64,000 bases of DNA from a virus: IMG/VR virus record IMGVR_UViG_3300032296_003714, positions 1 through 64,000 of that record; one strand, written 5' to 3'. Of the stretch, positions 1 through 64,000 are shown in pieces. The notes under the pieces were generated by a model. The model saw nothing but the letters and a program-made list of their open reading frames with translations. It was not told the DNA's origin and made no database searches. Within the stretch, counting starts at the first letter, position 1. Every line of letters starts with the position of its first letter. The translations under genes and the position numbers were made by a program.

Positions 1-1
1 A

Positions 2-1321
2 CAATTACCAAATATTGAAATTGAGAGACATGAGATTGGAATGATGGATAAAACTCCTGTAGTTCCAGGTAAGACCGATGCGAAAAGGCAATTGGAATTT
101 GAGTGGAAAACAAAACAAATGACTTTCCAAACTTGGGAAATTGCACATTTTAGATTACTCGGTGACGATAGAAAATTACCATACGGTACTTCTATGTTAG
201 AAAAAGCGAGAAGGACATGGAAACAACTTTTATTGTCTGAAGATGCTATGATGATTTATAGAACTTCAAGAGCACCTGAAAGAAGAGTTTTCAAAGTTTT
301 TGTTGGAAATATGAGTGACGATGATGTTGAGGCATATGTAAACCGTGTGGCAGATAAGTTCAAGAGACAACAAGTTATAGACTCCAAAACAGGTAATGTG
401 GATATGAGGTTTAACCAAATGGCGGTTGACCAAGATTATTTTATTCCTGTCAGGGACCCGGCAACTCCATCCCCAATTGAAACTTTACCAGGAGCAACAA
501 ACTTATCTGAGATTGCCGATATTGAATATATTCAGAAAAAATTATTAACGGCACTTAGGGTACCAAAAGCATTTTTGGGATTTGAAGAGGTAGTTGGAGA
601 TGGTAAAAATCTTTCATTACAGGATATTCGTTTTGCAAGAACGATTAATAGAATCCAAAAAAGTATGATTCAAGAACTTAATAAAGTTGCTATCATACAT
701 TTATTTTTATTAGGTTTTGAGGATGAAATAGATAACTTCACACTTGGATTAACCAATCCATCGACTCAGGCCGATTTGCTTAAGATTGATGTTTGGAAGG
801 AAAAAGTATTACTTTATAAAGATTTGGTTATGGACCCAGGTAATGGAATCCAAGCCACATCATCTACATGGGCTAAGAAACATATATTTAATTTCTCTGA
901 TGATGAAATTAGAACTGATTTGCTACAACAAAGATTGGAGAGAGCAATCGGTGAAGAATTAAAACAAACTCCAACAGTAATTAGTAAAACAGGTTTATTT
1001 GATAATATTGATAAACTTTACGGTCAAGCTAGCGGAGGAACCGCAACAGCTTCCAGTGAAGCACCACCTGAATCTGGTGGCGGTGGATTAGAACCTTTGG
1101 GTCCAGAACCTGGTATTGAGCCAGGTGGCGCACCACCACCTCCACCACCTCCACCTGGCGGTGAAGGTGAAGCGGGAGTAACACCAGAATCAAGAATTGA
1201 AAGATTGAATATTTTGGTTGAAAGTAATGTGTTGGAAGGGGCTAGTTTTATAAATTTGGGTCAAGGTAGAGATTCTTTAGGAGAAATTGATAAAGAACTT
1301 GATAAGTTATTAAATCTGTAA
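2..1321 (+). CDS. 20: Portal protein, T4 gp20-like (5' partial)
   Basis: Dodecameric portal vertex protein through which DNA is packaged and ejected. The reading frame is open to the first bases of the window, so the true start lies upstream and the ATG at 41 is internal. The family core is clear: an RRVF segment followed by a VGN motif, then ETLPGA.NL.EI.DIEY.QKKL and the LRVPKAFLGFE block, which match the conserved central part of T4-like gp20 proteins. The C-terminus carries a Gly/Pro-rich stretch with eight consecutive prolines, an addition I do not know from T4. The gene stands directly before the protease-scaffold-capsid series, as in T4. Portal identity is confident; the N-terminus is missing. 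Confidence 0.92.
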   Translation, partial: QLPNIEIERHEIGMMDKTPVVPGKTDAKRQLEFEWKTKQMTFQTWEIAHFRLLGDDRKLPYGTSMLEKARRTWKQLLLSEDAMMIYRTSRAPERRVFKVFVGNMSDDDVEAYVNRVADKFKRQQVIDSKTGNVDMRFNQMAVDQDYFIPVRDPATPSPIETLPGATNLSEIADIEYIQKKLLTALRVPKAFLGFEEVVGDGKNLSLQDIRFARTINRIQKSMIQELNKVAIIHLFLLGFEDEIDNFTLGLTNPSTQADLLKIDVWKEKVLLYKDLVMDPGNGIQATSSTWAKKHIFNFSDDEIRTDLLQQRLERAIGEELKQTPTVISKTGLFDNIDKLYGQASGGTATASSEAPPESGGGGLEPLGPEPGIEPGGAPPPPPPPPGGEGEAGVTPESRIERLNILVESNVLEGASFINLGQGRDSLGEIDKELDKLLNL

Positions 1322-1329
1322 TATTTATA
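1322..1329 (+). promoter_or_regulatory. Putative late promoter box TATTTATA
   Basis: TATTTATA lies directly after the portal stop codon and 22 bases before the ATG at 1352. The same box in gene-sense orientation recurs before many structural genes in this window. Single sites are weak evidence in such AT-rich DNA; the case rests on recurrence. Confidence 0.5.
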
Positions 1330-1351
1330 TTGAAAACAAATAAAAATTTAT

Positions 1352-2056
1352 ATGACATTCGGTTTAATAAAGTCCATAATAGAGGAGAATCTCCTAGAAT
1401 CTTACAAAGATGAGAAGTCTTTCAAACGAGCAATGAATGAGTTCAAACAAAATGTTTTGAACAATAAAGACATTTCCAAAGTTTATGCTCTATATGATGA
1501 ACTTTCTAAACCGCAGGGTCTGTCTGTTGACGACGCAAAAGATTATTTATCTGAAGGAATTTTAGTAATTCAAAAATTACTAGAAAAAATTAAACTACCC
1601 AAAGTAATTGGCGAGTCAAAAGTTACAAACAAATATAAGCTTATTGATGAATTAGTTTACCTAAATCATATTGTTAATTTATCCGAGAGAGTAGAAATAA
1701 AAAAACAATTAATTAAAAATTTACAAGGAAAATCAAAAGTTACCGAAAGTCATATAAATATTCCAATAAGTAGTATGGTTAAGATTGCCAATCAAACAAT
1801 TAGTGGCTATATTGACGGATTGGATGAAGAAACAAAAAAAGAATTTTTTGAAATTATAAAAGAAGACAATTCTATTTTAGAAAATAAATTTGTATCTCTT
1901 AAAGAAATGGCATTAGCAAAACTAGTACCATTGGCGGAATCACAAGATGATGATGATACAAAAAACAAAATTGAAGAGACAATCAAAAAAATAGAAGAAG
2001 ATACTTTTAGTCAACTTAATTTCTTGAAATTAAAAAAACTACACGAATCTCTTTAA
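1352..2056 (+). CDS. Unknown protein between portal and prohead protease (candidate prohead core)
   Basis: A 234-residue, Lys/Glu/Leu-rich, largely helical protein without transmembrane segments. It opens with an amphipathic stretch (LIKSIIEENLLES) and has an acidic run of Asp around residue 198. It occupies the place held in T4 by the small core genes 67 and 68, between genes 20 and 21, so a prohead core or head-shape role is possible. That is inference from position; no motif shows it. The preceding TATTTATA box suggests late expression. Confidence 0.6.
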   Translation: MTFGLIKSIIEENLLESYKDEKSFKRAMNEFKQNVLNNKDISKVYALYDELSKPQGLSVDDAKDYLSEGILVIQKLLEKIKLPKVIGESKVTNKYKLIDELVYLNHIVNLSERVEIKKQLIKNLQGKSKVTESHINIPISSMVKIANQTISGYIDGLDEETKKEFFEIIKEDNSILENKFVSLKEMALAKLVPLAESQDDDDTKNKIEETIKKIEEDTFSQLNFLKLKKLHESL

Positions 2057-2238
2057 GAATTTTTAATTCTCTGAGTATAAATTGCTTTTAAAATCTGTTT
2101 TCTTTTGACTACAGATTTTTTTACATACTCTTTTCTATCTAACAATTTTTGTTGTTGTTTAGTCTTAATAACTTTGGACTTAAGAACTTTTAACGCTCTC
2201 TCAATACTATCGTTACCTTTTATTTCAATAATTAACAT
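2053..2238 (-). CDS. rpsU: Ribosomal protein bS21 homologue
   Basis: A 61-residue basic protein with the bS21 pattern: IERALK near residue 12, a K.KTKQQQKL segment, DRKEYVKKSVVKRK and finally LKAIYTQ. bS21 sits at the platform of the 30S subunit near the 3' end of 16S rRNA. Tyr54, the residue I recall as stacking on the anti-Shine-Dalgarno tail in the Flavobacterium ribosome structure, is present at the same number here. The gene is opposite to its neighbours and overlaps the end of the upstream gene by four bases. No Shine-Dalgarno is visible; a GATATTTG box, one mismatch from the host TAnnTTTG element, lies just upstream. Viral bS21 genes are known from metagenomes. Confidence 0.85.
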   Translation of the reverse strand: MLIIEIKGNDSIERALKVLKSKVIKTKQQQKLLDRKEYVKKSVVKRKQILKAIYTQRIKNS

Positions 2239-2330
2239 ATACTACAAATATCGCGATTTATTAAAAACTTTGACTAACAAGTTATAATATATTATGTTTA
2301 TAAAAAATAAACTAAGTAATATGAAACTGA

Positions 2331-2759
2331 ATGAAAAAAGGGAAAAGTGTGAAGATGAATTTATCAACATCTTTTAAATCTATGTATGGTACTGTAGATT
2401 CAAAAAATTTAAAATCGTTATACATAAACATACAATCATGGGTTTCACCCAAAACAGAATTAGATAATTGGAACAGGGTTGTTTGTAACCTGAGTAGAGA
2501 ACTTAAACATACAGTATTTGAATCAATTGATACCTCAGTATTTGTAAAGAATTCCATAGTAGATTTAGACCTAAGAACTAGCGGAATATGTTCAGGAAAA
2601 AAGTCTTTTTTTAATTTAGAAATTAATCTTTTTTTAGAAAAACAGTTGGATTTTAAATCCTCAGAATTGAAAGATTCAATCAAAAGAATAGTTAAAAACA
2701 TTCAAAGGACTAACATTACTAACAATGACTATTTTGATTTTTCCTTAACTAAAAAGTAA
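2331..2759 (+). CDS. Unknown conserved-looking phage protein
   Basis: A 142-residue protein of mixed composition, with a Trp-containing N-terminal half (INIQSWVSPKTELDNW) and a Lys-rich C-terminus. I recognise no domain. The start could equally be the ATG at 2355 (MNLSTSF), since neither has a recognisable ribosome site. The opposite strand is also open over most of the length, but the plus frame has better composition and the same direction as the head genes. It is separated from the divergent bS21 gene by 92 bases that must hold both promoters. Function unknown. Confidence 0.6.
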   Translation: MKKGKSVKMNLSTSFKSMYGTVDSKNLKSLYINIQSWVSPKTELDNWNRVVCNLSRELKHTVFESIDTSVFVKNSIVDLDLRTSGICSGKKSFFNLEINLFLEKQLDFKSSELKDSIKRIVKNIQRTNITNNDYFDFSLTKK

Positions 2760-2786
2760 AAACCATAAACTATTGGTTAATTGAAA

Positions 2787-2794
2787 TATTTATT
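2787..2794 (+). promoter_or_regulatory. Putative late promoter box TATTTATT before gene 21
   Basis: TATTTATT ends 13 bases before the protease ATG at 2808, in gene-sense orientation, in the short gap after the preceding gene. Confidence 0.5.
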
Positions 2795-2807
2795 TTAAAA
2801 ATAGTTA

Positions 2808-3530
2808 ATGGAAAAAAAACTAAGAATCCTTGAGGCTCATGAAGTCGGTCATGGAATTTTAATAGAAATGGATGCAGGGTTTGTCTCTCCTATTACAGGT
2901 GAAAATTTAAATTTTATTAAAGAAGGTAAACAATTTGATTACAGAAACCCATTTGAATTTTATGCGGTATTACAAAAATACGATACTCCTAATAGGAATG
3001 GTAGAACTTACCCTGAAAGGATTTTAAAAAGAGAATCAGAAAAATATAAAACTTTGATTCAAAAAGGTTTAGCAACTTCCGAATTAAATCACCCTGAGTC
3101 ATCGTTAATTGATTTAGATAGAGTTTCTCATTCAATAACTGATATATGGTGGGATAAGAATATTCTTATGGGTAAATTAAAATTGTTGACTTCGCCAGGT
3201 TTTCATGAAAGAGGTATTGTTACAACCAAAGGTGATATTGCCGCAAATTTATTAAGACAAGGAGTTACTTTAGGTATTTCATCAAGAGGGGTGGGTTCTC
3301 TTAAAAAAGTGGGAGAAAGAAACGAAGTTCAAGATGATTTCGAATTAATTTGTTTTGATTTGGTTTCTTCACCGTCTACACCAGGTGCATATCTTTTTGA
3401 TGATGTGAATGAAAGAGAAAAGTATGAAGAAAATTTAGAAGAAGAAAAAAGAATTAGAACTGGCTCTGAACCAAAATTGAATCAGTCTATTGATTTAATG
3501 AAAAAATTAACCGATTATTTATCAAAATAA
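2808..3530 (+). CDS. 21: Prohead core protease, T4 gp21-like
   Basis: Maturation serine protease of the prohead that cuts the scaffold, capsid protein and internal proteins before packaging. Visible family features: NRNGRTYPE (residues 62-70), the histidine block SELNHPESS with His95, a second histidine in RVSHSITD (His108), the serine block GVTLGISSRGVGS with Ser158/Ser159, and the late signature CFDLVSSPSTPGAYL. The length of 240 is close to T4 gp21 (212). It sits between the core and capsid genes. The expected (I/L)xE-type cleavage site is present in the capsid protein at residue 60. Confidence 0.93.
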   Translation: MEKKLRILEAHEVGHGILIEMDAGFVSPITGENLNFIKEGKQFDYRNPFEFYAVLQKYDTPNRNGRTYPERILKRESEKYKTLIQKGLATSELNHPESSLIDLDRVSHSITDIWWDKNILMGKLKLLTSPGFHERGIVTTKGDIAANLLRQGVTLGISSRGVGSLKKVGERNEVQDDFELICFDLVSSPSTPGAYLFDDVNEREKYEENLEEEKRIRTGSEPKLNQSIDLMKKLTDYLSK

Positions 3531-3535
3531 TCAAA

Positions 3536-3748
3536 ATGGATGAGAAGTATTTTGTTGCGAAAGTAACATATGATTTACCTGACGATAATACGGGTAAAAT
3601 TAAAAAAATCAGAGAAGAGAAACTTGTTAAAGGGTATTCTGTAACAGATGTTGAGGCAAAAGTTACTAAGAAATATGAAGGTTTTTCTTACGATTGGAGA
3701 ATAACTTCAGTATCAGAAAGTAAGATAGATGAAGTTATCGAAGATTAA
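3536..3748 (+). CDS. Small unknown protein, DUF4494-like
   Basis: A 70-residue protein with the pattern YFVAKVTYDL, Gly-Lys-Lys centre, EEKLVKGYSVTDVEAKV and a C-terminal WRITSVSESKIDEVI. This resembles the DUF4494 family of small proteins found in Bacteroidota mobile elements and phages; I assign it by pattern memory only. It starts five bases after the protease stop and is closed by a strong terminator, so it is the last gene of the protease transcript. Function unknown. Confidence 0.6.
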   Translation: MDEKYFVAKVTYDLPDDNTGKIKKIREEKLVKGYSVTDVEAKVTKKYEGFSYDWRITSVSESKIDEVIED

Positions 3749-3754
3749 AAATAA

Positions 3755-3780
3755 GGGGGTCATTGACCCCCATTTTTATT
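3755..3780 (+). terminator. Rho-independent terminator
   Basis: A perfect 7-bp stem GGGGGTC/GACCCCC with a three-base loop is followed by ATTTTTATT. It lies seven bases after the stop of the small gene and ends exactly at the start codon of the next gene, which rules out the in-frame ATG at 3763 inside the hairpin as the real start. Confidence 0.85.
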
Positions 3781-4335
3781 ATGATAAGTATATACGACAA
3801 TTTTATTAATCCGAATAATATTGAAAGACTACATAATTTTTGTACAGCCCAAGCCTTTACTGTTTCAGGTAAATCAAGAGGAACACCAACAGAGAAATAT
3901 CAAGATAGAGATTTAAGTTTGATATCTTTATTAAATAAAACAGAAAATCATAGTTTTTTAGACGATATACAAAATGACATTTTGAATGTTATTGGTACCC
4001 ATTACTCATGTTTTAGACGTTATATAAATGCATTCAAATTTTCAGATGCTTCGTTGTCCCATGTAGACTACTGTAAACCAAATACAGAATGTAAAACAGC
4101 AATAATTTATTGTAATGGTGAATGGGATGTTGATTGGGGTGGAGAAACGGTTTTTCTTGATTCTTTGAATCCTTCTGCGGAAATAATTAAAAGTGTAATA
4201 CCTAAACCTGGTAGAATGGTTGTTTTTGAATCACAAACACCACATATTGCAAGGGTCCCAAATTTATTATATCCCAAATATAGATATACATTAGTGTATA
4301 ATTTTAGTACTGAAATCAAGAAAATTATTGATTAA
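3781..4335 (+). CDS. 2OG-Fe(II) oxygenase, prolyl 4-hydroxylase-like
   Basis: A 184-residue protein with the non-haem iron facial triad of 2-oxoglutarate dioxygenases: His94 and Asp96 in SLSHVDY, the distal His155 in TPHIARV, and Arg168 in YRYTLVYNF for binding the 2-oxoglutarate carboxylate. WGGETVFLD and PKPGRMVVFES are typical of the prolyl 4-hydroxylase branch. Such enzymes hydroxylate proteins, nucleobases or small molecules; T4-like phages often carry one, usually unassigned. It sits among head genes between two terminators. The window also has a GT60-type transferase and Pro-rich fibres, which makes proline a candidate substrate (inference). The start is the ATG just after the terminator hairpin. 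Confidence 0.85.
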   Translation: MISIYDNFINPNNIERLHNFCTAQAFTVSGKSRGTPTEKYQDRDLSLISLLNKTENHSFLDDIQNDILNVIGTHYSCFRRYINAFKFSDASLSHVDYCKPNTECKTAIIYCNGEWDVDWGGETVFLDSLNPSAEIIKSVIPKPGRMVVFESQTPHIARVPNLLYPKYRYTLVYNFSTEIKKIID

Positions 4336-4358
4336 CAAACCGATTGTTAAACTTTTTT
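4332..4358 (+). terminator. Probable weak terminator
   Basis: A perfect 7-bp inverted repeat TTAACAA/TTGTTAA with a five-base loop overlaps the stop codon of the oxygenase gene and is followed by ACTTTTTTC. The stem is AT-rich, so strength is doubtful. Confidence 0.5.
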
Positions 4359-4370
4359 CAACAAAGGAAC

Positions 4371-4378
4371 TATTTATT
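4371..4378 (+). promoter_or_regulatory. Putative late promoter box TATTTATT before scaffold and capsid
   Basis: TATTTATT ends 19 bases before the scaffold ATG at 4398, between a terminator-like repeat and the gene. As no such box precedes the capsid gene, this is the likely source of the scaffold-capsid transcript. Confidence 0.55.
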
Positions 4379-4397
4379 GTTTAAAAAAGAAACAATT

Positions 4398-5975
4398 ATG
4401 CAAGAAAATAAGAATCTTGTTGAAGAGGCACTCATTCAAATGAAAAATGTTGAAGAGGCTATTGCCGAAAATGCAAAAGGAATACTTGCTTCTACTATGA
4501 AGGAAGAAATCAGCCAATTAGTAAAAGAATCTCTTTCTGAACAAGAAGAGTTGGATTTAGATGTAGACACAGATGTTGAACCAACATCCGTGGATGATGA
4601 AACAGGTATATCTTTAGATACTGACGTAACTTCTGACGACAACTCAGACGAAATGGAAGTAAGTATGGGTATGAATGTTGATTCTAATAAACCAATCGAT
4701 TTATCTGATGCATCCGACGAGTTTATTTTGAAAGTATTTAAGTCTATGGGTGAAGATGATGGTATCATCGTAAAAAAAGACGGTGACGACATTCATTTAA
4801 CTGACAATAATACAGATTCAGAATATCTTGTTAAACAACTAGGTGAATCTGAAGAAGAAAATTATGAAAATATGGAATACAACGAACAAGAAGACGACAA
4901 TGTTCAAGATGTAATTGACGCTATTTTCTCAGACAGTTCTGATGTTTCTGATTATTCAGGTTCAGACGAAGTTATGGATGACGAAGATGAAGTTGTTTAC
5001 GAAATTGAATTTACTGAAGACGATGATTCTGATGATGAAATCGAAGAGTCTGAAGAAATGGACGAATCTGATGAAATGGAAGAGTCTGAAGAAATGGACG
5101 AATCTGATGAAATGGAAGAGTCTGAAGAAATGGAAGAGTCTGAAGAAATGGACGAATCTGATGAAATGGAAGAGTCTGAAGAAATGGACGAATCTGATGA
5201 AATGGAAGAGTCTGAAGAAATGGACGAAGAAAATTGGCAGATGGATGAATCTTATAGTCATAAGAAGTCAAAAAAAGTAGAAACAAAAGAAAGTAAAATG
5301 TCCGTTAAACCTAAAGGTGTTGGAATGGGTAAAGCTAAATTCTCATATAAGAAATCATCAGGTGGTTTCAGTGAGGACAAAAAAGAAGGTCCTAAAACAA
5401 TGGGAACAGGTAAAGCCAAGTTCGAATACAAGAAAGGTGAAAACATGGAAGGTAAAATGAAACCTTTGAAAAAGAAAGTAGAAACTAAAGAGGCTGCACG
5501 TACTTACGCTTTCGGTTCTAAGGACAAATCAAGAGGTCTTAGAAAAGGAGTTACGCCTAATAGGAATTTAACTTTCGAATCATTGGAAACAGAAGTTAGT
5601 TCTTTGAGAGAAAAGAATGAAGAGTACAGAAAAGCATTAAATGTATTTAGAGAGAAACTTAACGAAGTTGCTATTTTTAACTCTAACCTAGCATATGCTA
5701 CAAGACTTTTCACTGAACACTCAACAACTAAAAAAGAAAAAATAAACATTCTTAGAAGATTCGACGATGTTGATTCACTTAAAGAGTCTAAAGGACTTTA
5801 TAAAGTAATCAAAGAAGAGTTAACTAAGACTGATACAAAATCACTTAATGAATCTGTTGGTAACAAACTGACAAAATCAGTACAATCAGGTTCATCAACT
5901 ACTTTAATCGAAAGTAAAACATACGAAAATCCTCAGTTCATGAGAATTAAAGATTTGATTACTAAGATTGGGTAA
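4398..5975 (+). CDS. 22: Prohead core/scaffold protein, T4 gp22-like
   Basis: A 525-residue, extremely acidic protein. Residues about 1-45 form a helical segment, followed by an Asp/Glu-rich region that includes a tandem repeat of SEEMDESDEMEE type, then a Lys-rich linker with two similar KPKGVGMGKAKF/PKTMGTGKAKF motifs. A C-terminal coiled coil (LETEVSSLREKNEEYRKALNV) leads into FNSNLAYATRLFTEHS and RRFDDVDSLKESKGLYK, the part I recognise from gp22-type scaffolds. It would form the inner core around which the capsid assembles and be degraded by gp21. The start is the ATG 19 bases after the late box; the in-frame upstream extension lies in the terminator-like repeat. It lies directly upstream of gene 23 as in T4. 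Confidence 0.85.
   Translation: MQENKNLVEEALIQMKNVEEAIAENAKGILASTMKEEISQLVKESLSEQEELDLDVDTDVEPTSVDDETGISLDTDVTSDDNSDEMEVSMGMNVDSNKPIDLSDASDEFILKVFKSMGEDDGIIVKKDGDDIHLTDNNTDSEYLVKQLGESEEENYENMEYNEQEDDNVQDVIDAIFSDSSDVSDYSGSDEVMDDEDEVVYEIEFTEDDDSDDEIEESEEMDESDEMEESEEMDESDEMEESEEMEESEEMDESDEMEESEEMDESDEMEESEEMDEENWQMDESYSHKKSKKVETKESKMSVKPKGVGMGKAKFSYKKSSGGFSEDKKEGPKTMGTGKAKFEYKKGENMEGKMKPLKKKVETKEAARTYAFGSKDKSRGLRKGVTPNRNLTFESLETEVSSLREKNEEYRKALNVFREKLNEVAIFNSNLAYATRLFTEHSTTKKEKINILRRFDDVDSLKESKGLYKVIKEELTKTDTKSLNESVGNKLTKSVQSGSSTTLIESKTYENPQFMRIKDLITKIG
5044..5229 (+). repeat. In-frame 36-bp tandem repeat in scaffold gene
   Basis: The 36-base unit begins GAAGAGTCTGAAGAAATG and continues GACGAATCTGATGAAATG. 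It is repeated about five times with almost no base differences, and one copy is interrupted by an extra 18-base half unit. It encodes a 12-residue acidic repeat. Base identity, not just protein similarity, points to recent slippage or unequal recombination. Confidence 0.9.
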
Positions 5976-6013
5976 ACAAAATAAAAATAAACAAGAAAAA
6001 TAAAATTCACAAA

Positions 6014-7816
6014 ATGGGAGCTTTATTAGAATCAGGTCTTGTTGGTAACATCGGTCTTAAGCACCTTAAAGTTATCAAAGAAGACACAATTAACAAATGG
6101 GATGGCCTAGGTTTCTTAGAGGGACTTAAAGGTCACATGAAAGAGAACGTGGCTCAACTTTATGAGAACCAAGCGTCTCACTTAATCAACGAAGCATCTA
6201 CAACTGCTGACTCAGGTGCTTTCGAAACTGTTGTATTTCCAATCATCAGAAGAGTTTTCTCTAAGTTATTGGCTAACGACATCGTATCTGTACAAGCAAT
6301 GAACTTACCAATCGGTAAATTGTTCTACTTTGTACCTCAAATCCAAAATTATGCTGCGGCTAATGCACACTATGCACCTTACGGAGCACCAAATGGACCA
6401 GCAGACCCTAATACTGGATATAACTGGAATGAAGGAAGAGACCTTTATGACAGATTCTACGAAGGTAACGAACCAGCATTAGACCCTCCAGGTCTTTTCG
6501 ACTACTCTAAAGGTCAGTTTTCTGCTATCACAGGTGACGCGGTTACTGCTGTTTGGAACAGTACAACATTAAATCTTACTCCTTCAGGATACACTGCAGG
6601 TAGTGGTCCTGATGCAGGTGCTTACAGAAAAGTATTGATTGTTATGTCAGGTTTTGCTCAAGTAGCGGCTGGTAAGTTAATTGGACCAGACGGTAACCCA
6701 ATCGACAACGAATCATTCTTGTCTGATTTGACTATCTACGGTTCTTCTGCAAATCAATATACGTCAGCAAACACTGCAAATCCTTATCTTTTCAGAGTTG
6801 TGACTCAGAGATACGGTAAGGGTATTGTTCAGTACGGTAATAATAATACAGAAGCATTATTCCCTGAATCAAAAACAGGTGGTGGTTATTATGACAACAT
6901 CTGTGATGTAAATGGATTAATCTATCTTGAGGTTGACCTTCAAGTACCTTGTACTGTAGGACAAAATTCTCTTGATGGTTATTCAGGTTCAACATTCGGT
7001 TCTACTGCAGCTATCAACAATGCGTTTGTTCCTGTATATAGAATTTATAAGAATCTTGAATTCGAAGATAAGATTGGTGAGGTTTCTTTCGACCTTCAAT
7101 CTGTAACAGTTTCTGTAACTGAAAGAAAATTAAGAGCACAATGGTCACCAGAAATGGCACAAGACGTTGCAGCTTTCCACAACATCGACGCTGAGGCTGA
7201 ATTAACAGCTTTATTGTCTGAGCAAGTTGCGGCTGAAATCGATAGAGAAATCTTGAGAGACCTTAGAAAAGGTGCGGCTTGGAACTTGAGATGGGATTAC
7301 AACGGTTGGAAGAGACTTGGAGCTAACGCAGTTCCTTACACTCAGAAAGACTGGAACCAAACTCTTATCACTGCAATCAACCAAATTTCAGCTCAAATCC
7401 ATAAGTCTACTCTTAGAGGTGGTGCTAACTGGATTGTTGTATCTTCTGAAATCAGTGCAATTTTTGATGACTTGGAGTATTTCCACGTTTCAAATGCGGC
7501 TCCTGAGCAAGACCAATACAACATGGGTATCGAAAGAATCGGTACACTTGCAGGTAGATATCAAGTCTACAGAGACCCTTACTTCCCAGCTAACCAAGTT
7601 CTTCTTGGTCACAAAGGAACGTCTCTACTTGACACTGGTTACATCTACGCACCATATGTACCTTTACAACTTACTCCAACAATGTACAATCCGTTCAACT
7701 TCACACCAATCAAAGGTATCATGACTAGATACGCTAAGAAAATGGTGAACAACAGATTCTATGGTAGAATCACAGTTGACGGTGTAAGAACATTCGATTT
7801 GAGAGAGTTGAGATAA
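6014..7816 (+). CDS. 23: Major capsid protein, T4 gp23-like
   Basis: A 600-residue HK97-fold capsid protein. Family features include PIIRRVFSKLLANDIVSVQAMNLPIGKLFYF (start about residue 75), the central VTERKLRAQWSPEMAQDVAAFHNIDAE block, WIVVSSEISAI and the C-terminal NRFYGRITVDGVRTFDLRELR region. The N-terminal 60 residues look like the cleaved delta domain: they end in SHLINE before ASTTADSGAF, giving an Ile-Asn-Glu site comparable to the T4 cut after Glu65. It is larger than T4 gp23 (521). The gene uses many C-ending codons (AAC, ATC, TTC) unlike its surroundings, as expected for the most abundant protein. A strong terminator follows. Confidence 0.96.
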   Translation: MGALLESGLVGNIGLKHLKVIKEDTINKWDGLGFLEGLKGHMKENVAQLYENQASHLINEASTTADSGAFETVVFPIIRRVFSKLLANDIVSVQAMNLPIGKLFYFVPQIQNYAAANAHYAPYGAPNGPADPNTGYNWNEGRDLYDRFYEGNEPALDPPGLFDYSKGQFSAITGDAVTAVWNSTTLNLTPSGYTAGSGPDAGAYRKVLIVMSGFAQVAAGKLIGPDGNPIDNESFLSDLTIYGSSANQYTSANTANPYLFRVVTQRYGKGIVQYGNNNTEALFPESKTGGGYYDNICDVNGLIYLEVDLQVPCTVGQNSLDGYSGSTFGSTAAINNAFVPVYRIYKNLEFEDKIGEVSFDLQSVTVSVTERKLRAQWSPEMAQDVAAFHNIDAEAELTALLSEQVAAEIDREILRDLRKGAAWNLRWDYNGWKRLGANAVPYTQKDWNQTLITAINQISAQIHKSTLRGGANWIVVSSEISAIFDDLEYFHVSNAAPEQDQYNMGIERIGTLAGRYQVYRDPYFPANQVLLGHKGTSLLDTGYIYAPYVPLQLTPTMYNPFNFTPIKGIMTRYAKKMVNNRFYGRITVDGVRTFDLRELR

Positions 7817-7838
7817 TATGGTCTGAACCAAAATACCA

Positions 7839-7868
7839 AAAAGGGTCCTTCGGGACCCTTTTTTTTTG
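7839..7868 (+). terminator. Strong Rho-independent terminator after capsid gene
   Basis: AAAGGGTCC/GGACCCTTT pairs around a TTCG tetraloop and is followed by an unbroken T run. It closes the scaffold-capsid transcript. Confidence 0.93.
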
Positions 7869-7878
7869 TTTTATGAAG

Positions 7879-7886
7879 TATTTATA
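7879..7886 (+). promoter_or_regulatory. Putative late promoter box TATTTATA
   Basis: TATTTATA ends 16 bases before the ATG at 7903 and follows the capsid terminator, so the next gene needs its own promoter here. Confidence 0.6.
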
Positions 7887-7902
7887 ATTAAATTAAAAAG
7901 AT

Positions 7903-9090
7903 ATGATTAAGCAAACATGGGTTGTTAATGAAGAGGAAAAAAGACGTATTCTTTCTTTACATGAAAATGCAACAAAAAGACAATATTTGATGAAAGAACA
8001 AGAAATTGGCGCTTATAATAATGAAAACATAATTAGTACTGGAGATACAAATAATAACTTCATTTATTTGGTTTTTCAACCCCAAAGTGCAACATCAGTC
8101 CAAGGTATAGACTGGGAATCATTTTATGTTGTGGTTGCTCATGATGGTGAAAATGCATATATTGCACAGGTAACAGAAAAAAATTCCGAGGGTATGCCAA
8201 CTAAATATAATGTTGAGTTGAACAAACCTTTACCAATTTGGGACCCAATAAATTTGGAAAACAATGAATTTAAATTTTCTTTATTAAAAACGGGAAAAAG
8301 AGATTTCAATTGGAATTTAAATTATGATGAAAAAACGAAGAATTCATTGGTTTTACAAGATAAAATATCATTATACTACGCGGTTATTTTAAATGGTAAC
8401 GTAGTGGTAGCCCCTGTAAAAAATGAAGGTCCTTACAGTAATTGGACATTCAATTATCAGCAAGAAGGTGTTATAGATTTCAAATCAGTTGAAGTTAATT
8501 CTCAGGTTGAGTTTGTTCCTAGGTATAATGTTATAGTTGGTAAAAACGCTTACTTGGGTTTGGTAGTTGCTTCCACATTCGGATTTTATCCAATGCCTGA
8601 AGGAAAAGATATTCCTCCACCACCTATAACAATACCGACACCACCGCCGCCATCAAATTTAGGTAATAGCTTTGCCGATAATATATCATACCCTTCAGAA
8701 AATATTAAAAATAATCCTAATTATCAGGCAATAGTTAAATTTGTTAAAGGTAATAAAGACTTATCTAACTATATATTCAAAATTCAATCATCAGCATCAA
8801 AATGTAATGCAGGTCTCATTGAGAATCAGGGACAAGTAAAATGGAAAGCCGATAAAAATACATACCCTGGTGTTAAAGTAGACCCTGATGCTGATATGAC
8901 TGATATTGGTAATTTGAACTTAACAAAAGCAAGAGCGCAGCATTTAAAAGACTTCTTAATTCAAAATTTACCAGAACTAAAAAATGCTAATTTTGAAGTT
9001 GTTGCCCAAGGTTCAAAAGGAGTTTGTGGAACTGAAGAAGAAAATGCGAAAAATAGGGTGGTTAGTTTAACTATTACCAAGGTAAAATAG
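7903..9090 (+). CDS. OmpA-like C-terminal domain protein, probable virion or internal protein
   Basis: A 395-residue protein with no signal peptide. The N-terminal stretch, with EEKRRILSLHENATK, resembles short N-terminal tags on other genes in this window. The middle, about residues 45-235, is beta-rich and unassigned. A Pro-rich linker (PPPPITIPTPPPP, about 240-255) precedes a C-terminal OmpA-like module, about 285-395, with LNLTKARAQHLKDFLIQNLPEL and a final NRVVSLTI strand. OmpA-like modules bind peptidoglycan diaminopimelate, so a virion role at the cell wall is possible. It has its own late box. The domain call is fairly sure; the role is inference. Confidence 0.7.
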   Translation: MIKQTWVVNEEEKRRILSLHENATKRQYLMKEQEIGAYNNENIISTGDTNNNFIYLVFQPQSATSVQGIDWESFYVVVAHDGENAYIAQVTEKNSEGMPTKYNVELNKPLPIWDPINLENNEFKFSLLKTGKRDFNWNLNYDEKTKNSLVLQDKISLYYAVILNGNVVVAPVKNEGPYSNWTFNYQQEGVIDFKSVEVNSQVEFVPRYNVIVGKNAYLGLVVASTFGFYPMPEGKDIPPPPITIPTPPPPSNLGNSFADNISYPSENIKNNPNYQAIVKFVKGNKDLSNYIFKIQSSASKCNAGLIENQGQVKWKADKNTYPGVKVDPDADMTDIGNLNLTKARAQHLKDFLIQNLPELKNANFEVVAQGSKGVCGTEEENAKNRVVSLTITKVK

Positions 9091-9564
9091 TTAATTTTTT
9101 CTTTTTTCGGCGACTTTGATATTCAAAACAAACTTATCTGAATATTCAGTGACTGATGCTGTAAAAAATATTTTTGAAAAAACGTGTGGAAGTTCAAAAT
9201 TTTTTTCTCCATCCCATTTGTAATCGGTATTTTTTTCTTGTATATAGATAATATCTTGAAGAATCATTCCATTTTTACTCAATGCTGAGAATGAGTCGTA
9301 ATCTAAAAATATAATTTCATTTACTTGACGGTACCATGTTTCAAAAAATTTCTTATAGTCAAATAAAACATTTTGTACATGAGGAAAATGCTCCAAGTTA
9401 ATTTTACTCGGTGCAAATGCCATTTGTAAACCTAATTTTTTGAATTCTTCCACCGTTTTATTAACGCTATCAATATTTTGGTAAAACACTTTACCCGTTT
9501 TTTGAGCAAAAATATCAGTAGAAAAAAATAAAAACGTCATTACAGCAAAAACAAAAACTTTCAT
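9091..9564 (-). CDS. Exported protein of unknown function (moron-like)
   Basis: A 157-residue protein whose first 20 residues are a signal peptide: MKVFVFAVMTFLFF, then STDIFAQ with predicted cleavage before KTGK, the end typical of Bacteroidota secreted proteins. The mature part is about 137 residues, with no domain that I recognise. The ATG at 9564 is preferred to the upstream in-frame TTG. It is the only gene here with a full host-type promoter, runs opposite to its neighbours and meets the preceding gene end to end. Such isolated host-promoter genes in phages often alter the host surface, but that is only analogy. Confidence 0.75.
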   Translation of the reverse strand: MKVFVFAVMTFLFFSTDIFAQKTGKVFYQNIDSVNKTVEEFKKLGLQMAFAPSKINLEHFPHVQNVLFDYKKFFETWYRQVNEIIFLDYDSFSALSKNGMILQDIIYIQEKNTDYKWDGEKNFELPHVFSKIFFTASVTEYSDKFVLNIKVAEKRKN

Positions 9565-9580
9565 ATTCAATATATTTTTA

Positions 9581-9611
9581 CAAAAATAAGTTTTTTTTGT
9601 TTCACAACAAA
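9581..9611 (-). promoter_or_regulatory. Host-type Bacteroidota promoter TTTG-N19-TATTTTTG
   Basis: On the minus strand TTTG (9611-9608), a 19-base spacer and TATTTTTG (9588-9581) match the Bacteroidota sigma consensus, TTTG at -33 and TAnnTTTG at -7. The start codon of the exported protein is 16 bases further on, giving a short A-rich leader. Confidence 0.7.
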
Positions 9612-9655
9612 TTTTTTTTAATATAATTATTGATAGATTTTAGTTTATCAGTCCC

Positions 9656-9670
9656 CAGTCTAAATGACTG
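9656..9670 (+). other. Small inverted repeat in the leader of the zinc-ribbon gene
   Basis: CAGTC/GACTG with a five-base loop lies about 65 bases before the ATG at 9736. The 171-base gap between the two divergent genes holds this repeat, the host-type promoter of the minus-strand gene and otherwise nothing that I recognise. Confidence 0.35.
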
Positions 9671-9735
9671 TAGAGTATTCACGGATACAAAGGTATTGGT
9701 AACATAGTCATTAACTATTATAAAATTAAAAAAAA

Positions 9736-10533
9736 ATGAATTACGCAACACAGGTGGGCAATCCGACTGCGCACATCACAAAGAAAAAGTCACGTCTAAA
9801 GGTCTATAACGGACACATTGTCTTTCTTAATGATAAAGACAACTTTGAATTTGAAATACATAATCCAAAACAAAAATCGGTACTCGTAAAAATCAAACTT
9901 AATGGTGAATATATTTCCAATAGTGGGGTTGTATTAAAACCAGGTCAGAGAGTGTTTTTGGAACGATTCCTCGACACTAATAACAAGTTTGAGTTCAGTA
10001 CCTACGAAGTTAAAAATACCCCCCAAAATAGGTCTGCAATTGATTTGAATGGAGATGTGTTGGTTGAGTTCTATGATGAATATGTAGTTACAACAACCAA
10101 CAACATTTTACTTGGAAATTGGGGTACTGGGTTGACGACAATAAACACAAATTCACCATATTATTATGGCGCAACATTTACCACAAATGGTCTAGGGACA
10201 TCTACTTTTACAACAACAAACGCTAATGTGAGTTATACATCTCCATTATCTTCAAAATATGATAAAAGGGACAAACCCGCAAGAAATCTTAAAAAGATGT
10301 CTAATCAGACATTAGAAACAGGTAGAGTTGAGAAGGGAGGTGAATCAGAACAAACATTCACAAATTCCTATCAAAACTTTAGCCATCTAACTTGTCACAC
10401 GGTAAAATTTAAAATAATGCCGTTATCCACTAAAAACAAAAATGTCGAAGAAATTAGACAGTATTGTACTGAATGCGGTACAAAGGTAAAAAAGAATTAT
10501 AAGTTCTGTCCTTCGTGTGGAAATAAAATCTAA
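9736..10533 (+). CDS. Zinc-ribbon protein with beta-rich N-terminal domain
   Basis: A 265-residue protein. Residues about 20-120 form a beta-rich domain (LKVYNGHIVFLNDKDNFEFEI, then LKPGQRVFLERFL). The middle, about 125-180, is rich in Thr, Asn and Tyr and looks flexible. The C-terminus is a zinc ribbon with Cys244, Cys247, Cys258 and Cys261 (YCTECG and FCPSCG). Zinc ribbons of this kind occur in many unrelated proteins and do not define a function. Its start follows nine A residues. The promoter is unclear, with no TATTTAT box, and a bidirectional terminator follows. Role unknown. Confidence 0.7.
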   Translation: MNYATQVGNPTAHITKKKSRLKVYNGHIVFLNDKDNFEFEIHNPKQKSVLVKIKLNGEYISNSGVVLKPGQRVFLERFLDTNNKFEFSTYEVKNTPQNRSAIDLNGDVLVEFYDEYVVTTTNNILLGNWGTGLTTINTNSPYYYGATFTTNGLGTSTFTTTNANVSYTSPLSSKYDKRDKPARNLKKMSNQTLETGRVEKGGESEQTFTNSYQNFSHLTCHTVKFKIMPLSTKNKNVEEIRQYCTECGTKVKKNYKFCPSCGNKI

Positions 10534-10745
10534 GAAAAAAGGGTCCCGTGAGACCCTTTTTTTATTTTACAATACTTAGAATTATAACCAAAATATAGAC
10601 ATCGTAATAATTTCAACTCTTGTCTTTTAGGTTCAAAAAAATCATCACCTCTAGGTTTATGACCTTCGAATATTAATTTGGTGTTTTCACTTTCCAGTTG
10701 AATTATCCTCGACATTATCTGTTCCTTGTCTTGTTGTGTCATCAT
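10530..10745 (-). CDS. Small unknown protein
   Basis: A 71-residue frame with a helical, charged first half (QIMSRIIQLESENTKLIFEG) and a Cys/Tyr-containing end. Its 5' end overlaps the preceding minus-strand gene by up to 59 bases; an in-frame ATG at 10715 would cut the overlap to 29. Its last codons run through the terminator hairpin and overlap the zinc-ribbon gene by four bases. The composition looks genuine, but no domain is recognised. Confidence is moderate because of the overlaps. Confidence 0.45.
   Translation of the reverse strand: MMTQQDKEQIMSRIIQLESENTKLIFEGHKPRGDDFFEPKRQELKLLRCLYFGYNSKYCKIKKGSHGTLFS
10535..10567 (+). terminator. Rho-independent terminator, potentially bidirectional
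   Basis: AAAAAAGGGTC/GACCCTTTTTT pairs around a six-base loop. The A run on one side and the T run on the other let it work in both directions. It lies just past the stop of the zinc-ribbon gene and within the C-terminal codons of the opposing small gene. Confidence 0.85.
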
Positions 10746-10962
10746 AAGAATATATTTCTTTATTAAGTATTCTCAAACATTTAGAAATTATTTCAGATTC
10801 AGTTAAACTGAAAATATTTTTTGAGTGAGCCATTGAAATGGCTTGAGACAAAATAAATAAGGAATTATTCAACTCCAAATTGTCAATAATCTGTTCTACG
10901 GATTCTTCCGAATAGTAAGCCATAGTTTCGAATAAGAACCCTAAAGGTTGTTTGCTTTCCAT
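10687..10962 (-). CDS. Small unknown helical protein
   Basis: A 91-residue acidic, helical protein (SVEQIIDNLELNNSLFILSQAISMA) with a polar C-terminus. No domain is recognised. It is divergent from the gene at 10976 with only 13 bases between start codons, a gap that includes a TATTTATA octamer readable as TATAAATA on the minus strand. It probably shares a transcript with the overlapping small gene downstream. Confidence 0.5.
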   Translation of the reverse strand: MESKQPLGFLFETMAYYSEESVEQIIDNLELNNSLFILSQAISMAHSKNIFSLTESEIISKCLRILNKEIYSYDDTTRQGTDNVEDNSTGK

Positions 10963-10963
10963 A

Positions 10964-10971
10964 TATTTATA
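10964..10971 (+). promoter_or_regulatory. Putative late promoter box TATTTATA
   Basis: The box ends four bases before the ATG at 10976. Orientation is ambiguous because the reverse strand also has a gene starting at 10962. If it drives the plus gene, the mRNA would be leaderless or nearly so. Confidence 0.4.
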
Positions 10972-10975
10972 TTAT

Positions 10976-11695
10976 ATGAATAAAAAGCATATTAGTGAAG
11001 CAACTGGGTCATCGAGTTCAGGGAAATTTAAGGTTCCAATAGTTTTGGCACCGGAGTTATGGAAAGAAGACCAACTTGCCCCTTTTACAAATTCAGTTTC
11101 TCACTATTTAAATGCTGAGTTAGCCTATGAAGAAATGGATGGTGATTTTAAAGAAACACCACAAGAGAGGACTAAAATAGAAAATAAAACAAAAAAAATA
11201 TCAAAATTGGACCAATATCTAAAACAATTTTATACAGGACAAAATGATGAGGATGGTGCAAATATTGCCGACATCCAATCACCAACAGACATTATTAAAA
11301 AAGCGGTTGGTCCGATAAAAGAAGAAAAATCTTTTTTGAATGAAGATTTAGCAGTTTGGTTCGGAACCAAGAAAAAACCTAAAGGTAGTAAACAACCCGC
11401 AGGTCCTTGGGTTAATATATGTAGAAAAAAAGAAGGTGGTGGTCATCCTCCTTGTGGTAGGTCGGAAGCTAAAAATAGTGCATACCCTAAATGTAGGGCA
11501 AGAAGTGTTGCATCAAGAATGACAGACTCACAAAAGAAATCTGCTTGTGCACAAAAAAGAAGAGAAGAAAAAACCAATCCGAAAACAGGTACTGGAAACA
11601 AACCTAAAATGGTATCATACAAACCAAGAAAAACAGAGTCTGTTGATAACTTAATTAAACAAATAATTAAAGAACACTTATCTAATAGAATCTAA
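10976..11695 (+). CDS. Basic Cys-containing phage protein (DUF5872-like C-terminus)
   Basis: A 239-residue protein starting MNKKHISEATG. Residues about 5-105 are polar, with ALSxYLN-like helices. The C-terminal part is strongly basic with spaced cysteines: PWVNICRKKEGGGHPPCGR, YPKCRARSVASRMTDSQKKSA and a Lys/Arg-rich tail, ending in an amphipathic helix (VDNLIKQIIKEHLS). The basic part resembles DUF5872-type proteins of phages and large viruses by pattern memory. A nucleic-acid-binding, packaged protein fits this composition but is not shown. It converges with, and overlaps by 18 bases, the next gene. Confidence 0.65.
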   Translation: MNKKHISEATGSSSSGKFKVPIVLAPELWKEDQLAPFTNSVSHYLNAELAYEEMDGDFKETPQERTKIENKTKKISKLDQYLKQFYTGQNDEDGANIADIQSPTDIIKKAVGPIKEEKSFLNEDLAVWFGTKKKPKGSKQPAGPWVNICRKKEGGGHPPCGRSEAKNSAYPKCRARSVASRMTDSQKKSACAQKRREEKTNPKTGTGNKPKMVSYKPRKTESVDNLIKQIIKEHLSNRI

Positions 11696-12088
11696 AATAT
11701 TTTTTAGAGAACTTTGAATATTAGACCTAAATTCTGTCTCTAAAGAAAGTCTAATAGAATCTAATTTATTATCAAAATTAGATAATATTTCTTGATAGGA
11801 ATCATCATCTTCTATAACTAAAGTGTAACTGTATATGTGATTGATAATATTGATAACTCTATTTTCTATCATGATAAACATACTTAGTTCATCATTTTTT
11901 ATAAACCTTTTTTGTGATAAAGGAGCTAAGGTTAATACAGAATCTTCCCTTTCAATTAACTTTTTTGTTATCTCAACACAGAATTTTTCTTCTTCAGTGA
12001 TTGGAATTTTTGGGTCAAATTTATCTTTTAGATAAAGATAAACTCGGAACATTAATTTAGGTATGTATCCTACAACATTTGCTTTCAT
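11678..12088 (-). CDS. Unknown helical protein
   Basis: A 136-residue protein predicted to be mostly alpha-helical, with a VLTLAPLSQKRFIKNDELS centre and an acidic C-terminal half. No domain is recognised. It ends inside the last 18 bases of the convergent upstream gene. A TATATTTG box at 12093-12100 lies five bases before its start and matches the host -7 element, so it may be expressed early and separately from the structural genes that precede it on this strand. Confidence 0.6.
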   Translation of the reverse strand: MKANVVGYIPKLMFRVYLYLKDKFDPKIPITEEEKFCVEITKKLIEREDSVLTLAPLSQKRFIKNDELSMFIMIENRVINIINHIYSYTLVIEDDDSYQEILSNFDNKLDSIRLSLETEFRSNIQSSLKNILDSIR

Positions 12089-12092
12089 GGTG

Positions 12093-12100
12093 CAAATATA
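12093..12100 (-). promoter_or_regulatory. Possible host-type -7 element TATATTTG
   Basis: TATATTTG on the minus strand fits TAnnTTTG and ends four bases before the start codon. I found no exact TTTG at the -33 distance, so this is weaker than the promoter at 9581-9611. Confidence 0.35.
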
Positions 12101-12115
12101 GTAATTTATATTGTT

Positions 12116-12889
12116 TTAACAATAAGACCCTGAGCAATGTTTTTTTCCGTCCAAACCTGGCATTTTACCCTTACAAACTTGAACCGCATATCCATTTGCA
12201 TATGCTGAAGGATATACTTTAAACTTTGATTTAGCGGCCGCTTTTCCTCTCGAACATAATTTTGTACCAGATTTTTTAGCCCCTTCATTGATATCTTCAT
12301 AATCAATATATGACTTCATTTTTCTTGTCTCATTCATAAGGAAATCAAAAACTTGGTCCATATTGGTCTTTGCCTCACTAACATGGTCATCAGCCCAATC
12401 ATGACCATTTTGAATAATTTCATCAACCATTCCTGGGTCAAGTTCCAAAAGCATATCTAGTTGTCTTCTCATCTGTTCTAAATTTGAGAAAAACATATAA
12501 TTTTCTTCTCTCTGTTCTTCCAAAACTTTTCTAACTAAATTATTCAAATCTGACTCAGTCAATTTTACAATTTTTTTCATTTTTTCTTCTTTAACTAATT
12601 TTAATTTATATTCATTACCCTTTTGGTCTTTTAAATTAATTTCCTTCTCTCCAATTTTTTTGGTAATTTTTTCAACAGCATCTTGAGGAATTATTTCGGT
12701 TTGTGTTTTGATAAAATTTCCTGCGGTAATTTCCCAATTATCTTTCGAAGGGATAAGCTTTTTTATATTAATTGGCATCCAAAATTCACCCATCTTATAA
12801 TTTAGTTCATACTTACGACTGTTAAGTATAACATTTCCTTTAGATAGTTTGACATCCAATTTCTGTTCTTGTATGTTTCTTTTTATCAT
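12116..12889 (-). CDS. Two-part protein with TESDL-type tag and Cys-containing C-terminus
   Basis: A 257-residue protein. Residues 1-103 form a Lys-rich, beta-looking domain. At residue 104 an internal Met begins MKKIVKLTESDLNNLVRKVLEE, a sequence that elsewhere stands at the N-terminus of phage proteins, so two genes may have fused or an internal start at 12580 may be used. The C-terminus has LCSRGKAAAKSKFKVYPSAYANGYAVQVCKG and ends HCSGSYC, a conserved-looking Cys/Lys module of unknown function. It overlaps the preceding gene by an ATGA start-stop, implying translational coupling. Confidence 0.65.
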   Translation of the reverse strand: MIKRNIQEQKLDVKLSKGNVILNSRKYELNYKMGEFWMPINIKKLIPSKDNWEITAGNFIKTQTEIIPQDAVEKITKKIGEKEINLKDQKGNEYKLKLVKEEKMKKIVKLTESDLNNLVRKVLEEQREENYMFFSNLEQMRRQLDMLLELDPGMVDEIIQNGHDWADDHVSEAKTNMDQVFDFLMNETRKMKSYIDYEDINEGAKKSGTKLCSRGKAAAKSKFKVYPSAYANGYAVQVCKGKMPGLDGKKHCSGSYC

Positions 12890-14388
12890 TTTTTGTTAAC
12901 TATTTCAAAAGTTAATTGTTTTTTATAAGTATCAACCTCTCCGCTAATGTTTACTTTAATGTCCACATAATACTCATTTGGTATTTTGTCTCTAGTATCA
13001 AAAATGAAATAATATTCATTTGGGGTTCTGTTGATTTTAGTCCAATCCTGAACTTGAACTTCTGTATTACCTTCTCTAACATATATTCTATAGAAAGCGT
13101 CAATATTTTGTAACAATTGCTGAGTTGTGTATGCCTTTTTAATTGTAACTCCAACCTTTCTAATATCTGTATTAAGTATTTTTTCATTTTGTAAAATACC
13201 ATAAAAATCAAAACCAAATTTTTCAGGTTCTCTTGTTAATGAACCAATTTGTATTTTACTTGAGTAATTTTTAAGTATGAATTGATTTGTGATATTAGGT
13301 ATGGATTGTCCATTGATTGTTAATCCTGACCAAATATCAAAAAATTCGCAAGGAGATGTATAACCCGTAAATCCATTGGGAACCACAACTTCATAAACCC
13401 CCTTTGTTTTTAAACAAGTACTTAATGAACTCATTCCTGGTACTAAACCACCCGCTCTATCTTCAATTCTAACATATGGTGTAGAATCTAAATTAACAGG
13501 TACTCCATTCTCAAAAACATACAAATACAATTTATTTATCTGATTTTTAACAAAATTATTTCTGTCATCTAAAATTAAATCATCATAATCGGTTAACAGA
13601 TATGGTTGATAGTATGTTTGTGTATGACGAGTGAAAAACCCAACAGAATAAGAATCAGTTAGTCCTGTAACGTTTTCCATATCTGGTTTATACGCAACAC
13701 CCCATCCGGTCACACCTGTGATAGTACCTAAAATAATACCATTAATCTCATCGGTCATATCAAAATTGATATCTTCATTACCGAATTGAAAATGTTGTGT
13801 ATCAACAATAGTCAATGCAGAATAGTTAACTAAACCTTCGTTCTTGTTGTTGTATATTCCATTTTCTGACCAACCAGATAAGTTTGTATTTTTATACCAA
13901 TTTGATGGTCTTGTTGAATAAGACCTATCATCTACATATGTTATTGGATATAAACCACCGTTTATACCGTTTTGATTGTTATTTGTTTCTATAAAATCGT
14001 ATCCAACACCTTCATCCCATAATTGAGGTAAACCTGTATTCCCTGACATTTTTGGTATTCTGAACAAAATCAAATCGAAAGAAGATGCTCTTCTTCTCCC
14101 GTCAGACATTTCAGTATTTAGAAGTTCTTGTTCAAATGATGATGTATTCGTCATTTGAAGTGTGTGAGTCATAGCTGAAGTACAACCGGTGGAAATATCA
14201 CCCGATTCTAACTTCTCTCTCAGTAAATCTAAATCTAAATCGAATATAAATCTTGTATATCCGTAATTCGGAACTACCCATCCCGAAGAACCAAAATTTA
14301 ATTGCGTAACAGGATTTCTACCTGTATTAGCATAAGAGTTGGAAATGATTGTGTTATTTTTGTTAATATATGACCTTAATAATGACAT
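12886..14388 (-). CDS. Structural protein, tail or baseplate type, unknown role
   Basis: A 500-residue, Asn/Thr/Tyr-rich protein with alternating beta pattern, few Lys runs and no membrane segments, a composition typical of virion fibre or baseplate proteins. Segments include YTRFIFDLDLDLLREKL near residue 45 and a C-terminal half with repeated NEYY(F/V) strands (about 450-480). No named family is recognised. It follows the gp5-like gene on the same strand and has its own TATTTATG box nine bases upstream of the start. Confidence 0.65.
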   Translation of the reverse strand: MSLLRSYINKNNTIISNSYANTGRNPVTQLNFGSSGWVVPNYGYTRFIFDLDLDLLREKLESGDISTGCTSAMTHTLQMTNTSSFEQELLNTEMSDGRRRASSFDLILFRIPKMSGNTGLPQLWDEGVGYDFIETNNNQNGINGGLYPITYVDDRSYSTRPSNWYKNTNLSGWSENGIYNNKNEGLVNYSALTIVDTQHFQFGNEDINFDMTDEINGIILGTITGVTGWGVAYKPDMENVTGLTDSYSVGFFTRHTQTYYQPYLLTDYDDLILDDRNNFVKNQINKLYLYVFENGVPVNLDSTPYVRIEDRAGGLVPGMSSLSTCLKTKGVYEVVVPNGFTGYTSPCEFFDIWSGLTINGQSIPNITNQFILKNYSSKIQIGSLTREPEKFGFDFYGILQNEKILNTDIRKVGVTIKKAYTTQQLLQNIDAFYRIYVREGNTEVQVQDWTKINRTPNEYYFIFDTRDKIPNEYYVDIKVNISGEVDTYKKQLTFEIVNKK

Positions 14389-14397
14389 TATCTTTTA

Positions 14398-14405
14398 ACA
14401 TAAAT
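14398..14405 (-). promoter_or_regulatory. Putative late promoter box TATTTATG
   Basis: On the minus strand TATTTATG ends nine bases before the start codon at 14388, inside the 18-base gap between two structural genes. Confidence 0.5.
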
Positions 14406-14406
14406 A

Positions 14407-15927
14407 TCAATTCAATCGTATATTCTCATTCAATATTTTGTTTGCAGCATTTTGTAGCTCGGTCAATATCTGTGTAGAGGTTGACCCATCATAACCAACA
14501 GGTAATGGAGGGAGTCCAGGAAAGGCGTGTGTATGAGTAATTAGGTATCTAACTATAAGATTTATTAACTCCATCAATTCTTCACCTCTAACTAAACTTG
14601 AAGTTTTTGGTAATATTTCAGTAACATATTTTGCGTCAGAAATGCCATAAGCGGTATCACTAAAATTAATTGGCTCCAAACCAAATTTATTTGATTGTTG
14701 AGAAAGTAGGAATAACTTATCTCCACCAAGACTTGCATAAGTCACGGGGTTGTCTTTATAATCATATACATTCCCTTTTGTTTTTTTGATTGAAATTGGA
14801 ACACCTACTTTGTTTTGTGTGTATATTAAACCATATCCAGCATTTGTGGCGGTATTGTTTAACTTAACTTCACTATAAATTGCTGAAGCATTTTTCTGTG
14901 AAATAGTACCTGTGTTTGAAGTTGCAGTAATAACATCATAAAATGAAGGCGAAGGTCTATAAAAAATTGGAAATTTTTGTGATGACGAGAAAATTTCTCT
15001 TCCATCTATACTATTTTTAGAATTAAATCTGTTAATTGTTGTATTAATAAAATTTATAGTATCGGACATTGGAAGGGCTCTGAACTCCTCAATCAAAATT
15101 AATGATTTTAAATCATCAATATTAGAATCGACTTTCAAATTTTTAGAGTTAACTCTACTATCAGGTTTCAATTTATAAAGATAAACATAACCACTGAATG
15201 CGTTTTGGCCGGTTTGAGGGTTTATATCATTTTCAGGGTTTATAACCACATATTCAATCAAGTAGTTGGATAATACAACACTTTCAAATATTTCTGAAAA
15301 AACTTTTTGAGCCTTCAAAACTCTATTACCATCAAATTTTGTGAGTTGTAAAAAAGCACCTTTGTTGTTTACAACAGGTGGTATATTTGGTTGAAAATTA
15401 CCTTTTATTTTATTGGCTCTTATTAAAACACCATTTTCCTTAACAATTACATCCGCGTTTCCTCTACCCAATATTGCATTGTCTCCAGGTTCAGGAAAAA
15501 CACCTTTTGTTGCGGTATTAGGATATGTACCATCTTGATTTTTAACAGGTATAGGGTCAGTGTATTGTACACCTATGCCTGTGAATTTTTGAGAACCGAC
15601 GTAGTATTCAAAAGGAGCCCTGTTAGGACTTGAAAACATTGCCTGAACATAAAACTGATTCCTATATTTGAACTCATTATTGTAATATAAAACATTTATC
15701 AACTCCTCTATTTTTGGAACTTGATAAATGAAAAAAGGTAAAAGTGGGTTAAAAATAAAGGGGTCTCTAGCCGTCCAAGCATCTTTTTCTTCGTTGAAGG
15801 GTGGATTTCTAATACTCTTTACAACATCGGCATATTTGTCAGATAATAATTTTGCTCTGACCCTTCCCAACATTAAGGGGTCTTGATTATCTAAAACAAC
15901 ACACTGATATAAAAGTTGATTACTCAT
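14407..15927 (-). CDS. Baseplate hub/spike protein, gp5-like OB-fold N-terminus
   Basis: A 506-residue protein. Residues 1-75 carry the pattern of a gp5/VgrG-type OB fold: VVLDNQDPLMLGRVRAKL, then WTARDPFIFNPLLPFFIYQVPKIEE. A second beta region follows with VFPEPGDNAILGRGNADV. The C-terminus includes HTHAFPGLPPLPVGY, a signature often seen in baseplate spike proteins. It would sit at the tip of the tail tube. No lysozyme domain is visible, unlike T4 gp5. It lies in a minus-strand structural run, eight bases overlapping the small gene before it. Confidence 0.7.
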   Translation of the reverse strand: MSNQLLYQCVVLDNQDPLMLGRVRAKLLSDKYADVVKSIRNPPFNEEKDAWTARDPFIFNPLLPFFIYQVPKIEELINVLYYNNEFKYRNQFYVQAMFSSPNRAPFEYYVGSQKFTGIGVQYTDPIPVKNQDGTYPNTATKGVFPEPGDNAILGRGNADVIVKENGVLIRANKIKGNFQPNIPPVVNNKGAFLQLTKFDGNRVLKAQKVFSEIFESVVLSNYLIEYVVINPENDINPQTGQNAFSGYVYLYKLKPDSRVNSKNLKVDSNIDDLKSLILIEEFRALPMSDTINFINTTINRFNSKNSIDGREIFSSSQKFPIFYRPSPSFYDVITATSNTGTISQKNASAIYSEVKLNNTATNAGYGLIYTQNKVGVPISIKKTKGNVYDYKDNPVTYASLGGDKLFLLSQQSNKFGLEPINFSDTAYGISDAKYVTEILPKTSSLVRGEELMELINLIVRYLITHTHAFPGLPPLPVGYDGSTSTQILTELQNAANKILNENIRLN

Positions 15928-16129
15928 TATTTCTTGATTGATATTCTTTTAACATAGAATTATATAGCTCTTCTAACTTATCTAAATAATACGACATGTT
16001 TATTAAATTTGATTTAGTCGTTTCAAAATCTTCCGTAATAATATCCATATATTCTATCAGTTTAGAATTCGGAATATTTTTTATGTTTTTTTGCTCGGCC
16101 AATATACTGTCAAAATTTTCTTTAGTCAT
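15920..16129 (-). CDS. Small helical protein, possible tail or baseplate factor
   Basis: A 69-residue acidic helical protein (MTKENFDSILAEQKN, later YYLDKLEELYNSMLKEYQ) with coiled-coil character. The ATG at 16129 is preferred; the six-codon upstream extension begins with TTG and would overlap the preceding gene. It is placed between two large structural genes and overlaps the gp5-like gene by eight bases, which suggests a small assembly partner. No family is recognised. Confidence 0.6.
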   Translation of the reverse strand: MTKENFDSILAEQKNIKNIPNSKLIEYMDIITEDFETTKSNLINMSYYLDKLEELYNSMLKEYQSRNNE

Positions 16130-16130
16130 A

Positions 16131-18236
16131 TTAAATCTTTTTACCAACTGTTGATATCAATCCGAAAGGTGGTGGTAATTTTACCGCAGTTTCTACTTTA
16201 CCGTTTTCAGATTCTTCGGCATCAATACCTGTAATTAAGGATTTTACGAATAAATTCATTAAATTAACTTCTCCACCAGGCAGTGCTCCTGTAGGTATTC
16301 CAAGTTTTTGAAGTTGTTGTATTGTATTTAAAGTTGCCCTTTCAGGTGAAAATCCAGGTAGTAAAAATGCCAATAGATTTAAAAATGCAGGTATTCTAAA
16401 TACGGAATTACCTTTATATGAACTTATTAAATTCAGTAACAAACTTATTTCATCTAACAATGATTTACATCTCCTATAATCACCAACAAACCTTGCAACA
16501 ACATAACCTAATTGAACTAATTTCAAAATTATCGCATATTGTTTAGCGGTTTGTGTTTTTTGAATATCTCTAATTATTACTGTTAATAAATTAAAAATTT
16601 CTCTTTTTAGTAAGTCAAATAAAGTTTTTATAAAAATTGCACCAATTTTTGTTACAAAAGAAATTATAAAACTTTTATATTTTTTTATAAATTGAATTGA
16701 ATCAGAAACAACATTATTAACCTCCTGACCAAATGTTGTACCTGACTGTAAAAAAGTATTTGCAGAACTTATTATTGTATTTGCCGATGAAGTTAATTTG
16801 TCCAATTGATTTACCGCACCTCTTTGTACTTCATTCAACATGACAAAAAGAGGTAATAAAGCTTTAGGACTTAAAACTGCGGATGCTAAAGCTATTGGTA
16901 AGTTTTTAATAAAATCTTTATTTATTGAAACTTCCAAAGCAGCACTATTTGGTACTAATAATTTCCATTTAGCAAATATTGACTCGACAATATCATCCAT
17001 TGAATTAACTAATTCATCATTAGTTTTTCCTGAGGTTTGTGTTGCAAAGTTTGCAATTTCATTAGCAATTCCATCCGCATCAACAGGAAGTTTAACATTA
17101 TCACAGTTTTCAAAAACCGCGACACCCTGTTGTATGTTGGATATTCTTATATCAATATTTCTTAAATCTACTTCATTGAATTCAAAAAAACTATCATCTA
17201 CTCCATCTAATTCTCCTATTTTAGAAATACCGCTTACATCTATCTCTCGTCTCTCATCAAAACACAAACCTAAAATTCTTTGAAGTAATAAAGCAAACTT
17301 ACTTTGTGTATCAAGTTCACCAACACCTATTTTAGCCTTAATCGATACGAATCCAATCATATAATTTATGACAACCGCCATAACCTGAGAAAAATCAACT
17401 AATTTGATTGTTGAATAATAATCTGTTATAAATTGACCAACCTGATTTATAGGGTATCCACCAGTAGTGTTAGTAGTATTTTCTCTATCCAATAAAAAGA
17501 CCCTAAAATAATTTCCTGTAACATCATAAGAATTTGATTCGGAGTAATTCAAATCAAACAAGTTTTTTCCTGATTTTCCAAAGTAATATTTACCATAATA
17601 ATCATTATATGTTTCGTTTGGAGATAAACTCATCCCTCTTAACATCCTGTTTACAGGGTACTTAATTTTACCACCATATGGTACAAATTTATCACTTGTT
17701 GATGGTATTTCATTTTCGTAAAAAAGTTTTCCTAAAACACTTGTAACATCCAATTTTAACATTCCTGTTAAATCAATACTTTCTAATGGTACATAGTTAC
17801 CAACAGTCTTAGGTAATAAACTTAGAGATGCGATTTGTAAGTTATTTGTTGAGACTGAATTATAGGTTTGTTCTTGTGAGCAACCTAAAGCCTTTATAAC
17901 TTCTTGTGTTAATATTTCGACTATTTTTGGTTCTATTGTTACTAAGGTTTGTAACAATAATCTTCTAAGATATTTGAAAGTTTCAGGCCCACTACCTTTT
18001 GTTGTGGTTAATAAATCAACCATTCTATCTAAAGAGTTTGGTGTTTCTCTTTGATATCTTTTTTGTTGTTCACTTATCTTATTTAGTTGGGAAGAAAGAT
18101 TATCTGCAACTTTACTGAAAGAACCACCACCTTTTTTTAATATTTGCTTTTCGGCATTAGAAGTTTCGTTGTAGTCCTTCAACGCTTTTATCGAACTTTC
18201 GATTTTTTGTTGTTGCTGATTTAAATCTACACCCAT
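16131..18236 (-). CDS. Large structural protein, probable baseplate/tail component
   Basis: A 701-residue protein. The N-terminus (1-70) is a Gln/Lys-rich coiled coil, the middle is mixed, and two hydrophobic helical stretches are visible about 495-560 and 585-660 (FVTKIGAIFIKTLFDLLKREIFNLLTVI; IPAFLNLLAFLLPGF). It includes FKYLRRLLLQTLVTIEPKIVEILTQEVI near residue 85. I recognise no named family. Its place beside the gp5-like gene makes a baseplate or central-hub protein likely. The hydrophobic stretches could be membrane-interacting or packed helices; the sequence alone cannot decide. Confidence 0.65.
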   Translation of the reverse strand: MGVDLNQQQQKIESSIKALKDYNETSNAEKQILKKGGGSFSKVADNLSSQLNKISEQQKRYQRETPNSLDRMVDLLTTTKGSGPETFKYLRRLLLQTLVTIEPKIVEILTQEVIKALGCSQEQTYNSVSTNNLQIASLSLLPKTVGNYVPLESIDLTGMLKLDVTSVLGKLFYENEIPSTSDKFVPYGGKIKYPVNRMLRGMSLSPNETYNDYYGKYYFGKSGKNLFDLNYSESNSYDVTGNYFRVFLLDRENTTNTTGGYPINQVGQFITDYYSTIKLVDFSQVMAVVINYMIGFVSIKAKIGVGELDTQSKFALLLQRILGLCFDERREIDVSGISKIGELDGVDDSFFEFNEVDLRNIDIRISNIQQGVAVFENCDNVKLPVDADGIANEIANFATQTSGKTNDELVNSMDDIVESIFAKWKLLVPNSAALEVSINKDFIKNLPIALASAVLSPKALLPLFVMLNEVQRGAVNQLDKLTSSANTIISSANTFLQSGTTFGQEVNNVVSDSIQFIKKYKSFIISFVTKIGAIFIKTLFDLLKREIFNLLTVIIRDIQKTQTAKQYAIILKLVQLGYVVARFVGDYRRCKSLLDEISLLLNLISSYKGNSVFRIPAFLNLLAFLLPGFSPERATLNTIQQLQKLGIPTGALPGGEVNLMNLFVKSLITGIDAEESENGKVETAVKLPPPFGLISTVGKKI

Positions 18237-18241
18237 ATAAA

Positions 18242-18604
18242 TTAAATTTTATACGACTTCTCATCATTTGAAACATCTTTTTCTATAAGGTTTTGTAGTA
18301 AATCATCATCTAAATCCGCCATTGAAAATGATTCTGTTGAATTGTTTGACTTTTCCCAAATAGATGATTGCAGTTTTGACAAACTTATTTTTTTCTCGAC
18401 ACAGTCATTTATTATTTTTTGTTGTTTTTCTATGACAGGACCGATTGTTTGCATATCTTCAGGGTCTTTCATCATTGATAACATTTTATTTTGTATCCTG
18501 ATGGCAGTATTTCTCTGTTCGACAAGTTCGTTATAAATCTCTTGCATTAAAGCAAGGATACTCTCTTTAGAAAAATTTATTTCTTTTCGTTGTGGTCTTG
18601 GCAT
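18242..18604 (-). CDS. Unknown helical protein upstream of structural run
   Basis: A 120-residue protein with a long helical, coiled-coil-prone centre (ILALMQEIYNELVEQRNTAIRIQNKM) and an acidic tail. No domain is recognised. It begins the baseplate-type transcript: a TATTTATT box lies three bases before its ATG, and the next gene starts five bases after its stop. Confidence 0.6.
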   Translation of the reverse strand: MPRPQRKEINFSKESILALMQEIYNELVEQRNTAIRIQNKMLSMMKDPEDMQTIGPVIEKQQKIINDCVEKKISLSKLQSSIWEKSNNSTESFSMADLDDDLLQNLIEKDVSNDEKSYKI

Positions 18605-18607
18605 AAC

Positions 18608-18615
18608 AATAAATA
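18608..18615 (-). promoter_or_regulatory. Putative late promoter box TATTTATT with near-leaderless spacing
   Basis: On the minus strand TATTTATT is followed by GTT and the start codon at 18604. The box lies in the gap just after the late sigma gene, and from here the structural genes begin. Confidence 0.5.
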
Positions 18616-18619
18616 GTTT

Positions 18620-19369
18620 TTAATAGTTTTTTAATTTACTCTGAGTGAATATGTATAATTTTTTGAATTTTTTAATAGAAGTTCGAATTTCTTTAGTCGA
18701 TAAATTCGTCATTTCTCTCAAAGAAAGTAAAATAATATTCTTATTAAATTTATTATTATCGGTACTTGAAAAAATAGTTTCGTAGTTATCGAAAAGGTCT
18801 ACTAAAGCAAATCCTAATCTTTTTTCATTATCGTTGAGATTTTCTTTATCTATGAAATCTTTCAATTCCTTAGTATAAACTGAGATAACCACATCCATTC
18901 CCATAGTATCATCATCTATGGTGTAAATCATATCAGGTCTTTGTTCTAATGCTGAGGAAACATCTTCATATGATATCTTTCTGTTAGTTTCCTTTTGGTC
19001 TTTAATTATTTGGCCCATTAGATAATTCTTACAAATTGTACCGAAATACGAATACGCCTTTTTGTTTTTTGATGGTTTGAATTTATCCACTTTGGTCATC
19101 AAAAACGAATGAGTATCTGCATGGATTTCTTCAAAGTCCATGTCTTTTCTGTATAATTTGTACCTTCTAATGATAGATGAAATCATCTTATCTAAAGGAC
19201 CTCTCAAGAATTGATTATATATTTTGTTTTTTTCTTCAGATGTTGTTGCTATTAAAAAATTTCTAACAGCATCTTCTTCTCTAACGTCAAAATAGTTTTC
19301 TTTTTGAGCTTTTCTTCCTCTTTTTTTAGATGATACATCCTCTGTGATAGATGACAGAGTTATAGACAT
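18620..19369 (-). CDS. 55: Late sigma factor, T4 gp55-like
   Basis: A 249-residue protein with sigma region 2 character: residues about 50-115 include FLRGPLDKMISSIIRRYKLYRK, DMDFEEIHADTHSFLMTKVDKFKP and AYSYFGTICKNYLMGQIIKD, the helix arrangement used for core binding and -10 recognition. A helical C-terminus (LSLREMTNLSTKEIRTSIKKFKKL) could be a small region-4-like part. In T4 gp55 directs core RNA polymerase to late promoters with a -10 element only. It is the obvious reader of the TATTTATN boxes found here. It lies at the end of the long minus-strand operon, just before the late structural run. Confidence 0.8.
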   Translation of the reverse strand: MSITLSSITEDVSSKKRGRKAQKENYFDVREEDAVRNFLIATTSEEKNKIYNQFLRGPLDKMISSIIRRYKLYRKDMDFEEIHADTHSFLMTKVDKFKPSKNKKAYSYFGTICKNYLMGQIIKDQKETNRKISYEDVSSALEQRPDMIYTIDDDTMGMDVVISVYTKELKDFIDKENLNDNEKRLGFALVDLFDNYETIFSSTDNNKFNKNIILLSLREMTNLSTKEIRTSIKKFKKLYIFTQSKLKNY

Positions 19370-20172
19370 TAATTGGTTTGTGGTTCATATTTTATGGCTC
19401 TATCGTCCACAAAGAAATATTCTTTCTTTGCAGTTTGAATCCAAAATTTAACTTCATCATCCAACATTTTTTCATTTGAGTTTTTATAATTCCAAAAGAT
19501 AGAACCTTCTCTCAAATTAAGATGTTTATATCCTAACCTTGGTATTGTCATAATTGACACTGAATTATAAGTTAGTCTTAATAGAAACTCATAAACGAAT
19601 GTTAGTTTTATTGATGGCTTAAAACCACCGAAATCTTCTATTACTTGTTTTTTATAAACCGCACCTGCTGTTTGGAAGTTTTGATATGTATGTAATGTTT
19701 CGTTAGTAAGGTATCCCATCTCTTGGCTAAAATTAGCTGCAAAAGTCGCTTCATTTGTAAATCCTGCAAATACACCTTTCTCATCAACATCAACTACAAC
19801 AGGTAAAAAAACCTGTACATTTGGAAACGACTGAATGTATTTTTTTACATTTCTAAACCATATAGCGGAATATTCGTCATCGAATTCAAAGAACGAAACC
19901 CACTCTCCTGTTGATGATTTCACACCCTCGTTTATTTGGTCTCCATAATTAGGAGTTTTATTATAGGGGACCTTTTTTACTTCCAATTCTCCAAAATCAA
20001 AAGAATTCAAAAATGATGTTAGTTGTTCTTCCATTGTGTGAACAATAACTAATTCTTTAGGTTTCACATCATTGGTCTTTATTGAGTCTATAGCCTTTTT
20101 AAAGAAATCTTCAAAGTTTTTAACAACAGAGGATTTAATAGGTAAAATTATTGATAGTGATAAATTATCCAT
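19369..20172 (-). CDS. Family 2-type glycosyltransferase
   Basis: A 267-residue GT-A protein beginning NLSLSIILPIKSS, with the nucleotide-binding VIVHT strand, NEGVKSSTGEWVSFFEFDDEYS (the FDDE is the DxD-like metal site) and TAGAVYKKQVIEDFGGF acceptor-side motif. This is the GT2 layout. The ATG at 20172 is preferred over an extension reaching 20214, because that extension lies wholly inside the preceding gene and the GT fold starts right after. Donor and acceptor cannot be read from sequence. Its stop codon shares a base with the sigma factor start. Confidence 0.8.
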   Translation of the reverse strand: MDNLSLSIILPIKSSVVKNFEDFFKKAIDSIKTNDVKPKELVIVHTMEEQLTSFLNSFDFGELEVKKVPYNKTPNYGDQINEGVKSSTGEWVSFFEFDDEYSAIWFRNVKKYIQSFPNVQVFLPVVVDVDEKGVFAGFTNEATFAANFSQEMGYLTNETLHTYQNFQTAGAVYKKQVIEDFGGFKPSIKLTFVYEFLLRLTYNSVSIMTIPRLGYKHLNLREGSIFWNYKNSNEKMLDDEVKFWIQTAKKEYFFVDDRAIKYEPQTN

Positions 20173-20173
20173 A

Positions 20174-21229
20174 TTATTCGTCAATTTTTGATATTTGAGA
20201 CTCGAAAGCTTCAAGTCTTATGTTTATATATTTACTAAATAACTCAACAGCGTCAGAGTTAAATTTTTCTTGTTTTTTATATTCATCTGCAGTTGATTTC
20301 ATTGCGTCGTATATCTCAGGTTTAATGTTATCCTCCAGCCAATTTTGTGCAAAATCGGCAATAAAGTCAGGCATCAAGACTAAGTCATCGACCCAAATAC
20401 CATTATCTTCCTTAATCCATACAGGAGGTAAATCAGGTAACAAACCAATTACAGGTACACCTGAAGCCATCGATTCTAACGGAAAAGTTCCAAACCCGCT
20501 TTCTCTATCTACCCAAACGCTGAGAAAACACTCCTTTAAAGCGTTTGAAAATTCCTTCTCTGACATTCCTCTCATATCTTTGAAAGTGAACCATCTGTAT
20601 TGTGGAAATTTGAGATAAAAAGTTTTTATAATATTGATTGTATCTGATTGTTCTCTTGAATGAACGGCTATTACTGGCATCTTAGGTATTCCATTATCAG
20701 AAAAAACTTCACTTATTACCGGTTCCAATATATCAACACTAATACCTCTCATAACCGATTCAATATATTCTTTTTGTTTTTCACCTGTTGTAATACTTTT
20801 GTAAAATCCAAATTGGTTCCATGTTTGACCAGGTTGTAAGGTTTCCAACATGTACTTATATGATTGTGTGATTACAATTTTTGCACATGGCATGTCTTTA
20901 ATTTGTTCCATGACATAACCGAAAATTTCGGGTAAGATTATAAAATCTTCAGGTGAAATTTCTAAATTTTGTTGTTCCAAAGATTTGTGTGGGATTTCTG
21001 TCATATATTCCTCACCAAGCCATTTACCTACACCAAAATAATCGTTTTTTTCATGTAAAATTATCGGATTGAATCCTTCTTTTTTTAATACCATTGCAAT
21101 TTGGTATATATACCTGATAGAACCCTTTGCATTTCCTTTGGTATCTTGTACCATAAAATACAATCTACATTTTTTATTCTTAAGGTTATCTATAGATATT
21201 AGAACTTTTTCTTTGAGATTTTTTTCCAT
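20174..21229 (-). CDS. GT-B glycosyltransferase (GT4-like)
   Basis: A 351-residue protein with two Rossmann-like halves. The N-terminal half includes KGSIRYIYQIAMVLKKEGFNPIIL, a typical sugar-acceptor domain. The C-terminal half has VWVDRESGFGTFPLESMASGVPVIG (about 237-262), the glycosyltransferase group 1 nucleotide-sugar signature with the conserved glutamates. It is likely cytoplasmic and soluble. It overlaps no neighbour and precedes a GT2 gene, so the two may add consecutive sugars. Confidence 0.8.
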   Translation of the reverse strand: MEKNLKEKVLISIDNLKNKKCRLYFMVQDTKGNAKGSIRYIYQIAMVLKKEGFNPIILHEKNDYFGVGKWLGEEYMTEIPHKSLEQQNLEISPEDFIILPEIFGYVMEQIKDMPCAKIVITQSYKYMLETLQPGQTWNQFGFYKSITTGEKQKEYIESVMRGISVDILEPVISEVFSDNGIPKMPVIAVHSREQSDTINIIKTFYLKFPQYRWFTFKDMRGMSEKEFSNALKECFLSVWVDRESGFGTFPLESMASGVPVIGLLPDLPPVWIKEDNGIWVDDLVLMPDFIADFAQNWLEDNIKPEIYDAMKSTADEYKKQEKFNSDAVELFSKYINIRLEAFESQISKIDE

Positions 21230-21230
21230 A

Positions 21231-21512
21231 TTAATAGTGATTGATTAATTTTTTGTTTAGTAATGAGTTGAAGGCTATTTTGAAAGGTACTGATATTGAG
21301 CTTGAAGAGCTTTTTAGACCTAACTTATCATCCATTTCAACATCCTCCGAAAGAACAACATCTAGTAATAATTTAACCAATTCAAATTTGATTAAATTAA
21401 CTTTTGCTTCAATTTGACCACTTTCAGGGGATACTTCAGTTTCTCCCATGTCAAGATATTTTTCGATTTCATCCAAATCGATAAAATAATTTTCATTTAA
21501 AACTTCGAGCAT
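21231..21512 (-). CDS. Small unknown acidic protein
   Basis: A 93-residue acidic protein with LDEIEKYLDMGE, a hydrophobic helix (LIKFELVKLLLDVVL) and a Ser-rich segment. No domain is recognised. It overlaps the end of the HAD-like gene upstream by 20 bases and sits one base from the next gene, so it is co-transcribed with the operon. Function unknown. Confidence 0.55.
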   Translation of the reverse strand: MLEVLNENYFIDLDEIEKYLDMGETEVSPESGQIEAKVNLIKFELVKLLLDVVLSEDVEMDDKLGLKSSSSSISVPFKIAFNSLLNKKLINHY

Positions 21513-22098
21513 AAATTTCTGTAATTTTTTGTTTTAATTCTTTGATGTTTTTAATCTCATATTCCACCTCTATATCTTTATTATATTCTGTAATATACTT
21601 TATAATAATCTTATCCGAAGGTTTATTCAATAGTAAATCAGGATTAGCCGTAAGTAAAACGTCTATTGAGTCCCACAATTGATTTTTAGTTTGTTCAGAA
21701 TAAAATTTTATATTTTCTACCAAACAACCAAATTTCGATAAAAAAAATAAAGATGCTGGTTTTGATTTACCAATCTCATCTGAAACAACAATGATATCAC
21801 AGGTATCTCTCATGTCCAAATAAAAGTCATTTAAATCATTCATCGATGTCATTTCTACAGAACCGGCATGACCAAATATTTCCATGGTATGCTCATTGTA
21901 TAAAAAATCGTATAGTGAGTCATCATCTTTGAATTTTAGATGACTTTTGATGTCTAATGTAGTTACGGGGGAAATTACATCATACTCAAAATCATCCTCA
22001 TTTTCTACAGGATTATCTATATACCATCTTTCGTAAATTTGTTCTATACGTAATAATGTATTTCTTAACACGTTATTTATTTCTATACCGATTCTCAT
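21493..22098 (-). CDS. HAD-superfamily-like protein with degenerate catalytic motif
   Basis: A 201-residue protein with the HAD layout: motif I region MRIGIEINNVLRNT, motif II region IIVVSDEIGKSKP, and a late motif around LLTANPDLLLNKP. In active members motif I reads DxD with a nucleophilic Asp; here the two positions are Glu6 and Asn8. The fold call is by pattern, and the loss of the nucleophile suggests a pseudoenzyme or a changed role. It overlaps PhoH upstream by four bases. Confidence 0.6.
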   Translation of the reverse strand: MRIGIEINNVLRNTLLRIEQIYERWYIDNPVENEDDFEYDVISPVTTLDIKSHLKFKDDDSLYDFLYNEHTMEIFGHAGSVEMTSMNDLNDFYLDMRDTCDIIVVSDEIGKSKPASLFFLSKFGCLVENIKFYSEQTKNQLWDSIDVLLTANPDLLLNKPSDKIIIKYITEYNKDIEVEYEIKNIKELKQKITEIYARSFK

Positions 22099-22829
22099 TC
22101 TTCGTATTTTTTCAATATTTCGGTGATTAGTGGATTCCTAACAACATCTTTTTGTTCAAATTCGTGTATACCAATATCCCTCATTCCTACAAACTTTTGA
22201 ATTGCATCATACAATCCACTGTGTGTTTTATCTTTATATCTGTCGGTTTGTTCAAGGTCACCCGAAATAAAAAATTTAGAATTGAACCCAATTCTTGTCA
22301 TTAACAATTTCATTTGGTTTGGTGTTGAGTTTTGAGCTTCCTCGAAAATTAATATTGAATTATCAATATTCATACCTCTCATGTATGCCAACGCAAATAC
22401 CTCTATTGCTTCAATTTCTTTTAATTTTTCTCTATTTTCTTTACCGATAATTTTATTCAAAAGATAGTAAGATGGAAAAATGTACGGGTCCAATTTTTCT
22501 TCAACATTGCCTGGTAGAGAACCCAATTTTTCTTCAGCTTCTACTGCAGGTCTTACAATTATAATTTTTTCATATGGTGTTGTGGGGTCTGATAATAAAT
22601 CTATTGCAGATTTCATTGCAATATAACTTTTACCAACACCAGCAGGACCTGAACATATTGTAATTTGATTGTTTATTAGCTTATCATAGTATATTCTTTG
22701 ACTCTCAGAAAGAAATTTTTCCTTTGTTTTCTTTTTTATTATTGAACAAATTAAATCTTTTTTTGTCTTTATTACTCTCTCATCGCTAGATTGAGTTACT
22801 GATGAATTACTCCTCGAAGTTTTACCCAT
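22095..22829 (-). CDS. phoH: PhoH-like ATPase
   Basis: A 244-residue P-loop ATPase. Walker A GPAGVGKS is at residues 61-68, IIIVRPAVEAEEKLGSLPG is the PhoH signature at about 88-107, and the Walker B-like IFEEAQNSTP is at 161-170, followed by FFISGDLEQTDR. PhoH proteins are very common in marine and T4-like phages and are linked to RNA metabolism or phosphate stress, without an agreed phage function. It lies in the metabolic part of the minus-strand operon and overlaps the HAD-like gene by ATGA-type coupling. Confidence 0.92.
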   Translation of the reverse strand: MGKTSRSNSSVTQSSDERVIKTKKDLICSIIKKKTKEKFLSESQRIYYDKLINNQITICSGPAGVGKSYIAMKSAIDLLSDPTTPYEKIIIVRPAVEAEEKLGSLPGNVEEKLDPYIFPSYYLLNKIIGKENREKLKEIEAIEVFALAYMRGMNIDNSILIFEEAQNSTPNQMKLLMTRIGFNSKFFISGDLEQTDRYKDKTHSGLYDAIQKFVGMRDIGIHEFEQKDVVRNPLITEILKKYEE

Positions 22830-22840
22830 AATTTCATTTA

Positions 22841-23935
22841 TTAGTTTATTATTGTTTCAACAAATTTTAATGCCGATTCTATGACCTTATCCATATCATA
22901 GTATTTATACTCCGCAAGTCTACCACCAAAATATACATTTGGATTTTCTTTAGACTTTTCTCTATACGCAAAATAGAGTTCATTGTTTACTTTATCGTTT
23001 ACCGGATAATATGGTTCAGTTGTATTTGGTTTATAAATTTCAGGATATTCCCAAGTCACCCATGTTGAGTCTGATTCAGAATTTTCAAAATGTTTGTGTT
23101 CGATTGTTCTTGTATAAGGAATTGCTACGTCCGTATAATTCATAACAGGAGTTCCTTGGTAATTATCAACTTTGAATAATTTATGTTTAAATTCTGTTGT
23201 TTTGTATTCTAAATACCCCAATGAATAATTATGAAACCTATCTATCGGTCCTGTATAAATTACTTTTTCGGATAAAGAATCAAACGATTCTTTATTTTCC
23301 AAATAGTCAACATTTAGTTTAACTTCAATTCCTTCCAATAATTTTTCAAAAATTTTTGTATATCCGCCTATTGGTATTCCTTGATATTTGTCATTAAAAT
23401 AATTGTTATCGTATGTGAACCTAACGGGTAATCTTTTTATTATTTCAGGAGGTAATTCTTTCGGATGTTTTTTCCATTGTTTTTGAGTATATCCCTTTAT
23501 CAGTTTTTCGTATACCTCAATCCCAACAAATTTTATTGCCTGTTCTTCTAAATTTTTTGGTTCTTCTATTCCTATCCCTTGACTTGATATAATTATTCTA
23601 GCCTCTTCGGGCGTGGTTATTCCCCATAATTTAGAAAAAGTCCACATATTAAACGGTAATGAAAATATATCTCCTTTATAATTTGCAACTGGACTCAACC
23701 TAAAATTATTAAATGATGTAAATTGATTAATCCAGTTCCAAACTTCATCATTTGATGTGTGAAAAATGTGAGGACCATATATGTGGACATTAATACTATC
23801 TCTGTTTTCAGTGTAACAGTTACCACCAATATGATTTCTAGATTCTATTACCAAAACTTTTTTTCCAATCCTATTTAATTCGTATGCACATATTGAACCA
23901 AAAAAACCTGCACCCACAATAGTATAGTCGTACAT
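22841..23935 (-). CDS. glf: UDP-galactopyranose mutase
   Basis: A 364-residue flavoenzyme that interconverts UDP-galactopyranose and UDP-galactofuranose. FAD-binding GAGFFGS is at residues 8-14, VIESRNHIGGNCYTE follows, then INVHIYGPHIFHTSN, VKGYTQKQWKKHP-type core (GYTQKQWKKHP) and the C-terminal FGGRLAEYKYYDMD. Length matches bacterial Glf. Its presence implies that galactofuranose is used by one of the neighbouring transferases. It could reshape host glycans or virion glycans. It is flanked by PhoH and a methyltransferase, all in one operon. Confidence 0.95.
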   Translation of the reverse strand: MYDYTIVGAGFFGSICAYELNRIGKKVLVIESRNHIGGNCYTENRDSINVHIYGPHIFHTSNDEVWNWINQFTSFNNFRLSPVANYKGDIFSLPFNMWTFSKLWGITTPEEARIIISSQGIGIEEPKNLEEQAIKFVGIEVYEKLIKGYTQKQWKKHPKELPPEIIKRLPVRFTYDNNYFNDKYQGIPIGGYTKIFEKLLEGIEVKLNVDYLENKESFDSLSEKVIYTGPIDRFHNYSLGYLEYKTTEFKHKLFKVDNYQGTPVMNYTDVAIPYTRTIEHKHFENSESDSTWVTWEYPEIYKPNTTEPYYPVNDKVNNELYFAYREKSKENPNVYFGGRLAEYKYYDMDKVIESALKFVETIIN

Positions 23936-23937
23936 AA

Positions 23938-24516
23938 TTATGATTTTTGTATTAAAAGCTGTTCTCCTTGAGTAATTATTTTTAATTCATTTGAATATTC
24001 ACCAAGGAATTTATTTATACCTAGTTTAGTATCTTTCCAAAGAAAATCATCAAATAAAATGTACCCATCTTTTTTACATAAATCAAAACATTTTACTGCG
24101 TCAATATATGCAGACTCCGGTCTATGGTCACCATCTATATATATGAATGAAAAATTCTTACCAAAATCACTTTGTAACTTGTCATAAACATTAAAACTTA
24201 AATCTCTATATAAGATAATTTTGCCCGATGTGATATGTTCTTGAGTATTGTTTATAAATCTATCATATTGACCCTCAAAAAAACTATATTCAGTTTTATT
24301 TAATTCAACATCAGTATTAGTTAGATTATTGTTAAGATAATTATCAGTCAAAGGGTCAACGCAAACCAAGACATCATCACCGCTCATTAGTTTTTCAACA
24401 ATGTGGTTAGAAGTTAAGCCTTCAAAACAACCAATCTCTAAACACAAACTAAAGTCCTTTACGTGATTTACATTATTAGTAAATTGTGTATTCCAATTTT
24501 TAGTATAGTTTTTCAT
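23938..24516 (-). CDS. Class I SAM methyltransferase (Methyltransf_24-like)
   Basis: A 192-residue Rossmann methyltransferase: motif I SLCLEIGCFEGLTS, acidic strand LVCVDPLTD, and FSFIYIDGDHRPESAYIDAVKCFDLCKKDGYILFDDF, the signature of the sugar- or small-molecule-methylating Methyltransf_24 group. It overlaps the preceding methyltransferase gene by one base. In this setting O-methylation of a glycan is the natural guess. Confidence 0.82.
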   Translation of the reverse strand: MKNYTKNWNTQFTNNVNHVKDFSLCLEIGCFEGLTSNHIVEKLMSGDDVLVCVDPLTDNYLNNNLTNTDVELNKTEYSFFEGQYDRFINNTQEHITSGKIILYRDLSFNVYDKLQSDFGKNFSFIYIDGDHRPESAYIDAVKCFDLCKKDGYILFDDFLWKDTKLGINKFLGEYSNELKIITQGEQLLIQKS

Positions 24517-25172
24517 TAAATTTTTTCACAAACAAAAAGACCAAAACCATTCCAGTATTCTGACGGCCCGTTACTTTCTTGAAAAGAAATTCTTTCAATT
24601 TTTTTATGGATAATTAATCCACTTTCTTTAAACCCATCGTAGGTTCCTCTTTGTACTCTTTCCCATAAACCATCATTTCTCCAATCATCAATCATGATTA
24701 TAGAGTATTTTGATAAAAATTTTGAAAAATGGGTTATTGCCATTTTATGAGATTCATATTTGTGACAACCATCATACAAATATAAATCGATACTGTTATA
24801 GAATTGTTTTATGTCTGACTCTGTTATCTCAAAAGAATCTTTTTCTATAAAATTATATTTTTGATTCGGGCAATATTTTTCCACATTATTAATAAAATCA
24901 TTTTTTGGTCCTTTAAATTCGGACCAATTGTCAACAGCAATTGAATTTATGCTGTTTTTATAAAGTGAAGATACAAAACTTGACCCTTTATAGGTACCTA
25001 TTTCCAAATAATTTGCGTTATCAATACTACATATATTATTATACAAATGTCTTGTTTTTTCACCCGACATTCCTTCAATAGATAATATTTCATTTGACAA
25101 TTTTGAATATCTATTATTTGAATTTTCAAAAGAACGCTCAGCATGATTTATTAAAAATTCTAATTCAAACAT
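24516..25172 (-). CDS. Class I SAM methyltransferase
   Basis: A 218-residue protein with motif I YLEIGTYKGSSFVSSL, IAVDNWSEF, and the late block LYLYDGCHKYESHKMAITHF and IIMIDDWRN. It is related to its downstream neighbour in layout but not closely in sequence. A cytoplasmic sugar or glycolipid O-methyltransferase is plausible. Its start overlaps the preceding gene by eight bases. Confidence 0.8.
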   Translation of the reverse strand: MFELEFLINHAERSFENSNNRYSKLSNEILSIEGMSGEKTRHLYNNICSIDNANYLEIGTYKGSSFVSSLYKNSINSIAVDNWSEFKGPKNDFINNVEKYCPNQKYNFIEKDSFEITESDIKQFYNSIDLYLYDGCHKYESHKMAITHFSKFLSKYSIIMIDDWRNDGLWERVQRGTYDGFKESGLIIHKKIERISFQESNGPSEYWNGFGLFVCEKI

Positions 25173-25965
25173 AATTCATTATTTTTTCTTTTATAAAACT
25201 TTTCCAATATGATAATTTTAATTTTTCTAAATTAAAATGTTGGTTGGAAATTTCTTCATATTTTTTATTTAAAAATTCTTTGTTTATTTCCGACCAATCA
25301 TCTATAAATAAGATAGGTAAATCTTGACAAATGTCATGTGTTCTGAATTTCTCAATAATAGGAATTGACCCAAGATATAGTGTTTCCCATAATCTATGTG
25401 TGTCAATACCGTTACCTCTAGGACACAGCACAAATTTGGATTTCTTTATTTCTGTTAAATATTTAATTCTTCCCTCCATATTAAAATTCATTTCTCCAAA
25501 ACGAACCCAATCATGAATCTTAAATTTTAAAAAAAGTTTATTTCTAAGTTTTGGATAAGTCGTTGTTGAAAAATTCAGGTATAACAAATATTCTTTTTCG
25601 ACATTTTCGTTTCTAACATCAATCAATGTTTCCTTATCACCTATGACACTTAAAATTTTTAGTTCATCATCATTGTTAGGTATTCCTAAAGGAAGACTAA
25701 ACGTATTTTTGTTATCAGAAAGATTGTTAACACAAAAAACTTTTTTGAATTTGATTGAAATATCATCAGTAATCGGGTAATCAGAATGTGAAATAATTAC
25801 ATTTTCTTTTAATGTTTCAGGATGTAATTTACCCCTCCAGTTAAATTTTCCAATTTTAAAAAAATCAGTTTTGACATGACATAACGAATCTGAAAATTCT
25901 TGCGCAATTTCTATATATCCATCAGTTGTAATAATATCGCTAACAGTTAATTTCAAATTATACAT
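25165..25965 (-). CDS. Exostosin/GT47-like glycosyltransferase
   Basis: A 266-residue protein whose C-terminal half has KSKFVLCPRGNGIDTHRLWETLYLGSIPII followed by LPILFIDDWSEI, the exostosin-family GT-B C-terminal pattern. An N-terminal half-domain includes SLPLGIPNNDD. It likely transfers a sugar from a nucleotide donor; specificity is not readable. It overlaps both neighbours by eight bases, in keeping with strict translational coupling in this cassette. Confidence 0.75.
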   Translation of the reverse strand: MYNLKLTVSDIITTDGYIEIAQEFSDSLCHVKTDFFKIGKFNWRGKLHPETLKENVIISHSDYPITDDISIKFKKVFCVNNLSDNKNTFSLPLGIPNNDDELKILSVIGDKETLIDVRNENVEKEYLLYLNFSTTTYPKLRNKLFLKFKIHDWVRFGEMNFNMEGRIKYLTEIKKSKFVLCPRGNGIDTHRLWETLYLGSIPIIEKFRTHDICQDLPILFIDDWSEINKEFLNKKYEEISNQHFNLEKLKLSYWKSFIKEKIMNYV

Positions 25966-26668
25966 TATATTTTCTATTGTATGTATCCATTAGTTCCTCA
26001 TTAACATAATGAAATGTTATTACATTCTCATCACTTTCATATTTTTCCCACTTATTATATAGTAATTTTTCGTGAGTGTCCCACCATAAATTATCATTAG
26101 GTATTAATTTAACTTTACAATTCCTCAACCAAAATCCTAAACTTACATCACCAAACGTTGACCATGGTATATTGGTGCATGTTGATAAATAATTCTGAAC
26201 CGCAAGACATCCTGCTTGGGATATGATAAACCCAGAACCTCCACTAGCGTAATATAATGGTAAAGTTGTTCTATCTCCTTTTATTGCAGAAACATTAGTT
26301 CCGGTATAATTACCCCACATATCCGTAGCATCTGAATTCAAACACAATAATCGGACAATTGCAAATAAATTGTCTTTATCAGGAGATTCTAAATTATCTA
26401 AATTTTTTAAATTTACAAAAGTATCATCATCACAGAAGAAAAAGAAATCAGATTTAGTAAAATCATATTTTTTGAAAAATGATTGGTACTTATCCTGAAT
26501 TCCCAAATAATTGAGAGGTGTGTCATATCCGATTACATCTTCAATATCGGATTTACTGTCTGTCAAAAATTTTAAATTTTGTCCTTTTCCCCAAGTCTTT
26601 CTAATGGATTCTGCTCTTGTATTTAAATACTTGTCAGCAGTTAGAACTATAAATTCAACATTTTTCAT
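25958..26668 (-). CDS. Fringe/GT31-like glycosyltransferase
   Basis: A 236-residue GT-A protein: FIVLTADKYLNTRAESIRKTWG at the N-terminus, the metal site FFFCDDDTFVNL (about 75-86), YASGGSGFIISQAG, and FGDVSLGFWLRNC. These four blocks in this order are the Fringe/beta-1,3-galactosyltransferase pattern, a family much more common in eukaryotes. Four-base overlap with the preceding gene. Donor unknown. Confidence 0.78.
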   Translation of the reverse strand: MKNVEFIVLTADKYLNTRAESIRKTWGKGQNLKFLTDSKSDIEDVIGYDTPLNYLGIQDKYQSFFKKYDFTKSDFFFFCDDDTFVNLKNLDNLESPDKDNLFAIVRLLCLNSDATDMWGNYTGTNVSAIKGDRTTLPLYYASGGSGFIISQAGCLAVQNYLSTCTNIPWSTFGDVSLGFWLRNCKVKLIPNDNLWWDTHEKLLYNKWEKYESDENVITFHYVNEELMDTYNRKYNV

Positions 26669-27462
26669 TTTACCGGAACTTTAGATAATATTGATTCGAT
26701 AAGTTCTGAATACATTTCGTAGGGCCTTGGTGCGTGCAAGTCTATATAACCACCTAACTCTAGCTTTTTTGTATCATAAACCATTGATGACCTATCGATT
26801 CTCGGATATGATTGGTCTTTTGGTTGAAGTTCTACCAAAACTTCAGAATCTCTTAGGAGATATCCTGTATACATTTCTTCACAACAAAACCAACCATAAT
26901 CGGATGATGCTTGTTGGTTTGCTTTATTTGAAGGAATCCCGTTAAATTGGATTCCCCATTTGTTTGATTTGTATATTTCATTACAAACATCATCAAAGGT
27001 TTTTCCTATAAAATTTAATTCAGATTCAAATGTCTTTCCTTTTGCAACGTGAAAGTAACCGGCCAAACCGTTTATCTTTTCTCTCCAATCTTTTCCATAT
27101 GCGTATGGAAATAAATGAACATATGCGTTTTCATCAATATCTAAAAGTTCCTCTTTGAAATGATATTGTTGCAAAGGGTATAGGTCTAAATCCCCAATTA
27201 ACCAAGTTGTTTCAGGTTCAGTTTTTGTAAAATAAAACTTTCCTATGAGTGCTTGTATTATTGTGGGTATGTTTTCTATTTTTTTTATTAAAACAATTTC
27301 CCCATTAGTACTATCATAAGCTGATACGTCAACATTATCACCAATGATAAATAAAACAGGAGTCATTCCCATTCTATTTTTAAAATGATTACTTATCGAG
27401 GACCAAAACCCTTTATAATGTGGGTTATCGTCTATTGTGAATATAACTTTTTCTATTTTCAT
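26665..27462 (-). CDS. Probable GT-A glycosyltransferase
   Basis: A 265-residue protein with a hydrophobic strand leading to TTWLIGDLDLYPLQ, which has the acidic D.D site of GT-A enzymes, and later WFCCEEMYTGYLL. No exact family is recognised. The cassette context, with four-base overlap to the Fringe-like gene, supports a glycosyltransferase. Function is inferred from weak motifs. Confidence 0.55.
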   Translation of the reverse strand: MKIEKVIFTIDDNPHYKGFWSSISNHFKNRMGMTPVLFIIGDNVDVSAYDSTNGEIVLIKKIENIPTIIQALIGKFYFTKTEPETTWLIGDLDLYPLQQYHFKEELLDIDENAYVHLFPYAYGKDWREKINGLAGYFHVAKGKTFESELNFIGKTFDDVCNEIYKSNKWGIQFNGIPSNKANQQASSDYGWFCCEEMYTGYLLRDSEVLVELQPKDQSYPRIDRSSMVYDTKKLELGGYIDLHAPRPYEMYSELIESILSKVPVK

Positions 27463-27464
27463 AA

Positions 27465-28121
27465 TTATAATATTTTATAATCATCAGTTAGTGGTTTTTC
27501 ATTTACATCTATTCTTTCACCAATAAATCTACCGTATTCTCTTTGTATTGGAAATGGTTTTTTTTCAAAAAAATCATCATGAGTACATCTATCGTTTTTT
27601 AATTCGGAGTAAACCATTTTTAAAAATGTCTGGTCATTACCATAATTGTGTACTTTTGATTTACTAAAATTATAAATCATTTCTGTTAATGGTAGCACAC
27701 CTGATTTTATACCCCACATTCCACCTAATATACCCAACTGATTATTTCCTGCCGGTATTCTATGATAAGGATGGTCTCTCATTACATGTAATGATTTACC
27801 ACTTTTAATCCATTCATCTACAGCCAAAGACTCTCGTAAACTTATTCTAGAATCCGCATCTCGAAAAATTGCATATTTACAATCATGCAAATCTACGGCA
27901 AAAAATCTCCAAAACATTCCATAGATAGATTTATCTAAAAATAATCTTGTTTCAATATTTCTATTTTGAAGTTCTTTTATTGTATTTGTTGGTACTGAAT
28001 CGTCAAAGAAAACTATCATTTTCCAATTTGGATAAAACTGTTCCATTAATTCGGCGTTTCTAATTATTCCCACATTATAAATTGGATTTTCACCCCATAA
28101 ACTAAAACTAACGTAATTCAT
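27465..28121 (-). CDS. GT-A glycosyltransferase
   Basis: A 218-residue protein beginning MNYVSFSLWGENPIYNVG, with WKMIVFFDDSVP and CKYAIFRDADSRISLRE, the latter an unmistakable DxD metal-binding site, then GNNQLGILGGMWGIKSG and NYGNDQTFLKMV. The order of blocks suits small GT-A transferases found in Bacteroidota polysaccharide loci. Soluble and probably cytoplasmic. Substrates unknown. Confidence 0.7.
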   Translation of the reverse strand: MNYVSFSLWGENPIYNVGIIRNAELMEQFYPNWKMIVFFDDSVPTNTIKELQNRNIETRLFLDKSIYGMFWRFFAVDLHDCKYAIFRDADSRISLRESLAVDEWIKSGKSLHVMRDHPYHRIPAGNNQLGILGGMWGIKSGVLPLTEMIYNFSKSKVHNYGNDQTFLKMVYSELKNDRCTHDDFFEKKPFPIQREYGRFIGERIDVNEKPLTDDYKIL

Positions 28122-28132
28122 ATTAAAACAAA

Positions 28133-28882
28133 TTAAAAAATAGAAATGTCGCTACCACCTAAAACTTTTCTCATGAAAAAATATCCTTCATCTTTTAGTT
28201 TTTTAATTAAACTTTCGGTTATTTCCTTAGGTTTATAAGATGACGGCATAGTATGGTTATTACCATTCCAATCAACAAATGTTAAACTTTTATTTATAAC
28301 AAAAGAATCATTTAATAAATTTAAATGATTTAAAAATGTAACATAAGAATGTTCTTCAGGATGAGGAGAGTAATTAAAAATGTCTTTTAAAACAGAAATA
28401 TTATTTTTAAATAACTTAGAATGTTCTCTATTCAAAATAACCCATTGTGAGCTGATATACCAATTATCAGATGTCCAATTATAGAGATTGTTAATTAATT
28501 TCATTCTTTGTAAGAAATAAGGTATGTTAGCATTACCGTATCCTATTATTGAGTAGTTTTCTTTACCTGAAAAATAAAAATACATTTCCTCAAAGCTACA
28601 TATCGGTATTGTAGTTTCAGAAACCAAAATAAAGTGTTTGTTGTCTTCATCTTTTAATGCCTCGTTAAAAAGCAATTGTTGGGCCTCCACTAAACTAAAA
28701 GACCCCCATGCAGTTTCTATAGAATCAATTTGAAATTCAGAGAATTTATTGTGGGTGAAATCAGGTTTCGCATGGAAATACAAACTATATTTGTCTTTAT
28801 CCGCTGAACTAAAAAAAGTATCCCAAAGTTTTTCTTGTGTTAATTCTTTCTGTGTAAGAAATAAAAAGGCAATCTTATTCAT
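28133..28882 (-). CDS. Core-2/I-branching type (GT14-like) glycosyltransferase
   Basis: A 249-residue protein with the GT14 block order: KIAFLFLTQKEL, SLYFHAKPDF, TAWGSFSLVEAQQLLFNEAL, FILVSETTIPICSFEEMY, ISSQWVILNREH, PEEHSYVTFLNHL and FVDWNG with a final FFMRKV. GT14 enzymes add beta-1,6-GlcNAc or xylose branches in eukaryotes and are less studied in bacteria and phages. It overlaps the preceding gene by four bases. Confidence 0.75.
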   Translation of the reverse strand: MNKIAFLFLTQKELTQEKLWDTFFSSADKDKYSLYFHAKPDFTHNKFSEFQIDSIETAWGSFSLVEAQQLLFNEALKDEDNKHFILVSETTIPICSFEEMYFYFSGKENYSIIGYGNANIPYFLQRMKLINNLYNWTSDNWYISSQWVILNREHSKLFKNNISVLKDIFNYSPHPEEHSYVTFLNHLNLLNDSFVINKSLTFVDWNGNNHTMPSSYKPKEITESLIKKLKDEGYFFMRKVLGGSDISIF

Positions 28883-29628
28883 TTTAAATAACTATATAAC
28901 ATTTTAGCTCTTTCAGGAGGTAAGGGGGAAGTACCATGAGAGTTTAGTTGAACATGTATCATTAAATTCCTTGTTAAGAATACTTTGAGATTCTCTTTAA
29001 AATAATAGAAACTTAAGGACCTTTCATGCATATGTCCGCAATATTGGCTTTGACTAATATCGTCAATAAAGTTACAGAACCAATCTATATAGTTTTTAAG
29101 AACTTCTGTTCTCCATGTTGAATTGCTTGATGAACTCCACAACATTTGTGGGTTAGATTTCTCAAGTTCATGTATGTATTCCGCAATATTATACCCAAAC
29201 TTTTTTTCTATAGAATCAACAAGTTCTTTGGTATATTGAGTTTGAGTAAGATACACAATATCGTTAACAAACATTGGGAAGTATCCTACAAAGTCAAAAT
29301 CCTTTTTTAACATTTCTTTGTTTATTTCAGGAAATTCGGGGACATAATGTATATCATATTCGAACAAATTAACATATTCACAATCCAAATATCCATTTTT
29401 ATATAATGCATACCATCCAGTAAACGATGTTAATTTTGGTAAATGCTCTATGTTGTCCTCCAAATTCCTGGCGATAATAACATTCTCAAGATGTTCTATT
29501 TTATCACAAGGTCTATTTCCTAAAAACACATATTTAAACCCTTCTAGCGTTTGAAATCTATTTTTCTCAACAAAATCTAATAGGATTTCTTGGTCATGTA
29601 TGAATACAAAATTCAATAAAGTTTTCAT
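28879..29628 (-). CDS. Probable glycosyltransferase, family unknown
   Basis: A 249-residue protein with FKYVFLGNRPCDK, GWYALYKNGYLDCEYVNLFEYDIHYVPEF (possible EYD metal site) and SSSSNSTWRTEVLKNYIDW. The layout resembles GT-A proteins but I cannot name a family. It overlaps the genes on both sides by four bases, so it belongs to the glycan cassette. Confidence 0.5.
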   Translation of the reverse strand: MKTLLNFVFIHDQEILLDFVEKNRFQTLEGFKYVFLGNRPCDKIEHLENVIIARNLEDNIEHLPKLTSFTGWYALYKNGYLDCEYVNLFEYDIHYVPEFPEINKEMLKKDFDFVGYFPMFVNDIVYLTQTQYTKELVDSIEKKFGYNIAEYIHELEKSNPQMLWSSSSNSTWRTEVLKNYIDWFCNFIDDISQSQYCGHMHERSLSFYYFKENLKVFLTRNLMIHVQLNSHGTSPLPPERAKMLYSYLK

Positions 29629-31565
29629 TTTTCAAAAATTTTTTGCCATAGTTTAAGTATTTCTTCATTGGTTAAAGTGGACACCTCATTTTCAGTTTCT
29701 TCGTTTCCAAAAAATTTAGTACCGGTTGAATAACACTCATCTTTAACTAAACAAGCCACTTCTCCTTTTGATGAATGATAAACTCTACCTACTGAATCGT
29801 ACATAGATTGTTTATCGGTACTAGAACCAACAAAAACAACTTTAGTATTATCTATTTTAGGTTTTACATAATTTTCAAAATATCGGTCATCACCAATTTT
29901 ACCGAATAATAACACTTTTTCACAACCATCATTCAACGCCCTTTCAATGGAAAGGTGTGTTTGTTTTCTATCTTCAATAGCACCAATAACTCCAGCAATT
30001 AAGTCTAATTCTTCTTTATTTTTAGATACTAAATTTTCTTTTAAATTAGGAATTATGGTATAATTTCCTGTATAATTCTGATGAAAATCTTTATGTTGTT
30101 GGTGTAAAAAAACAGCTTCATCCCAATACCAAACTACTTTTGAAAAGTCATACCACCATTTTTCGTGTGAACAACAAATTACTTTTTTAACGGGAGGTCT
30201 TTCTTTGAAATTCATTACATGGCATAGTAAAATGTCATCTTTATCAAATTTTAATTCGCTGGAAAACGCTGATTTACATTTATCTATATGGTAATCATAT
30301 GGTCCATAAAAAGTGCAATCATATCCGTTATTATTAAAAAAGTTGGTTAAATTTATTTGGGCAATTGTTGACCCCCCTTGTTCACTATAACCTGTTATTA
30401 TTTTTATTTTTTGTTTTGTTGTTCCTACAAGTTCCGAATCCAAAGAGTCAAAAACCACATCCTTATTGAATTCGTCTAAAGTTACAGATTTCTTTAATGA
30501 GTTGTGAGATAATAATATTTTATCTTTAGACAATATTATTTTTGGTATATCTGAATATAACTTACATAATTGTACCGTATCGTAGTTATTCAAAATTATT
30601 ATAAGGTCTTGGTTAAGTTGACTAACTTTGTACAACATATTTGGTTGAGAAACCTTTACACCATCAGGTGTATTCAAAGACCATCGACCGTCACCAATTT
30701 TATAACCTGGAGGATTATTAAGAGAGTAGTAATTTATATTATGTTTAGAAAGATATCCTCTGACAAACTTTTCGTTGTCTGTCATAATACTTAGCTCCCA
30801 ATTATATTCTAAACATTTTTCAACCAAAGACTTTAATTCTGATGGAATTATAAATTGTTGAGACGCTGAAATTAAAACTTTGAGTCTTTCACTTTTATCT
30901 CTTAATAAGAATTTAGGAAGTTGTGATTCAAATTTTTTAGAGAATATTTCTCTATTATCTTCCCATTGTTGATTTGTAACGCCAATAGATTTATGAGTAA
31001 TTCTTATATTTGTAATAACACCAATCTTTACTCCTTCCAAAAAATTTTGGAAACAAAATTCAATATCATAGAAATGAAATCCATCTACAGTTTCGTCAAA
31101 ATTCTTTTTAATTTTTTTCTTGTCCATGGCAATAAAAAGACCATCAACAACCACACATTCTTTTACATTATTTCCAAATCCTGAAGAATATTTTGATTCC
31201 CATTTTTTTCCTTCATGTTCGTGATTAACAATCCCAAACATTTTTTTTCTATCTTCCCACCATCTACCACTTTTTGGCATGTAGGTTGTTCCTGCCATAC
31301 CCAAGATACCATATTCACTTTTTTCAAAGTGTTTTATTAGTTTATGATACCAAGACGTTGTGTCAAAATAAATGTCATCGTGGCATAATACCACGATGTC
31401 ATTTGATGATTCTTTTAGAATTTCATTATAAACCTGACTCAAAGATTTTTGACCATTGTTAACCTTCTCGATAACTTCAATATTTTTGAACCCTGAACTT
31501 TTTTTCAAGTATTCAACAAACTCAGGATTGTGAACTCTGGTGGAAAATCCAATTGTTAAACTCAT
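29625..31565 (-). CDS. Two-domain glycosyltransferase (GT2 plus GT-B)
   Basis: A 646-residue fusion. Residues 1-220 form a GT2-type domain (NDIVVLCHDDIYFDTTSW metal site; GYSILGMAGTT-like block GILGMAGTTYMPKSGRWW; VVVDGLFIAMDKK; FHFYDIEFCFQ). Residues about 250-400 form a separate alpha/beta region. Residues about 395-646 look like a GT-B half (IKIITGYSEQGGSTIAQINLTNFF; IAGVIGAIEDRKQTHL; VLLFGKIGD; YHSSKGEVACLVKDECYSTG). It could carry out two consecutive transfers. A one-base overlap joins it to the dUTPase gene upstream. Confidence 0.75.
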   Translation of the reverse strand: MSLTIGFSTRVHNPEFVEYLKKSSGFKNIEVIEKVNNGQKSLSQVYNEILKESSNDIVVLCHDDIYFDTTSWYHKLIKHFEKSEYGILGMAGTTYMPKSGRWWEDRKKMFGIVNHEHEGKKWESKYSSGFGNNVKECVVVDGLFIAMDKKKIKKNFDETVDGFHFYDIEFCFQNFLEGVKIGVITNIRITHKSIGVTNQQWEDNREIFSKKFESQLPKFLLRDKSERLKVLISASQQFIIPSELKSLVEKCLEYNWELSIMTDNEKFVRGYLSKHNINYYSLNNPPGYKIGDGRWSLNTPDGVKVSQPNMLYKVSQLNQDLIIILNNYDTVQLCKLYSDIPKIILSKDKILLSHNSLKKSVTLDEFNKDVVFDSLDSELVGTTKQKIKIITGYSEQGGSTIAQINLTNFFNNNGYDCTFYGPYDYHIDKCKSAFSSELKFDKDDILLCHVMNFKERPPVKKVICCSHEKWWYDFSKVVWYWDEAVFLHQQHKDFHQNYTGNYTIIPNLKENLVSKNKEELDLIAGVIGAIEDRKQTHLSIERALNDGCEKVLLFGKIGDDRYFENYVKPKIDNTKVVFVGSSTDKQSMYDSVGRVYHSSKGEVACLVKDECYSTGTKFFGNEETENEVSTLTNEEILKLWQKIFEK

Positions 31566-32173
31566 TATTGTAAATTTAAACCTGTACTGCCAAATCCGTT
31601 TTCACCCCTTTCAGTTTCCTCAACATTATCAACTTCTACTATTGTTACATATCTACCTGAAGCCACGGGACAAAGAACCGCTTGTGCAATTTTCATCTTA
31701 TTTTTAATTGTAAATGACTTGTTGTTTGTGTTGAACACAATAACTTTTAGTTCTCCATTATATCCTTGGTCTACAGTTCCTGGTGTGTTTAATACGGTGA
31801 TACCCTCCTTAATTGCCAAACCACTTTTTGGTCTGATTTGAATTTCAAACCCTTGTGGTATGTTTGCTCTCAACCCTGTTGGGACTAAGGCTCTTCCAAA
31901 GGGTTCAATAGTAATTTCTTCCACAGAACACAAATCGAATCCTGAGTCTGTTGGGTAGGCATATGATGGCAAAATTGCATCCTCATGTATCCTTTGTATA
32001 AGAAGTTTACTCTTTATACTTTCATCATAGAGTTCGTCCTGCAGTTCTCTTAGAGTTTCCGTAAAAATACTTTCACCGATATCACTATTTTCATCAGTGA
32101 GTTCCGCACCATATTTTTTCTGTAACTTTTCAAATTCTGCACTAATCTGTTTTAAAAAATCTTGTTCGTCCAT
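31565..32173 (-). CDS. dut: dUTPase
   Basis: A 202-residue trimeric dUTP diphosphatase. All five motifs are visible: PTDSGFD (74-80), PKSGLA (115-120), NTPGTVDQGYNGE (129-141), KIAQAVL (161-167) and GENGFGSTG (190-198). It keeps dUTP out of phage DNA and supplies dUMP. The first 55 residues are an acidic, helical extension not found in short dUTPases; its use is unknown. It is embedded in the glycan operon, overlapping neighbours by one base on each side. Confidence 0.96.
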   Translation of the reverse strand: MDEQDFLKQISAEFEKLQKKYGAELTDENSDIGESIFTETLRELQDELYDESIKSKLLIQRIHEDAILPSYAYPTDSGFDLCSVEEITIEPFGRALVPTGLRANIPQGFEIQIRPKSGLAIKEGITVLNTPGTVDQGYNGELKVIVFNTNNKSFTIKNKMKIAQAVLCPVASGRYVTIVEVDNVEETERGENGFGSTGLNLQ

Positions 32174-32874
32174 TATTTTAAATTTACTAGTTTATTAACC
32201 ACCTCATACAACTGCACTACGTCTTTCTCACAATATTTGTTTATCTTATCATAATCTTTTTCATTCCAAAAAACTTCATGTACTCTTGAACCGTCCATTT
32301 CATCAGATTTTGGCGAAGGTACACCTAAAACTCCACACATCAAATCTAAAGTTGATATTGATGCGTATTGACCAAATTGCCATACATCCCTTGTATCAAC
32401 AGCTTTAATTTCCCAAGGTTTAGTGTCATAAGAAGGTAAAATTTTCGGAGGAAGCATACCATTGATTACCATCCTTTTACCAATCATAGGGATATCAAAG
32501 TTTTTAACATTATGACCACATAACCAATATCCCATCTCACCACACTTAATTAAGGTCTTTCTGACATTCTCCAATAACTTTTTTTCATTTGTATCGGAAA
32601 TTACAGTTGTTTTGAATTTACCATTAGGGTCAACTACACCCATACAAACACACACAATTTTTGCAAATTCAGGAACCAATGCGGTTCTTATTTTAAACAT
32701 CTCACTCAAAGACAAATTTTCATCTTCAGGGAATCTTTTTTTGAACCATGATTCGTAGTGTTCAAATAAAGAAGCTAGTTTATCATCTTTTTTGCAAAGG
32801 TCTTCGTATGTGCTTTCTGTACCGACAGTTTCGATGTCGATAAATAGTAACTTTTCAATTGGTAAATTTATCAT
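32173..32874 (-). CDS. DEDD 3'-5' exonuclease (DnaQ-like)
   Basis: A 233-residue RNase H-fold exonuclease. LLFIDIETVG gives Asp13 and Glu15 of motif Exo I, GHNVKNFDIPMI is Exo II, and NKYCEKDVVQLYEV is Exo III with the final Asp; YxxxD-type spacing suits the DEDDy group. It resembles the predicted PolB-associated exonuclease group. The phage polymerase has its own proofreading domain, so this is a separate nuclease for repair or nucleotide recycling. Confidence 0.85.
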   Translation of the reverse strand: MINLPIEKLLFIDIETVGTESTYEDLCKKDDKLASLFEHYESWFKKRFPEDENLSLSEMFKIRTALVPEFAKIVCVCMGVVDPNGKFKTTVISDTNEKKLLENVRKTLIKCGEMGYWLCGHNVKNFDIPMIGKRMVINGMLPPKILPSYDTKPWEIKAVDTRDVWQFGQYASISTLDLMCGVLGVPSPKSDEMDGSRVHEVFWNEKDYDKINKYCEKDVVQLYEVVNKLVNLK

Positions 32875-34085
32875 ATAACAGATTTATAAAACTCCGCTCT
32901 ATTTTTTGTAATGGTATTTAAATCGTAAGTGTCTTTTACGGTTTCATACAATCTTTCGCCCATGTCTTTTATTAGGTTTGGATTCTTCACTAATTTCTCT
33001 ATGAATTTTGCCCAATCGGAGTGATTTCTGTTTTCATCAACCAACAAAGCATTTCCGTCAACAAAGTTACCATTTTTTAAACTATGTTTCAAATCAATTG
33101 TATATGGACCAAGATTTGAGGCAATCAACGCCTTTTTATAGAAACCAGACTCAATTACTTTAAGTTGTGATTTCATCCTATTAAACATATGATTTTTAAT
33201 TGGTGCTAGTGAGATATCAAACCTTGAGTAATTTTTTGCATATGATGTTACAGGTTTTGTCCAAACCCTTGCATAAGATTCAGATGACTCTTTTTGGTAA
33301 TCTTCTTGTGTATAGTTTAATAAAAACTTTTTGTAATCCTCAGATATTATCTGAAAGTTTTGTGTGAATATTTTTTCATACGAAGCCCATACCGTTTCTT
33401 CAGGCCTAATATTTCTTCTTACCTGTTCACCTGTTTGTTGATTGATTTCTGTAACGCTACCTCTCGTATCAAATCCACAAAGAACATATTGTACTCTATC
33501 TTTGATTGGCATCAGTTTGCTAAAAGACTGGTCTAATAATTGTAAATCATGTAAGTGAGAAGAACCACCTAACCATCCTATTCTAATTCTGTCAAATTCA
33601 GGGGTAGGTTCCATGAACTGAGGTTCTTTAGGATTAACACCATTTGGTAGAACGAAAACATTTTTATTTGTTTTCATTATTTCATCCGCAAATAAAGTTG
33701 TTGTGGTTGTAACATGTTTTGCAACTCTTATGTTTGCGACTATTTTTTCATTTATTTTATTAAACCTAATAATGTCGTGAATCGGATGTTCTTTACCAGG
33801 CATCCAATAATCGTCAATATCACAAATAGTGACGATACCCATTGAGTTTAATTTTTGAATGAACTGATTTGCAAAATCAAAATCATTGCCTATGCTCCTA
33901 TGAAATGCAACAATTTGATATTGTTTCCAAAAATCCATATCGGATACATTTGGTTCATAATCGATATCTACATGAAATTCATTAGGATATAGATTCTGTA
34001 AAAAAATGTGTGGGTCAACAGACCTGAATTTACCAACACCCGTTCTATCTGAAGGGATAACTAAAATTTTAATTTTTGACATCAT
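32871..34085 (-). CDS. GT-B glycosyltransferase, group 1-like
   Basis: A 404-residue protein: KILVIPSDRTGVGKFRSVDPH at the N-terminus, CDIDDYWMPGKEHPI, VFVLPNGVNPKEP in the middle, RIGWLGGSSHLHDLQLL starting the second domain, FDISLAPIKNHMFNRMKSQLKVIE and ALIASNLGPY. This order is typical of GT4 enzymes of phage and Bacteroidota gene clusters. It starts the glycan and nucleotide part of the minus-strand operon; the 52-base gap before it holds no clear promoter. Confidence 0.8.
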   Translation of the reverse strand: MMSKIKILVIPSDRTGVGKFRSVDPHIFLQNLYPNEFHVDIDYEPNVSDMDFWKQYQIVAFHRSIGNDFDFANQFIQKLNSMGIVTICDIDDYWMPGKEHPIHDIIRFNKINEKIVANIRVAKHVTTTTTLFADEIMKTNKNVFVLPNGVNPKEPQFMEPTPEFDRIRIGWLGGSSHLHDLQLLDQSFSKLMPIKDRVQYVLCGFDTRGSVTEINQQTGEQVRRNIRPEETVWASYEKIFTQNFQIISEDYKKFLLNYTQEDYQKESSESYARVWTKPVTSYAKNYSRFDISLAPIKNHMFNRMKSQLKVIESGFYKKALIASNLGPYTIDLKHSLKNGNFVDGNALLVDENRNHSDWAKFIEKLVKNPNLIKDMGERLYETVKDTYDLNTITKNRAEFYKSVI

Positions 34086-34137
34086 AAATTATTATTCAGT
34101 CAAAAATATAATCCTAATTATCTAATAAAAAAAGGGG

Positions 34138-34701
34138 TTATGATATTTTTTTGATTTTTGTTACTTTACCTTCGAATATATGTTTTCCTACTTTAAAACT
34201 AAAAACTTCGTTAGTTTTTTCTTCGGATTCAGTAATTAATCCATTTTCTTTCAATACCTTTCTTACTGTGGATTCTACTATTTGTTGTATTTGTTTAACA
34301 TCAAGATTTGATGTTTTTTGATTAGTATTTTGTTCCACAACAGGTTCTTTACCATCTCTCATTAATCTTGTTGCCTTTTCTACAAGTTCATCTGAAAGTG
34401 CACTTGTTTGCATCTGGACTGGTTGTATAGGATGCTCAATCATTAATTTTTTAATTTCATCAGGTAACCTTGAGTTTTTTATGGCTTCGACTGTTGGAGT
34501 TTTCATTGGTCTGTCCGAAGGTAACCTTGATGGTGTTTTTGTCTCTGACATAAACTCCTGAGGAATGTTGAATTTTGCTTCGGGTGCGTCAAACTGTTGT
34601 AATGATGTTGGGGGAAGTCCTCCGTTACCCACTTTCTTTATGCTATCAGATTTATCCATAATAGCTTTAGATATCATAAGTTTTTCCATTAATCTGTCCA
34701 T
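34138..34701 (-). CDS. Unknown protein, possibly structural
   Basis: A 187-residue protein with a helical N-terminus (MDRLMEKLMISKAIMDKS), a Pro/Ser/Thr-rich disordered middle with SRLPSDRPM and SRLPDEIKKLMIEHPI, and a helical C-terminal part (IQQIVESTVRKVLKENGLITESE) followed by a short beta end. The helix ending LKENGLITESE resembles the amphipathic tags of other proteins here. No domain is recognised. Confidence 0.55.
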   Translation of the reverse strand: MDRLMEKLMISKAIMDKSDSIKKVGNGGLPPTSLQQFDAPEAKFNIPQEFMSETKTPSRLPSDRPMKTPTVEAIKNSRLPDEIKKLMIEHPIQPVQMQTSALSDELVEKATRLMRDGKEPVVEQNTNQKTSNLDVKQIQQIVESTVRKVLKENGLITESEEKTNEVFSFKVGKHIFEGKVTKIKKIS

Positions 34702-34704
34702 AAT

Positions 34705-35085
34705 TTAAAATTTACTAATAATAATAACATTAGTCATGCTTTTGTCACCATTTGGATTAAAATTTGGTCTCATTTGTGTGAAAATTTCTCCGGTAGGCTT
34801 CAACGATAAGATTTTATCTATCCTAAATAATCTCCATCCTGGTAGGGGTTGTTCTCCTTTAAATCCCGTATGAGAAGCACCTTCTTCATCCCAAGCTCTA
34901 AGAACTTTGTTACCTGCTTTACTGACACCTAAGCACACGGGTTCTATTTCCCTTAATCCACGTCCTCCTGGTTCATCACCATCATAATATATAATGCACT
35001 TCTTCTTGTTTTTTATACAATCAGTTATGGACTCGATTGAAGCAATCTCACAAATTAACCCTTTAAGTGTTCCTTGTAATTTCAT
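34705..35085 (-). CDS. WYL-like domain protein
   Basis: A 126-residue protein whose core KKCIIYYDGDEPGGRGLREIEPVCLGVSKAGNKVLRAW, then WRLFRIDKILSLKPTGEIF, has the SH3-like beta pattern and conserved positions of WYL domains, which bind ligands or nucleic acid and regulate transcription or defence proteins. It has no DNA-binding helix-turn-helix, so it is a stand-alone domain. It overlaps the gene before it by four bases. Confidence 0.55.
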   Translation of the reverse strand: MKLQGTLKGLICEIASIESITDCIKNKKKCIIYYDGDEPGGRGLREIEPVCLGVSKAGNKVLRAWDEEGASHTGFKGEQPLPGWRLFRIDKILSLKPTGEIFTQMRPNFNPNGDKSMTNVIIISKF

Positions 35086-35381
35086 ATTTGAAAGTCAGGA
35101 TATGGTTTTGAAGAATTGTATCTATTAATTTTTATTTCATTTTTTCTTTCGGCGATGTCAGTTTTGTCACCAGCCGCTTGATTATATACATCTAAAAATA
35201 CTCCTGTACCTCTACCTCTAGCATCACCATCAGCAACAGCATCTCTATTCACGGCGGAATATTGATTACCGACAGCATTAAAATCATTTTTAGGTATTAA
35301 TTTAGCTCTTTCTTGGTCTGCAATTGCAGTCATTGCATTTGCAACATTTTGAGACAAATCAAGTGTAAGTTCGTTTGCCAT
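35082..35381 (-). CDS. Small unknown protein
   Basis: A 99-residue polar protein with NVANAMTAIADQERAKLIPKND, an Asp/Gly-rich centre and INRYNSSKPYPDF at its end. It has no membrane segment and no recognised domain. The Asn/Asp/Gly-rich sequence looks like a structural or disordered protein. Co-transcribed with the neighbours by four-base overlap. Confidence 0.5.
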   Translation of the reverse strand: MANELTLDLSQNVANAMTAIADQERAKLIPKNDFNAVGNQYSAVNRDAVADGDARGRGTGVFLDVYNQAAGDKTDIAERKNEIKINRYNSSKPYPDFQI

Positions 35382-35384
35382 AGT

Positions 35385-35861
35385 TTAAATTTTTGATATT
35401 ATTTCGTTTATTCTTCTTAAAGATTCTGTAACCGCAACATCGTATTTTGATAATGTTGAGCTATGTTCTTTGGATTTTCTAACATTTGTAAAATCTTTCT
35501 TTTCGTGAGGTCTGATAAATTGGTTCATCATACCTGTTTCCATTTTATTTGTTTTGGTTAATTTTTGACCTTCTCTCATTCTCCTCAAAATATCATTAAC
35601 CCAATTTTTCATTTCTACACCGCCATTCAAAATAAATGAAGGGTGTTTTTGGTCTCCTGTAAAATTGTCAAAAAAGTTTTTAATCCTTTTTAATTGTTTG
35701 TAGTCTATTGTTTCTTTCCCTTGAAGCTCTTTATTTCTTTGATATCCTTCAATATCTTCTCTAACTTCACCAGCCATTTTCATGCACTTAGCCATATGTT
35801 CCCTTTTATCTTTAGGGAAATCAATTACACCACTGGCATTATTATATAATTCTTTATTCAC
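35385..35861 (-). CDS. Unknown basic protein
   Basis: A 158-residue Lys/Met-rich helical protein (DFPKDKREHMAKCMKMAGEVREDIEGYQRN; WVNDILRRMREGQ) ending in an amphipathic helix, ESLRRINEIISKI. The start is a GTG, overlapping the end of the preceding gene by eight bases. No domain is recognised. The composition would suit a DNA-binding or structural protein. Confidence 0.55.
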   Translation of the reverse strand: MNKELYNNASGVIDFPKDKREHMAKCMKMAGEVREDIEGYQRNKELQGKETIDYKQLKRIKNFFDNFTGDQKHPSFILNGGVEMKNWVNDILRRMREGQKLTKTNKMETGMMNQFIRPHEKKDFTNVRKSKEHSSTLSKYDVAVTESLRRINEIISKI

Positions 35862-36642
35862 TACCTAATAGTTTAATTATGTCTTTTTTAGACATTCCTT
35901 GTTTCTCCGCTTGTCTCATCAGAGAGTTAATTTGTTTTTTTATAATACTACTAACTTTATTCTCTTTACTACCCACCTCTGAATTATCATCTGATTTTTT
36001 ATTAACAATAATATCTTCCAACACTTTAATAGCTTTTTGTCTTTGTAATTCTTCAATTCTTTCTTTTTCTTGAAGTCTTATTCTCATATCAGCCCCTTGC
36101 TTTTTCTTTTTATCAAGTTTTGGAACTTTTCCCATTTCTTCGGCTCTACCTACGGGGTCGTCAACACCCATCTTCTTAAGTTTTTTTATAGTTTCTTTCG
36201 GTGGTAAATCTTTTGTTTCCTCGTATCCAAATGCCTTGGACATATCTTCTTCACCAAAATAACTTCTATATGAATAACCTCTTCTGAATATATCACTAGG
36301 TTGAACAGCCATAGCAATAGTTTGGTCCATAGTTTTTCTTGGGTGCATTTTTGGGTCTAAAATAGGTATCTTTGAATTCATCAAACTTCCGTCTCCATCA
36401 ACCAACTCATCGATTTCAGATTTCATTTGTTTTGTAGACTTTTTCTTTTTTACCTTCAAAACTTTTTCCAAGTATTTTTCTATCTTGTCCAACTTATCTT
36501 TTGGAATTTTAACTACCTCATCTTTTTTTCTCGCTTCAGTCAACGTATCCTCACAAGAAAAATAAAGTGAATAATCATTTTTATTTTCTTTCAAGAAAAA
36601 ATAGTAAGAGTTATAAAAAAATTCTTTATCTAAAGTAATCAT
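35854..36642 (-). CDS. Unknown Lys-rich coiled-coil protein
   Basis: A 262-residue protein, first of the long minus-strand transcript. After an aromatic N-terminus (EFFYNSYYFFLKENK) it is dominated by Lys/Glu helices, with GVDDPVGRAEEMGKVPKL in the middle and a predicted coiled coil about 190-225. The end ISSLMRQ-like segment INSLMRQAEKQGMSKKDIIKLL looks like a small helical module. No named domain. Its promoter box is ten bases upstream. Confidence 0.6.
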   Translation of the reverse strand: MITLDKEFFYNSYYFFLKENKNDYSLYFSCEDTLTEARKKDEVVKIPKDKLDKIEKYLEKVLKVKKKKSTKQMKSEIDELVDGDGSLMNSKIPILDPKMHPRKTMDQTIAMAVQPSDIFRRGYSYRSYFGEEDMSKAFGYEETKDLPPKETIKKLKKMGVDDPVGRAEEMGKVPKLDKKKKQGADMRIRLQEKERIEELQRQKAIKVLEDIIVNKKSDDNSEVGSKENKVSSIIKKQINSLMRQAEKQGMSKKDIIKLLGSE

Positions 36643-36652
36643 CTTTTTTTAC

Positions 36653-36660
36653 TATAAATA
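36653..36660 (-). promoter_or_regulatory. Putative late promoter box TATTTATA, minus strand
   Basis: On the minus strand TATTTATA ends ten bases before the start at 36642. The 49-base divergent gap also holds the plus-strand box at 36674, with the same ten-base spacing, the clearest case for a directional element. Confidence 0.6.
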
Positions 36661-36673
36661 CTTCAACAAAAGG

Positions 36674-36681
36674 TATTTATT
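36674..36681 (+). promoter_or_regulatory. Putative late promoter box TATTTATT, plus strand
   Basis: TATTTATT ends ten bases before the fibre gene start at 36692, mirroring the minus-strand box in the same divergent gap. Confidence 0.6.
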
Positions 36682-36691
36682 CTATTAGATT

Positions 36692-38722
36692 ATGTCATAT
36701 CAAAATATAAATCAATATGTGTTTAGAAGGTTATACCTAAAACCACTTAGGGAAATAACTGATATATCGTTAGCCTCAGATGAAAAAGATTATGACCAAG
36801 AGGTTATTTTCTCTCCACTATTGATAGGTGAAGATGATGGTAATAGAATGCCATTAAGGTTTGATTTCAATAGTTCAGGTACAACAGATTGTGTTAATTG
36901 TGGTGATTTTGATAAAGATACAGTAGTTTCTGAAAATTATTGGAACCCTTTAGATTTAGATTTAATAAATTGTGGAACAATAACTGAAATATGTGATGTT
37001 GGATTGACAGGTATCGATAACGGTCTCGTTAAAGCTTTTTCGGGTGAAACAATAGAATTAAATAGTGGATTATATACCTCACGTGCAGATAGATTCTCAA
37101 GATACAAATACGATAGAAGATTTAAAATGCACCCGATTACAGGGTTTACCACGTCATCAGATAGAATATTAGATGATGATTCATACACATATGAAGTAAG
37201 TTTTGATAATGATTCTAATGTTATTGGAGATTATATAAAATTTAATGGGGGATTTTATCAAGGTTTTTATAAGTCATTCGGATATGATTATCAGGTATTA
37301 CCTGAAAGGTATAATTTAGGTTGGACTTCAGAGTTCATGTTGAGATATAGATGGACAGGAGATACTGACACGGGTTTGAATGCAAGATATCCAAATAACA
37401 AGGGAACATTTTTTTATTATGGTGCTAGAGCGGAAAACAAGTTTTACCATTATGCCGATGGCTCTCCATTGAGTGATAGTGGGTATACAAGGGTTACACA
37501 AGGGTTAAATTGTTTGGAAACTTGTGGTTGTTCTTATACTGCAAATACTGCATCAACGTGTAACTATGTTTACCAACAATCAGGTGTAACGTCACAAAAT
37601 TGTAGTTGCGGTCAATGCCCTTGTAACTGTACTACGTTTGCTTTAATGCCGGAAAAAGACCCTAAATGGGATGAGGTTTCTAATGCCATGTCTTTGAGGT
37701 TGAGTGGGGATACAGGTAGTCCTAAACTTTGTGTTAAAACATATAGAATAACTGGTGATTGTGAAACAACCGGAACTTGTGCCACAGGTTTAACATACAC
37801 AACAGGAACAAGTGTAACTGAATGGTGTTCTACAAGGGGTATTTTTGATGACTGTTCTGGTAGTACATATTCAGAAACTGAAAGGTGGGTACAAATAGAT
37901 GCGGTCTTTCAAAGAAACACCTATTTAGATGATTGTGATTTACTATATAAAGGAGGTTTGGGTGAACTTGTAAAGACAGTATATACCGCCAGCTCAGCTA
38001 ATAATAGTGTTAGCTTAATACAGCCACCTATAACCCAAGAAATAGATTATGACCCAGCAACTGTCGAGGTTGTGGAAATGAATGAAAGATGGTTAGAAGA
38101 AAAAAATTATAGATTAGGAACTCTCAAGTTTTATGTTAATGGTAAATTGTTCTTGGTAGTAAATGGGTTTGAAGAAATTATACCAAGACCTTTAAATACT
38201 CTCAGAGAAACTCAAATAGGGGTTGCATATAACATATCATTAGGAGGAGGTACTCAAGGGTTACATGATAATTTAACTGTAACAGATTGTGCAACGACAT
38301 TGACAGGAATGACTTATCAACAAGACCCTGAATGTTTGCCAACTGAGGTTTTGGATGAAACATCTTACTCAGGTCTAACAACAAATATAAAACTTGAAGA
38401 GTACTTTGGGGGTAGCTTTTATGGTGACATTAGTGCTTTCAGGATGTATACAGAGCCGTTAAATGGAGCTCAGATAAGACATAATTTCAAATTATTAAAA
38501 GATAAATATTCATTATTAGACCCGTTCTGTTTGAAATGTGACACTCCAATAATTCCAATACCAACAACCCCCACTCCCACACCGACTCAAACAAGTACAA
38601 CAACCCCCACTCCCACACCGACTCAAACACCAACTCCTAGTTTTGTAGATAATAATTTCTTATTACAAGAAAATTTAGACTATTTATTACAAGAGGACGG
38701 AAATAAAATTATTATAACATAA
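36692..38722 (+). CDS. Cys-rich fibre-type virion protein with LamG-like domain
   Basis: A 676-residue beta-rich protein. The N-terminal 45 residues (VFRRLYLKPLREITDISLASDEKDYDQEV-type start) may attach to the virion. A dense cysteine cluster lies at about 270-316, with CGC, CSCGQCPCNC. A concanavalin/LamG-like part follows, about 460-615 (LGTLKFYVNGKLFLVVNGFEEI; GGSFYGDISAFRMYTEPL). Then comes a short Thr-Pro stalk (about 623-653) with a 36-base direct repeat, and a last 20 residues NFLLQENLDYLLQEDGN. Function as a glycan-binding tail fibre is inferred from domains and position. Confidence 0.7.
   Translation: MSYQNINQYVFRRLYLKPLREITDISLASDEKDYDQEVIFSPLLIGEDDGNRMPLRFDFNSSGTTDCVNCGDFDKDTVVSENYWNPLDLDLINCGTITEICDVGLTGIDNGLVKAFSGETIELNSGLYTSRADRFSRYKYDRRFKMHPITGFTTSSDRILDDDSYTYEVSFDNDSNVIGDYIKFNGGFYQGFYKSFGYDYQVLPERYNLGWTSEFMLRYRWTGDTDTGLNARYPNNKGTFFYYGARAENKFYHYADGSPLSDSGYTRVTQGLNCLETCGCSYTANTASTCNYVYQQSGVTSQNCSCGQCPCNCTTFALMPEKDPKWDEVSNAMSLRLSGDTGSPKLCVKTYRITGDCETTGTCATGLTYTTGTSVTEWCSTRGIFDDCSGSTYSETERWVQIDAVFQRNTYLDDCDLLYKGGLGELVKTVYTASSANNSVSLIQPPITQEIDYDPATVEVVEMNERWLEEKNYRLGTLKFYVNGKLFLVVNGFEEIIPRPLNTLRETQIGVAYNISLGGGTQGLHDNLTVTDCATTLTGMTYQQDPECLPTEVLDETSYSGLTTNIKLEEYFGGSFYGDISAFRMYTEPLNGAQIRHNFKLLKDKYSLLDPFCLKCDTPIIPIPTTPTPTPTQTSTTTPTPTPTQTPTPSFVDNNFLLQENLDYLLQEDGNKIIIT
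38562..38629 (+). repeat. 36-bp direct repeat encoding Thr-Pro stalk
   Basis: A 32-base segment starting CAACAACCCCCACTCCCACA occurs twice, 38562-38593 and 38598-38629, base-identical, in frame. Confidence 0.85.
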
Positions 38723-38728
38723 AAGAAC

Positions 38729-40675
38729 ATGCCCAATTTACCCATATCTCAACTACCGTTAGCGGTTTCAGGACAACCTGATTCTTTGATGGTAATCGTA
38801 AATCACGATATTGTACCAACAGGTATAACCAATTCAATTTATTTCTCCGCACTGACTCAACAACTTTCAGGAAGTTCAGGAAGTTCAGGAACAAGCGGTA
38901 CGTCTGGTAGTTCAGGGACAGATGGTAGTTCAGGGACAGATGGTAGTTCAGGGACAGATGGAAGTTCAGGAACTAGTGGAATTTCAGGAATAGACGCGGC
39001 GGCGACGTTACGATGGATATTACAAGATACTTCAGGAGGAAATCCTTCATCTGCCACATATTTTACTTCCTGTTGCAATTCTGGTTTATTGAACACAGGG
39101 AGTTTCAAGTTCGCATATGGAAGTACAACCGTTCCATCTGAAGGATTTTGGGACACCATTAACAATGGGACTAATCCTTATTTACAAATTGTTAAGGTTG
39201 GTGACTCAAACGTAATTGGATTGTATGAAATTTCCTCCGTAAGTTATTCCGACCCAGGAAATGGGGGTCAATATAATGTTACTTGTGTTGGTATACCAGC
39301 AATTTATGCTTCAGGTCTTTGGGGTTTAGGCGATACGTATGCTGTATCTTTTATTCTCAATGGTACTTCTGGTAGTTCGGGGTCTAGTGGAACGAGTGGT
39401 TCTTCAGGAAGCTCTGGAACTGATGGTAGTTCTGGTTCTAGTGGAACGAGTGGTTCTTCAGGAAGCTCTGGAACTAATGGTAGTTCTGGTTCTAGCGGAA
39501 CAAGTGGGTCATCAGGAAGTTCTGGTACTGATGGTAGTTCAGGTTCAAGCGGAACGAGCGGTTCTTCGGGGACATCAGGTTTTTCAGGCGACTTATATAG
39601 AACAACTTCATCAACTCTTCTTACAATCCAAACGGGTATCACAGGTACTTTCGTAATTGGTACTAATTTGGGATATAGTGTGGCACAAGATGTGATAATA
39701 GCATATGATTTATCAAATCACATGATTGGTATGGTTGTAAGTTATAATCCTGTTAATGGTGACATGGTTGTTAATGTTCAAACTATTACTGGTTCGGGTT
39801 CATATTCTTCTTGGTTAGTTAATTTGGCAGGCGCTGCAGGAGGTGATGGAAGTTCAGGGACTAGTGGAAGTAGTGGTTCATCGGGTATCTCGGGCTCATC
39901 AGGAACAAGTGGTTCTAGTGGAAGTTCGGGAACCGATGGTAGTTCTGGTTCATCAGGAAGCTCAGGTTCAAGTGGGTCTTCTGGAACTTCAGGCAGTAGT
40001 GGTAGCTCAGGAACATCTGGTAGTTCAGGTTCCAGTGGTACTGATGGTTCTTCTGGTAGTTCTGGCTCGAGTGGTTCTTCAGGTTCATCAGGAAGTAGCG
40101 GTAGTTCAGGAACATCTGGTAGTTCAGGTACAAGTGGTACATCACCAGTATTACCTCTTCCTGTTGTTTTCGGATTATTTGCACAAACAGGAAATAGTGT
40201 AACAGTAAGCGGAACAACAACTGAATCAACTCTTATTGATGGTGGTATTGGAACATTAAGTGTACCTGCAAGTGGTTTCACTGTCGGTGATAGTTTTAGA
40301 GCGGATATGGCTGGCGTATTAAATGTTGGTAATAACCAAACCATAAGAATAAGAGTTAAATCGGGTTCAGTTATTTTGCTTGATAGTGGTGCTCAGGCAA
40401 TAACAAATATCACCGAAGACATTTGGGGTCTTTCGATAAACTTCACTGTAAGACAGGTTGGGCCTGCGGGAGTCGCTTCTATTGTTTCTTTAGGTGCGTT
40501 CCATTATACAAAAACCACTAATGGAACCGTGGAAGGTTTTTCATTCAACACGGTCAATAACACAACATTTGATACTACAGTGAGTAATACATTAGATATT
40601 ACTGTGGAGTGGGGAAGTACAAGTGCGTCAAATAGTATTTATTCTGACATATTTGTATTAAATAAGATTTATTAA
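38729..40675 (+). CDS. Collagen-like Gly-Ser-Ser repeat fibre protein
   Basis: A 648-residue protein. Residues 1-46 form a globular N-terminus (LPISQLPLAVSG, FSALTQQL) typical of phage proteins carrying such repeats. Three long GSSGTSGSSG-type triplet blocks (about 47-90, 212-287, 373-471) alternate with beta-rich domains. The C-terminal 175 residues (from PLPVVFGLF) look like a beta-sandwich knob. Gly every third residue suggests a collagen-like trimer, although proline is nearly absent. Probably a tail fibre or head fibre. Many serines and threonines could be glycosylated. It starts six bases after the preceding gene. Confidence 0.72.
   Translation: MPNLPISQLPLAVSGQPDSLMVIVNHDIVPTGITNSIYFSALTQQLSGSSGSSGTSGTSGSSGTDGSSGTDGSSGTDGSSGTSGISGIDAAATLRWILQDTSGGNPSSATYFTSCCNSGLLNTGSFKFAYGSTTVPSEGFWDTINNGTNPYLQIVKVGDSNVIGLYEISSVSYSDPGNGGQYNVTCVGIPAIYASGLWGLGDTYAVSFILNGTSGSSGSSGTSGSSGSSGTDGSSGSSGTSGSSGSSGTNGSSGSSGTSGSSGSSGTDGSSGSSGTSGSSGTSGFSGDLYRTTSSTLLTIQTGITGTFVIGTNLGYSVAQDVIIAYDLSNHMIGMVVSYNPVNGDMVVNVQTITGSGSYSSWLVNLAGAAGGDGSSGTSGSSGSSGISGSSGTSGSSGSSGTDGSSGSSGSSGSSGSSGTSGSSGSSGTSGSSGSSGTDGSSGSSGSSGSSGSSGSSGSSGTSGSSGTSGTSPVLPLPVVFGLFAQTGNSVTVSGTTTESTLIDGGIGTLSVPASGFTVGDSFRADMAGVLNVGNNQTIRIRVKSGSVILLDSGAQAITNITEDIWGLSINFTVRQVGPAGVASIVSLGAFHYTKTTNGTVEGFSFNTVNNTTFDTTVSNTLDITVEWGSTSASNSIYSDIFVLNKIY
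38869..40143 (+). repeat. Three blocks of Gly-Ser-Ser/Thr coding repeats
   Basis: Blocks at about 38869-38990, 39361-39591 and 39844-40143 encode GSSG, GTSG and GTDG units. Nine- and eighteen-base units (for example GGTAGTTCAGGGACAGAT) recur exactly in places and with synonymous changes elsewhere. Confidence 0.88.
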
Positions 40676-40686
40676 AAATAAAACAA

Positions 40687-40694
40687 TATTTATA
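40687..40694 (+). promoter_or_regulatory. Putative late promoter box TATTTATA
   Basis: The box ends ten bases before the ATG at 40705. The T4-sense octamer TATAAATA overlaps it at 40691-40698, so at this site the orientation cannot be decided. Confidence 0.5.
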
Positions 40695-40704
40695 AATAAA
40701 AAAA

Positions 40705-41676
40705 ATGAACTGCAAGCAATACACACTAACTAACACAACATCTGGTAATTTATATTTTAATTACACAAGATGTGATGATAATATTTTTGAAAGTCAGGTT
40801 TTATTAGAACCAGGAGAAACAAAAAAAATATGGTTAATAACAAATTCATATTCATCTGCATTTGTTACTGGAATCCAAGTTGTCGATAACGGAGCTTTTC
40901 CTGCAACACCGGCAGTAACTCCAACTCCAAGTAGCACACCTAACCCAACTCCTACCATTACACCAACCATAACTCCAACTAATAGTGTAACACCAACCAT
41001 GACTCCAACTAATACTGTAACACCAACATTAACTTCAACACCAACTGTAACACCAACATTAACTTCAACACCAACTGTAACACCAACTCAATCAAGGTAT
41101 CAATTTGCCGCGTATTTCGGCTCAACTCCAGTTCAAGCTTGTGAATTATTTAGTGCTGTTACAATTTATGGTGATTCTGAATTATTTGATAATAATAGCC
41201 AATTCTACAATAATGTCTCAGGACCTGTAACAATAGACATGTCAGGTTATTATAGTTACGATAATCAGGTAACTGAAATTAGTTCTAATGGTACCCAAGT
41301 CGGCTCATTTGATAGCTGTACGGTACTTCCAACAAGAACTCCAACACCAACCGTAACTTCGACCCCGACAGCAACAGTAACACCAACCGTAACATCGACT
41401 CCAACTCCAACCCCAACAAGAAGTATGTGGGTGTATTCTTTAGGTTATGATGCAAATTCAGCATCAACAGCATGTAGTGACTATTCATCAAGTCCAATAA
41501 CTGTTTACGCACCTCTTGAAGGTGGTCCTGGACCTAACATCGGTGAAACATTGTATTCTGATTCAGGATTAACTACTCCTGTTTCTGATGGATATTATTC
41601 AAATGGAATTGCATGGTATCAAGTTACTGGTGGTTCTGGTGAAGTAACATCTTCTGACCCTAACGGTTGTGCATAA
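40705..41676 (+). CDS. Thr-Pro-rich fibre-like protein
   Basis: A 323-residue protein. Residues 1-68 form a small beta domain ([35 protein letters not shown]). Two Thr-Pro-Thr stalks follow (about 69-130 and 211-240), separated by a globular domain, about 132-205, and followed by another related domain, about 242-323 ([25 protein letters not shown]). The two globular domains share a pattern including an early Cys and a TxYG/Y strand, suggesting internal duplication. The stalks are ideal O-glycosylation or prolyl-hydroxylation targets. Located after two other fibre genes. Confidence 0.7.
41021..41086 (+). repeat. 30-bp tandem repeat in Thr-Pro stalk
   Basis: A 30-base unit starting ACACCAACATTAACTTCAAC is present twice without change, followed by a partial third copy. 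Confidence 0.8.
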
Positions 41677-41698
41677 CAAAAAAAAAATAAAAAAATAT

Positions 41699-41730
41699 AA
41701 ACCCTCTACTTTCGTGGAGGGTTTTTTATT
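41699..41730 (+). terminator. Rho-independent terminator after fibre genes
   Basis: AACCCTCTAC/GTGGAGGGTT pairs, with one G-T pair, around a TTTC loop and is followed by a T-rich tract. It separates the fibre genes from the second glycan island. Confidence 0.88.
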
Positions 41731-41751
41731 TTTTAAACAAAATAATATTTC

Positions 41752-43020
41752 ATGAGCAAAATTTTTATTCAAATTGCTTCCTATAGAGACCCTCAGTTGG
41801 TTAACACTATAAAGGATATGATGGCAAATGCAAAAAAACCTGAAAATTTAGTTTTGGGTATTGCGAGACAATTTTCAGAAACAGATGGGTTTGACAACCT
41901 AGATGAATGGAGAGATGATAAAAGATTTAGAATTCTTGATGTCCCTTATCAAGAAGCGAAAGGGGTATGTTGGGCAAGACATTTAGTTCAACAACTTTAT
42001 AAAGGGGAAAAATATACAATGCAAATTGATTCTCACATGAGGTTTGAAAAAAACTGGGATGAGACATTAATTAAAATGATAAAGGGTCTACAAAAGGATG
42101 GGTATAAGAAACCTCTACTTACGGGTTATGTACCCTCCTTTGACCCTGATAATGACCCAGCAGGAAGAGCACAAGATGCTTGGAGAATGACTTTTGATAG
42201 ATTTATTCCTGAGGGTGCAGTTTTCTTTTTACCTGAAACAATACCAGGGTGGAGAGAGATGAAAAAACCCGTAACCGCAAGATTTTATTCGGCCCACTTC
42301 TGTTTTACTTTGGGTGAGTTTTCAACAGAAGTACAGCACAATCCTGAATATTATTTCCATGGTGAAGAAATTTCCATCGCAGCAAGAGCATATACTTGGG
42401 GTTATGATTTATTTCATCCACATATTCCTGTTGTATATCATGAGTATACTCGTAAAGGTAGAACAAAGCAATGGGACGATGATAAGGAATGGGTTAAAAA
42501 GAATCAACATTCACACTTGATGAATAGAAAGTTGTTTGGTATGGATGGTGAAAAACAAGAAGGTCATGATGGTGAATTTGGATTTGGCCCTGTCAGAAGT
42601 CTGAGAGATTATGAAAAATACGCGGGTCTGTTGTTTGAAAGACGCTCAGTACAAAAGTATACGTTGGATAAAAATTACCCACCAAATCCGTACAACTACG
42701 ATTCTGAAGAGGAATGGATGGAAGATTTTACTAATATCTTCAAACATTGTATTGATATCAGCTATTCTCAAGTACCTGAAACAGATTATGATTTTTGGGT
42801 AGTTGCGTTCCACAATGATAAAGATGAAACTATTTTTAGAAAAGATGCGGATAAAAATGAAATTGCGGGTTATATGAGAGACCCTGATAAATATTGTAAA
42901 GTATGGAGAGAGTTTCCAACCAAAGAGTTACCAAAGTATTGGGTTGTTTGGCCACACTCAGAATCTAAAGGATGGTGTGATAGAATTACAGGTCAATTAA
43001 ACCATAGTGTTGTTAGTTAA
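41752..43020 (+). CDS. GlcNAc-transferase of the GT60 (Skp1 hydroxyproline) family
   Basis: A 422-residue protein. KIFIQIASYRDPQLVNTIKDM at the N-terminus, WARHLVQQLYKGEKYTMQIDSHMRFEKNWDE (metal/donor site QIDSHMRF at 91-98), the LLTGY block, and HGEEISIAARAYTWGYDLFHP are the hallmarks of the GlcNAc family, named after the enzyme that attaches GlcNAc to hydroxyproline of eukaryotic Skp1. About 90 further residues follow, with DYDFWVVAFHND. The family call is good; acceptor is unknown. It heads the plus-strand glycan island next to the Pro/Thr fibres. A near-match TATTTCAT lies upstream. Confidence 0.82.
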   Translation: MSKIFIQIASYRDPQLVNTIKDMMANAKKPENLVLGIARQFSETDGFDNLDEWRDDKRFRILDVPYQEAKGVCWARHLVQQLYKGEKYTMQIDSHMRFEKNWDETLIKMIKGLQKDGYKKPLLTGYVPSFDPDNDPAGRAQDAWRMTFDRFIPEGAVFFLPETIPGWREMKKPVTARFYSAHFCFTLGEFSTEVQHNPEYYFHGEEISIAARAYTWGYDLFHPHIPVVYHEYTRKGRTKQWDDDKEWVKKNQHSHLMNRKLFGMDGEKQEGHDGEFGFGPVRSLRDYEKYAGLLFERRSVQKYTLDKNYPPNPYNYDSEEEWMEDFTNIFKHCIDISYSQVPETDYDFWVVAFHNDKDETIFRKDADKNEIAGYMRDPDKYCKVWREFPTKELPKYWVVWPHSESKGWCDRITGQLNHSVVS

Positions 43021-43458
43021 ATGGTATTCATATCACATAGAGGAAATATTGACGGAAAAAATGAAGTAAGAGAAAATTCTCCATATTACGTTATAGAGGC
43101 TCTTGCCATGGGATATGATGTGGAAGTTGATGTTTGGTTTGTTGATGGTGAATTTTGGTTGGGTCATGACGGACCACAATATAAAACTGATTATAAATTT
43201 TTAGTCAATGAAAAATTGTGGTGTCACGCAAAAAATATTGAAGCTTTAATGGAAATGAAAAAATATGTCATTCATTATTTTTGGCACGAAAATGACACCG
43301 TAACTCTAACATCTAAAAATTATGTATGGGCTTATCCGACTAAAGATTTTCCCAACAATACAATTGCCGTCTTACCTGAAATGTTCAATTCTGAAATAAA
43401 TCAATGTAAAGGAGTGTGTTCTGATTTCATAAAAGAATATAAAGAAAAGTATGATTAA
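43021..43458 (+). CDS. Short GDPD/PI-PLC-like TIM-barrel protein
   Basis: A 145-residue protein with ISHRGNIDGKN, ENSPYYVIEALAMGYDVEVDVWFVDGEFWLGHDGP and LWCHAKNIEALMEM. HRG, the ENSP Glu-Asn and E.D.W plus HD motifs match glycerophosphodiester phosphodiesterases, including the two catalytic histidines. At 145 residues it is only about 60 per cent of a usual GDPD, though this short form is one I have met in glycan clusters. Its ATG follows the preceding stop codon directly. Confidence 0.7.
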   Translation: MVFISHRGNIDGKNEVRENSPYYVIEALAMGYDVEVDVWFVDGEFWLGHDGPQYKTDYKFLVNEKLWCHAKNIEALMEMKKYVIHYFWHENDTVTLTSKNYVWAYPTKDFPNNTIAVLPEMFNSEINQCKGVCSDFIKEYKEKYD

Positions 43459-44827
43459 GTTAATTATTTTTGATTTGGATGGAGTTTTAGTAGAGGCAAA
43501 AAAAATTCACTATGATTGTTTGAATCAAGCTCTCGAAGAAGAAGGAGAACAGTATGTTATAGGATGGGACGAGCATTTAAGTATTTATGATGGATTAAAG
43601 ACAAACCAAAAACTAGAATTACTTTCTAACAACAAAGGTCTTCCCGTTAATTCGTATAAAAGAATATGGGAAAAAAAACAAATTCTTACATTAGAATCAC
43701 TGAATAAATTAAATCCAACAGAGCACATAAGAAACTGTATAAGTAGTTTATCTAAAGAAGGATATAAGATTGTTTGTTGTTCAAATAGTATTAGGAAAAC
43801 TGTATTAACGGTTTTAAGTAAACTAGATATAATTCAATATTTTGATTTGATTTTATCAAATGAAGATGTGAAAAACAGCAAACCTCATCCTGAAATATAT
43901 TGGAATGCAATTTCTCACATGTCTTGTTTTCCAGATGAAACACTAATTATTGAAGATTCACCTTATGGTTTGTTAGCCGCAAGTAGGAGTAATTCTATGG
44001 TATATCGTGTTAATTCTCCTAGTGACATAACATATGATAATATAAAGAATCAAATAAATTTTATTACTAAAAACAGTAAGATGGTTAAACATAAGTGGTC
44101 TGACAAAACATTAAATGTACTTGTCCCGATGGCGGGTGCTGGAAGCAGATTTGAAAAAATGGGATATACTTTTCCAAAACCTTTGATTGATGTTATGGGA
44201 AAACCCATGATTCAAGTTGTGGTTGAAAACCTTAATATAGATGCCAATTTCATTTATATTGTACAAAAATCTCATAGAGAAAAATATAATTTAGATACTC
44301 TATTAAATCTTATAACACCAAATTGTAAAATTGTGGAAGTAGATGGATTAACTGAAGGTTCAGCTTGCACAACACTATTAGCCAAAGACTTAATTAATAA
44401 TGATAGTCCATTGATATCAATGAATTCTGACCAATTTATTGAATGGGATTCAAGTGAATTTATGTATAAAATGAACGAGTCCAACTGCGATGCAGGTATT
44501 TTAACATTCAAAGCAACCCACCCTAAATGGTCATTTGTTAAAATAAATGATTTGGGTTATGTAACCGAAGTTGCAGAAAAAAAACCAATTTCTGATATTG
44601 CAACTGTTGGGATTTATTTTTGGAGAAGGGGGTCTGATTATGTAAAATATGCGGAACAAATGATTTTAAAAAATATTAGAGTTAACAATGAATTCTACAT
44701 TTGTCCGGTTTTTAATGAGGCAATTTTAGATAATAAAAAAATAAAAATATTCGATGTTGATAAAATGTGGGGTATCGGTACCCCTGAAGATTTGAATTAT
44801 TTTTTAGAAAATTACATAACTATATAA
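43451..44827 (+). CDS. HAD phosphatase-nucleotidyltransferase fusion
   Basis: A 458-residue bifunctional protein. Residues 1-215 are a beta-phosphoglucomutase-like HAD: FDLDGVLVEAKKIH (Asp8 and Asp10), VCCSNS, NSKPHPEIY and IIEDSPYG. Residues about 222-458 are a sugar nucleotidyltransferase: VLVPMAGAGSRFEKMGYTFPKPLIDVMGKPMI, EGSACTTLLAK, and MWGIGTPEDLNYFL. Together they could make and activate a sugar or polyol phosphate to an NDP-sugar. It overlaps the preceding gene by eight bases. Confidence 0.87.
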   Translation: MIKLIIFDLDGVLVEAKKIHYDCLNQALEEEGEQYVIGWDEHLSIYDGLKTNQKLELLSNNKGLPVNSYKRIWEKKQILTLESLNKLNPTEHIRNCISSLSKEGYKIVCCSNSIRKTVLTVLSKLDIIQYFDLILSNEDVKNSKPHPEIYWNAISHMSCFPDETLIIEDSPYGLLAASRSNSMVYRVNSPSDITYDNIKNQINFITKNSKMVKHKWSDKTLNVLVPMAGAGSRFEKMGYTFPKPLIDVMGKPMIQVVVENLNIDANFIYIVQKSHREKYNLDTLLNLITPNCKIVEVDGLTEGSACTTLLAKDLINNDSPLISMNSDQFIEWDSSEFMYKMNESNCDAGILTFKATHPKWSFVKINDLGYVTEVAEKKPISDIATVGIYFWRRGSDYVKYAEQMILKNIRVNNEFYICPVFNEAILDNKKIKIFDVDKMWGIGTPEDLNYFLENYITI

Positions 44828-44828
44828 A

Positions 44829-45677
44829 ATGAATAATAACTTTTGTTTTCTGGTTTATACTAACGAAACGTATCTCCCAATTGCTAATCTATCCATGTCA
44901 GAATTTGATAGATTTAATCCCAATTTCCCTATAAAAAGATATTTGGTTTCAAATAAAATAGGCGATTTTGAATTTAAAGCACAAAATACAACTTTAATAG
45001 ATTGTGATATTCCGTTTGATGGTTCAGGAAATCACTTTTCTAAAACAATGATGAAAGCCATCTCTAATATTAGTGAGGAGTATATTATATTTTTCTGTGA
45101 TGACTATTTGCCAATAGGCGGAACTAAATGGAATTTATTGTCAGAATTAATTGATATGATAAAAAATGAAGATATAGACTTCATATCTTTTTCATACATG
45201 CCCCAAGCAAAGCAATGGAAAAAATTTCATGCAACGCTTCCTTCAGCACCAGATAAGAATTTATATTATATTCCGGATAACTACATGTATCTGTACAGCG
45301 TCCAGCCATGTATTTGGAAAAAATCTTCATTGTTAGATATCTTATCTCATAATCCAGAAATGTCCTTACATCATTTTGATACAACAAATTTAAAAAATAG
45401 GGAAGGATTTGTTAGAACTATGGATGTTCATACTTCGACATGGAATCCATACCCACAAGGCTCACAAACCTATGGATTTAAATGTTTAAGTACGGATTAT
45501 GGTGGATTTGATGAACAAGAAAATTATGATTGTTTTATATTTCCTTACGTTGAGATAGTAAGACATGGGTTTTTTAATATGTGGAGAGAAACAAATACCA
45601 AAATATTTTTAGAAAAATATATTGTTGATAATAACATTGATGCTGATGAGCGTTTAAAAAGATTTATATACAAATAA
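44829..45677 (+). CDS. Probable GT-A glycosyltransferase
   Basis: A 282-residue protein: NFCFLVYTNETYLPIANLS, KRYLVSNK, and EEYIIFFCDDYLPIGG with an acidic pair typical of the metal site. CIWKKSSLLDIL and a Trp-rich latter half (HTSTWNPYPQGSQTYGF) suit acceptor binding. No family name is given. It sits one base after the fusion gene, in the same transcript. Confidence 0.65.
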   Translation: MNNNFCFLVYTNETYLPIANLSMSEFDRFNPNFPIKRYLVSNKIGDFEFKAQNTTLIDCDIPFDGSGNHFSKTMMKAISNISEEYIIFFCDDYLPIGGTKWNLLSELIDMIKNEDIDFISFSYMPQAKQWKKFHATLPSAPDKNLYYIPDNYMYLYSVQPCIWKKSSLLDILSHNPEMSLHHFDTTNLKNREGFVRTMDVHTSTWNPYPQGSQTYGFKCLSTDYGGFDEQENYDCFIFPYVEIVRHGFFNMWRETNTKIFLEKYIVDNNIDADERLKRFIYK

Positions 45678-45693
45678 AAATCCACACCATTTT

Positions 45694-46551
45694 ATGAATA
45701 TTGAAGTAATGTTTGAAAAACCACATACTTTGTGGAATGTTGTGTGGGTTTTTGAAAAATTTTTTCACTGGTTTAAAGAAAATTACCCTGAACATAATAT
45801 TACTTTTAAAAATAGTGACCCAGATAAGAGAGGAAATCCATGTAGTCCGTATTCACCTCATGTGATGGTTATAAGAAATTTAGATAATTTAAAATATATC
45901 ATAGTTTCATATTGGGATAGGGCATACGAACTTACATGGCCAGGTTGCGGATGGGATATTGAAAATAGAGTTGAAATAATAACATCTTCAGGTGTCCATT
46001 CCCCAATGGACTTTACACCCTTTTCTTATCTTTGTTATTCAAAGGATTTCGAACAAATTGCGAGTGTTGAAAGAATTCCTTTTGATAAAAAAGAAAAAAA
46101 TTATTTATTTTTTAGAGGGTATCTGTATCATCATAGAAAAATAATGCAAAACCATTTTCCTGAATATTTTACCGAAGAAAGAAAAGTCTCTTTCGATTTA
46201 TTCAAAGAATTTAATGAGAATAAGATTAATCTTAGTATTGATGGTGCAGCTGAAATTTGTCATAGGGATATTGAGATTCTTTCATCTGGTTCTGTTTTAT
46301 TAAGACCTGAGTTAAATCAAATTTTTCATGACCCATTAATTCCTGATTATCATTATATAAGTGTTCCAAAAAGTAATGACCCGGTAACACAATTTAAATT
46401 ATTATTAGAAAAGTACGAAGAAGTTAAAAATAACGATGAATTATTATCCACAATATCAAACAATGGATATGAATGGTATGAAAGAAATGGAACTGTAAAA
46501 TCAAATGTTGATATTTTAAAAAAAATTATAAATTTAGGTAAATTAGAATAA
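45694..46551 (+). CDS. GT90/CAP10-like glycosyltransferase
   Basis: A 285-residue protein. KKEKNYLFFRGYLYHHRKIM, then ISIDGAAE-like block LSIDGAAEICHRDIEILSSGSVLLRPELN and IPDYHYISVP, resemble the GT-B C-terminal pattern of the CAP10/LPS-modifying group (GT90) and of exostosins. Trp-rich N-terminus. Family assignment is tentative; a glycosyltransferase is likely. Confidence 0.62.
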   Translation: MNIEVMFEKPHTLWNVVWVFEKFFHWFKENYPEHNITFKNSDPDKRGNPCSPYSPHVMVIRNLDNLKYIIVSYWDRAYELTWPGCGWDIENRVEIITSSGVHSPMDFTPFSYLCYSKDFEQIASVERIPFDKKEKNYLFFRGYLYHHRKIMQNHFPEYFTEERKVSFDLFKEFNENKINLSIDGAAEICHRDIEILSSGSVLLRPELNQIFHDPLIPDYHYISVPKSNDPVTQFKLLLEKYEEVKNNDELLSTISNNGYEWYERNGTVKSNVDILKKIINLGKLE

Positions 46552-46554
46552 ATT

Positions 46555-47946
46555 ATGAATGAAGTTGTTAAATATTGGGATGGGAATCTTATATTACGCC
46601 ACATCGGTAAAGAGTTAAATTGGTTATTTAGTTATCTCGATGATAAAAAAATTGAATCTGTTTCTTTCATTGATATTGGAGGTAATGTTGGAAAATTTTA
46701 TGATGAGGTTTCAAAAAAATATAATATAAAGAAGTGTGTTATTGTTGAACCTTCTAAAGTTTTATATGACTATATGTCTAATAAATTTGAAAACAACGAT
46801 TCTGTAGAAATACACAATTTTGCAATTTCAGATAAAAATGGAAGTTTTCAATTTTACGATAGTGCAAGTATGTTTGTTGACATATTTGAAAAAGAAGAAA
46901 TAAACGATTCAATAAACTTAGGATTGTCTAAGTTGTCTCATGATGTACCTGGTGATACTATGTGTTATAGTATGGATTTCTTTATGAGAGAAATTTGTAA
47001 CATACAACCTAATGAAATAGATTTTATAAAAATTGACACAGAAAATTCTGATTTACAAATTATTAAAAGCATGACGAATTTTTTTGTGGAGAATAAAATT
47101 CGACCTCTAATTCTTTTTGAGAATAACTATCATAACTCTATTAGTGAAACTGAAGCTTTGGCTATTATAAATAATTTTTGTAATTTATGTGGGTATGAAA
47201 AGATTGATTTATCAATACCAGGTGACAATATCCTAATTCCGCTAAAAAAAGAAAAAACTAATAATTTAACTGAAGTTTATAGAATATTACAAAGTTTTAA
47301 AATCGATAAAAAATTTTGGAGATATCAAAACTTAACGGGTGAGGATTATGATATTAGAAGGTCTAAACCGGCACCATACATTAAAACCGCAATTGAAATT
47401 GCTAAAGCGTTAGACTTAAAAAATGTTGTTGAAATTGGTTCTTCAAGATATTCAGTAACTGACCCATGTTTGAAATATTTTGATTTGTCTAATAATGCCT
47501 TTTTGTCTCCACCTTGTTGTTGTGACGGACATGGAGGCTTTTTTTGGTCAAGAGCGGGGTTTGAAGTTTATACTGTAGATATTGACGAAAATTGTAAAAA
47601 TGGGGTCTTGTGGTCTTATGGTAATCTTAATATTCCGGTTCCTGAAAATCTACATGTTGAAATACCTAGAGATGGGATTGAGTTCTTACAATCTTTTGAT
47701 AAAACTATAGACGTTTTATTCTTAGATGGTTGGGATATCGGTACTCCTGAATATGCTGAAAAACATTTAGAGGCGTATTTGGCTGCTGAAAATAAATTAT
47801 CTTCAACCCATTTAGTCTTAATCGATGATACTGATTACATTACCCAAGATGGAGGTAAAGATAAACTATTATCTCCTTATCTAATTGATAAGGGATATAT
47901 TCCATTATTTAATGGAAGGCAAACATTATACATGAAATATGAGTAA
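46555..47946 (+). CDS. Double methyltransferase (FkbM-type plus second class I domain)
   Basis: A 463-residue fusion of two SAM methyltransferases. Residues about 35-225 are FkbM-like: SFIDIGGNVGKFYDEV, CVIVEPSKVLYDYM, ISDKNGSFQFY, IDFIKIDTENSDLQIIKSM. Residues about 255-463 form a second Rossmann domain: NVVEIGSSRYSVTD, EVYTVDIDENCKN, VLFLDGWDIGTPEYAEKHLEAYLAAE, and HLVLIDDTDYIT. It includes a Cys cluster PPCCCDGHGG. The two halves likely methylate different positions of a glycan. Confidence 0.8.
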   Translation: MNEVVKYWDGNLILRHIGKELNWLFSYLDDKKIESVSFIDIGGNVGKFYDEVSKKYNIKKCVIVEPSKVLYDYMSNKFENNDSVEIHNFAISDKNGSFQFYDSASMFVDIFEKEEINDSINLGLSKLSHDVPGDTMCYSMDFFMREICNIQPNEIDFIKIDTENSDLQIIKSMTNFFVENKIRPLILFENNYHNSISETEALAIINNFCNLCGYEKIDLSIPGDNILIPLKKEKTNNLTEVYRILQSFKIDKKFWRYQNLTGEDYDIRRSKPAPYIKTAIEIAKALDLKNVVEIGSSRYSVTDPCLKYFDLSNNAFLSPPCCCDGHGGFFWSRAGFEVYTVDIDENCKNGVLWSYGNLNIPVPENLHVEIPRDGIEFLQSFDKTIDVLFLDGWDIGTPEYAEKHLEAYLAAENKLSSTHLVLIDDTDYITQDGGKDKLLSPYLIDKGYIPLFNGRQTLYMKYE

Positions 47947-48691
47947 AGTAGTTATAAGTCTTACGACAATACCAAACAGATTAAATCCTGATAGACCAGG
48001 TTATGGATTAAAGCCTGCACTAGATAGATTAACAACATTATCTTATGGTGATTATGAAGTTCATTTGAATATACCATTTGTGAATAATAAATCTGGTGAA
48101 TATTATACAATACCTAATTGGTTACAGGAATATAATTCGGACAAATTAAAAATTTTTAGAACTGAAGATTATGGTTCAATAACAAAACTGATTCCTACTG
48201 TTGATAGGTTATCTGACCCTAATGATATAATAATAACAGTTGATGATGACTTGAATTATATGGATGGTTTCATTGAATATCATTTAGAAAAAAGGAAACA
48301 ATACCCTGACGCTGCAATTGGTTTTGCGGGTATAGGCTCAATTGGGGGGACCTGCCATTTTTGTACCACAGTAAAAGATGATGTTAGAGTTAAAATTTTA
48401 GAAGGATATAAAACTGTATCATATAAAAAAGGTTTTTTTGGTTCGGATTTTAAAGATTTTGCAATAGGAAATTGGAATGATGATATGATTATATCTGCAT
48501 ACTTAGGTAAAAATTACATCCAAAAAATGGTTGTTGCTTACGATAAAGACACTGATTATTCTCCAAGAGTTGAGTCATTTCCTGTCATTGGACATCTGCC
48601 AAATGAAAGAGGTGGCTGTTGGTGGTTTAGAAATGAGTCTGTACCTGACAATCATCAGATATACTATAAATTAGGATTTTTAGAAAGATAA
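47939..48691 (+). CDS. GT-A glycosyltransferase
   Basis: A 250-residue protein: KVVISLTTIPNRLN, LKIFRTEDYGSITKLIP and NDIIITVDDDLNYMDGFIEYH, the metal site DDD at about 101-103. GTCHFCTT and NWNDDMIISAYLGKN follow. This layout is frequent in Bacteroidota and giant-virus glycan genes. It overlaps the methyltransferase gene by eight bases. Confidence 0.72.
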   Translation: MSKVVISLTTIPNRLNPDRPGYGLKPALDRLTTLSYGDYEVHLNIPFVNNKSGEYYTIPNWLQEYNSDKLKIFRTEDYGSITKLIPTVDRLSDPNDIIITVDDDLNYMDGFIEYHLEKRKQYPDAAIGFAGIGSIGGTCHFCTTVKDDVRVKILEGYKTVSYKKGFFGSDFKDFAIGNWNDDMIISAYLGKNYIQKMVVAYDKDTDYSPRVESFPVIGHLPNERGGCWWFRNESVPDNHQIYYKLGFLER

Positions 48692-48692
48692 T

Positions 48693-50363
48693 ATGGAAAA
48701 AGTTACTTTAGTCACAGGTTTATGGAATATTGGTAGGGATAACCTATCAGAGGGATGGTCTAGGTCATTCCAACATTATTTAGATAGATTTGATAGATTA
48801 TTGGATGTTGACGCCAATATGATAATATTTGGAGACGAGGAGTTAGAATCATTTGTCTTCAAAAAAAGAACTAATGAGAATACACAATTCATACTTAGAC
48901 CTACAAGCTGGTTTGTTCACAATGAATTCTATGATAAGATTCAAGAAATTAGGACTAAAGAATCTTGGTATAATCAAGTAGGTTGGCTCAAGGATTCAAC
49001 ACAGGCTAAGTTAGGAATGTATAACCCCTTGGTTATGTCTAAAATGTTTTTATTACATGATGCAAAAATTTTAGATAGGTTTAATTCTGATTATATGTTT
49101 TGGATTGATGCTGGTCTTGCAAACACAGTTCATCCAGGATATTTTACACACGATAAAGTTTTAGATAAATTACCAAAATATATTTCTAAATTTTCATTTG
49201 TTTGTTTTCCATATGAGACTTCTGTTGAAATACATGGTTTTGAATATTCAAAATTAAAATCTATAGCAAATTCCGATGTTAAAAAAGTTGCGAGAGGCGG
49301 ATTCTTCGGAGGTCCAAAAAGTACGATATCTGAGATAAATTCAATTTATTATTCATTGATGAAATCAACATTGTATGATGGATACATGGGTACTGAAGAG
49401 TCACTATTCAGTATTATGTGTTATAAACATGCTGATGTTGTGAATTATTTTGAAATAGATGGTAATGGATTAATGGGTAAGTTTTTTGAGGATTTGAAAA
49501 ACGATAAGTTGGTCGTAAAATCAGAGTCTTCTATTAATAATTCACACGTATTAGATTTATCAAAAACATCCTTGTACGTTATAGGTTTTAATAGTCCAAA
49601 ACAATTTAAGACACTTATTGAGTCTATGTTATCTTATGATAAAAACTTTATAGAAAAACCAAAAAAATATTTATTAGATAATTCTACTGATTTGTCAACT
49701 ACTGAGGAATACTCGGTAATTTGTAAAGAGTTTGGTTTTGAACATATTAAGAAAGATAATTTAGGTATTTGTGGTGGTAGACAATTTATTGCAGAACATT
49801 TTGAAGAAAGTGATTCTGACTTTATGTTTTTCTTTGAAGATGATATGTTTTTCTATCCTAAGGATGGTGTATGTAGAAATGGATTCAATAGATATGTTCC
49901 TGACCTGTATCAAAAATCATTAGAGATTGTGAGAAAAGAAGGTTTTGATTTTTTAAAATTAAATTATAGTGAATTTTTTGGCGATAATGGCACACAGTGG
50001 ACATGGTATAATGTACCACAACATTTGAGAGAAGAGTTTTGGCCCGAAAAACCCAAACTACCTGAAAGCGGATTAGACCCAAATGCACCTAAAGTTAAGT
50101 ACGGAAAAATAATTTCACACAAAGGAGTTCCATATTCTAATGGTGAAATATATTATTGTAACTGGCCACAAATTGTTTCTAAATTAGGTAATAAAAAAAT
50201 GTTTTTAGATACAACATGGGCACATCCGTTTGAACAAACTTGGATGAGTCATATGTATCAACTGACAAAAAAAGGTGAATTAAATCCAGGAATTTTATTA
50301 CTTACACCAACAGAACACAATAGATTTGAACATTACGGTCCAGGGTTGCGTAAAGAATCATAA
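48693..50363 (+). CDS. Two-domain protein: HtrL/YibB-like plus GT-A domain
   Basis: A 556-residue protein. Residues 1-285 match the HtrL_YibB family: VTLVTGLWNIGRDNLSEGW, NPLVMSKMFLLHDA, YMFWIDAGLANTVHP, ARGGFFGGPKSTI and YMGTEESLFSIM. Residues about 290-556 look like a second GT-A domain: LYVIGFNSPKQFKTLIESML, ICGGRQFIAEHFEESDSDFMFFFEDDMFFY with metal site, and the C-terminal FEQTWMSHMY. The HtrL group is related to glycosyltransferases. It closes the overlapping part of the island. Confidence 0.72.
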   Translation: MEKVTLVTGLWNIGRDNLSEGWSRSFQHYLDRFDRLLDVDANMIIFGDEELESFVFKKRTNENTQFILRPTSWFVHNEFYDKIQEIRTKESWYNQVGWLKDSTQAKLGMYNPLVMSKMFLLHDAKILDRFNSDYMFWIDAGLANTVHPGYFTHDKVLDKLPKYISKFSFVCFPYETSVEIHGFEYSKLKSIANSDVKKVARGGFFGGPKSTISEINSIYYSLMKSTLYDGYMGTEESLFSIMCYKHADVVNYFEIDGNGLMGKFFEDLKNDKLVVKSESSINNSHVLDLSKTSLYVIGFNSPKQFKTLIESMLSYDKNFIEKPKKYLLDNSTDLSTTEEYSVICKEFGFEHIKKDNLGICGGRQFIAEHFEESDSDFMFFFEDDMFFYPKDGVCRNGFNRYVPDLYQKSLEIVRKEGFDFLKLNYSEFFGDNGTQWTWYNVPQHLREEFWPEKPKLPESGLDPNAPKVKYGKIISHKGVPYSNGEIYYCNWPQIVSKLGNKKMFLDTTWAHPFEQTWMSHMYQLTKKGELNPGILLLTPTEHNRFEHYGPGLRKES

Positions 50364-50368
50364 CAATA

Positions 50369-50376
50369 TATTTATT
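50369..50376 (+). promoter_or_regulatory. Putative late promoter box TATTTATT with near-leaderless spacing
   Basis: TATTTATT is followed by GTT and ATG, exactly the arrangement seen upstream of 18604 on the other strand. Confidence 0.5.
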
Positions 50377-50379
50377 GTT

Positions 50380-50757
50380 ATGGAATTTTTTATAAAAAAG
50401 AATGCATCCCTACCGGTTCTAAAAATGCAAGTAGTTAAAGACGGAAGGTCAGGGTATCAACAATTAATGGAAGATTTAGAAGTTTCTTCAATATACTTCT
50501 CTATGATTGATACTGCAAATGGTATACCTAAAATAATCGATGCCCCATGTGGTATTGTTCCCATAGATTTACCAGCGGGTTCTCCACCCGAATATTATAT
50601 TTATTTCCAATTTAACGCGAGAGATACAAACACGACTGGAAGATATAAAGGTGAGTTTTTAATTAAAAACGATGAAGGCAATCTAATTCTACCTTTAAGG
50701 GAGGAAGTGTATATAAATGTTCAAGATAGTTTTTCCGCAATAGACCCTTGTTGTTAA
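50380..50757 (+). CDS. Small beta-rich structural protein
   Basis: A 125-residue protein with beta strands (LPVLKMQVVKDG, SSIYFSMIDTANG, EYYIYFQFNARDTNTTGRYKGEFLIKND, LREEVYINVQDSF). The pattern of a domain describing a fibre or baseplate N-terminal module (BppU-like) is suggested, without certainty. The ATG after the late box is preferred to an upstream in-frame one inside the preceding gene. Its late box, unlike the enzymes around it, supports a virion role. Confidence 0.6.
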   Translation: MEFFIKKNASLPVLKMQVVKDGRSGYQQLMEDLEVSSIYFSMIDTANGIPKIIDAPCGIVPIDLPAGSPPEYYIYFQFNARDTNTTGRYKGEFLIKNDEGNLILPLREEVYINVQDSFSAIDPCC

Positions 50758-50781
50758 TTTAATTTCATTTATATTTAAAAA

Positions 50782-51444
50782 ATGATAGAAAATTTTTTAG
50801 GTGTAAACATATCTTATCCATATAATATTTTTACAGAATCAGAACTTTTTTTCTTATATGGTGTAATTTCATCGATTAATCCACAAAATATAGTCGAATT
50901 GGGAGGAGGGTCTCAAGGAATTTGTTCTAGCGTTTTCACAAAAGCACAGAAAAATAATCCTAAAGCTAAGCTTTTTTCCGTAGATATTTTAGAAATGAAA
51001 AAAAAATCCAATAATCATTTTTTACTTCAAAAAGATATAAATGATGTAACACCTGATGATATACATAATGAAAAAATAGATGTTGTTTTTTTTGATTCTC
51101 ATGGAGTAATTCCGCAATTAAACTTTTATAATAAAATGGTTAAATATAATTTAATTGATGACGACACACTTCTTATTTTACACGACACAAATTTATTTTA
51201 TGAACCAATAACAAGTATGTGTATCAATTCGAATGGTCACTTTGGTATGTTCACTGAAGAAGGTTATGCTCACCAATGGGTTGAAAGAAATCTTGTTAAT
51301 TATTTTAAATTAAAAGGTTATGATGTTTTTAGTTTATCTACAAAACCAGAAAATCATAATGAAAACCATCCATTACTTTTTGGTATTTCCGTTTGTAAAA
51401 AATTCAAAGTTTTAAATCCAATTTCTTTGGTTTATCCCGAATAA
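50782..51444 (+). CDS. Class I SAM methyltransferase
   Basis: A 220-residue protein with IVELGGGSQGICSSVF (motif I), KLFSVDILEM, KIDVVFFDSHG, and DDTLLILHDTNLFYEP. This is a Methyltransf_24-type arrangement. A CATTTATA octamer lies eight bases before the start. It is the last member of the plus-strand glycan island, just before the DNA polymerase. Substrate unknown; glycan methylation is likely by context. Confidence 0.77.
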   Translation: MIENFLGVNISYPYNIFTESELFFLYGVISSINPQNIVELGGGSQGICSSVFTKAQKNNPKAKLFSVDILEMKKKSNNHFLLQKDINDVTPDDIHNEKIDVVFFDSHGVIPQLNFYNKMVKYNLIDDDTLLILHDTNLFYEPITSMCINSNGHFGMFTEEGYAHQWVERNLVNYFKLKGYDVFSLSTKPENHNENHPLLFGISVCKKFKVLNPISLVYPE

Positions 51445-51450
51445 TTTTTA

Positions 51451-51458
51451 TATTTATC
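51451..51458 (+). promoter_or_regulatory. TATTTATC box upstream of DNA polymerase
   Basis: The octamer is 56 bases before the polymerase ATG, much further than at other genes. A polymerase gene is expected early, so this may be chance or a secondary late promoter. Confidence 0.3.
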
Positions 51459-51470
51459 AGAGAAGGTAAA

Positions 51471-51487
51471 TTTCACATTTTGTGAAA
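51471..51487 (+). promoter_or_regulatory. Hairpin in polymerase leader, possible translational operator
   Basis: TTTCACA/TGTGAAA is a perfect 7-bp stem with a TTT loop, 27 bases before the ATG at 51515. T4 gp43 represses its own synthesis by binding a leader hairpin; this element is placed somewhat further upstream than the T4 operator, which overlaps the ribosome site. Confidence 0.4.
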
Positions 51488-51514
51488 GCTAATAGACCAC
51501 TCTAAAAATATATT

Positions 51515-54292
51515 ATGATATCTAACGAAGAAATTGAATCGTTTCTGCATGGAAACGACCCCGAAGAATTTATTGTTGCAATTGAATTCGACTACGCATC
51601 TAACTCCATCTACAAAATCAAAGAGATTCCTGGTAAAGGGAAAGAAATAAGGAAGGACACATTCATACCATTCGCATGGGTTGGAGATTTAAAAGGTCTC
51701 AAGTTTTATAATGATTCCAAAGGAGCTCAAAAAGAAGCCATGACCAAATACGGTATCATGATTGAAAAACTTGAAACTGCGGGAAATGAAAGGCTTGAGA
51801 AAGGAATGACTTTCATGGTTAAATCTCTAAAAGGTTATAGAGAGCTTATTCAGTTTTTTAGAGATGGTGGTTGTGACCCTTGGGGTGACAAGACGAAAGA
51901 TAAAATCACAATTCTACCTCCTGTAGAACAATATCTTATTTCAAAAGAGAAAAGACTATTCAAGGGATTTGAAGACTACAATCAAGTTACCAGACTTGTA
52001 TATGACTTGGAGACAACTTCATTGGAACCAAAAGATGGTCGTATTTTTATGATTGGAATTAAGACTAACAAGGGTTATCACAGAGTTATTGAGTGTATGG
52101 ATGAATCCCAAGAAAGAGGTGCAATTATTGAGTTTTTCAATATAATAGATGAAATAAAACCAAGTATTATTGGTGGTTATAACTCCGCAAACTTCGACTG
52201 GCATTGGATATTCGAAAGATGTTCAATTCTAAAGATTGACCCAAGAAAGGTTTGTAAATCATTACACCCCCAACATTCATTCACAAGAAAAGATAGTATG
52301 TTGAAGTTGGCGAATGAGGTAGAATCTTATGTTCAAACTTCAATATGGGGTTATAATGTTATTGATATTATTCATGCAGTAAGAAGAGCACAAGCAATTA
52401 ATTCTAGCATCAAGTCTGCGGGTTTGAAGTATATTACCAAATATATCAACGCTGAAGCTGCTGACCGTGTATACATTGACCATTTGGATATTGGAAAGAT
52501 GTATGTAAACAAAGAAGAGTTTTGGTTGAACATACAAAACGGTAAATACAGGAAGATTGGTGTTGACCCCAAGATTGATGCAATTTGTGAGAAAAGAACT
52601 GATGTTTATATTAAGACCACAGGAGACAATCTTGTCGAGAGATATCTTGACGATGACTTGGAAGAAACTTTGAAAGTTGACCAAGAGTTTAACCAAGGTT
52701 CATTTCTTCTAGCTGCGATGATTCCAACAACATATGAGAGGGTATCGACTATGGGTACCGCAACTTTGTGGAAGATGTTGATGTTGGCGTGGTCTTATAA
52801 ACACAAACTTGCAATTCCCGCCAAACAGGACAAGACAGACTTCGTAGGAGGTCTTTCCCGACTACTTAAGGTTGGTTATAGTAAGAATGTACTGAAGCTC
52901 GACTTCTCGTCTCTATACCCCTCAATTCAGCTCGTACATGATGTTTTTCCTGATTGTGATGTGACGGGTGCAATGAAAGGTATGTTAAAGTGGTTTCGTG
53001 ATACTCGTATCAAATACAAACAACTTGCTGAACAATACTATGAGACTGATAAAAAGAAGTCAGAATCATATGGTAATAAACAATTACCGATTAAAATATT
53101 CATCAACTCCATGTTCGGTGCTTTGTCCGCTCCACAAGTATTTGCATGGGGAGATATGTACATGGGTGAACAGATTACTTGCACAGGTAGACAGTATCTT
53201 CGTCAGATGATTAGGTTCTTCATGTCAAAAGGATATACCCCACTTGTGATGGATACAGACGGTGTGAACTTCTCAAGTCCTGATGATGTTAACGAAAGAA
53301 AATACATTGGTCGTGGTTTGAATTGGAAAGTTAAATTGGGTAAGGAATACACAGGACCTGAGGCTGATGTTGCTGAGTATAATGATATATTCATGAGGGG
53401 TGAGATGGCTCTTGATACTGACGGTGTTTGGCCTTCTTGTATTAACCTTGCTCGTAAGAACTATGCGGTTATGGACGCCAAAGGAAAGATTAAACTTACA
53501 GGTAATAGTATTAAGTCAAAGAAGCTTCCGATATACATTGAAGATTTCTTGGACAAAGGAATTAAGATGTTACTTGAGGGTGATGGTAAAGCCTTTGTCG
53601 AGTACTACTACGAATACCTACAAAAGATATATGACAAGAAGATACCTCTCGCAAAGATTGCACAAAGAGCGAAGGTTAAGTTGACATTAGATGATTATAA
53701 AAAGAGGTTGAATCAAAAAACAAAAGCGGGTAATAGTATGTCAAGAATGGCTCACATGGAACTTGCCTTGAAGGAAAACCTTAATGTTAATTTGGGTGAT
53801 GTTATCATGTATGTTAATAACGGAACTAAAGCATCACAAGGAGACGTTCAGAAGATGACGGCAAAACAGATTAAAGATACTAATGCTGTTTTACTTCATG
53901 AAAACCCTAGAGCGAAACCGATTACTGAAGGTGTTATGGTTAATTGTTATATGTTAAATTCTAACATTCTTGAAACAAATCCTGATTTGACGGGTGATTA
54001 CAATGTACCAAGAGCAATCACAACATTCAACAAGCGTATTGAACCACTTCTTGTTGTATTCAAACAAGAAATAAGAGATGGTTTACTTGTTGATAATCCT
54101 GATGATAGGGGAATATTCACAACATCACAATGTGAACTTATTAATGGACAACCATTTGAAGAAGGGGACCAAGATAGTTTGGATGAAGTTATGTCACTTT
54201 CTGAGGGTGAGGTGAAGTATTGGGAAAAAAGAGGTTTGAATTCTGATTATATGTATGAATTGGCCGAAGAGGGTTGGGAACAAAAATTATGA
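51515..54292 (+). CDS. 43: DNA polymerase, family B, T4 gp43-like
   Basis: A 925-residue replicative polymerase. The 3'-5' exonuclease has LVYDLETTSL (Asp164, Glu166) and SANFDWHWIFERC. Polymerase motif A is KLDFSSLYPSIQL at about residue 460, motif B PIKIFINSMFGALS at about 525, and motif C VMDTDGVNF at about 578. Size and order match T4 gp43 (898). It replicates phage DNA with proofreading. Codons are richer in C and G than in the glycan genes before it. It converges with, and overlaps by six bases, the next minus-strand gene. Confidence 0.97.
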   Translation: MISNEEIESFLHGNDPEEFIVAIEFDYASNSIYKIKEIPGKGKEIRKDTFIPFAWVGDLKGLKFYNDSKGAQKEAMTKYGIMIEKLETAGNERLEKGMTFMVKSLKGYRELIQFFRDGGCDPWGDKTKDKITILPPVEQYLISKEKRLFKGFEDYNQVTRLVYDLETTSLEPKDGRIFMIGIKTNKGYHRVIECMDESQERGAIIEFFNIIDEIKPSIIGGYNSANFDWHWIFERCSILKIDPRKVCKSLHPQHSFTRKDSMLKLANEVESYVQTSIWGYNVIDIIHAVRRAQAINSSIKSAGLKYITKYINAEAADRVYIDHLDIGKMYVNKEEFWLNIQNGKYRKIGVDPKIDAICEKRTDVYIKTTGDNLVERYLDDDLEETLKVDQEFNQGSFLLAAMIPTTYERVSTMGTATLWKMLMLAWSYKHKLAIPAKQDKTDFVGGLSRLLKVGYSKNVLKLDFSSLYPSIQLVHDVFPDCDVTGAMKGMLKWFRDTRIKYKQLAEQYYETDKKKSESYGNKQLPIKIFINSMFGALSAPQVFAWGDMYMGEQITCTGRQYLRQMIRFFMSKGYTPLVMDTDGVNFSSPDDVNERKYIGRGLNWKVKLGKEYTGPEADVAEYNDIFMRGEMALDTDGVWPSCINLARKNYAVMDAKGKIKLTGNSIKSKKLPIYIEDFLDKGIKMLLEGDGKAFVEYYYEYLQKIYDKKIPLAKIAQRAKVKLTLDDYKKRLNQKTKAGNSMSRMAHMELALKENLNVNLGDVIMYVNNGTKASQGDVQKMTAKQIKDTNAVLLHENPRAKPITEGVMVNCYMLNSNILETNPDLTGDYNVPRAITTFNKRIEPLLVVFKQEIRDGLLVDNPDDRGIFTTSQCELINGQPFEEGDQDSLDEVMSLSEGEVKYWEKRGLNSDYMYELAEEGWEQKL

Positions 54293-54622
54293 TTGTTTCA
54301 ACCCGTCAGATGATAAAATGTACCAATTACCACCACAAAATCTAAATTCAACACACGCACCACGGTCCATTTCAATCTCATCGAATTCCTCATCAATTCT
54401 TCCCACATCTGGTTTTATTACCATATGAGTTAATGCCTTAACTACTGTGTGGTCTGTTGTTCTTGAATCTAAAGTAATTGTACTTGATGGTACACCTTTT
54501 ACAATTACACAATCTTCTCCTTGAGTGGAGTATTCTGATTCTGAAACTATTGATACTTCAGAAGTGTTAAGTATTCTACCGTGAATTATTCTTTGTGATG
54601 GGATAGTTTTGATTATTGCCAT
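54287..54622 (-). CDS. Small unknown protein, probably structural
   Basis: A 111-residue beta-rich protein (IIKTIPSQRIIHGRILNTSEVSIV; VEFRFCGGNWYILSSDGLKQ). The ending, with FRFCGGNWYILSSDG, resembles short phage virion or fibre-tip domains, but no family is named. The ATG at 54622 is preferred over an upstream TTG. It follows the neck-type gene by six bases and so is probably a late gene. Confidence 0.6.
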   Translation of the reverse strand: MAIIKTIPSQRIIHGRILNTSEVSIVSESEYSTQGEDCVIVKGVPSSTITLDSRTTDHTVVKALTHMVIKPDVGRIDEEFDEIEMDRGACVEFRFCGGNWYILSSDGLKQS

Positions 54623-54628
54623 AAACAA

Positions 54629-55750
54629 TTATATTACATAAATTTGTCTTGGGAAAGCGTGAAACTTCAGTTGTTTATTTAAGTTTTCAGCAATTAATGC
54701 TTCTTTTTCCATTTGTTTTTCAGGTCTCAATCTTTCCAATCTTAATTTAAGTTCTTCCTCAAGTTTTGATTTTTCGTCTTTAGATTCTGTCAACAAACTT
54801 GTGTAATCCATTTGTATTTCAGAGTCTGGTGTTTTGAGATTACCTGAATATTTTCCTCTTACTCTGGCTAATGTTTCTTTAACATAAGCAGTAAACCATC
54901 TTCTAACCCATTGTTTTGCTGGGTCATTTAAATCAGCCCACTCAAGAGTCCCAATAGGAACATCTGTAGGTAGTTTAATTATATCAGGGTTTTGTTTTAA
55001 ACAGTCGTTTCTATCTTTTCCTGTTGTATCGTAATACCAATACCAAACTTGCTTTCCTGCATACATGCTATAATTTGACCAATTAAACCTACCTCCCGGA
55101 GTGTTCATCAAATGAACTAATTTCTTTCCGTCAGGTAAACCTGTTATTCTATAAGTTAAACTACCACCTAAAATTCTATTCAAAATGTTTGCCTCTTGGG
55201 CTCTTAACAAATAATCAAAACCTGACATCATAAAGTAAGAACCTTGATATCCAAATTGAGCATACCCTGCTTGGTTAGCACCAAGACCAATACCATCGAA
55301 ACCAAATCCACCACCAACACCACCGAGTCCAAACATTGTCCAAGGTTGGTTACTGAACCATAATAGTTCGTTCACCTCTCTACCGGCGGGTATTTCATAT
55401 AATTGTGTGTTTGCACTAAGGGTGAAATAATCTTTCTTTAATACCCAAGGACCTACTGTTTGTAGACCTACAATCTTAGAATATGAATATTGAAACTGTT
55501 GTTCAAAGTTCATTGTTCTTGTAATCAACGCGTTTGCCACGGATTGATTGTTCATATCAAGATTAACAAGATTTACCCACTGTGATTCGATAAGCCAATC
55601 CAAAATGTATTGTTGATAATCTCCAATAGATAATTCCATTAGAGAATCCATCATTTCGTCTTGTATTTCAACACTCCTAATAGGAGCACCTAACAAGTGT
55701 TTAATTCTTGTATAAATCTGACTTCTTTCTGGTTCTGCTATAACTGACAT
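54629..55750 (-). CDS. 13: Neck protein, T4 gp13-like
   Basis: A 373-residue protein with the head-completion pattern: IYTRIKHLLGAPIRSVEIQDEMMDSLMELSIGDYQQYI at the start, a Gly-rich middle insert (GLGGVGGGFGFDGIGLG, about 145-165), and the C-terminal WVRRWFTAYVKETLARVRGKYSG, MDYTSLLTESKDEKSKLEEEL. The start and end blocks are those I know from gp13 of T4-like cyanophages. It would close the head at the portal with gp14. A TATTTATA box is three bases upstream. Confidence 0.7.
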   Translation of the reverse strand: MSVIAEPERSQIYTRIKHLLGAPIRSVEIQDEMMDSLMELSIGDYQQYILDWLIESQWVNLVNLDMNNQSVANALITRTMNFEQQFQYSYSKIVGLQTVGPWVLKKDYFTLSANTQLYEIPAGREVNELLWFSNQPWTMFGLGGVGGGFGFDGIGLGANQAGYAQFGYQGSYFMMSGFDYLLRAQEANILNRILGGSLTYRITGLPDGKKLVHLMNTPGGRFNWSNYSMYAGKQVWYWYYDTTGKDRNDCLKQNPDIIKLPTDVPIGTLEWADLNDPAKQWVRRWFTAYVKETLARVRGKYSGNLKTPDSEIQMDYTSLLTESKDEKSKLEEELKLRLERLRPEKQMEKEALIAENLNKQLKFHAFPRQIYVI

Positions 55751-55753
55751 ACC

Positions 55754-55761
55754 TATAAATA
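55754..55761 (-). promoter_or_regulatory. Putative late promoter box TATTTATA with near-leaderless spacing
   Basis: On the minus strand TATTTATA is followed by GGT and the start codon at 55750, in the 17-base gap after the helicase gene. Confidence 0.5.
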
Positions 55762-55767
55762 TGTTAG

Positions 55768-57516
55768 TTATCTCATTTCATTAATTTTATTCATTATCTC
55801 TTCAACGAAGTCTGCATCATTTAAATTGTCACCCATTACAGTGGCAATAACTTGTTTTTTTGCAATTAAAATATCATAAATTAAACCTTCAATTGTGTTT
55901 TCAAATAGTGGGTAATAAACCAAAACATTATTTTTTTGACCGATACGATACGCCCTATCCTCAGCTTGTGAGTGGTCTGAAGGTAAAAAAGACAAATCGT
56001 TCATTATAACAGCTTCGGCTGCGGTCAAAGTAATACCAACACCCGCAGCTTTTATATTACCAACAAAAACTTTTACCTTATCGTTTTCTTGAAATTGGTC
56101 TACACTATTTTGTCTTTCTATTTTAGACATTGACCCATCCACTTTTACAGCTTGTTTACCAAAATGGTTAACAATCTGATTAAGTGAGTCTGTAAAATTA
56201 CAGAATATGATAACTTTTTTATCTTGTTCAATAATATTTTCCGATAACTCTATAGTCTGTTGTATTTTTTCATTTGCAATTACTTGTCTAACTTTAGTCA
56301 GTTTTGTAAATTGAACAGTTAAAGATTTTGATTCTTCAGGGTTGCTTCTATACCATTCAAAATATTCCCCCATTAATTCTTCGTAAGCTTTAGATTTTAA
56401 TCTCAAGTAAACAGGAGTAATGATTTTATCAGGTAAATCCAAAACATCTTCTTTCAATCTTCTTAGTATTGTACCTGATGTTCTGTCTCTTAATTCCTCT
56501 AAGTTTGATGAACCCATCACATTCCAAACTTTTCTTGGTCCTACTTTAAATTGATATCCTGAACAATATCGTATTACGTAAGCCATCCAATTTTTTGCAA
56601 CAGGAGAATCAACTAAACTAAGAAGGTTATAGTAATCAATAGGTCGTGATGTCATCGGTGTTCCTGTCAACAACCACAATCTTTCAATATCTTTAACAAT
56701 ATCATTAATTAATTTTGTTCTTTGGGCTTGAGCATTTTTTATGTAATGAGCTTCGTCAACAATAACCAAATCAAAATCCGCTTTCAAAATTTGAGAATCG
56801 GTTTTCTTTTTTGTATCGTGAAAGTTTTTGATGATATCATAATTGATAATTACAAAATCATGTTCAGTACTAAAATTTTTACTCTCCGCAATATAGACAG
56901 GTCTGTCAGTGTAGTTTTCTATCTCCCTTTTCCAGTTTATTTTCAGAGTTGCAGGACAAATGATTAGTATTTTTTTTGCCTTCGTTTCCAAAGCAGCAAT
57001 AATGGTACTTGTAGTTTTACCAAGGCCCATATCGTCAGCGAGAATAAATTTTTTATTCTCAACCAACTTTTGAATAGACTCTTTTTGATGTTCCATTGGA
57101 GGTCTGTTCTTATACTTTGAATAATCAATAACAACATTTTTAACGGTGTTATCTTTAATCAAAGATGCTTTCGGAACCCAAAAATCACTTAGTTCTCCAT
57201 CTTGAAAAAATTTTCCCCAAACATGATAAGCTTTATCACTCTCGGCCAATAATTTTTCTATCCATATTTTTTCGGGAACTACTGTTAGAAGTTTATCATT
57301 AGCAAATTTCTGTGCAAAGTAAGCGTCAAGAACAACCCATTTTTTTGCAACTTTGGGGTTCTTATTATGGTTATTTAAAATGTATTCGGATTGACTTCTA
57401 GTCGGATAAAACTTTCGGTTTATCTGTGATTTTCTTTTTAGTTCTATAATATAATTGTTAGAACCTTCGTAAGATTCAAGTATGTCTAATGCCTTTGACT
57501 CTAACGTTTGTTCCAT
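55768..57516 (-). CDS. SNF2-type DNA helicase (SMARCAL1/UvsW-like role)
   Basis: A 582-residue SF2 helicase. Walker A is DDMGLGKTTS (161-170), DEAHYIKN begins at 254, LWLLTGTPM is motif III, IIFCNFTDSL is motif IV, GNIKAAGVGITLTAA is motif V and SQAEDRAYRIGQ is motif VI. The motifs QxxGRxxRxGQ-like (AEDRAYRIGQ) place it in SNF2 rather than RecG-type families. T4 uses UvsW for fork regression; this protein may take that role. The first 130 residues are an unassigned N-terminal domain. It follows a SET-domain gene by two bases. Confidence 0.9.
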   Translation of the reverse strand: MEQTLESKALDILESYEGSNNYIIELKRKSQINRKFYPTRSQSEYILNNHNKNPKVAKKWVVLDAYFAQKFANDKLLTVVPEKIWIEKLLAESDKAYHVWGKFFQDGELSDFWVPKASLIKDNTVKNVVIDYSKYKNRPPMEHQKESIQKLVENKKFILADDMGLGKTTSTIIAALETKAKKILIICPATLKINWKREIENYTDRPVYIAESKNFSTEHDFVIINYDIIKNFHDTKKKTDSQILKADFDLVIVDEAHYIKNAQAQRTKLINDIVKDIERLWLLTGTPMTSRPIDYYNLLSLVDSPVAKNWMAYVIRYCSGYQFKVGPRKVWNVMGSSNLEELRDRTSGTILRRLKEDVLDLPDKIITPVYLRLKSKAYEELMGEYFEWYRSNPEESKSLTVQFTKLTKVRQVIANEKIQQTIELSENIIEQDKKVIIFCNFTDSLNQIVNHFGKQAVKVDGSMSKIERQNSVDQFQENDKVKVFVGNIKAAGVGITLTAAEAVIMNDLSFLPSDHSQAEDRAYRIGQKNNVLVYYPLFENTIEGLIYDILIAKKQVIATVMGDNLNDADFVEEIMNKINEMR

Positions 57517-57518
57517 AA

Positions 57519-57917
57519 TTACTTAACCTCAGTATGAGTTCTCCCATCGAGCCAATATCCATCACCACCATAATATGTTAATATTTCTTCATATGGGTTT
57601 ATGTTTTTGAGGGCAAAAAATTCAAAAGTTTCATTTGTTAAATTTGACCTCCATCCGGCATTTGGTGTATTAGAATGATTATACAAGGAACCCCAACCCC
57701 AAGCAATAACTTGTTTATCCCAAAAATCAGTACCTTGTGGCCAGTTAAATCTATAATCGATGAGAATATCACTAACTTGACCCTTAGGTATTTTTAGGTC
57801 ATGAATTGGACACTCCTCGATAATCTCACCCTCAATTATAAAAGTATTTGCAAAAACACCTAGTCCATGTATTTTACTTTTAGATATAAAAATTTTTGTG
57901 GGGGGAAATATTCTCAT
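57519..57917 (-). CDS. SET-domain protein (putative lysine methyltransferase)
   Basis: A 132-residue protein that is almost only a SET domain: KIHGLGVFANTFIIEGEIIEECP at the N-terminus, WGSLYNHSNTPNAGW (the NH..xPN motif) and FFALKNINPYEEILTYYG at the C-terminus. The conserved Asn-His and Tyr of active SET enzymes are present. SET proteins methylate protein lysines with SAM. Viral versions are known (vSET); prokaryotic phages rarely have one that is well studied. It opens a minus-strand transcript with the helicase, with no TATTTAT box. Confidence 0.85.
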   Translation of the reverse strand: MRIFPPTKIFISKSKIHGLGVFANTFIIEGEIIEECPIHDLKIPKGQVSDILIDYRFNWPQGTDFWDKQVIAWGWGSLYNHSNTPNAGWRSNLTNETFEFFALKNINPYEEILTYYGGDGYWLDGRTHTEVK

Positions 57918-57949
57918 AGTTTTTGTGTTAAATATATAAAGAAATTAAG

Positions 57950-57957
57950 TATTTATC
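57950..57957 (+). promoter_or_regulatory. Putative late promoter box TATTTATC
   Basis: The box ends nine bases before the ATG at 57967 in the 49-base divergent gap between the SET gene and the neck-type gene. Confidence 0.5.
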
Positions 57958-57966
57958 AAATATACT

Positions 57967-58482
57967 ATGCAAGAAAAATTAGTTCCAATAACAAGGTTAG
58001 GTAGATTCTTCGGAGGAGAAGACTATGCTTTGGACATTGATATGGGTCAGGAATGGCTTGAGGGTGATATGAACTTCACGGTTGTATTATACCGTGTTGA
58101 TAGATATAAAACCAAAACAGATGATGTTTATGGTGAGGCTGTTTCCGATGGGATACAGTTCCTTCCTCCAGTAGAACTTAAAGGGTATGTTCAAATTTTA
58201 GCTCCAACAAATCAAAGAGTTGGTCAAAGTAAAGTTGAATTGGATGAACCGGGTAACATGAGGTTTTCCATATATCAAAAGTATTTGGATGACTTACAGG
58301 TCGATATTGCTTTTGGTGATTATGTAGGATATTACGAAACTGAAACTAGAGTTAGATATTACAGTGTTGCGGATGATGGAAGGGTTGTTTCAGATAATAA
58401 ACATACTTACGGTGGATATAGACCATTCTATAGAACAATAGTCGCCACACCAGTAAGTCAAAATGAATTCAGAGGTTTATGA
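57967..58482 (+). CDS. Neck protein, gp14-like
   Basis: A 171-residue beta-rich protein: GRFFGGEDYALDIDMGQEW, VVLYRVDRYKTKTDD, PGNMRFSIYQKYLDDLQVDIAFGDYVGYYET and the C-terminal HTYGGYRPFYRTIVATPVSQNEF. The last block and the FGDYV strand recall gp14 neck proteins of T4-like phages, though this one is shorter than T4 gp14 (256). It would cap the head between gp13 and the tail. Followed, with four-base overlap, by the next gene. Confidence 0.55.
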   Translation: MQEKLVPITRLGRFFGGEDYALDIDMGQEWLEGDMNFTVVLYRVDRYKTKTDDVYGEAVSDGIQFLPPVELKGYVQILAPTNQRVGQSKVELDEPGNMRFSIYQKYLDDLQVDIAFGDYVGYYETETRVRYYSVADDGRVVSDNKHTYGGYRPFYRTIVATPVSQNEFRGL

Positions 58483-58898
58483 TTATTCTAATATCAGAAT
58501 CACAAAAAGATGTTTTGAGGAAAAACATAATTGGACAAAAAGTTATGGTATATTACAATCTACATAAACATACTTTTTCTGTGCAAAAAAATGGAATAGT
58601 TGTTTTACATGCCGATTTTTTGAAATTATCTGATGTTGAATTCAGAGTTAGAAAGGGTGGGTTAGAAAAAGTAAGAAAAGAAAAAGTTAAGAATGTTCAT
58701 GCGTTTGTTATTGGAACATTAGAAGATTTTTGTGAGTTCCCATGTCCTGATATTCCACAAGACATGGAAGGAGAGATTATATCATATAATCCATATAAAC
58801 ATGATAGCTTTGTTGTTAAGTCAACACAAGAACCAATATTTCATGGTGATGAGGTAAATATGGTTAATAGTCATAATAAAATTTATTTATTAAAATAA
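58479..58898 (+). CDS. Unknown conserved phage protein
   Basis: A 139-residue protein starting MIILISESQKDVLRKNI. The central block VYYNLHKHTFSVQKNGIVVLHADFLKLSDVEFRVRKGGLEKVRKEKVKNVHAFVIG is a pattern I associate with a family of unassigned phage proteins. The N-terminus has the ISES-type tag shared with the gene at 63494. It is between two tail-neck genes and overlaps the preceding one by four bases. Role unknown. Confidence 0.65.
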   Translation: MIILISESQKDVLRKNIIGQKVMVYYNLHKHTFSVQKNGIVVLHADFLKLSDVEFRVRKGGLEKVRKEKVKNVHAFVIGTLEDFCEFPCPDIPQDMEGEIISYNPYKHDSFVVKSTQEPIFHGDEVNMVNSHNKIYLLK

Positions 58899-58899
58899 C

Positions 58900-59943
58900 A
58901 TGGCGTTTCCTGTACAAATAAAAAAATCACTCCCTTTAGTTCCCAACAAAACTTTATACGCAAGAAGGGAACAACTTAAGGATTACATTAACAAAGACGG
59001 TACGTACTTACCTCAATCTGTTTTGCATGCAGATTTAGATAGAGGCATGTTAGATTTTGTTAAGAATGATTTGAAGTTGGTTACCTCAGGAAAGATTGTT
59101 CCAATGATTGATACAATCATAACAACTCAAAACTGGTCACAATTTGCAGAAACGTGGAGTTTTGTTGACCAAGATTTCAATGTCAGTGTTCCATTCATTA
59201 CAGTTGTTAGACAACCTGAAGTTAAATATGGTACAAACCCATCACTACAATGGACTATCCCAAATAGAAAAGAATTTTACTATGCCTCCGTACCAACATG
59301 GAACGGTAATCAAGAAGGCATGGACATTTATAAAATACCACAACCAGTTCCTGTTGATATCACATATAATGTGAGAATTGTTTGTAACAGAATGAGGGAA
59401 TTAAATGGGTTTAATAAAACTGTTCTTCAGAAATTTTCTTCAAGGCAAGCATATACTTTTATCAAAGGTCAATATGTTCCAATTATAATGAATTCAGTAA
59501 GTGATGAAAGTATATCAGATTTGGATAAGAGAAAATATTATGTTCAAAATTATGATTTCACTATGCTTGGTTATCTTATTGATGAAGATGAGTTCGAAGT
59601 TAAACCGGCAATATCCAGAATTTTACAAGTTATGGAAATAGAGGGGTACACCCCTGTCGGAAAAAAGAATGAACTATATCCAAAAAACCCTGATTTGTTT
59701 ACCCAAGAATTTTTGTTTGTTACCGGTAATACTATGTTAAGTGATATAATGGACTATATGGTAAACATGACTGTAGACTCAACTACAAACGTATCAAGTT
59801 ATGATGTTTATATTAACAACCAATATTATGGTACCGATGTTAATGAAATATTAATTAACACGAACGATGTACTTAGGGTTGAGGTTGTAAAAACAGACAA
59901 CTCTTTGGAGTCAAAAATTTTATTTACAAACAAGTTACTTTAA
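58900..59943 (+). CDS. Virion structural protein, tail completion candidate (gp15-like position)
   Basis: A 347-residue protein. Conserved-looking blocks include NWSQFAETWSFVDQDFNVSVPFITVVRQPEVKYGTNPSLQWTIPNRKEFYYASVPTWNG, IYKIPQPVPVDITYNVRIVCNRMRELN, SRQAYTFIKGQYVPI and DFTMLGYLIDEDEFEVKPAI. I recall this pattern from T4-like phages annotated as virion proteins; the place between neck genes and tail sheath suggests gp15, the tail terminator. The exact T4 counterpart is inferred. A 100-residue C-terminal domain follows. Confidence 0.65.
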   Translation: MAFPVQIKKSLPLVPNKTLYARREQLKDYINKDGTYLPQSVLHADLDRGMLDFVKNDLKLVTSGKIVPMIDTIITTQNWSQFAETWSFVDQDFNVSVPFITVVRQPEVKYGTNPSLQWTIPNRKEFYYASVPTWNGNQEGMDIYKIPQPVPVDITYNVRIVCNRMRELNGFNKTVLQKFSSRQAYTFIKGQYVPIIMNSVSDESISDLDKRKYYVQNYDFTMLGYLIDEDEFEVKPAISRILQVMEIEGYTPVGKKNELYPKNPDLFTQEFLFVTGNTMLSDIMDYMVNMTVDSTTNVSSYDVYINNQYYGTDVNEILINTNDVLRVEVVKTDNSLESKILFTNKLL

Positions 59944-60107
59944 TTTTCTCCGTAGATATCTTTCTTCTCTTTACACTTTTCAAGAATTAATTGTTCAAGA
60001 AATTTATAAATTTTTATACCTTTCTTGTCACAATATTTTTTCAGTACTTTGTGTACATCCTCAGATATTTTAATGTTTTTTATTTTGTTGTCGTATAGTT
60101 TACCCAT
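59940..60107 (-). CDS. 55-residue ribbon-helix-helix-like protein
   Basis: A short gene missed by length cut-offs. It encodes MGKLYDNKIKNIKISEDVHK, then VLKKYCDKKGIKIYKFLEQLILEKC and a Lys/Glu tail. A beta strand (IKISED), a helix and a second helix in that order is the ribbon-helix-helix pattern of small DNA-binding repressors and antitoxins. Its stop overlaps the stop of the convergent upstream gene by three bases. The 122 bases between it and the tail sheath gene hold its promoter and that of the sheath. A regulator of the tail genes is possible. Confidence 0.65.
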   Translation of the reverse strand: MGKLYDNKIKNIKISEDVHKVLKKYCDKKGIKIYKFLEQLILEKCKEKKDIYGEN

Positions 60108-60187
60108 AAAAGATAAAAAAGGCAGAATATATTCATACTAAATACAAATAGATTATAAAAAGTAAAGTTTTTTCATTCGTTATCTAA

Positions 60188-60195
60188 TATTTATG
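60188..60195 (+). promoter_or_regulatory. Putative late promoter box TATTTATG before tail sheath
   Basis: The box ends 34 bases before the sheath ATG at 60230; the leader between them is A-rich. Confidence 0.5.
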
Positions 60196-60229
60196 AATAA
60201 AAATAAATCTTTTTTAGAAACCAATAATA

Positions 60230-63200
60230 ATGGCAACAGTACAAACTAATCAGAAAGTGTTTGTTTCTCCAGGTGTCTATACCTCAGAAACAGATTTGTC
60301 TTTTGTGGCTCAGAGTGTGGGTGTAACTACACTTGGTTTGGTTGGTGAGACTCTTAAGGGTCCAGCATTCGAACCTATTTTCATAACAAATTACGACGAG
60401 TTCCAAGCGTTCTTCGGAGGCTCAGAACCAACAAAATTTGTGAATACACAAATACCAAAATATGAAGCTTCATATATAGCTAAATCATATTTACAACAAT
60501 CTAACCAACTTTTCGTAACAAGAGTTTTAGGTTTATCAGGATACGACGCGGGTCCTTCTTGGACTTTAAAAGTCACGGCTAATGTTGACCCTGGAACAAT
60601 CGGGCTTGACCCAGCTGTAGGAACTCCGTGGACAATCAACTTTTCTGGTGTTGCTTCTGCAGATACGGTAACTCTAATAGGTTCTCTCCCTGATGAAATT
60701 AATAACTTGTTGAATACTCAGTATAGATTAAGTGATGGAAGTACTTCATCATTCAATCAAGACTTTAGTAATACACTCGATGCTTTTGCAACAACACCTA
60801 GTACAACAGGAACAACCGCAATAGTGTACGGTTCTATACCAAGTGCAGATTATGTAAGTCTAACATCTTTTCGTTCAACATTAACAAATGTATTTGGTGT
60901 TGATTCACTAAACTTAGATAATAATGATTTGTCTAGTAGTGACAATTACTCTTGGTTATATTCTAATTTCTCTAACTATAGTGGAAATGATTATTCAGGT
61001 TTCTCATTTGACTATATAGTGACAAGTTTTACAACAGGTGCTTCATCAACATATTCAGGTACCCTATCAGGTAATGTATATACATATTCAGGAAGTGCTT
61101 ACTCACAATATAATAATTTAGTTATCGCTACATTACGTTCTAGAGGTATTTCACTATATGATAGTAATAATCATGGACCACAGTATGAAGTTTCAGGAAC
61201 AACAGATTTGGAAATGGTTTGTACTGGTTCTTATTCGGGAGTATCAAGCAATCCATATTCAACATTCTTACTTTCAGGTGTGACAAAAGATGGTGACGAT
61301 TTCTCATTTGAAACATCATTGTCAAGTGTTAGTAGTAAGTTCTTACCAAAAGTTTTAGGATATGATAACTTCGGTAAATCAAGAAATGAAGTTCCAGTTT
61401 TCGTTGAGGAGATTTATCCTGTAGCTTTAGATTACCTTTACGACAAAGGTTATATCCGTGGTTTAAGTTGTGATTTAATTGCATTACCTGCAGCTAGTAC
61501 ATATAACGCAGATTCAATAGCTTGGAATCTTGAAAAATATACGACCCCTACTTCACCTTTTATTGTTTCAGAATTGAGAGGTAATAAAGTTTACAAATTA
61601 TTCAGATTTATTTCTATATCTGATGGTACTTCTGCAAACACTGAAATAAAGGTATCAATAGCAAATATTTCTTTTGCTAACTTATCTTTTGATGTATTAG
61701 TAAGAAGTTTCTTTGACACAGACCAAAACCCTGTGGTTATCGAGAAATATACAAATTGTACTATGGACCCAGCATCTAATAGTTTCGTAGGTAAGAAAAT
61801 AGGTTCTTTTGATGGAGAATACCCATTGGTTTCAAAATATATCATGGTTGAAATGTCCAAAGAAGCTCCTATAGATGCTTTACCTTGTGGATTCTATGGA
61901 TATGACCAAAGAATTTATGATACAACATCTAACTTATCACCTGTACCAGTGTATAAAACAAAATACGATTATCCTGGTGAACCAGTGTTTAACCCTCCTT
62001 TCGGTATTACCGCTTACGGAGCTAGTGTTAACGATTCTCCTGGTGATAATGTAAGAAGAACTTATTTAGGATTTTCAACTGTAGTAGGTGTTGATGAATC
62101 TTTCTTACAATATAAAGGTAAACAAAACCCTTCAGCTGCAACATGGGGAGTAGCATATGATTCTGTACCTTGGAATTATCTTACTCAAGGTTTCCATATG
62201 GACTCAGGAGCAACTGTTGTATCAATAGGTTCAGAATACGTGACTAGCGGAACTGCAGCATTCCAATGCGGAAGTGCGGAGTTCAGAGCAGAACCTGATA
62301 CTCAAGAAAATCCATACTATTATATCTACTCAAGAAAATACACAGTATGTTTTGCGGGTGGATTTGACGGATGGGATATCTATAGAGAATATAGGACAAA
62401 CCAAGATAGATTTAGACTTGGAGCGGCAGGTTACTTAGCAGGTGCTGCACCATCAACAAGATACCCAACAGCAACTGGTCAAGGTATGTTTAAGAGAATT
62501 GTGGTAGCCAAAAATACTCAAGACTTTGCAAACACTGACTACTACGCTTACCTATTAGGTATTCTATCTTTCTCAAACCCTGAATCTACAAACATCAATG
62601 TTTTTGCAACATCAAGTATTGATTATGTAAACAATGGTAAACTTGTGGAACAGGCGGTTAACATGGTACAGTTCTCAAGAGCGGACTCTGTGTACATCGC
62701 AACAACTCCTGACTACCCAATGTATCAGCCAGATTCAACTGACCCTGAATTGATTATTCAACCTCAAGAGGCGGTAGATAACTTAGATAACACAGGTCTT
62801 GATTCAAACTATACAGCTACTTACTATCCATGGATTTTGGTTAGGGATACTGTTAACAATACACAATTATATCTTCCACCAACAGGTGAGGTTTGTAGAA
62901 ACTTGGCTCTTACAGATAACATCGCATTCCCTTGGTTCGCATCGGCGGGTTACACAAGAGGTCTTGTAAACTCTGTTAAGGCAAGAGTTAAACTAACTCA
63001 AGAAGGTAGAGATATTCTTTATCAAGGTAGAATCAACCCAATCGCAACTTTCTCTGATGTAGGAACTGTAATTTGGGGTAACAAAACTCTACAAGTTGCT
63101 GACTCAGCACTTAACAGATTGAATGTTAGAAGATTACTACTTCAGGCTCGTAAGTTGATTTCAGCGGTAGCAGTTAGATTGTTGTTCGAACAAAACGACC

Positions 63201-63424
63201 AAATCGTTAGACAACAGTTCTTGGATAGTGTTAACCCAATCCTTGATTCAATCAGAAGAGACAGAGGTCTTTATGACTTCAGAGTAACGGTTTCTTCTTC
63301 ACCTGAAGATTTGGATAGAAACACACTAACAGGTAGAATTTATCTAAAACCAACGAAAGCACTTGAATTCATTGAGATTGAGTTCTTGATTACACCAACA
63401 GGTGCTTCGTTTGAAAATATCTAA
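60230..63424 (+). CDS. 18: Tail sheath protein, T4 gp18-like
   Basis: Contractile tail sheath subunit. The N-terminus KVFVSPGVYTSETDLSFVAQSVGVTTLGLVGETLKGPAFEP and the following YDEFQAFFGG, SYIAKSYLQQSNQLFVTRVLG are the family start. The C-terminus has FDVGT-type blocks, NRLNVRRLLLQARKLISAVAVRLLFEQND, and LDSIRRDRGLYDFRVTVSSSPEDLDRNTLTGRIYLKPTKALEFIEIEF, the handshake region. At 1064 residues it is about 400 longer than T4 gp18 (659); the extra is in the Ser/Tyr-rich middle, about 120-700, which should lie on the outside of the tail. C-rich codons indicate high expression. A terminator follows. Confidence 0.95.
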   Translation: MATVQTNQKVFVSPGVYTSETDLSFVAQSVGVTTLGLVGETLKGPAFEPIFITNYDEFQAFFGGSEPTKFVNTQIPKYEASYIAKSYLQQSNQLFVTRVLGLSGYDAGPSWTLKVTANVDPGTIGLDPAVGTPWTINFSGVASADTVTLIGSLPDEINNLLNTQYRLSDGSTSSFNQDFSNTLDAFATTPSTTGTTAIVYGSIPSADYVSLTSFRSTLTNVFGVDSLNLDNNDLSSSDNYSWLYSNFSNYSGNDYSGFSFDYIVTSFTTGASSTYSGTLSGNVYTYSGSAYSQYNNLVIATLRSRGISLYDSNNHGPQYEVSGTTDLEMVCTGSYSGVSSNPYSTFLLSGVTKDGDDFSFETSLSSVSSKFLPKVLGYDNFGKSRNEVPVFVEEIYPVALDYLYDKGYIRGLSCDLIALPAASTYNADSIAWNLEKYTTPTSPFIVSELRGNKVYKLFRFISISDGTSANTEIKVSIANISFANLSFDVLVRSFFDTDQNPVVIEKYTNCTMDPASNSFVGKKIGSFDGEYPLVSKYIMVEMSKEAPIDALPCGFYGYDQRIYDTTSNLSPVPVYKTKYDYPGEPVFNPPFGITAYGASVNDSPGDNVRRTYLGFSTVVGVDESFLQYKGKQNPSAATWGVAYDSVPWNYLTQGFHMDSGATVVSIGSEYVTSGTAAFQCGSAEFRAEPDTQENPYYYIYSRKYTVCFAGGFDGWDIYREYRTNQDRFRLGAAGYLAGAAPSTRYPTATGQGMFKRIVVAKNTQDFANTDYYAYLLGILSFSNPESTNINVFATSSIDYVNNGKLVEQAVNMVQFSRADSVYIATTPDYPMYQPDSTDPELIIQPQEAVDNLDNTGLDSNYTATYYPWILVRDTVNNTQLYLPPTGEVCRNLALTDNIAFPWFASAGYTRGLVNSVKARVKLTQEGRDILYQGRINPIATFSDVGTVIWGNKTLQVADSALNRLNVRRLLLQARKLISAVAVRLLFEQNDQIVRQQFLDSVNPILDSIRRDRGLYDFRVTVSSSPEDLDRNTLTGRIYLKPTKALEFIEIEFLITPTGASFENI

Positions 63425-63443
63425 TAACAATTTAGATTATAGT

Positions 63444-63475
63444 AAAACCCCTCCATAGTGAGGGGTTTTTATTTT
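63444..63475 (+). terminator. Rho-independent terminator after tail sheath gene
   Basis: AAACCCCTC/GAGGGGTTT pairs around a six-base loop and is followed by TTTATTTTATTT. Confidence 0.9.
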
Positions 63476-63481
63476 ATTTAA

Positions 63482-63489
63482 TATTTATA
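63482..63489 (+). promoter_or_regulatory. Putative late promoter box TATTTATA
   Basis: The box ends four bases before the ATG at 63494, right after the sheath terminator. Confidence 0.45.
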
Positions 63490-63493
63490 AATC

Positions 63494-63871
63494 ATGAGAT
63501 ATATTATTTCTGAATCAAGATTGGAGGGAGCTCTGGAAAAAGTTTTTAATCAATATATAAATCTTGATGAGTTAAAATACTATCATCCTGTTGAGGAAAC
63601 AGAAGATGGTGAAGAATACGATGATACAAATAGAACTGCATTTTATTTAGGGGAAGACCCTTTGGATGGTGAACAGATTTTATGGTATTATGAGTGTGAT
63701 TATTTTGATGAAAATGCGGTAGATATAAGGAGAAACTGTCCATTGTTAAGAATAGAATCAAACATAAAAGATACATTTGACGGTATTTTTGGAGATTTTT
63801 GGGTTGAACCATTTAAGAAATGGATTAACTATTATTTGGATTTGAATGTCAAAAAAATTGATTATTTATAA
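63494..63871 (+). CDS. Unknown acidic protein with ISES-type N-terminus
   Basis: A 125-residue protein beginning MRYIISESRLEGALEKVFNQYI, a short beta strand and amphipathic helix similar to the N-termini of several other genes in this window. The rest is acidic and aromatic (EDGEEYDDTNRTAF; GEQILWYYECDYFDENAVDI; FWVEPFKKWINYYLDL). No domain is recognised. It stands after the tail sheath and before a HAD-type gene and may be packaged if the N-terminus is a targeting tag. Confidence 0.6.
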   Translation: MRYIISESRLEGALEKVFNQYINLDELKYYHPVEETEDGEEYDDTNRTAFYLGEDPLDGEQILWYYECDYFDENAVDIRRNCPLLRIESNIKDTFDGIFGDFWVEPFKKWINYYLDLNVKKIDYL

Positions 63872-63878
63872 GTTTTAA

Positions 63879-63886
63879 TATTTATA
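63879..63886 (+). promoter_or_regulatory. Putative late promoter box TATTTATA
   Basis: The box ends four bases before the ATG at 63891. Confidence 0.45.
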
Positions 63887-63890
63887 TCAT

Positions 63891-64000
63891 ATGGTTTACA
63901 TTATTAAAGAAGGTTTTAAGGATGAGGCAACACCAATAATGAAATATTATGCCTTTGATTGGGATGATAATATTGTTCACATGCCGACAAAGATTATGTT
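63891..64000 (+). CDS. HAD-superfamily phosphatase (3' partial)
   Basis: The first 36 residues of a gene cut by the window end. After a 17-residue N-terminal segment (MVYIIKEGFKDEATPIM) comes YYAFDWDDNIVHMPTKI, a HAD motif I with Asp23 and Asp25 as nucleophile and acid/base. An in-frame ATG at 63939 could be an alternative start that would drop the leading segment. Phosphatase identity rests on one motif; substrate unknown. Confidence 0.6.
   Translation, partial: MVYIIKEGFKDEATPIMKYYAFDWDDNIVHMPTKIM

Follow-up and report, generated by a model that had tools for sequence, protein, structure and literature searches.

A phage bS21 gene whose control signals appear to lack the autoregulatory feature of host rpsU

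Do ribosomes of differing protein content choose different mRNAs? The question remains open, and the bS21 loop of Flavobacterium is among the clearest bacterial cases in which ribosome composition feeds back on mRNA choice. Host bS21 is autoregulated, with bS21-free ribosomes recognizing the very strong Shine-Dalgarno (SD) sequence of rpsU, and the Y54A substitution or truncation of the C terminus was shown experimentally to lift the anti-SD block (McNutt et al. 2023, PMC9976891). A bS21 gene carried by a phage raises the question of whether it is governed by the same loop; one without the loop's control signal would provide a sharp and cheap test of ribosome heterogeneity.

The window analyzed here comprises 64,000 nucleotides and forms the start of a 107,329-base virus record, which opens inside a portal gene. 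At 2053..2238 on the reverse strand, an ATG-initiated gene encodes a 61-residue protein that the earlier note had taken for bS21 with Tyr at position 54, an assignment borne out on both counts. The protein matched Pfam Ribosomal_S21 above its curated cut-off of 27 (36.4 bits, E=4.3e-9) and scored just under the 28.95-bit cut-off of the NCBIfam equivalog TIGR00030 (26.8 bits, E=3.4e-6). The closest solved structure was bS21 of Flavobacterium johnsoniae (7jil), and this alignment with a host-type bS21, which had been suggested as a check, ran without gaps over residues 1-61 (E=4.7e-10) with Tyr at residue 54 of both proteins. The phage protein therefore carries the aromatic residue 54 that marks the anti-SD-sequestering bS21 of Bacteroidia. 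The predicted model (pLDDT 82) contained helices at 12-26, 28-35, and 41-60, and the first nine matches in a fold search were all small chains from ribosome structures, at E values of 0.2 or worse. Against seven close relatives, dN/dS was 0.03-0.12, so the coding is real and under purifying selection. The gene is a genuine bS21.

The surrounding head cluster is T4-like, with the gene order portal, gene 1352, reversed bS21, gene 2331, protease, scaffold, and major capsid protein (MCP). On the forward strand lie the portal gene of the T4 gp20 family (41..1321; domain match, truncated by the record start), a convergent neighbor encoding 234 residues (1352..2056) that overlaps the bS21 3' end by 4 nt, a divergent conserved partner gene encoding 142 residues (2331..2759), the gp21-type prohead protease (2808..3530; Peptidase_S77 domain match), a scaffold-position gene between protease and MCP (4398..5975; kept in 118/147 loci), and the gp23 MCP (6014..7816; domain match). 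The order with reversed bS21 was kept in all 137 viral loci having enough upstream flank, a count that excludes five unrelated contigs carrying another kind of bS21, and gene 2331 was likewise present in 137/137. The gene had been described as placed backwards inside the head operon; the reverse orientation stood, while the setting is more exactly a head-gene cluster in which bS21 points away from gene 2331 and runs tail to tail into gene 1352, with an overlap of 4 nt in 84/139 loci and of 6-9 nt in 50/139. By position alone, gene 1352 occupies the slot of T4's small prohead core genes. For gene 2331, the fold search with its predicted model returned nothing from the PDB at E<0.01 and one uncharacterized viral relative. 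No RNA families or tRNAs were found in the window, and among annotated phage records the only relatives were four uncultured megaphages (46-54%).

Chen et al. (2022, PMC9723584) described freshwater phages of Bacteroidota hosts whose bS21 has a conserved aromatic residue 54 and an altered N-terminal helix. Their clades a-e and the present record share a reversed bS21 flanked by two hypothetical families, with TerL, portal, protease, and MCP around it, as well as Tyr54, the altered helix, and a bS21 distinct from host sequences; GC content is 31.0-33.7% in the Chen phages and 32.6% here. TerL similarity above about 70% is a further criterion for the Chen group; this record is a 107-kb fragment matched by layout and bS21. 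With bS21 reversed between two hypothetical genes in the structural cluster, the record is one more member of that group, and gene 2331 is possibly, as one of two candidates, the counterpart of their bS21_CN. The hypothesis that phage bS21 substitutes on the ribosome was already proposed in that paper. The reading in the earlier note, partly supported here, was therefore mostly rediscovery, since layout, Tyr54, and the substitution idea are found in PMC9723584 and autoregulation in PMC9976891. The loss of the SD, a box adjacent to the ATG, a divergent promoter pair, and a nested clade without bS21 are all unreported by Chen et al.

In a tree of 64 columns only, in which the inner forks were weak, 74 viral bS21 sequences formed one clade (97/99) on a long stem, separate from 77 Bacteroidota sequences. 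A further five viral bS21 fell elsewhere. The proposal that phylogeny would reveal the host donor thus failed, and recent transfer from a host was ruled out by the tree. The separate clade, its long stem, and its fixed residues point instead to an old capture. Val23, Ile24, Lys27, and Gln28 occurred in 74/74 viral sequences and Ser21 in 73/74, within a viral-specific first-helix motif (LKSKVIKTKQ in this record), while the usual host residues at positions 21, 23, 24, 27, and 28 are R, F, D/E, G, and T. Part of this N-terminal divergence was already noted by Chen et al. (PMC9723584). Lys17, Lys20, Lys22, Arg46, and Ala52 are common to viral and host bS21, and residue 54 is Tyr in 71/74 viral and 74/77 host sequences and His in the remaining three of each.

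A nested clade (99/97) has lost bS21 and retains both neighbors, with a terminator-like hairpin between them in its place (L406, L410, L418, L419, L420, L423, L426, and L427). No other S21 was found in these eight records, all of which are fragments. Because the gene was lost while both neighbors were kept, bS21 is dispensable in this clade, and these phages do not strictly depend on what it does. Gene 2331 was considered as an obligate partner of bS21 and rejected, as it persists in phages without bS21. A putative remnant of the bS21 start in this clade was too short and AT-rich to claim.

The earlier statement that nearly all genes here lack SD sequences was substantiated across the record: of 95 genes, none formed an anti-SD duplex of ≤-10 kcal/mol and 1.1% formed one of ≤-8 kcal/mol, similar to shuffled sequences. 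Gene starts were enriched in A at -3, -5, and -10 to -13. The start regions of the 95 genes also had less structure than the gene interiors. Since an SD is missing from most Bacteroidota genes in any case, the lack of one at phage bS21 is telling solely beside host rpsU. Start regions were therefore compared between 80 Bacteroidota genomes and 147 viral loci. In the host genomes, which were the closest matches to the query and not a random sample, the duplex of rpsU with the 16S tail had a median of -16.9 kcal/mol and reached ≤-9 kcal/mol in 60/80, the other 20 also being without a strong SD. A strong SD was found in 0/147 viral bS21 starts; the best duplex, at -4.0 kcal/mol, was far from the extended SD (< -13 kcal/mol) that characterizes autoregulated rpsU.

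A second difference concerned the promoter. The near-host promoter box reported previously was confirmed as GATATTTG (TATATTTG in some relatives) at 2245..2252 on the reverse strand, a host-type -7 box one base away from the Bacteroidota consensus TAnnTTTG. The idea that bS21 has a perfect host promoter in the window was rejected, given this mismatch and the lack of a clear -33 element. The box ends 6 nt before the ATG, separated from it by the spacer TAGTAT (2239..2244, reverse strand). Its distance to the ATG was 5-7 nt for viral bS21 versus 17-48 nt for host rpsU; under a strict count, a box 5-7 nt before the ATG was present in 37/61 distinct viral upstreams and 0/80 host rpsU genes, and several of the 24 viral upstreams that failed the strict test had TATTTAT or other variants. 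Within this record, bS21 was the only one of 95 genes with a box so placed. In Flavobacterium psychrophilum, the -7 box spans -12 to -5 relative to the transcription start, and 5.5% of mRNAs are leaderless (PMC9723704). Phage bS21 has its promoter box where a leaderless gene would be expected to have it, 5-7 nt from the ATG, and by the F. psychrophilum spacing its mRNA is predicted to start at about 2240 with a leader of ∼2 nt, so that an SD would have no room before bS21. Host rpsU of Flavobacteriales (PMC9976891) shares the protein family and Tyr54 but differs in having an extended SD and a leader, estimated from box positions at roughly 12-45 nt; phage bS21 has neither. This regulatory contrast was not found in the literature searched, which lay mostly outside subscription journals, and phage bS21 control signals without the autoregulation feature of host rpsU look new.

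Gene 2331 is preceded by a promoter of its own on the opposite strand, with a -33 element TTTGAC at 2269..2274 and a -7 element TATGTTTA at 2293..2300 (both forward strand). The host-type arrangement TTTG-N20-TAnnTTT was found in 28/33 dereplicated loci, with a spacing of 20 every time. A pattern scan had seemed to support GTCAAA as a bS21-specific element. This is TTTGAC read in reverse, the -33 of the gene 2331 promoter with its exact N20 spacing, and it is also kept in the clade that lost bS21; on both grounds it was dropped. A short ORF at 2321-2377 on the forward strand (MKLNEKREKCEDEFINIF) overlaps gene 2331, starting 10 nt before it in a different frame; relatives show a similar start context.

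Elsewhere in the record, a candidate phage-type promoter motif, TATTTAT, was found at 18/37 intergenic starts, 31-fold over its genome frequency and without a -33 partner. It sits 11-30 nt before many gene starts record-wide and occurs also in L069/L070; in the window it precedes the protease gene (2787..2793, forward strand) and recurs at 1322-1328, 4371-4377, and 7879-7885. It was absent upstream of bS21 in this record. By these motifs, bS21 and gene 2331 seem to form a host-type promoter island amid genes with the phage-type motif, although the two promoter classes are not absolute, since some relatives (e.g., L021 and L187) carry TATTTAT at the bS21 box.

The reading that we favor, at a probability of roughly 55%, is that phage bS21 replaces host bS21 on the 30S subunit, leaves the anti-SD concealed, and is expressed independently of the host feedback. 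It is plausible that the protein substitutes in this way while Tyr54 maintains the block on the anti-SD: with Tyr54 and the other host-shared residues in place, the 16S 3' tail would stay tucked away and the ribosomes would stay SD-blind, which would suit the SD-less, A-rich phage mRNAs. The retained Tyr54 argues for preservation of the host's SD-blind mode over a change of it, and any altered mRNA selectivity would then have to stem from the changed N-terminal helix. Lacking an SD and having a host-type -7 box at the ATG and a predicted, nearly leaderless mRNA, the gene would be uncoupled from the host loop. Host RNA polymerase could then provide a steady supply of phage bS21, filling bS21-free subunits and causing host rpsU synthesis to fall; given the missing feedback signal, the phage could make its own bS21 while the host supply is shut off. 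It is conceivable, at rather less than even odds, that the leaderless, SD-free message not only escapes SD-based autoregulation but is possibly favored by bS21-free ribosomes, with the phage protein replacing the host's and shutting off rpsU. Such favoring, speculative for Bacteroidota, is suggested by the translation of leaderless mRNAs on E. coli ribosomes depleted of several proteins, bS1, uS2, and bS21 being among those lost (PMC4929434). Incorporation need not help translation, because E. coli ribosomes into which a pelagiphage bS21 was incorporated had their activity cut to about 5% (Mizuno et al. 2019, PMC6375957, a study that covered other viral ribosomal proteins as well). That protein, from HTVC008M, is likewise phage-borne and under purifying selection, a likeness drawn by description, but its host is of Proteobacterial type, unlike that of the present phage.

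An alternative is a simple top-up, in which the loosely bound, late-assembled bS21 is resupplied as host rpsU mRNA is lost, so that ribosomes are kept complete and their mRNA preference is unchanged. The conserved C-terminal residues and Tyr54 agree with it, as does a phage bS21 that is SD-less like other phage genes; yet Ser21, Val23, Ile24, Lys27, and Gln28, phage-only residues of the first helix across 74 sequences, exceed what plain replacement needs, and we consider this explanation rather unlikely. Equally in need of weighing is the specialized late ribosome of Chen et al. (2022), in which bS21 made with the capsid genes steers ribosomes to late phage mRNAs. The location in the head cluster and the high RNA levels reported for bS21 and MCP (PMC9723584) speak for it, but bS21 has a host-type box in place of the TATTTAT of the surrounding structural genes. 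Moreover, strand-specific read counting is unmentioned in the text of that paper, and bS21 lies antisense in a highly transcribed cluster; with a tail-to-tail overlap of 4-9 nt with gene 1352 in 134/139 loci, unstranded counts at bS21 are hard to interpret. We therefore regard a late-ribosome role as doubtful. The fixed changes in the N-terminal half, with the part nearest the 16S tail kept, might instead let the altered helix evade or disarm a host system acting on bS21 or the ribosome, and the nested loss of bS21 could mirror hosts without such a system. This counter-defense role is purely inferential and improbable; we know of no host defense with such a target. For the favored reading, substitution outside the host loop, the choice of mutations and comparisons can be guided by the phage-only residues, by the conservation of the box position, and by a clade that naturally lacks bS21.

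Other features of the window were recorded in passing. A 2OG-Fe(II) oxygenase-like gene (3781-4335, forward strand) lies in the interval between protease and scaffold and was matched in the flanks of only 1/147 relatives. The scaffold-position protein contains an acidic repeat (EESEEMDESDEM-like) at ∼5040-5235. A 136-residue gene of unknown family at 11678-12088 on the reverse strand has a perfect TTG-N19-TATATTTG 4 nt before its ATG, making it a candidate second leaderless gene.
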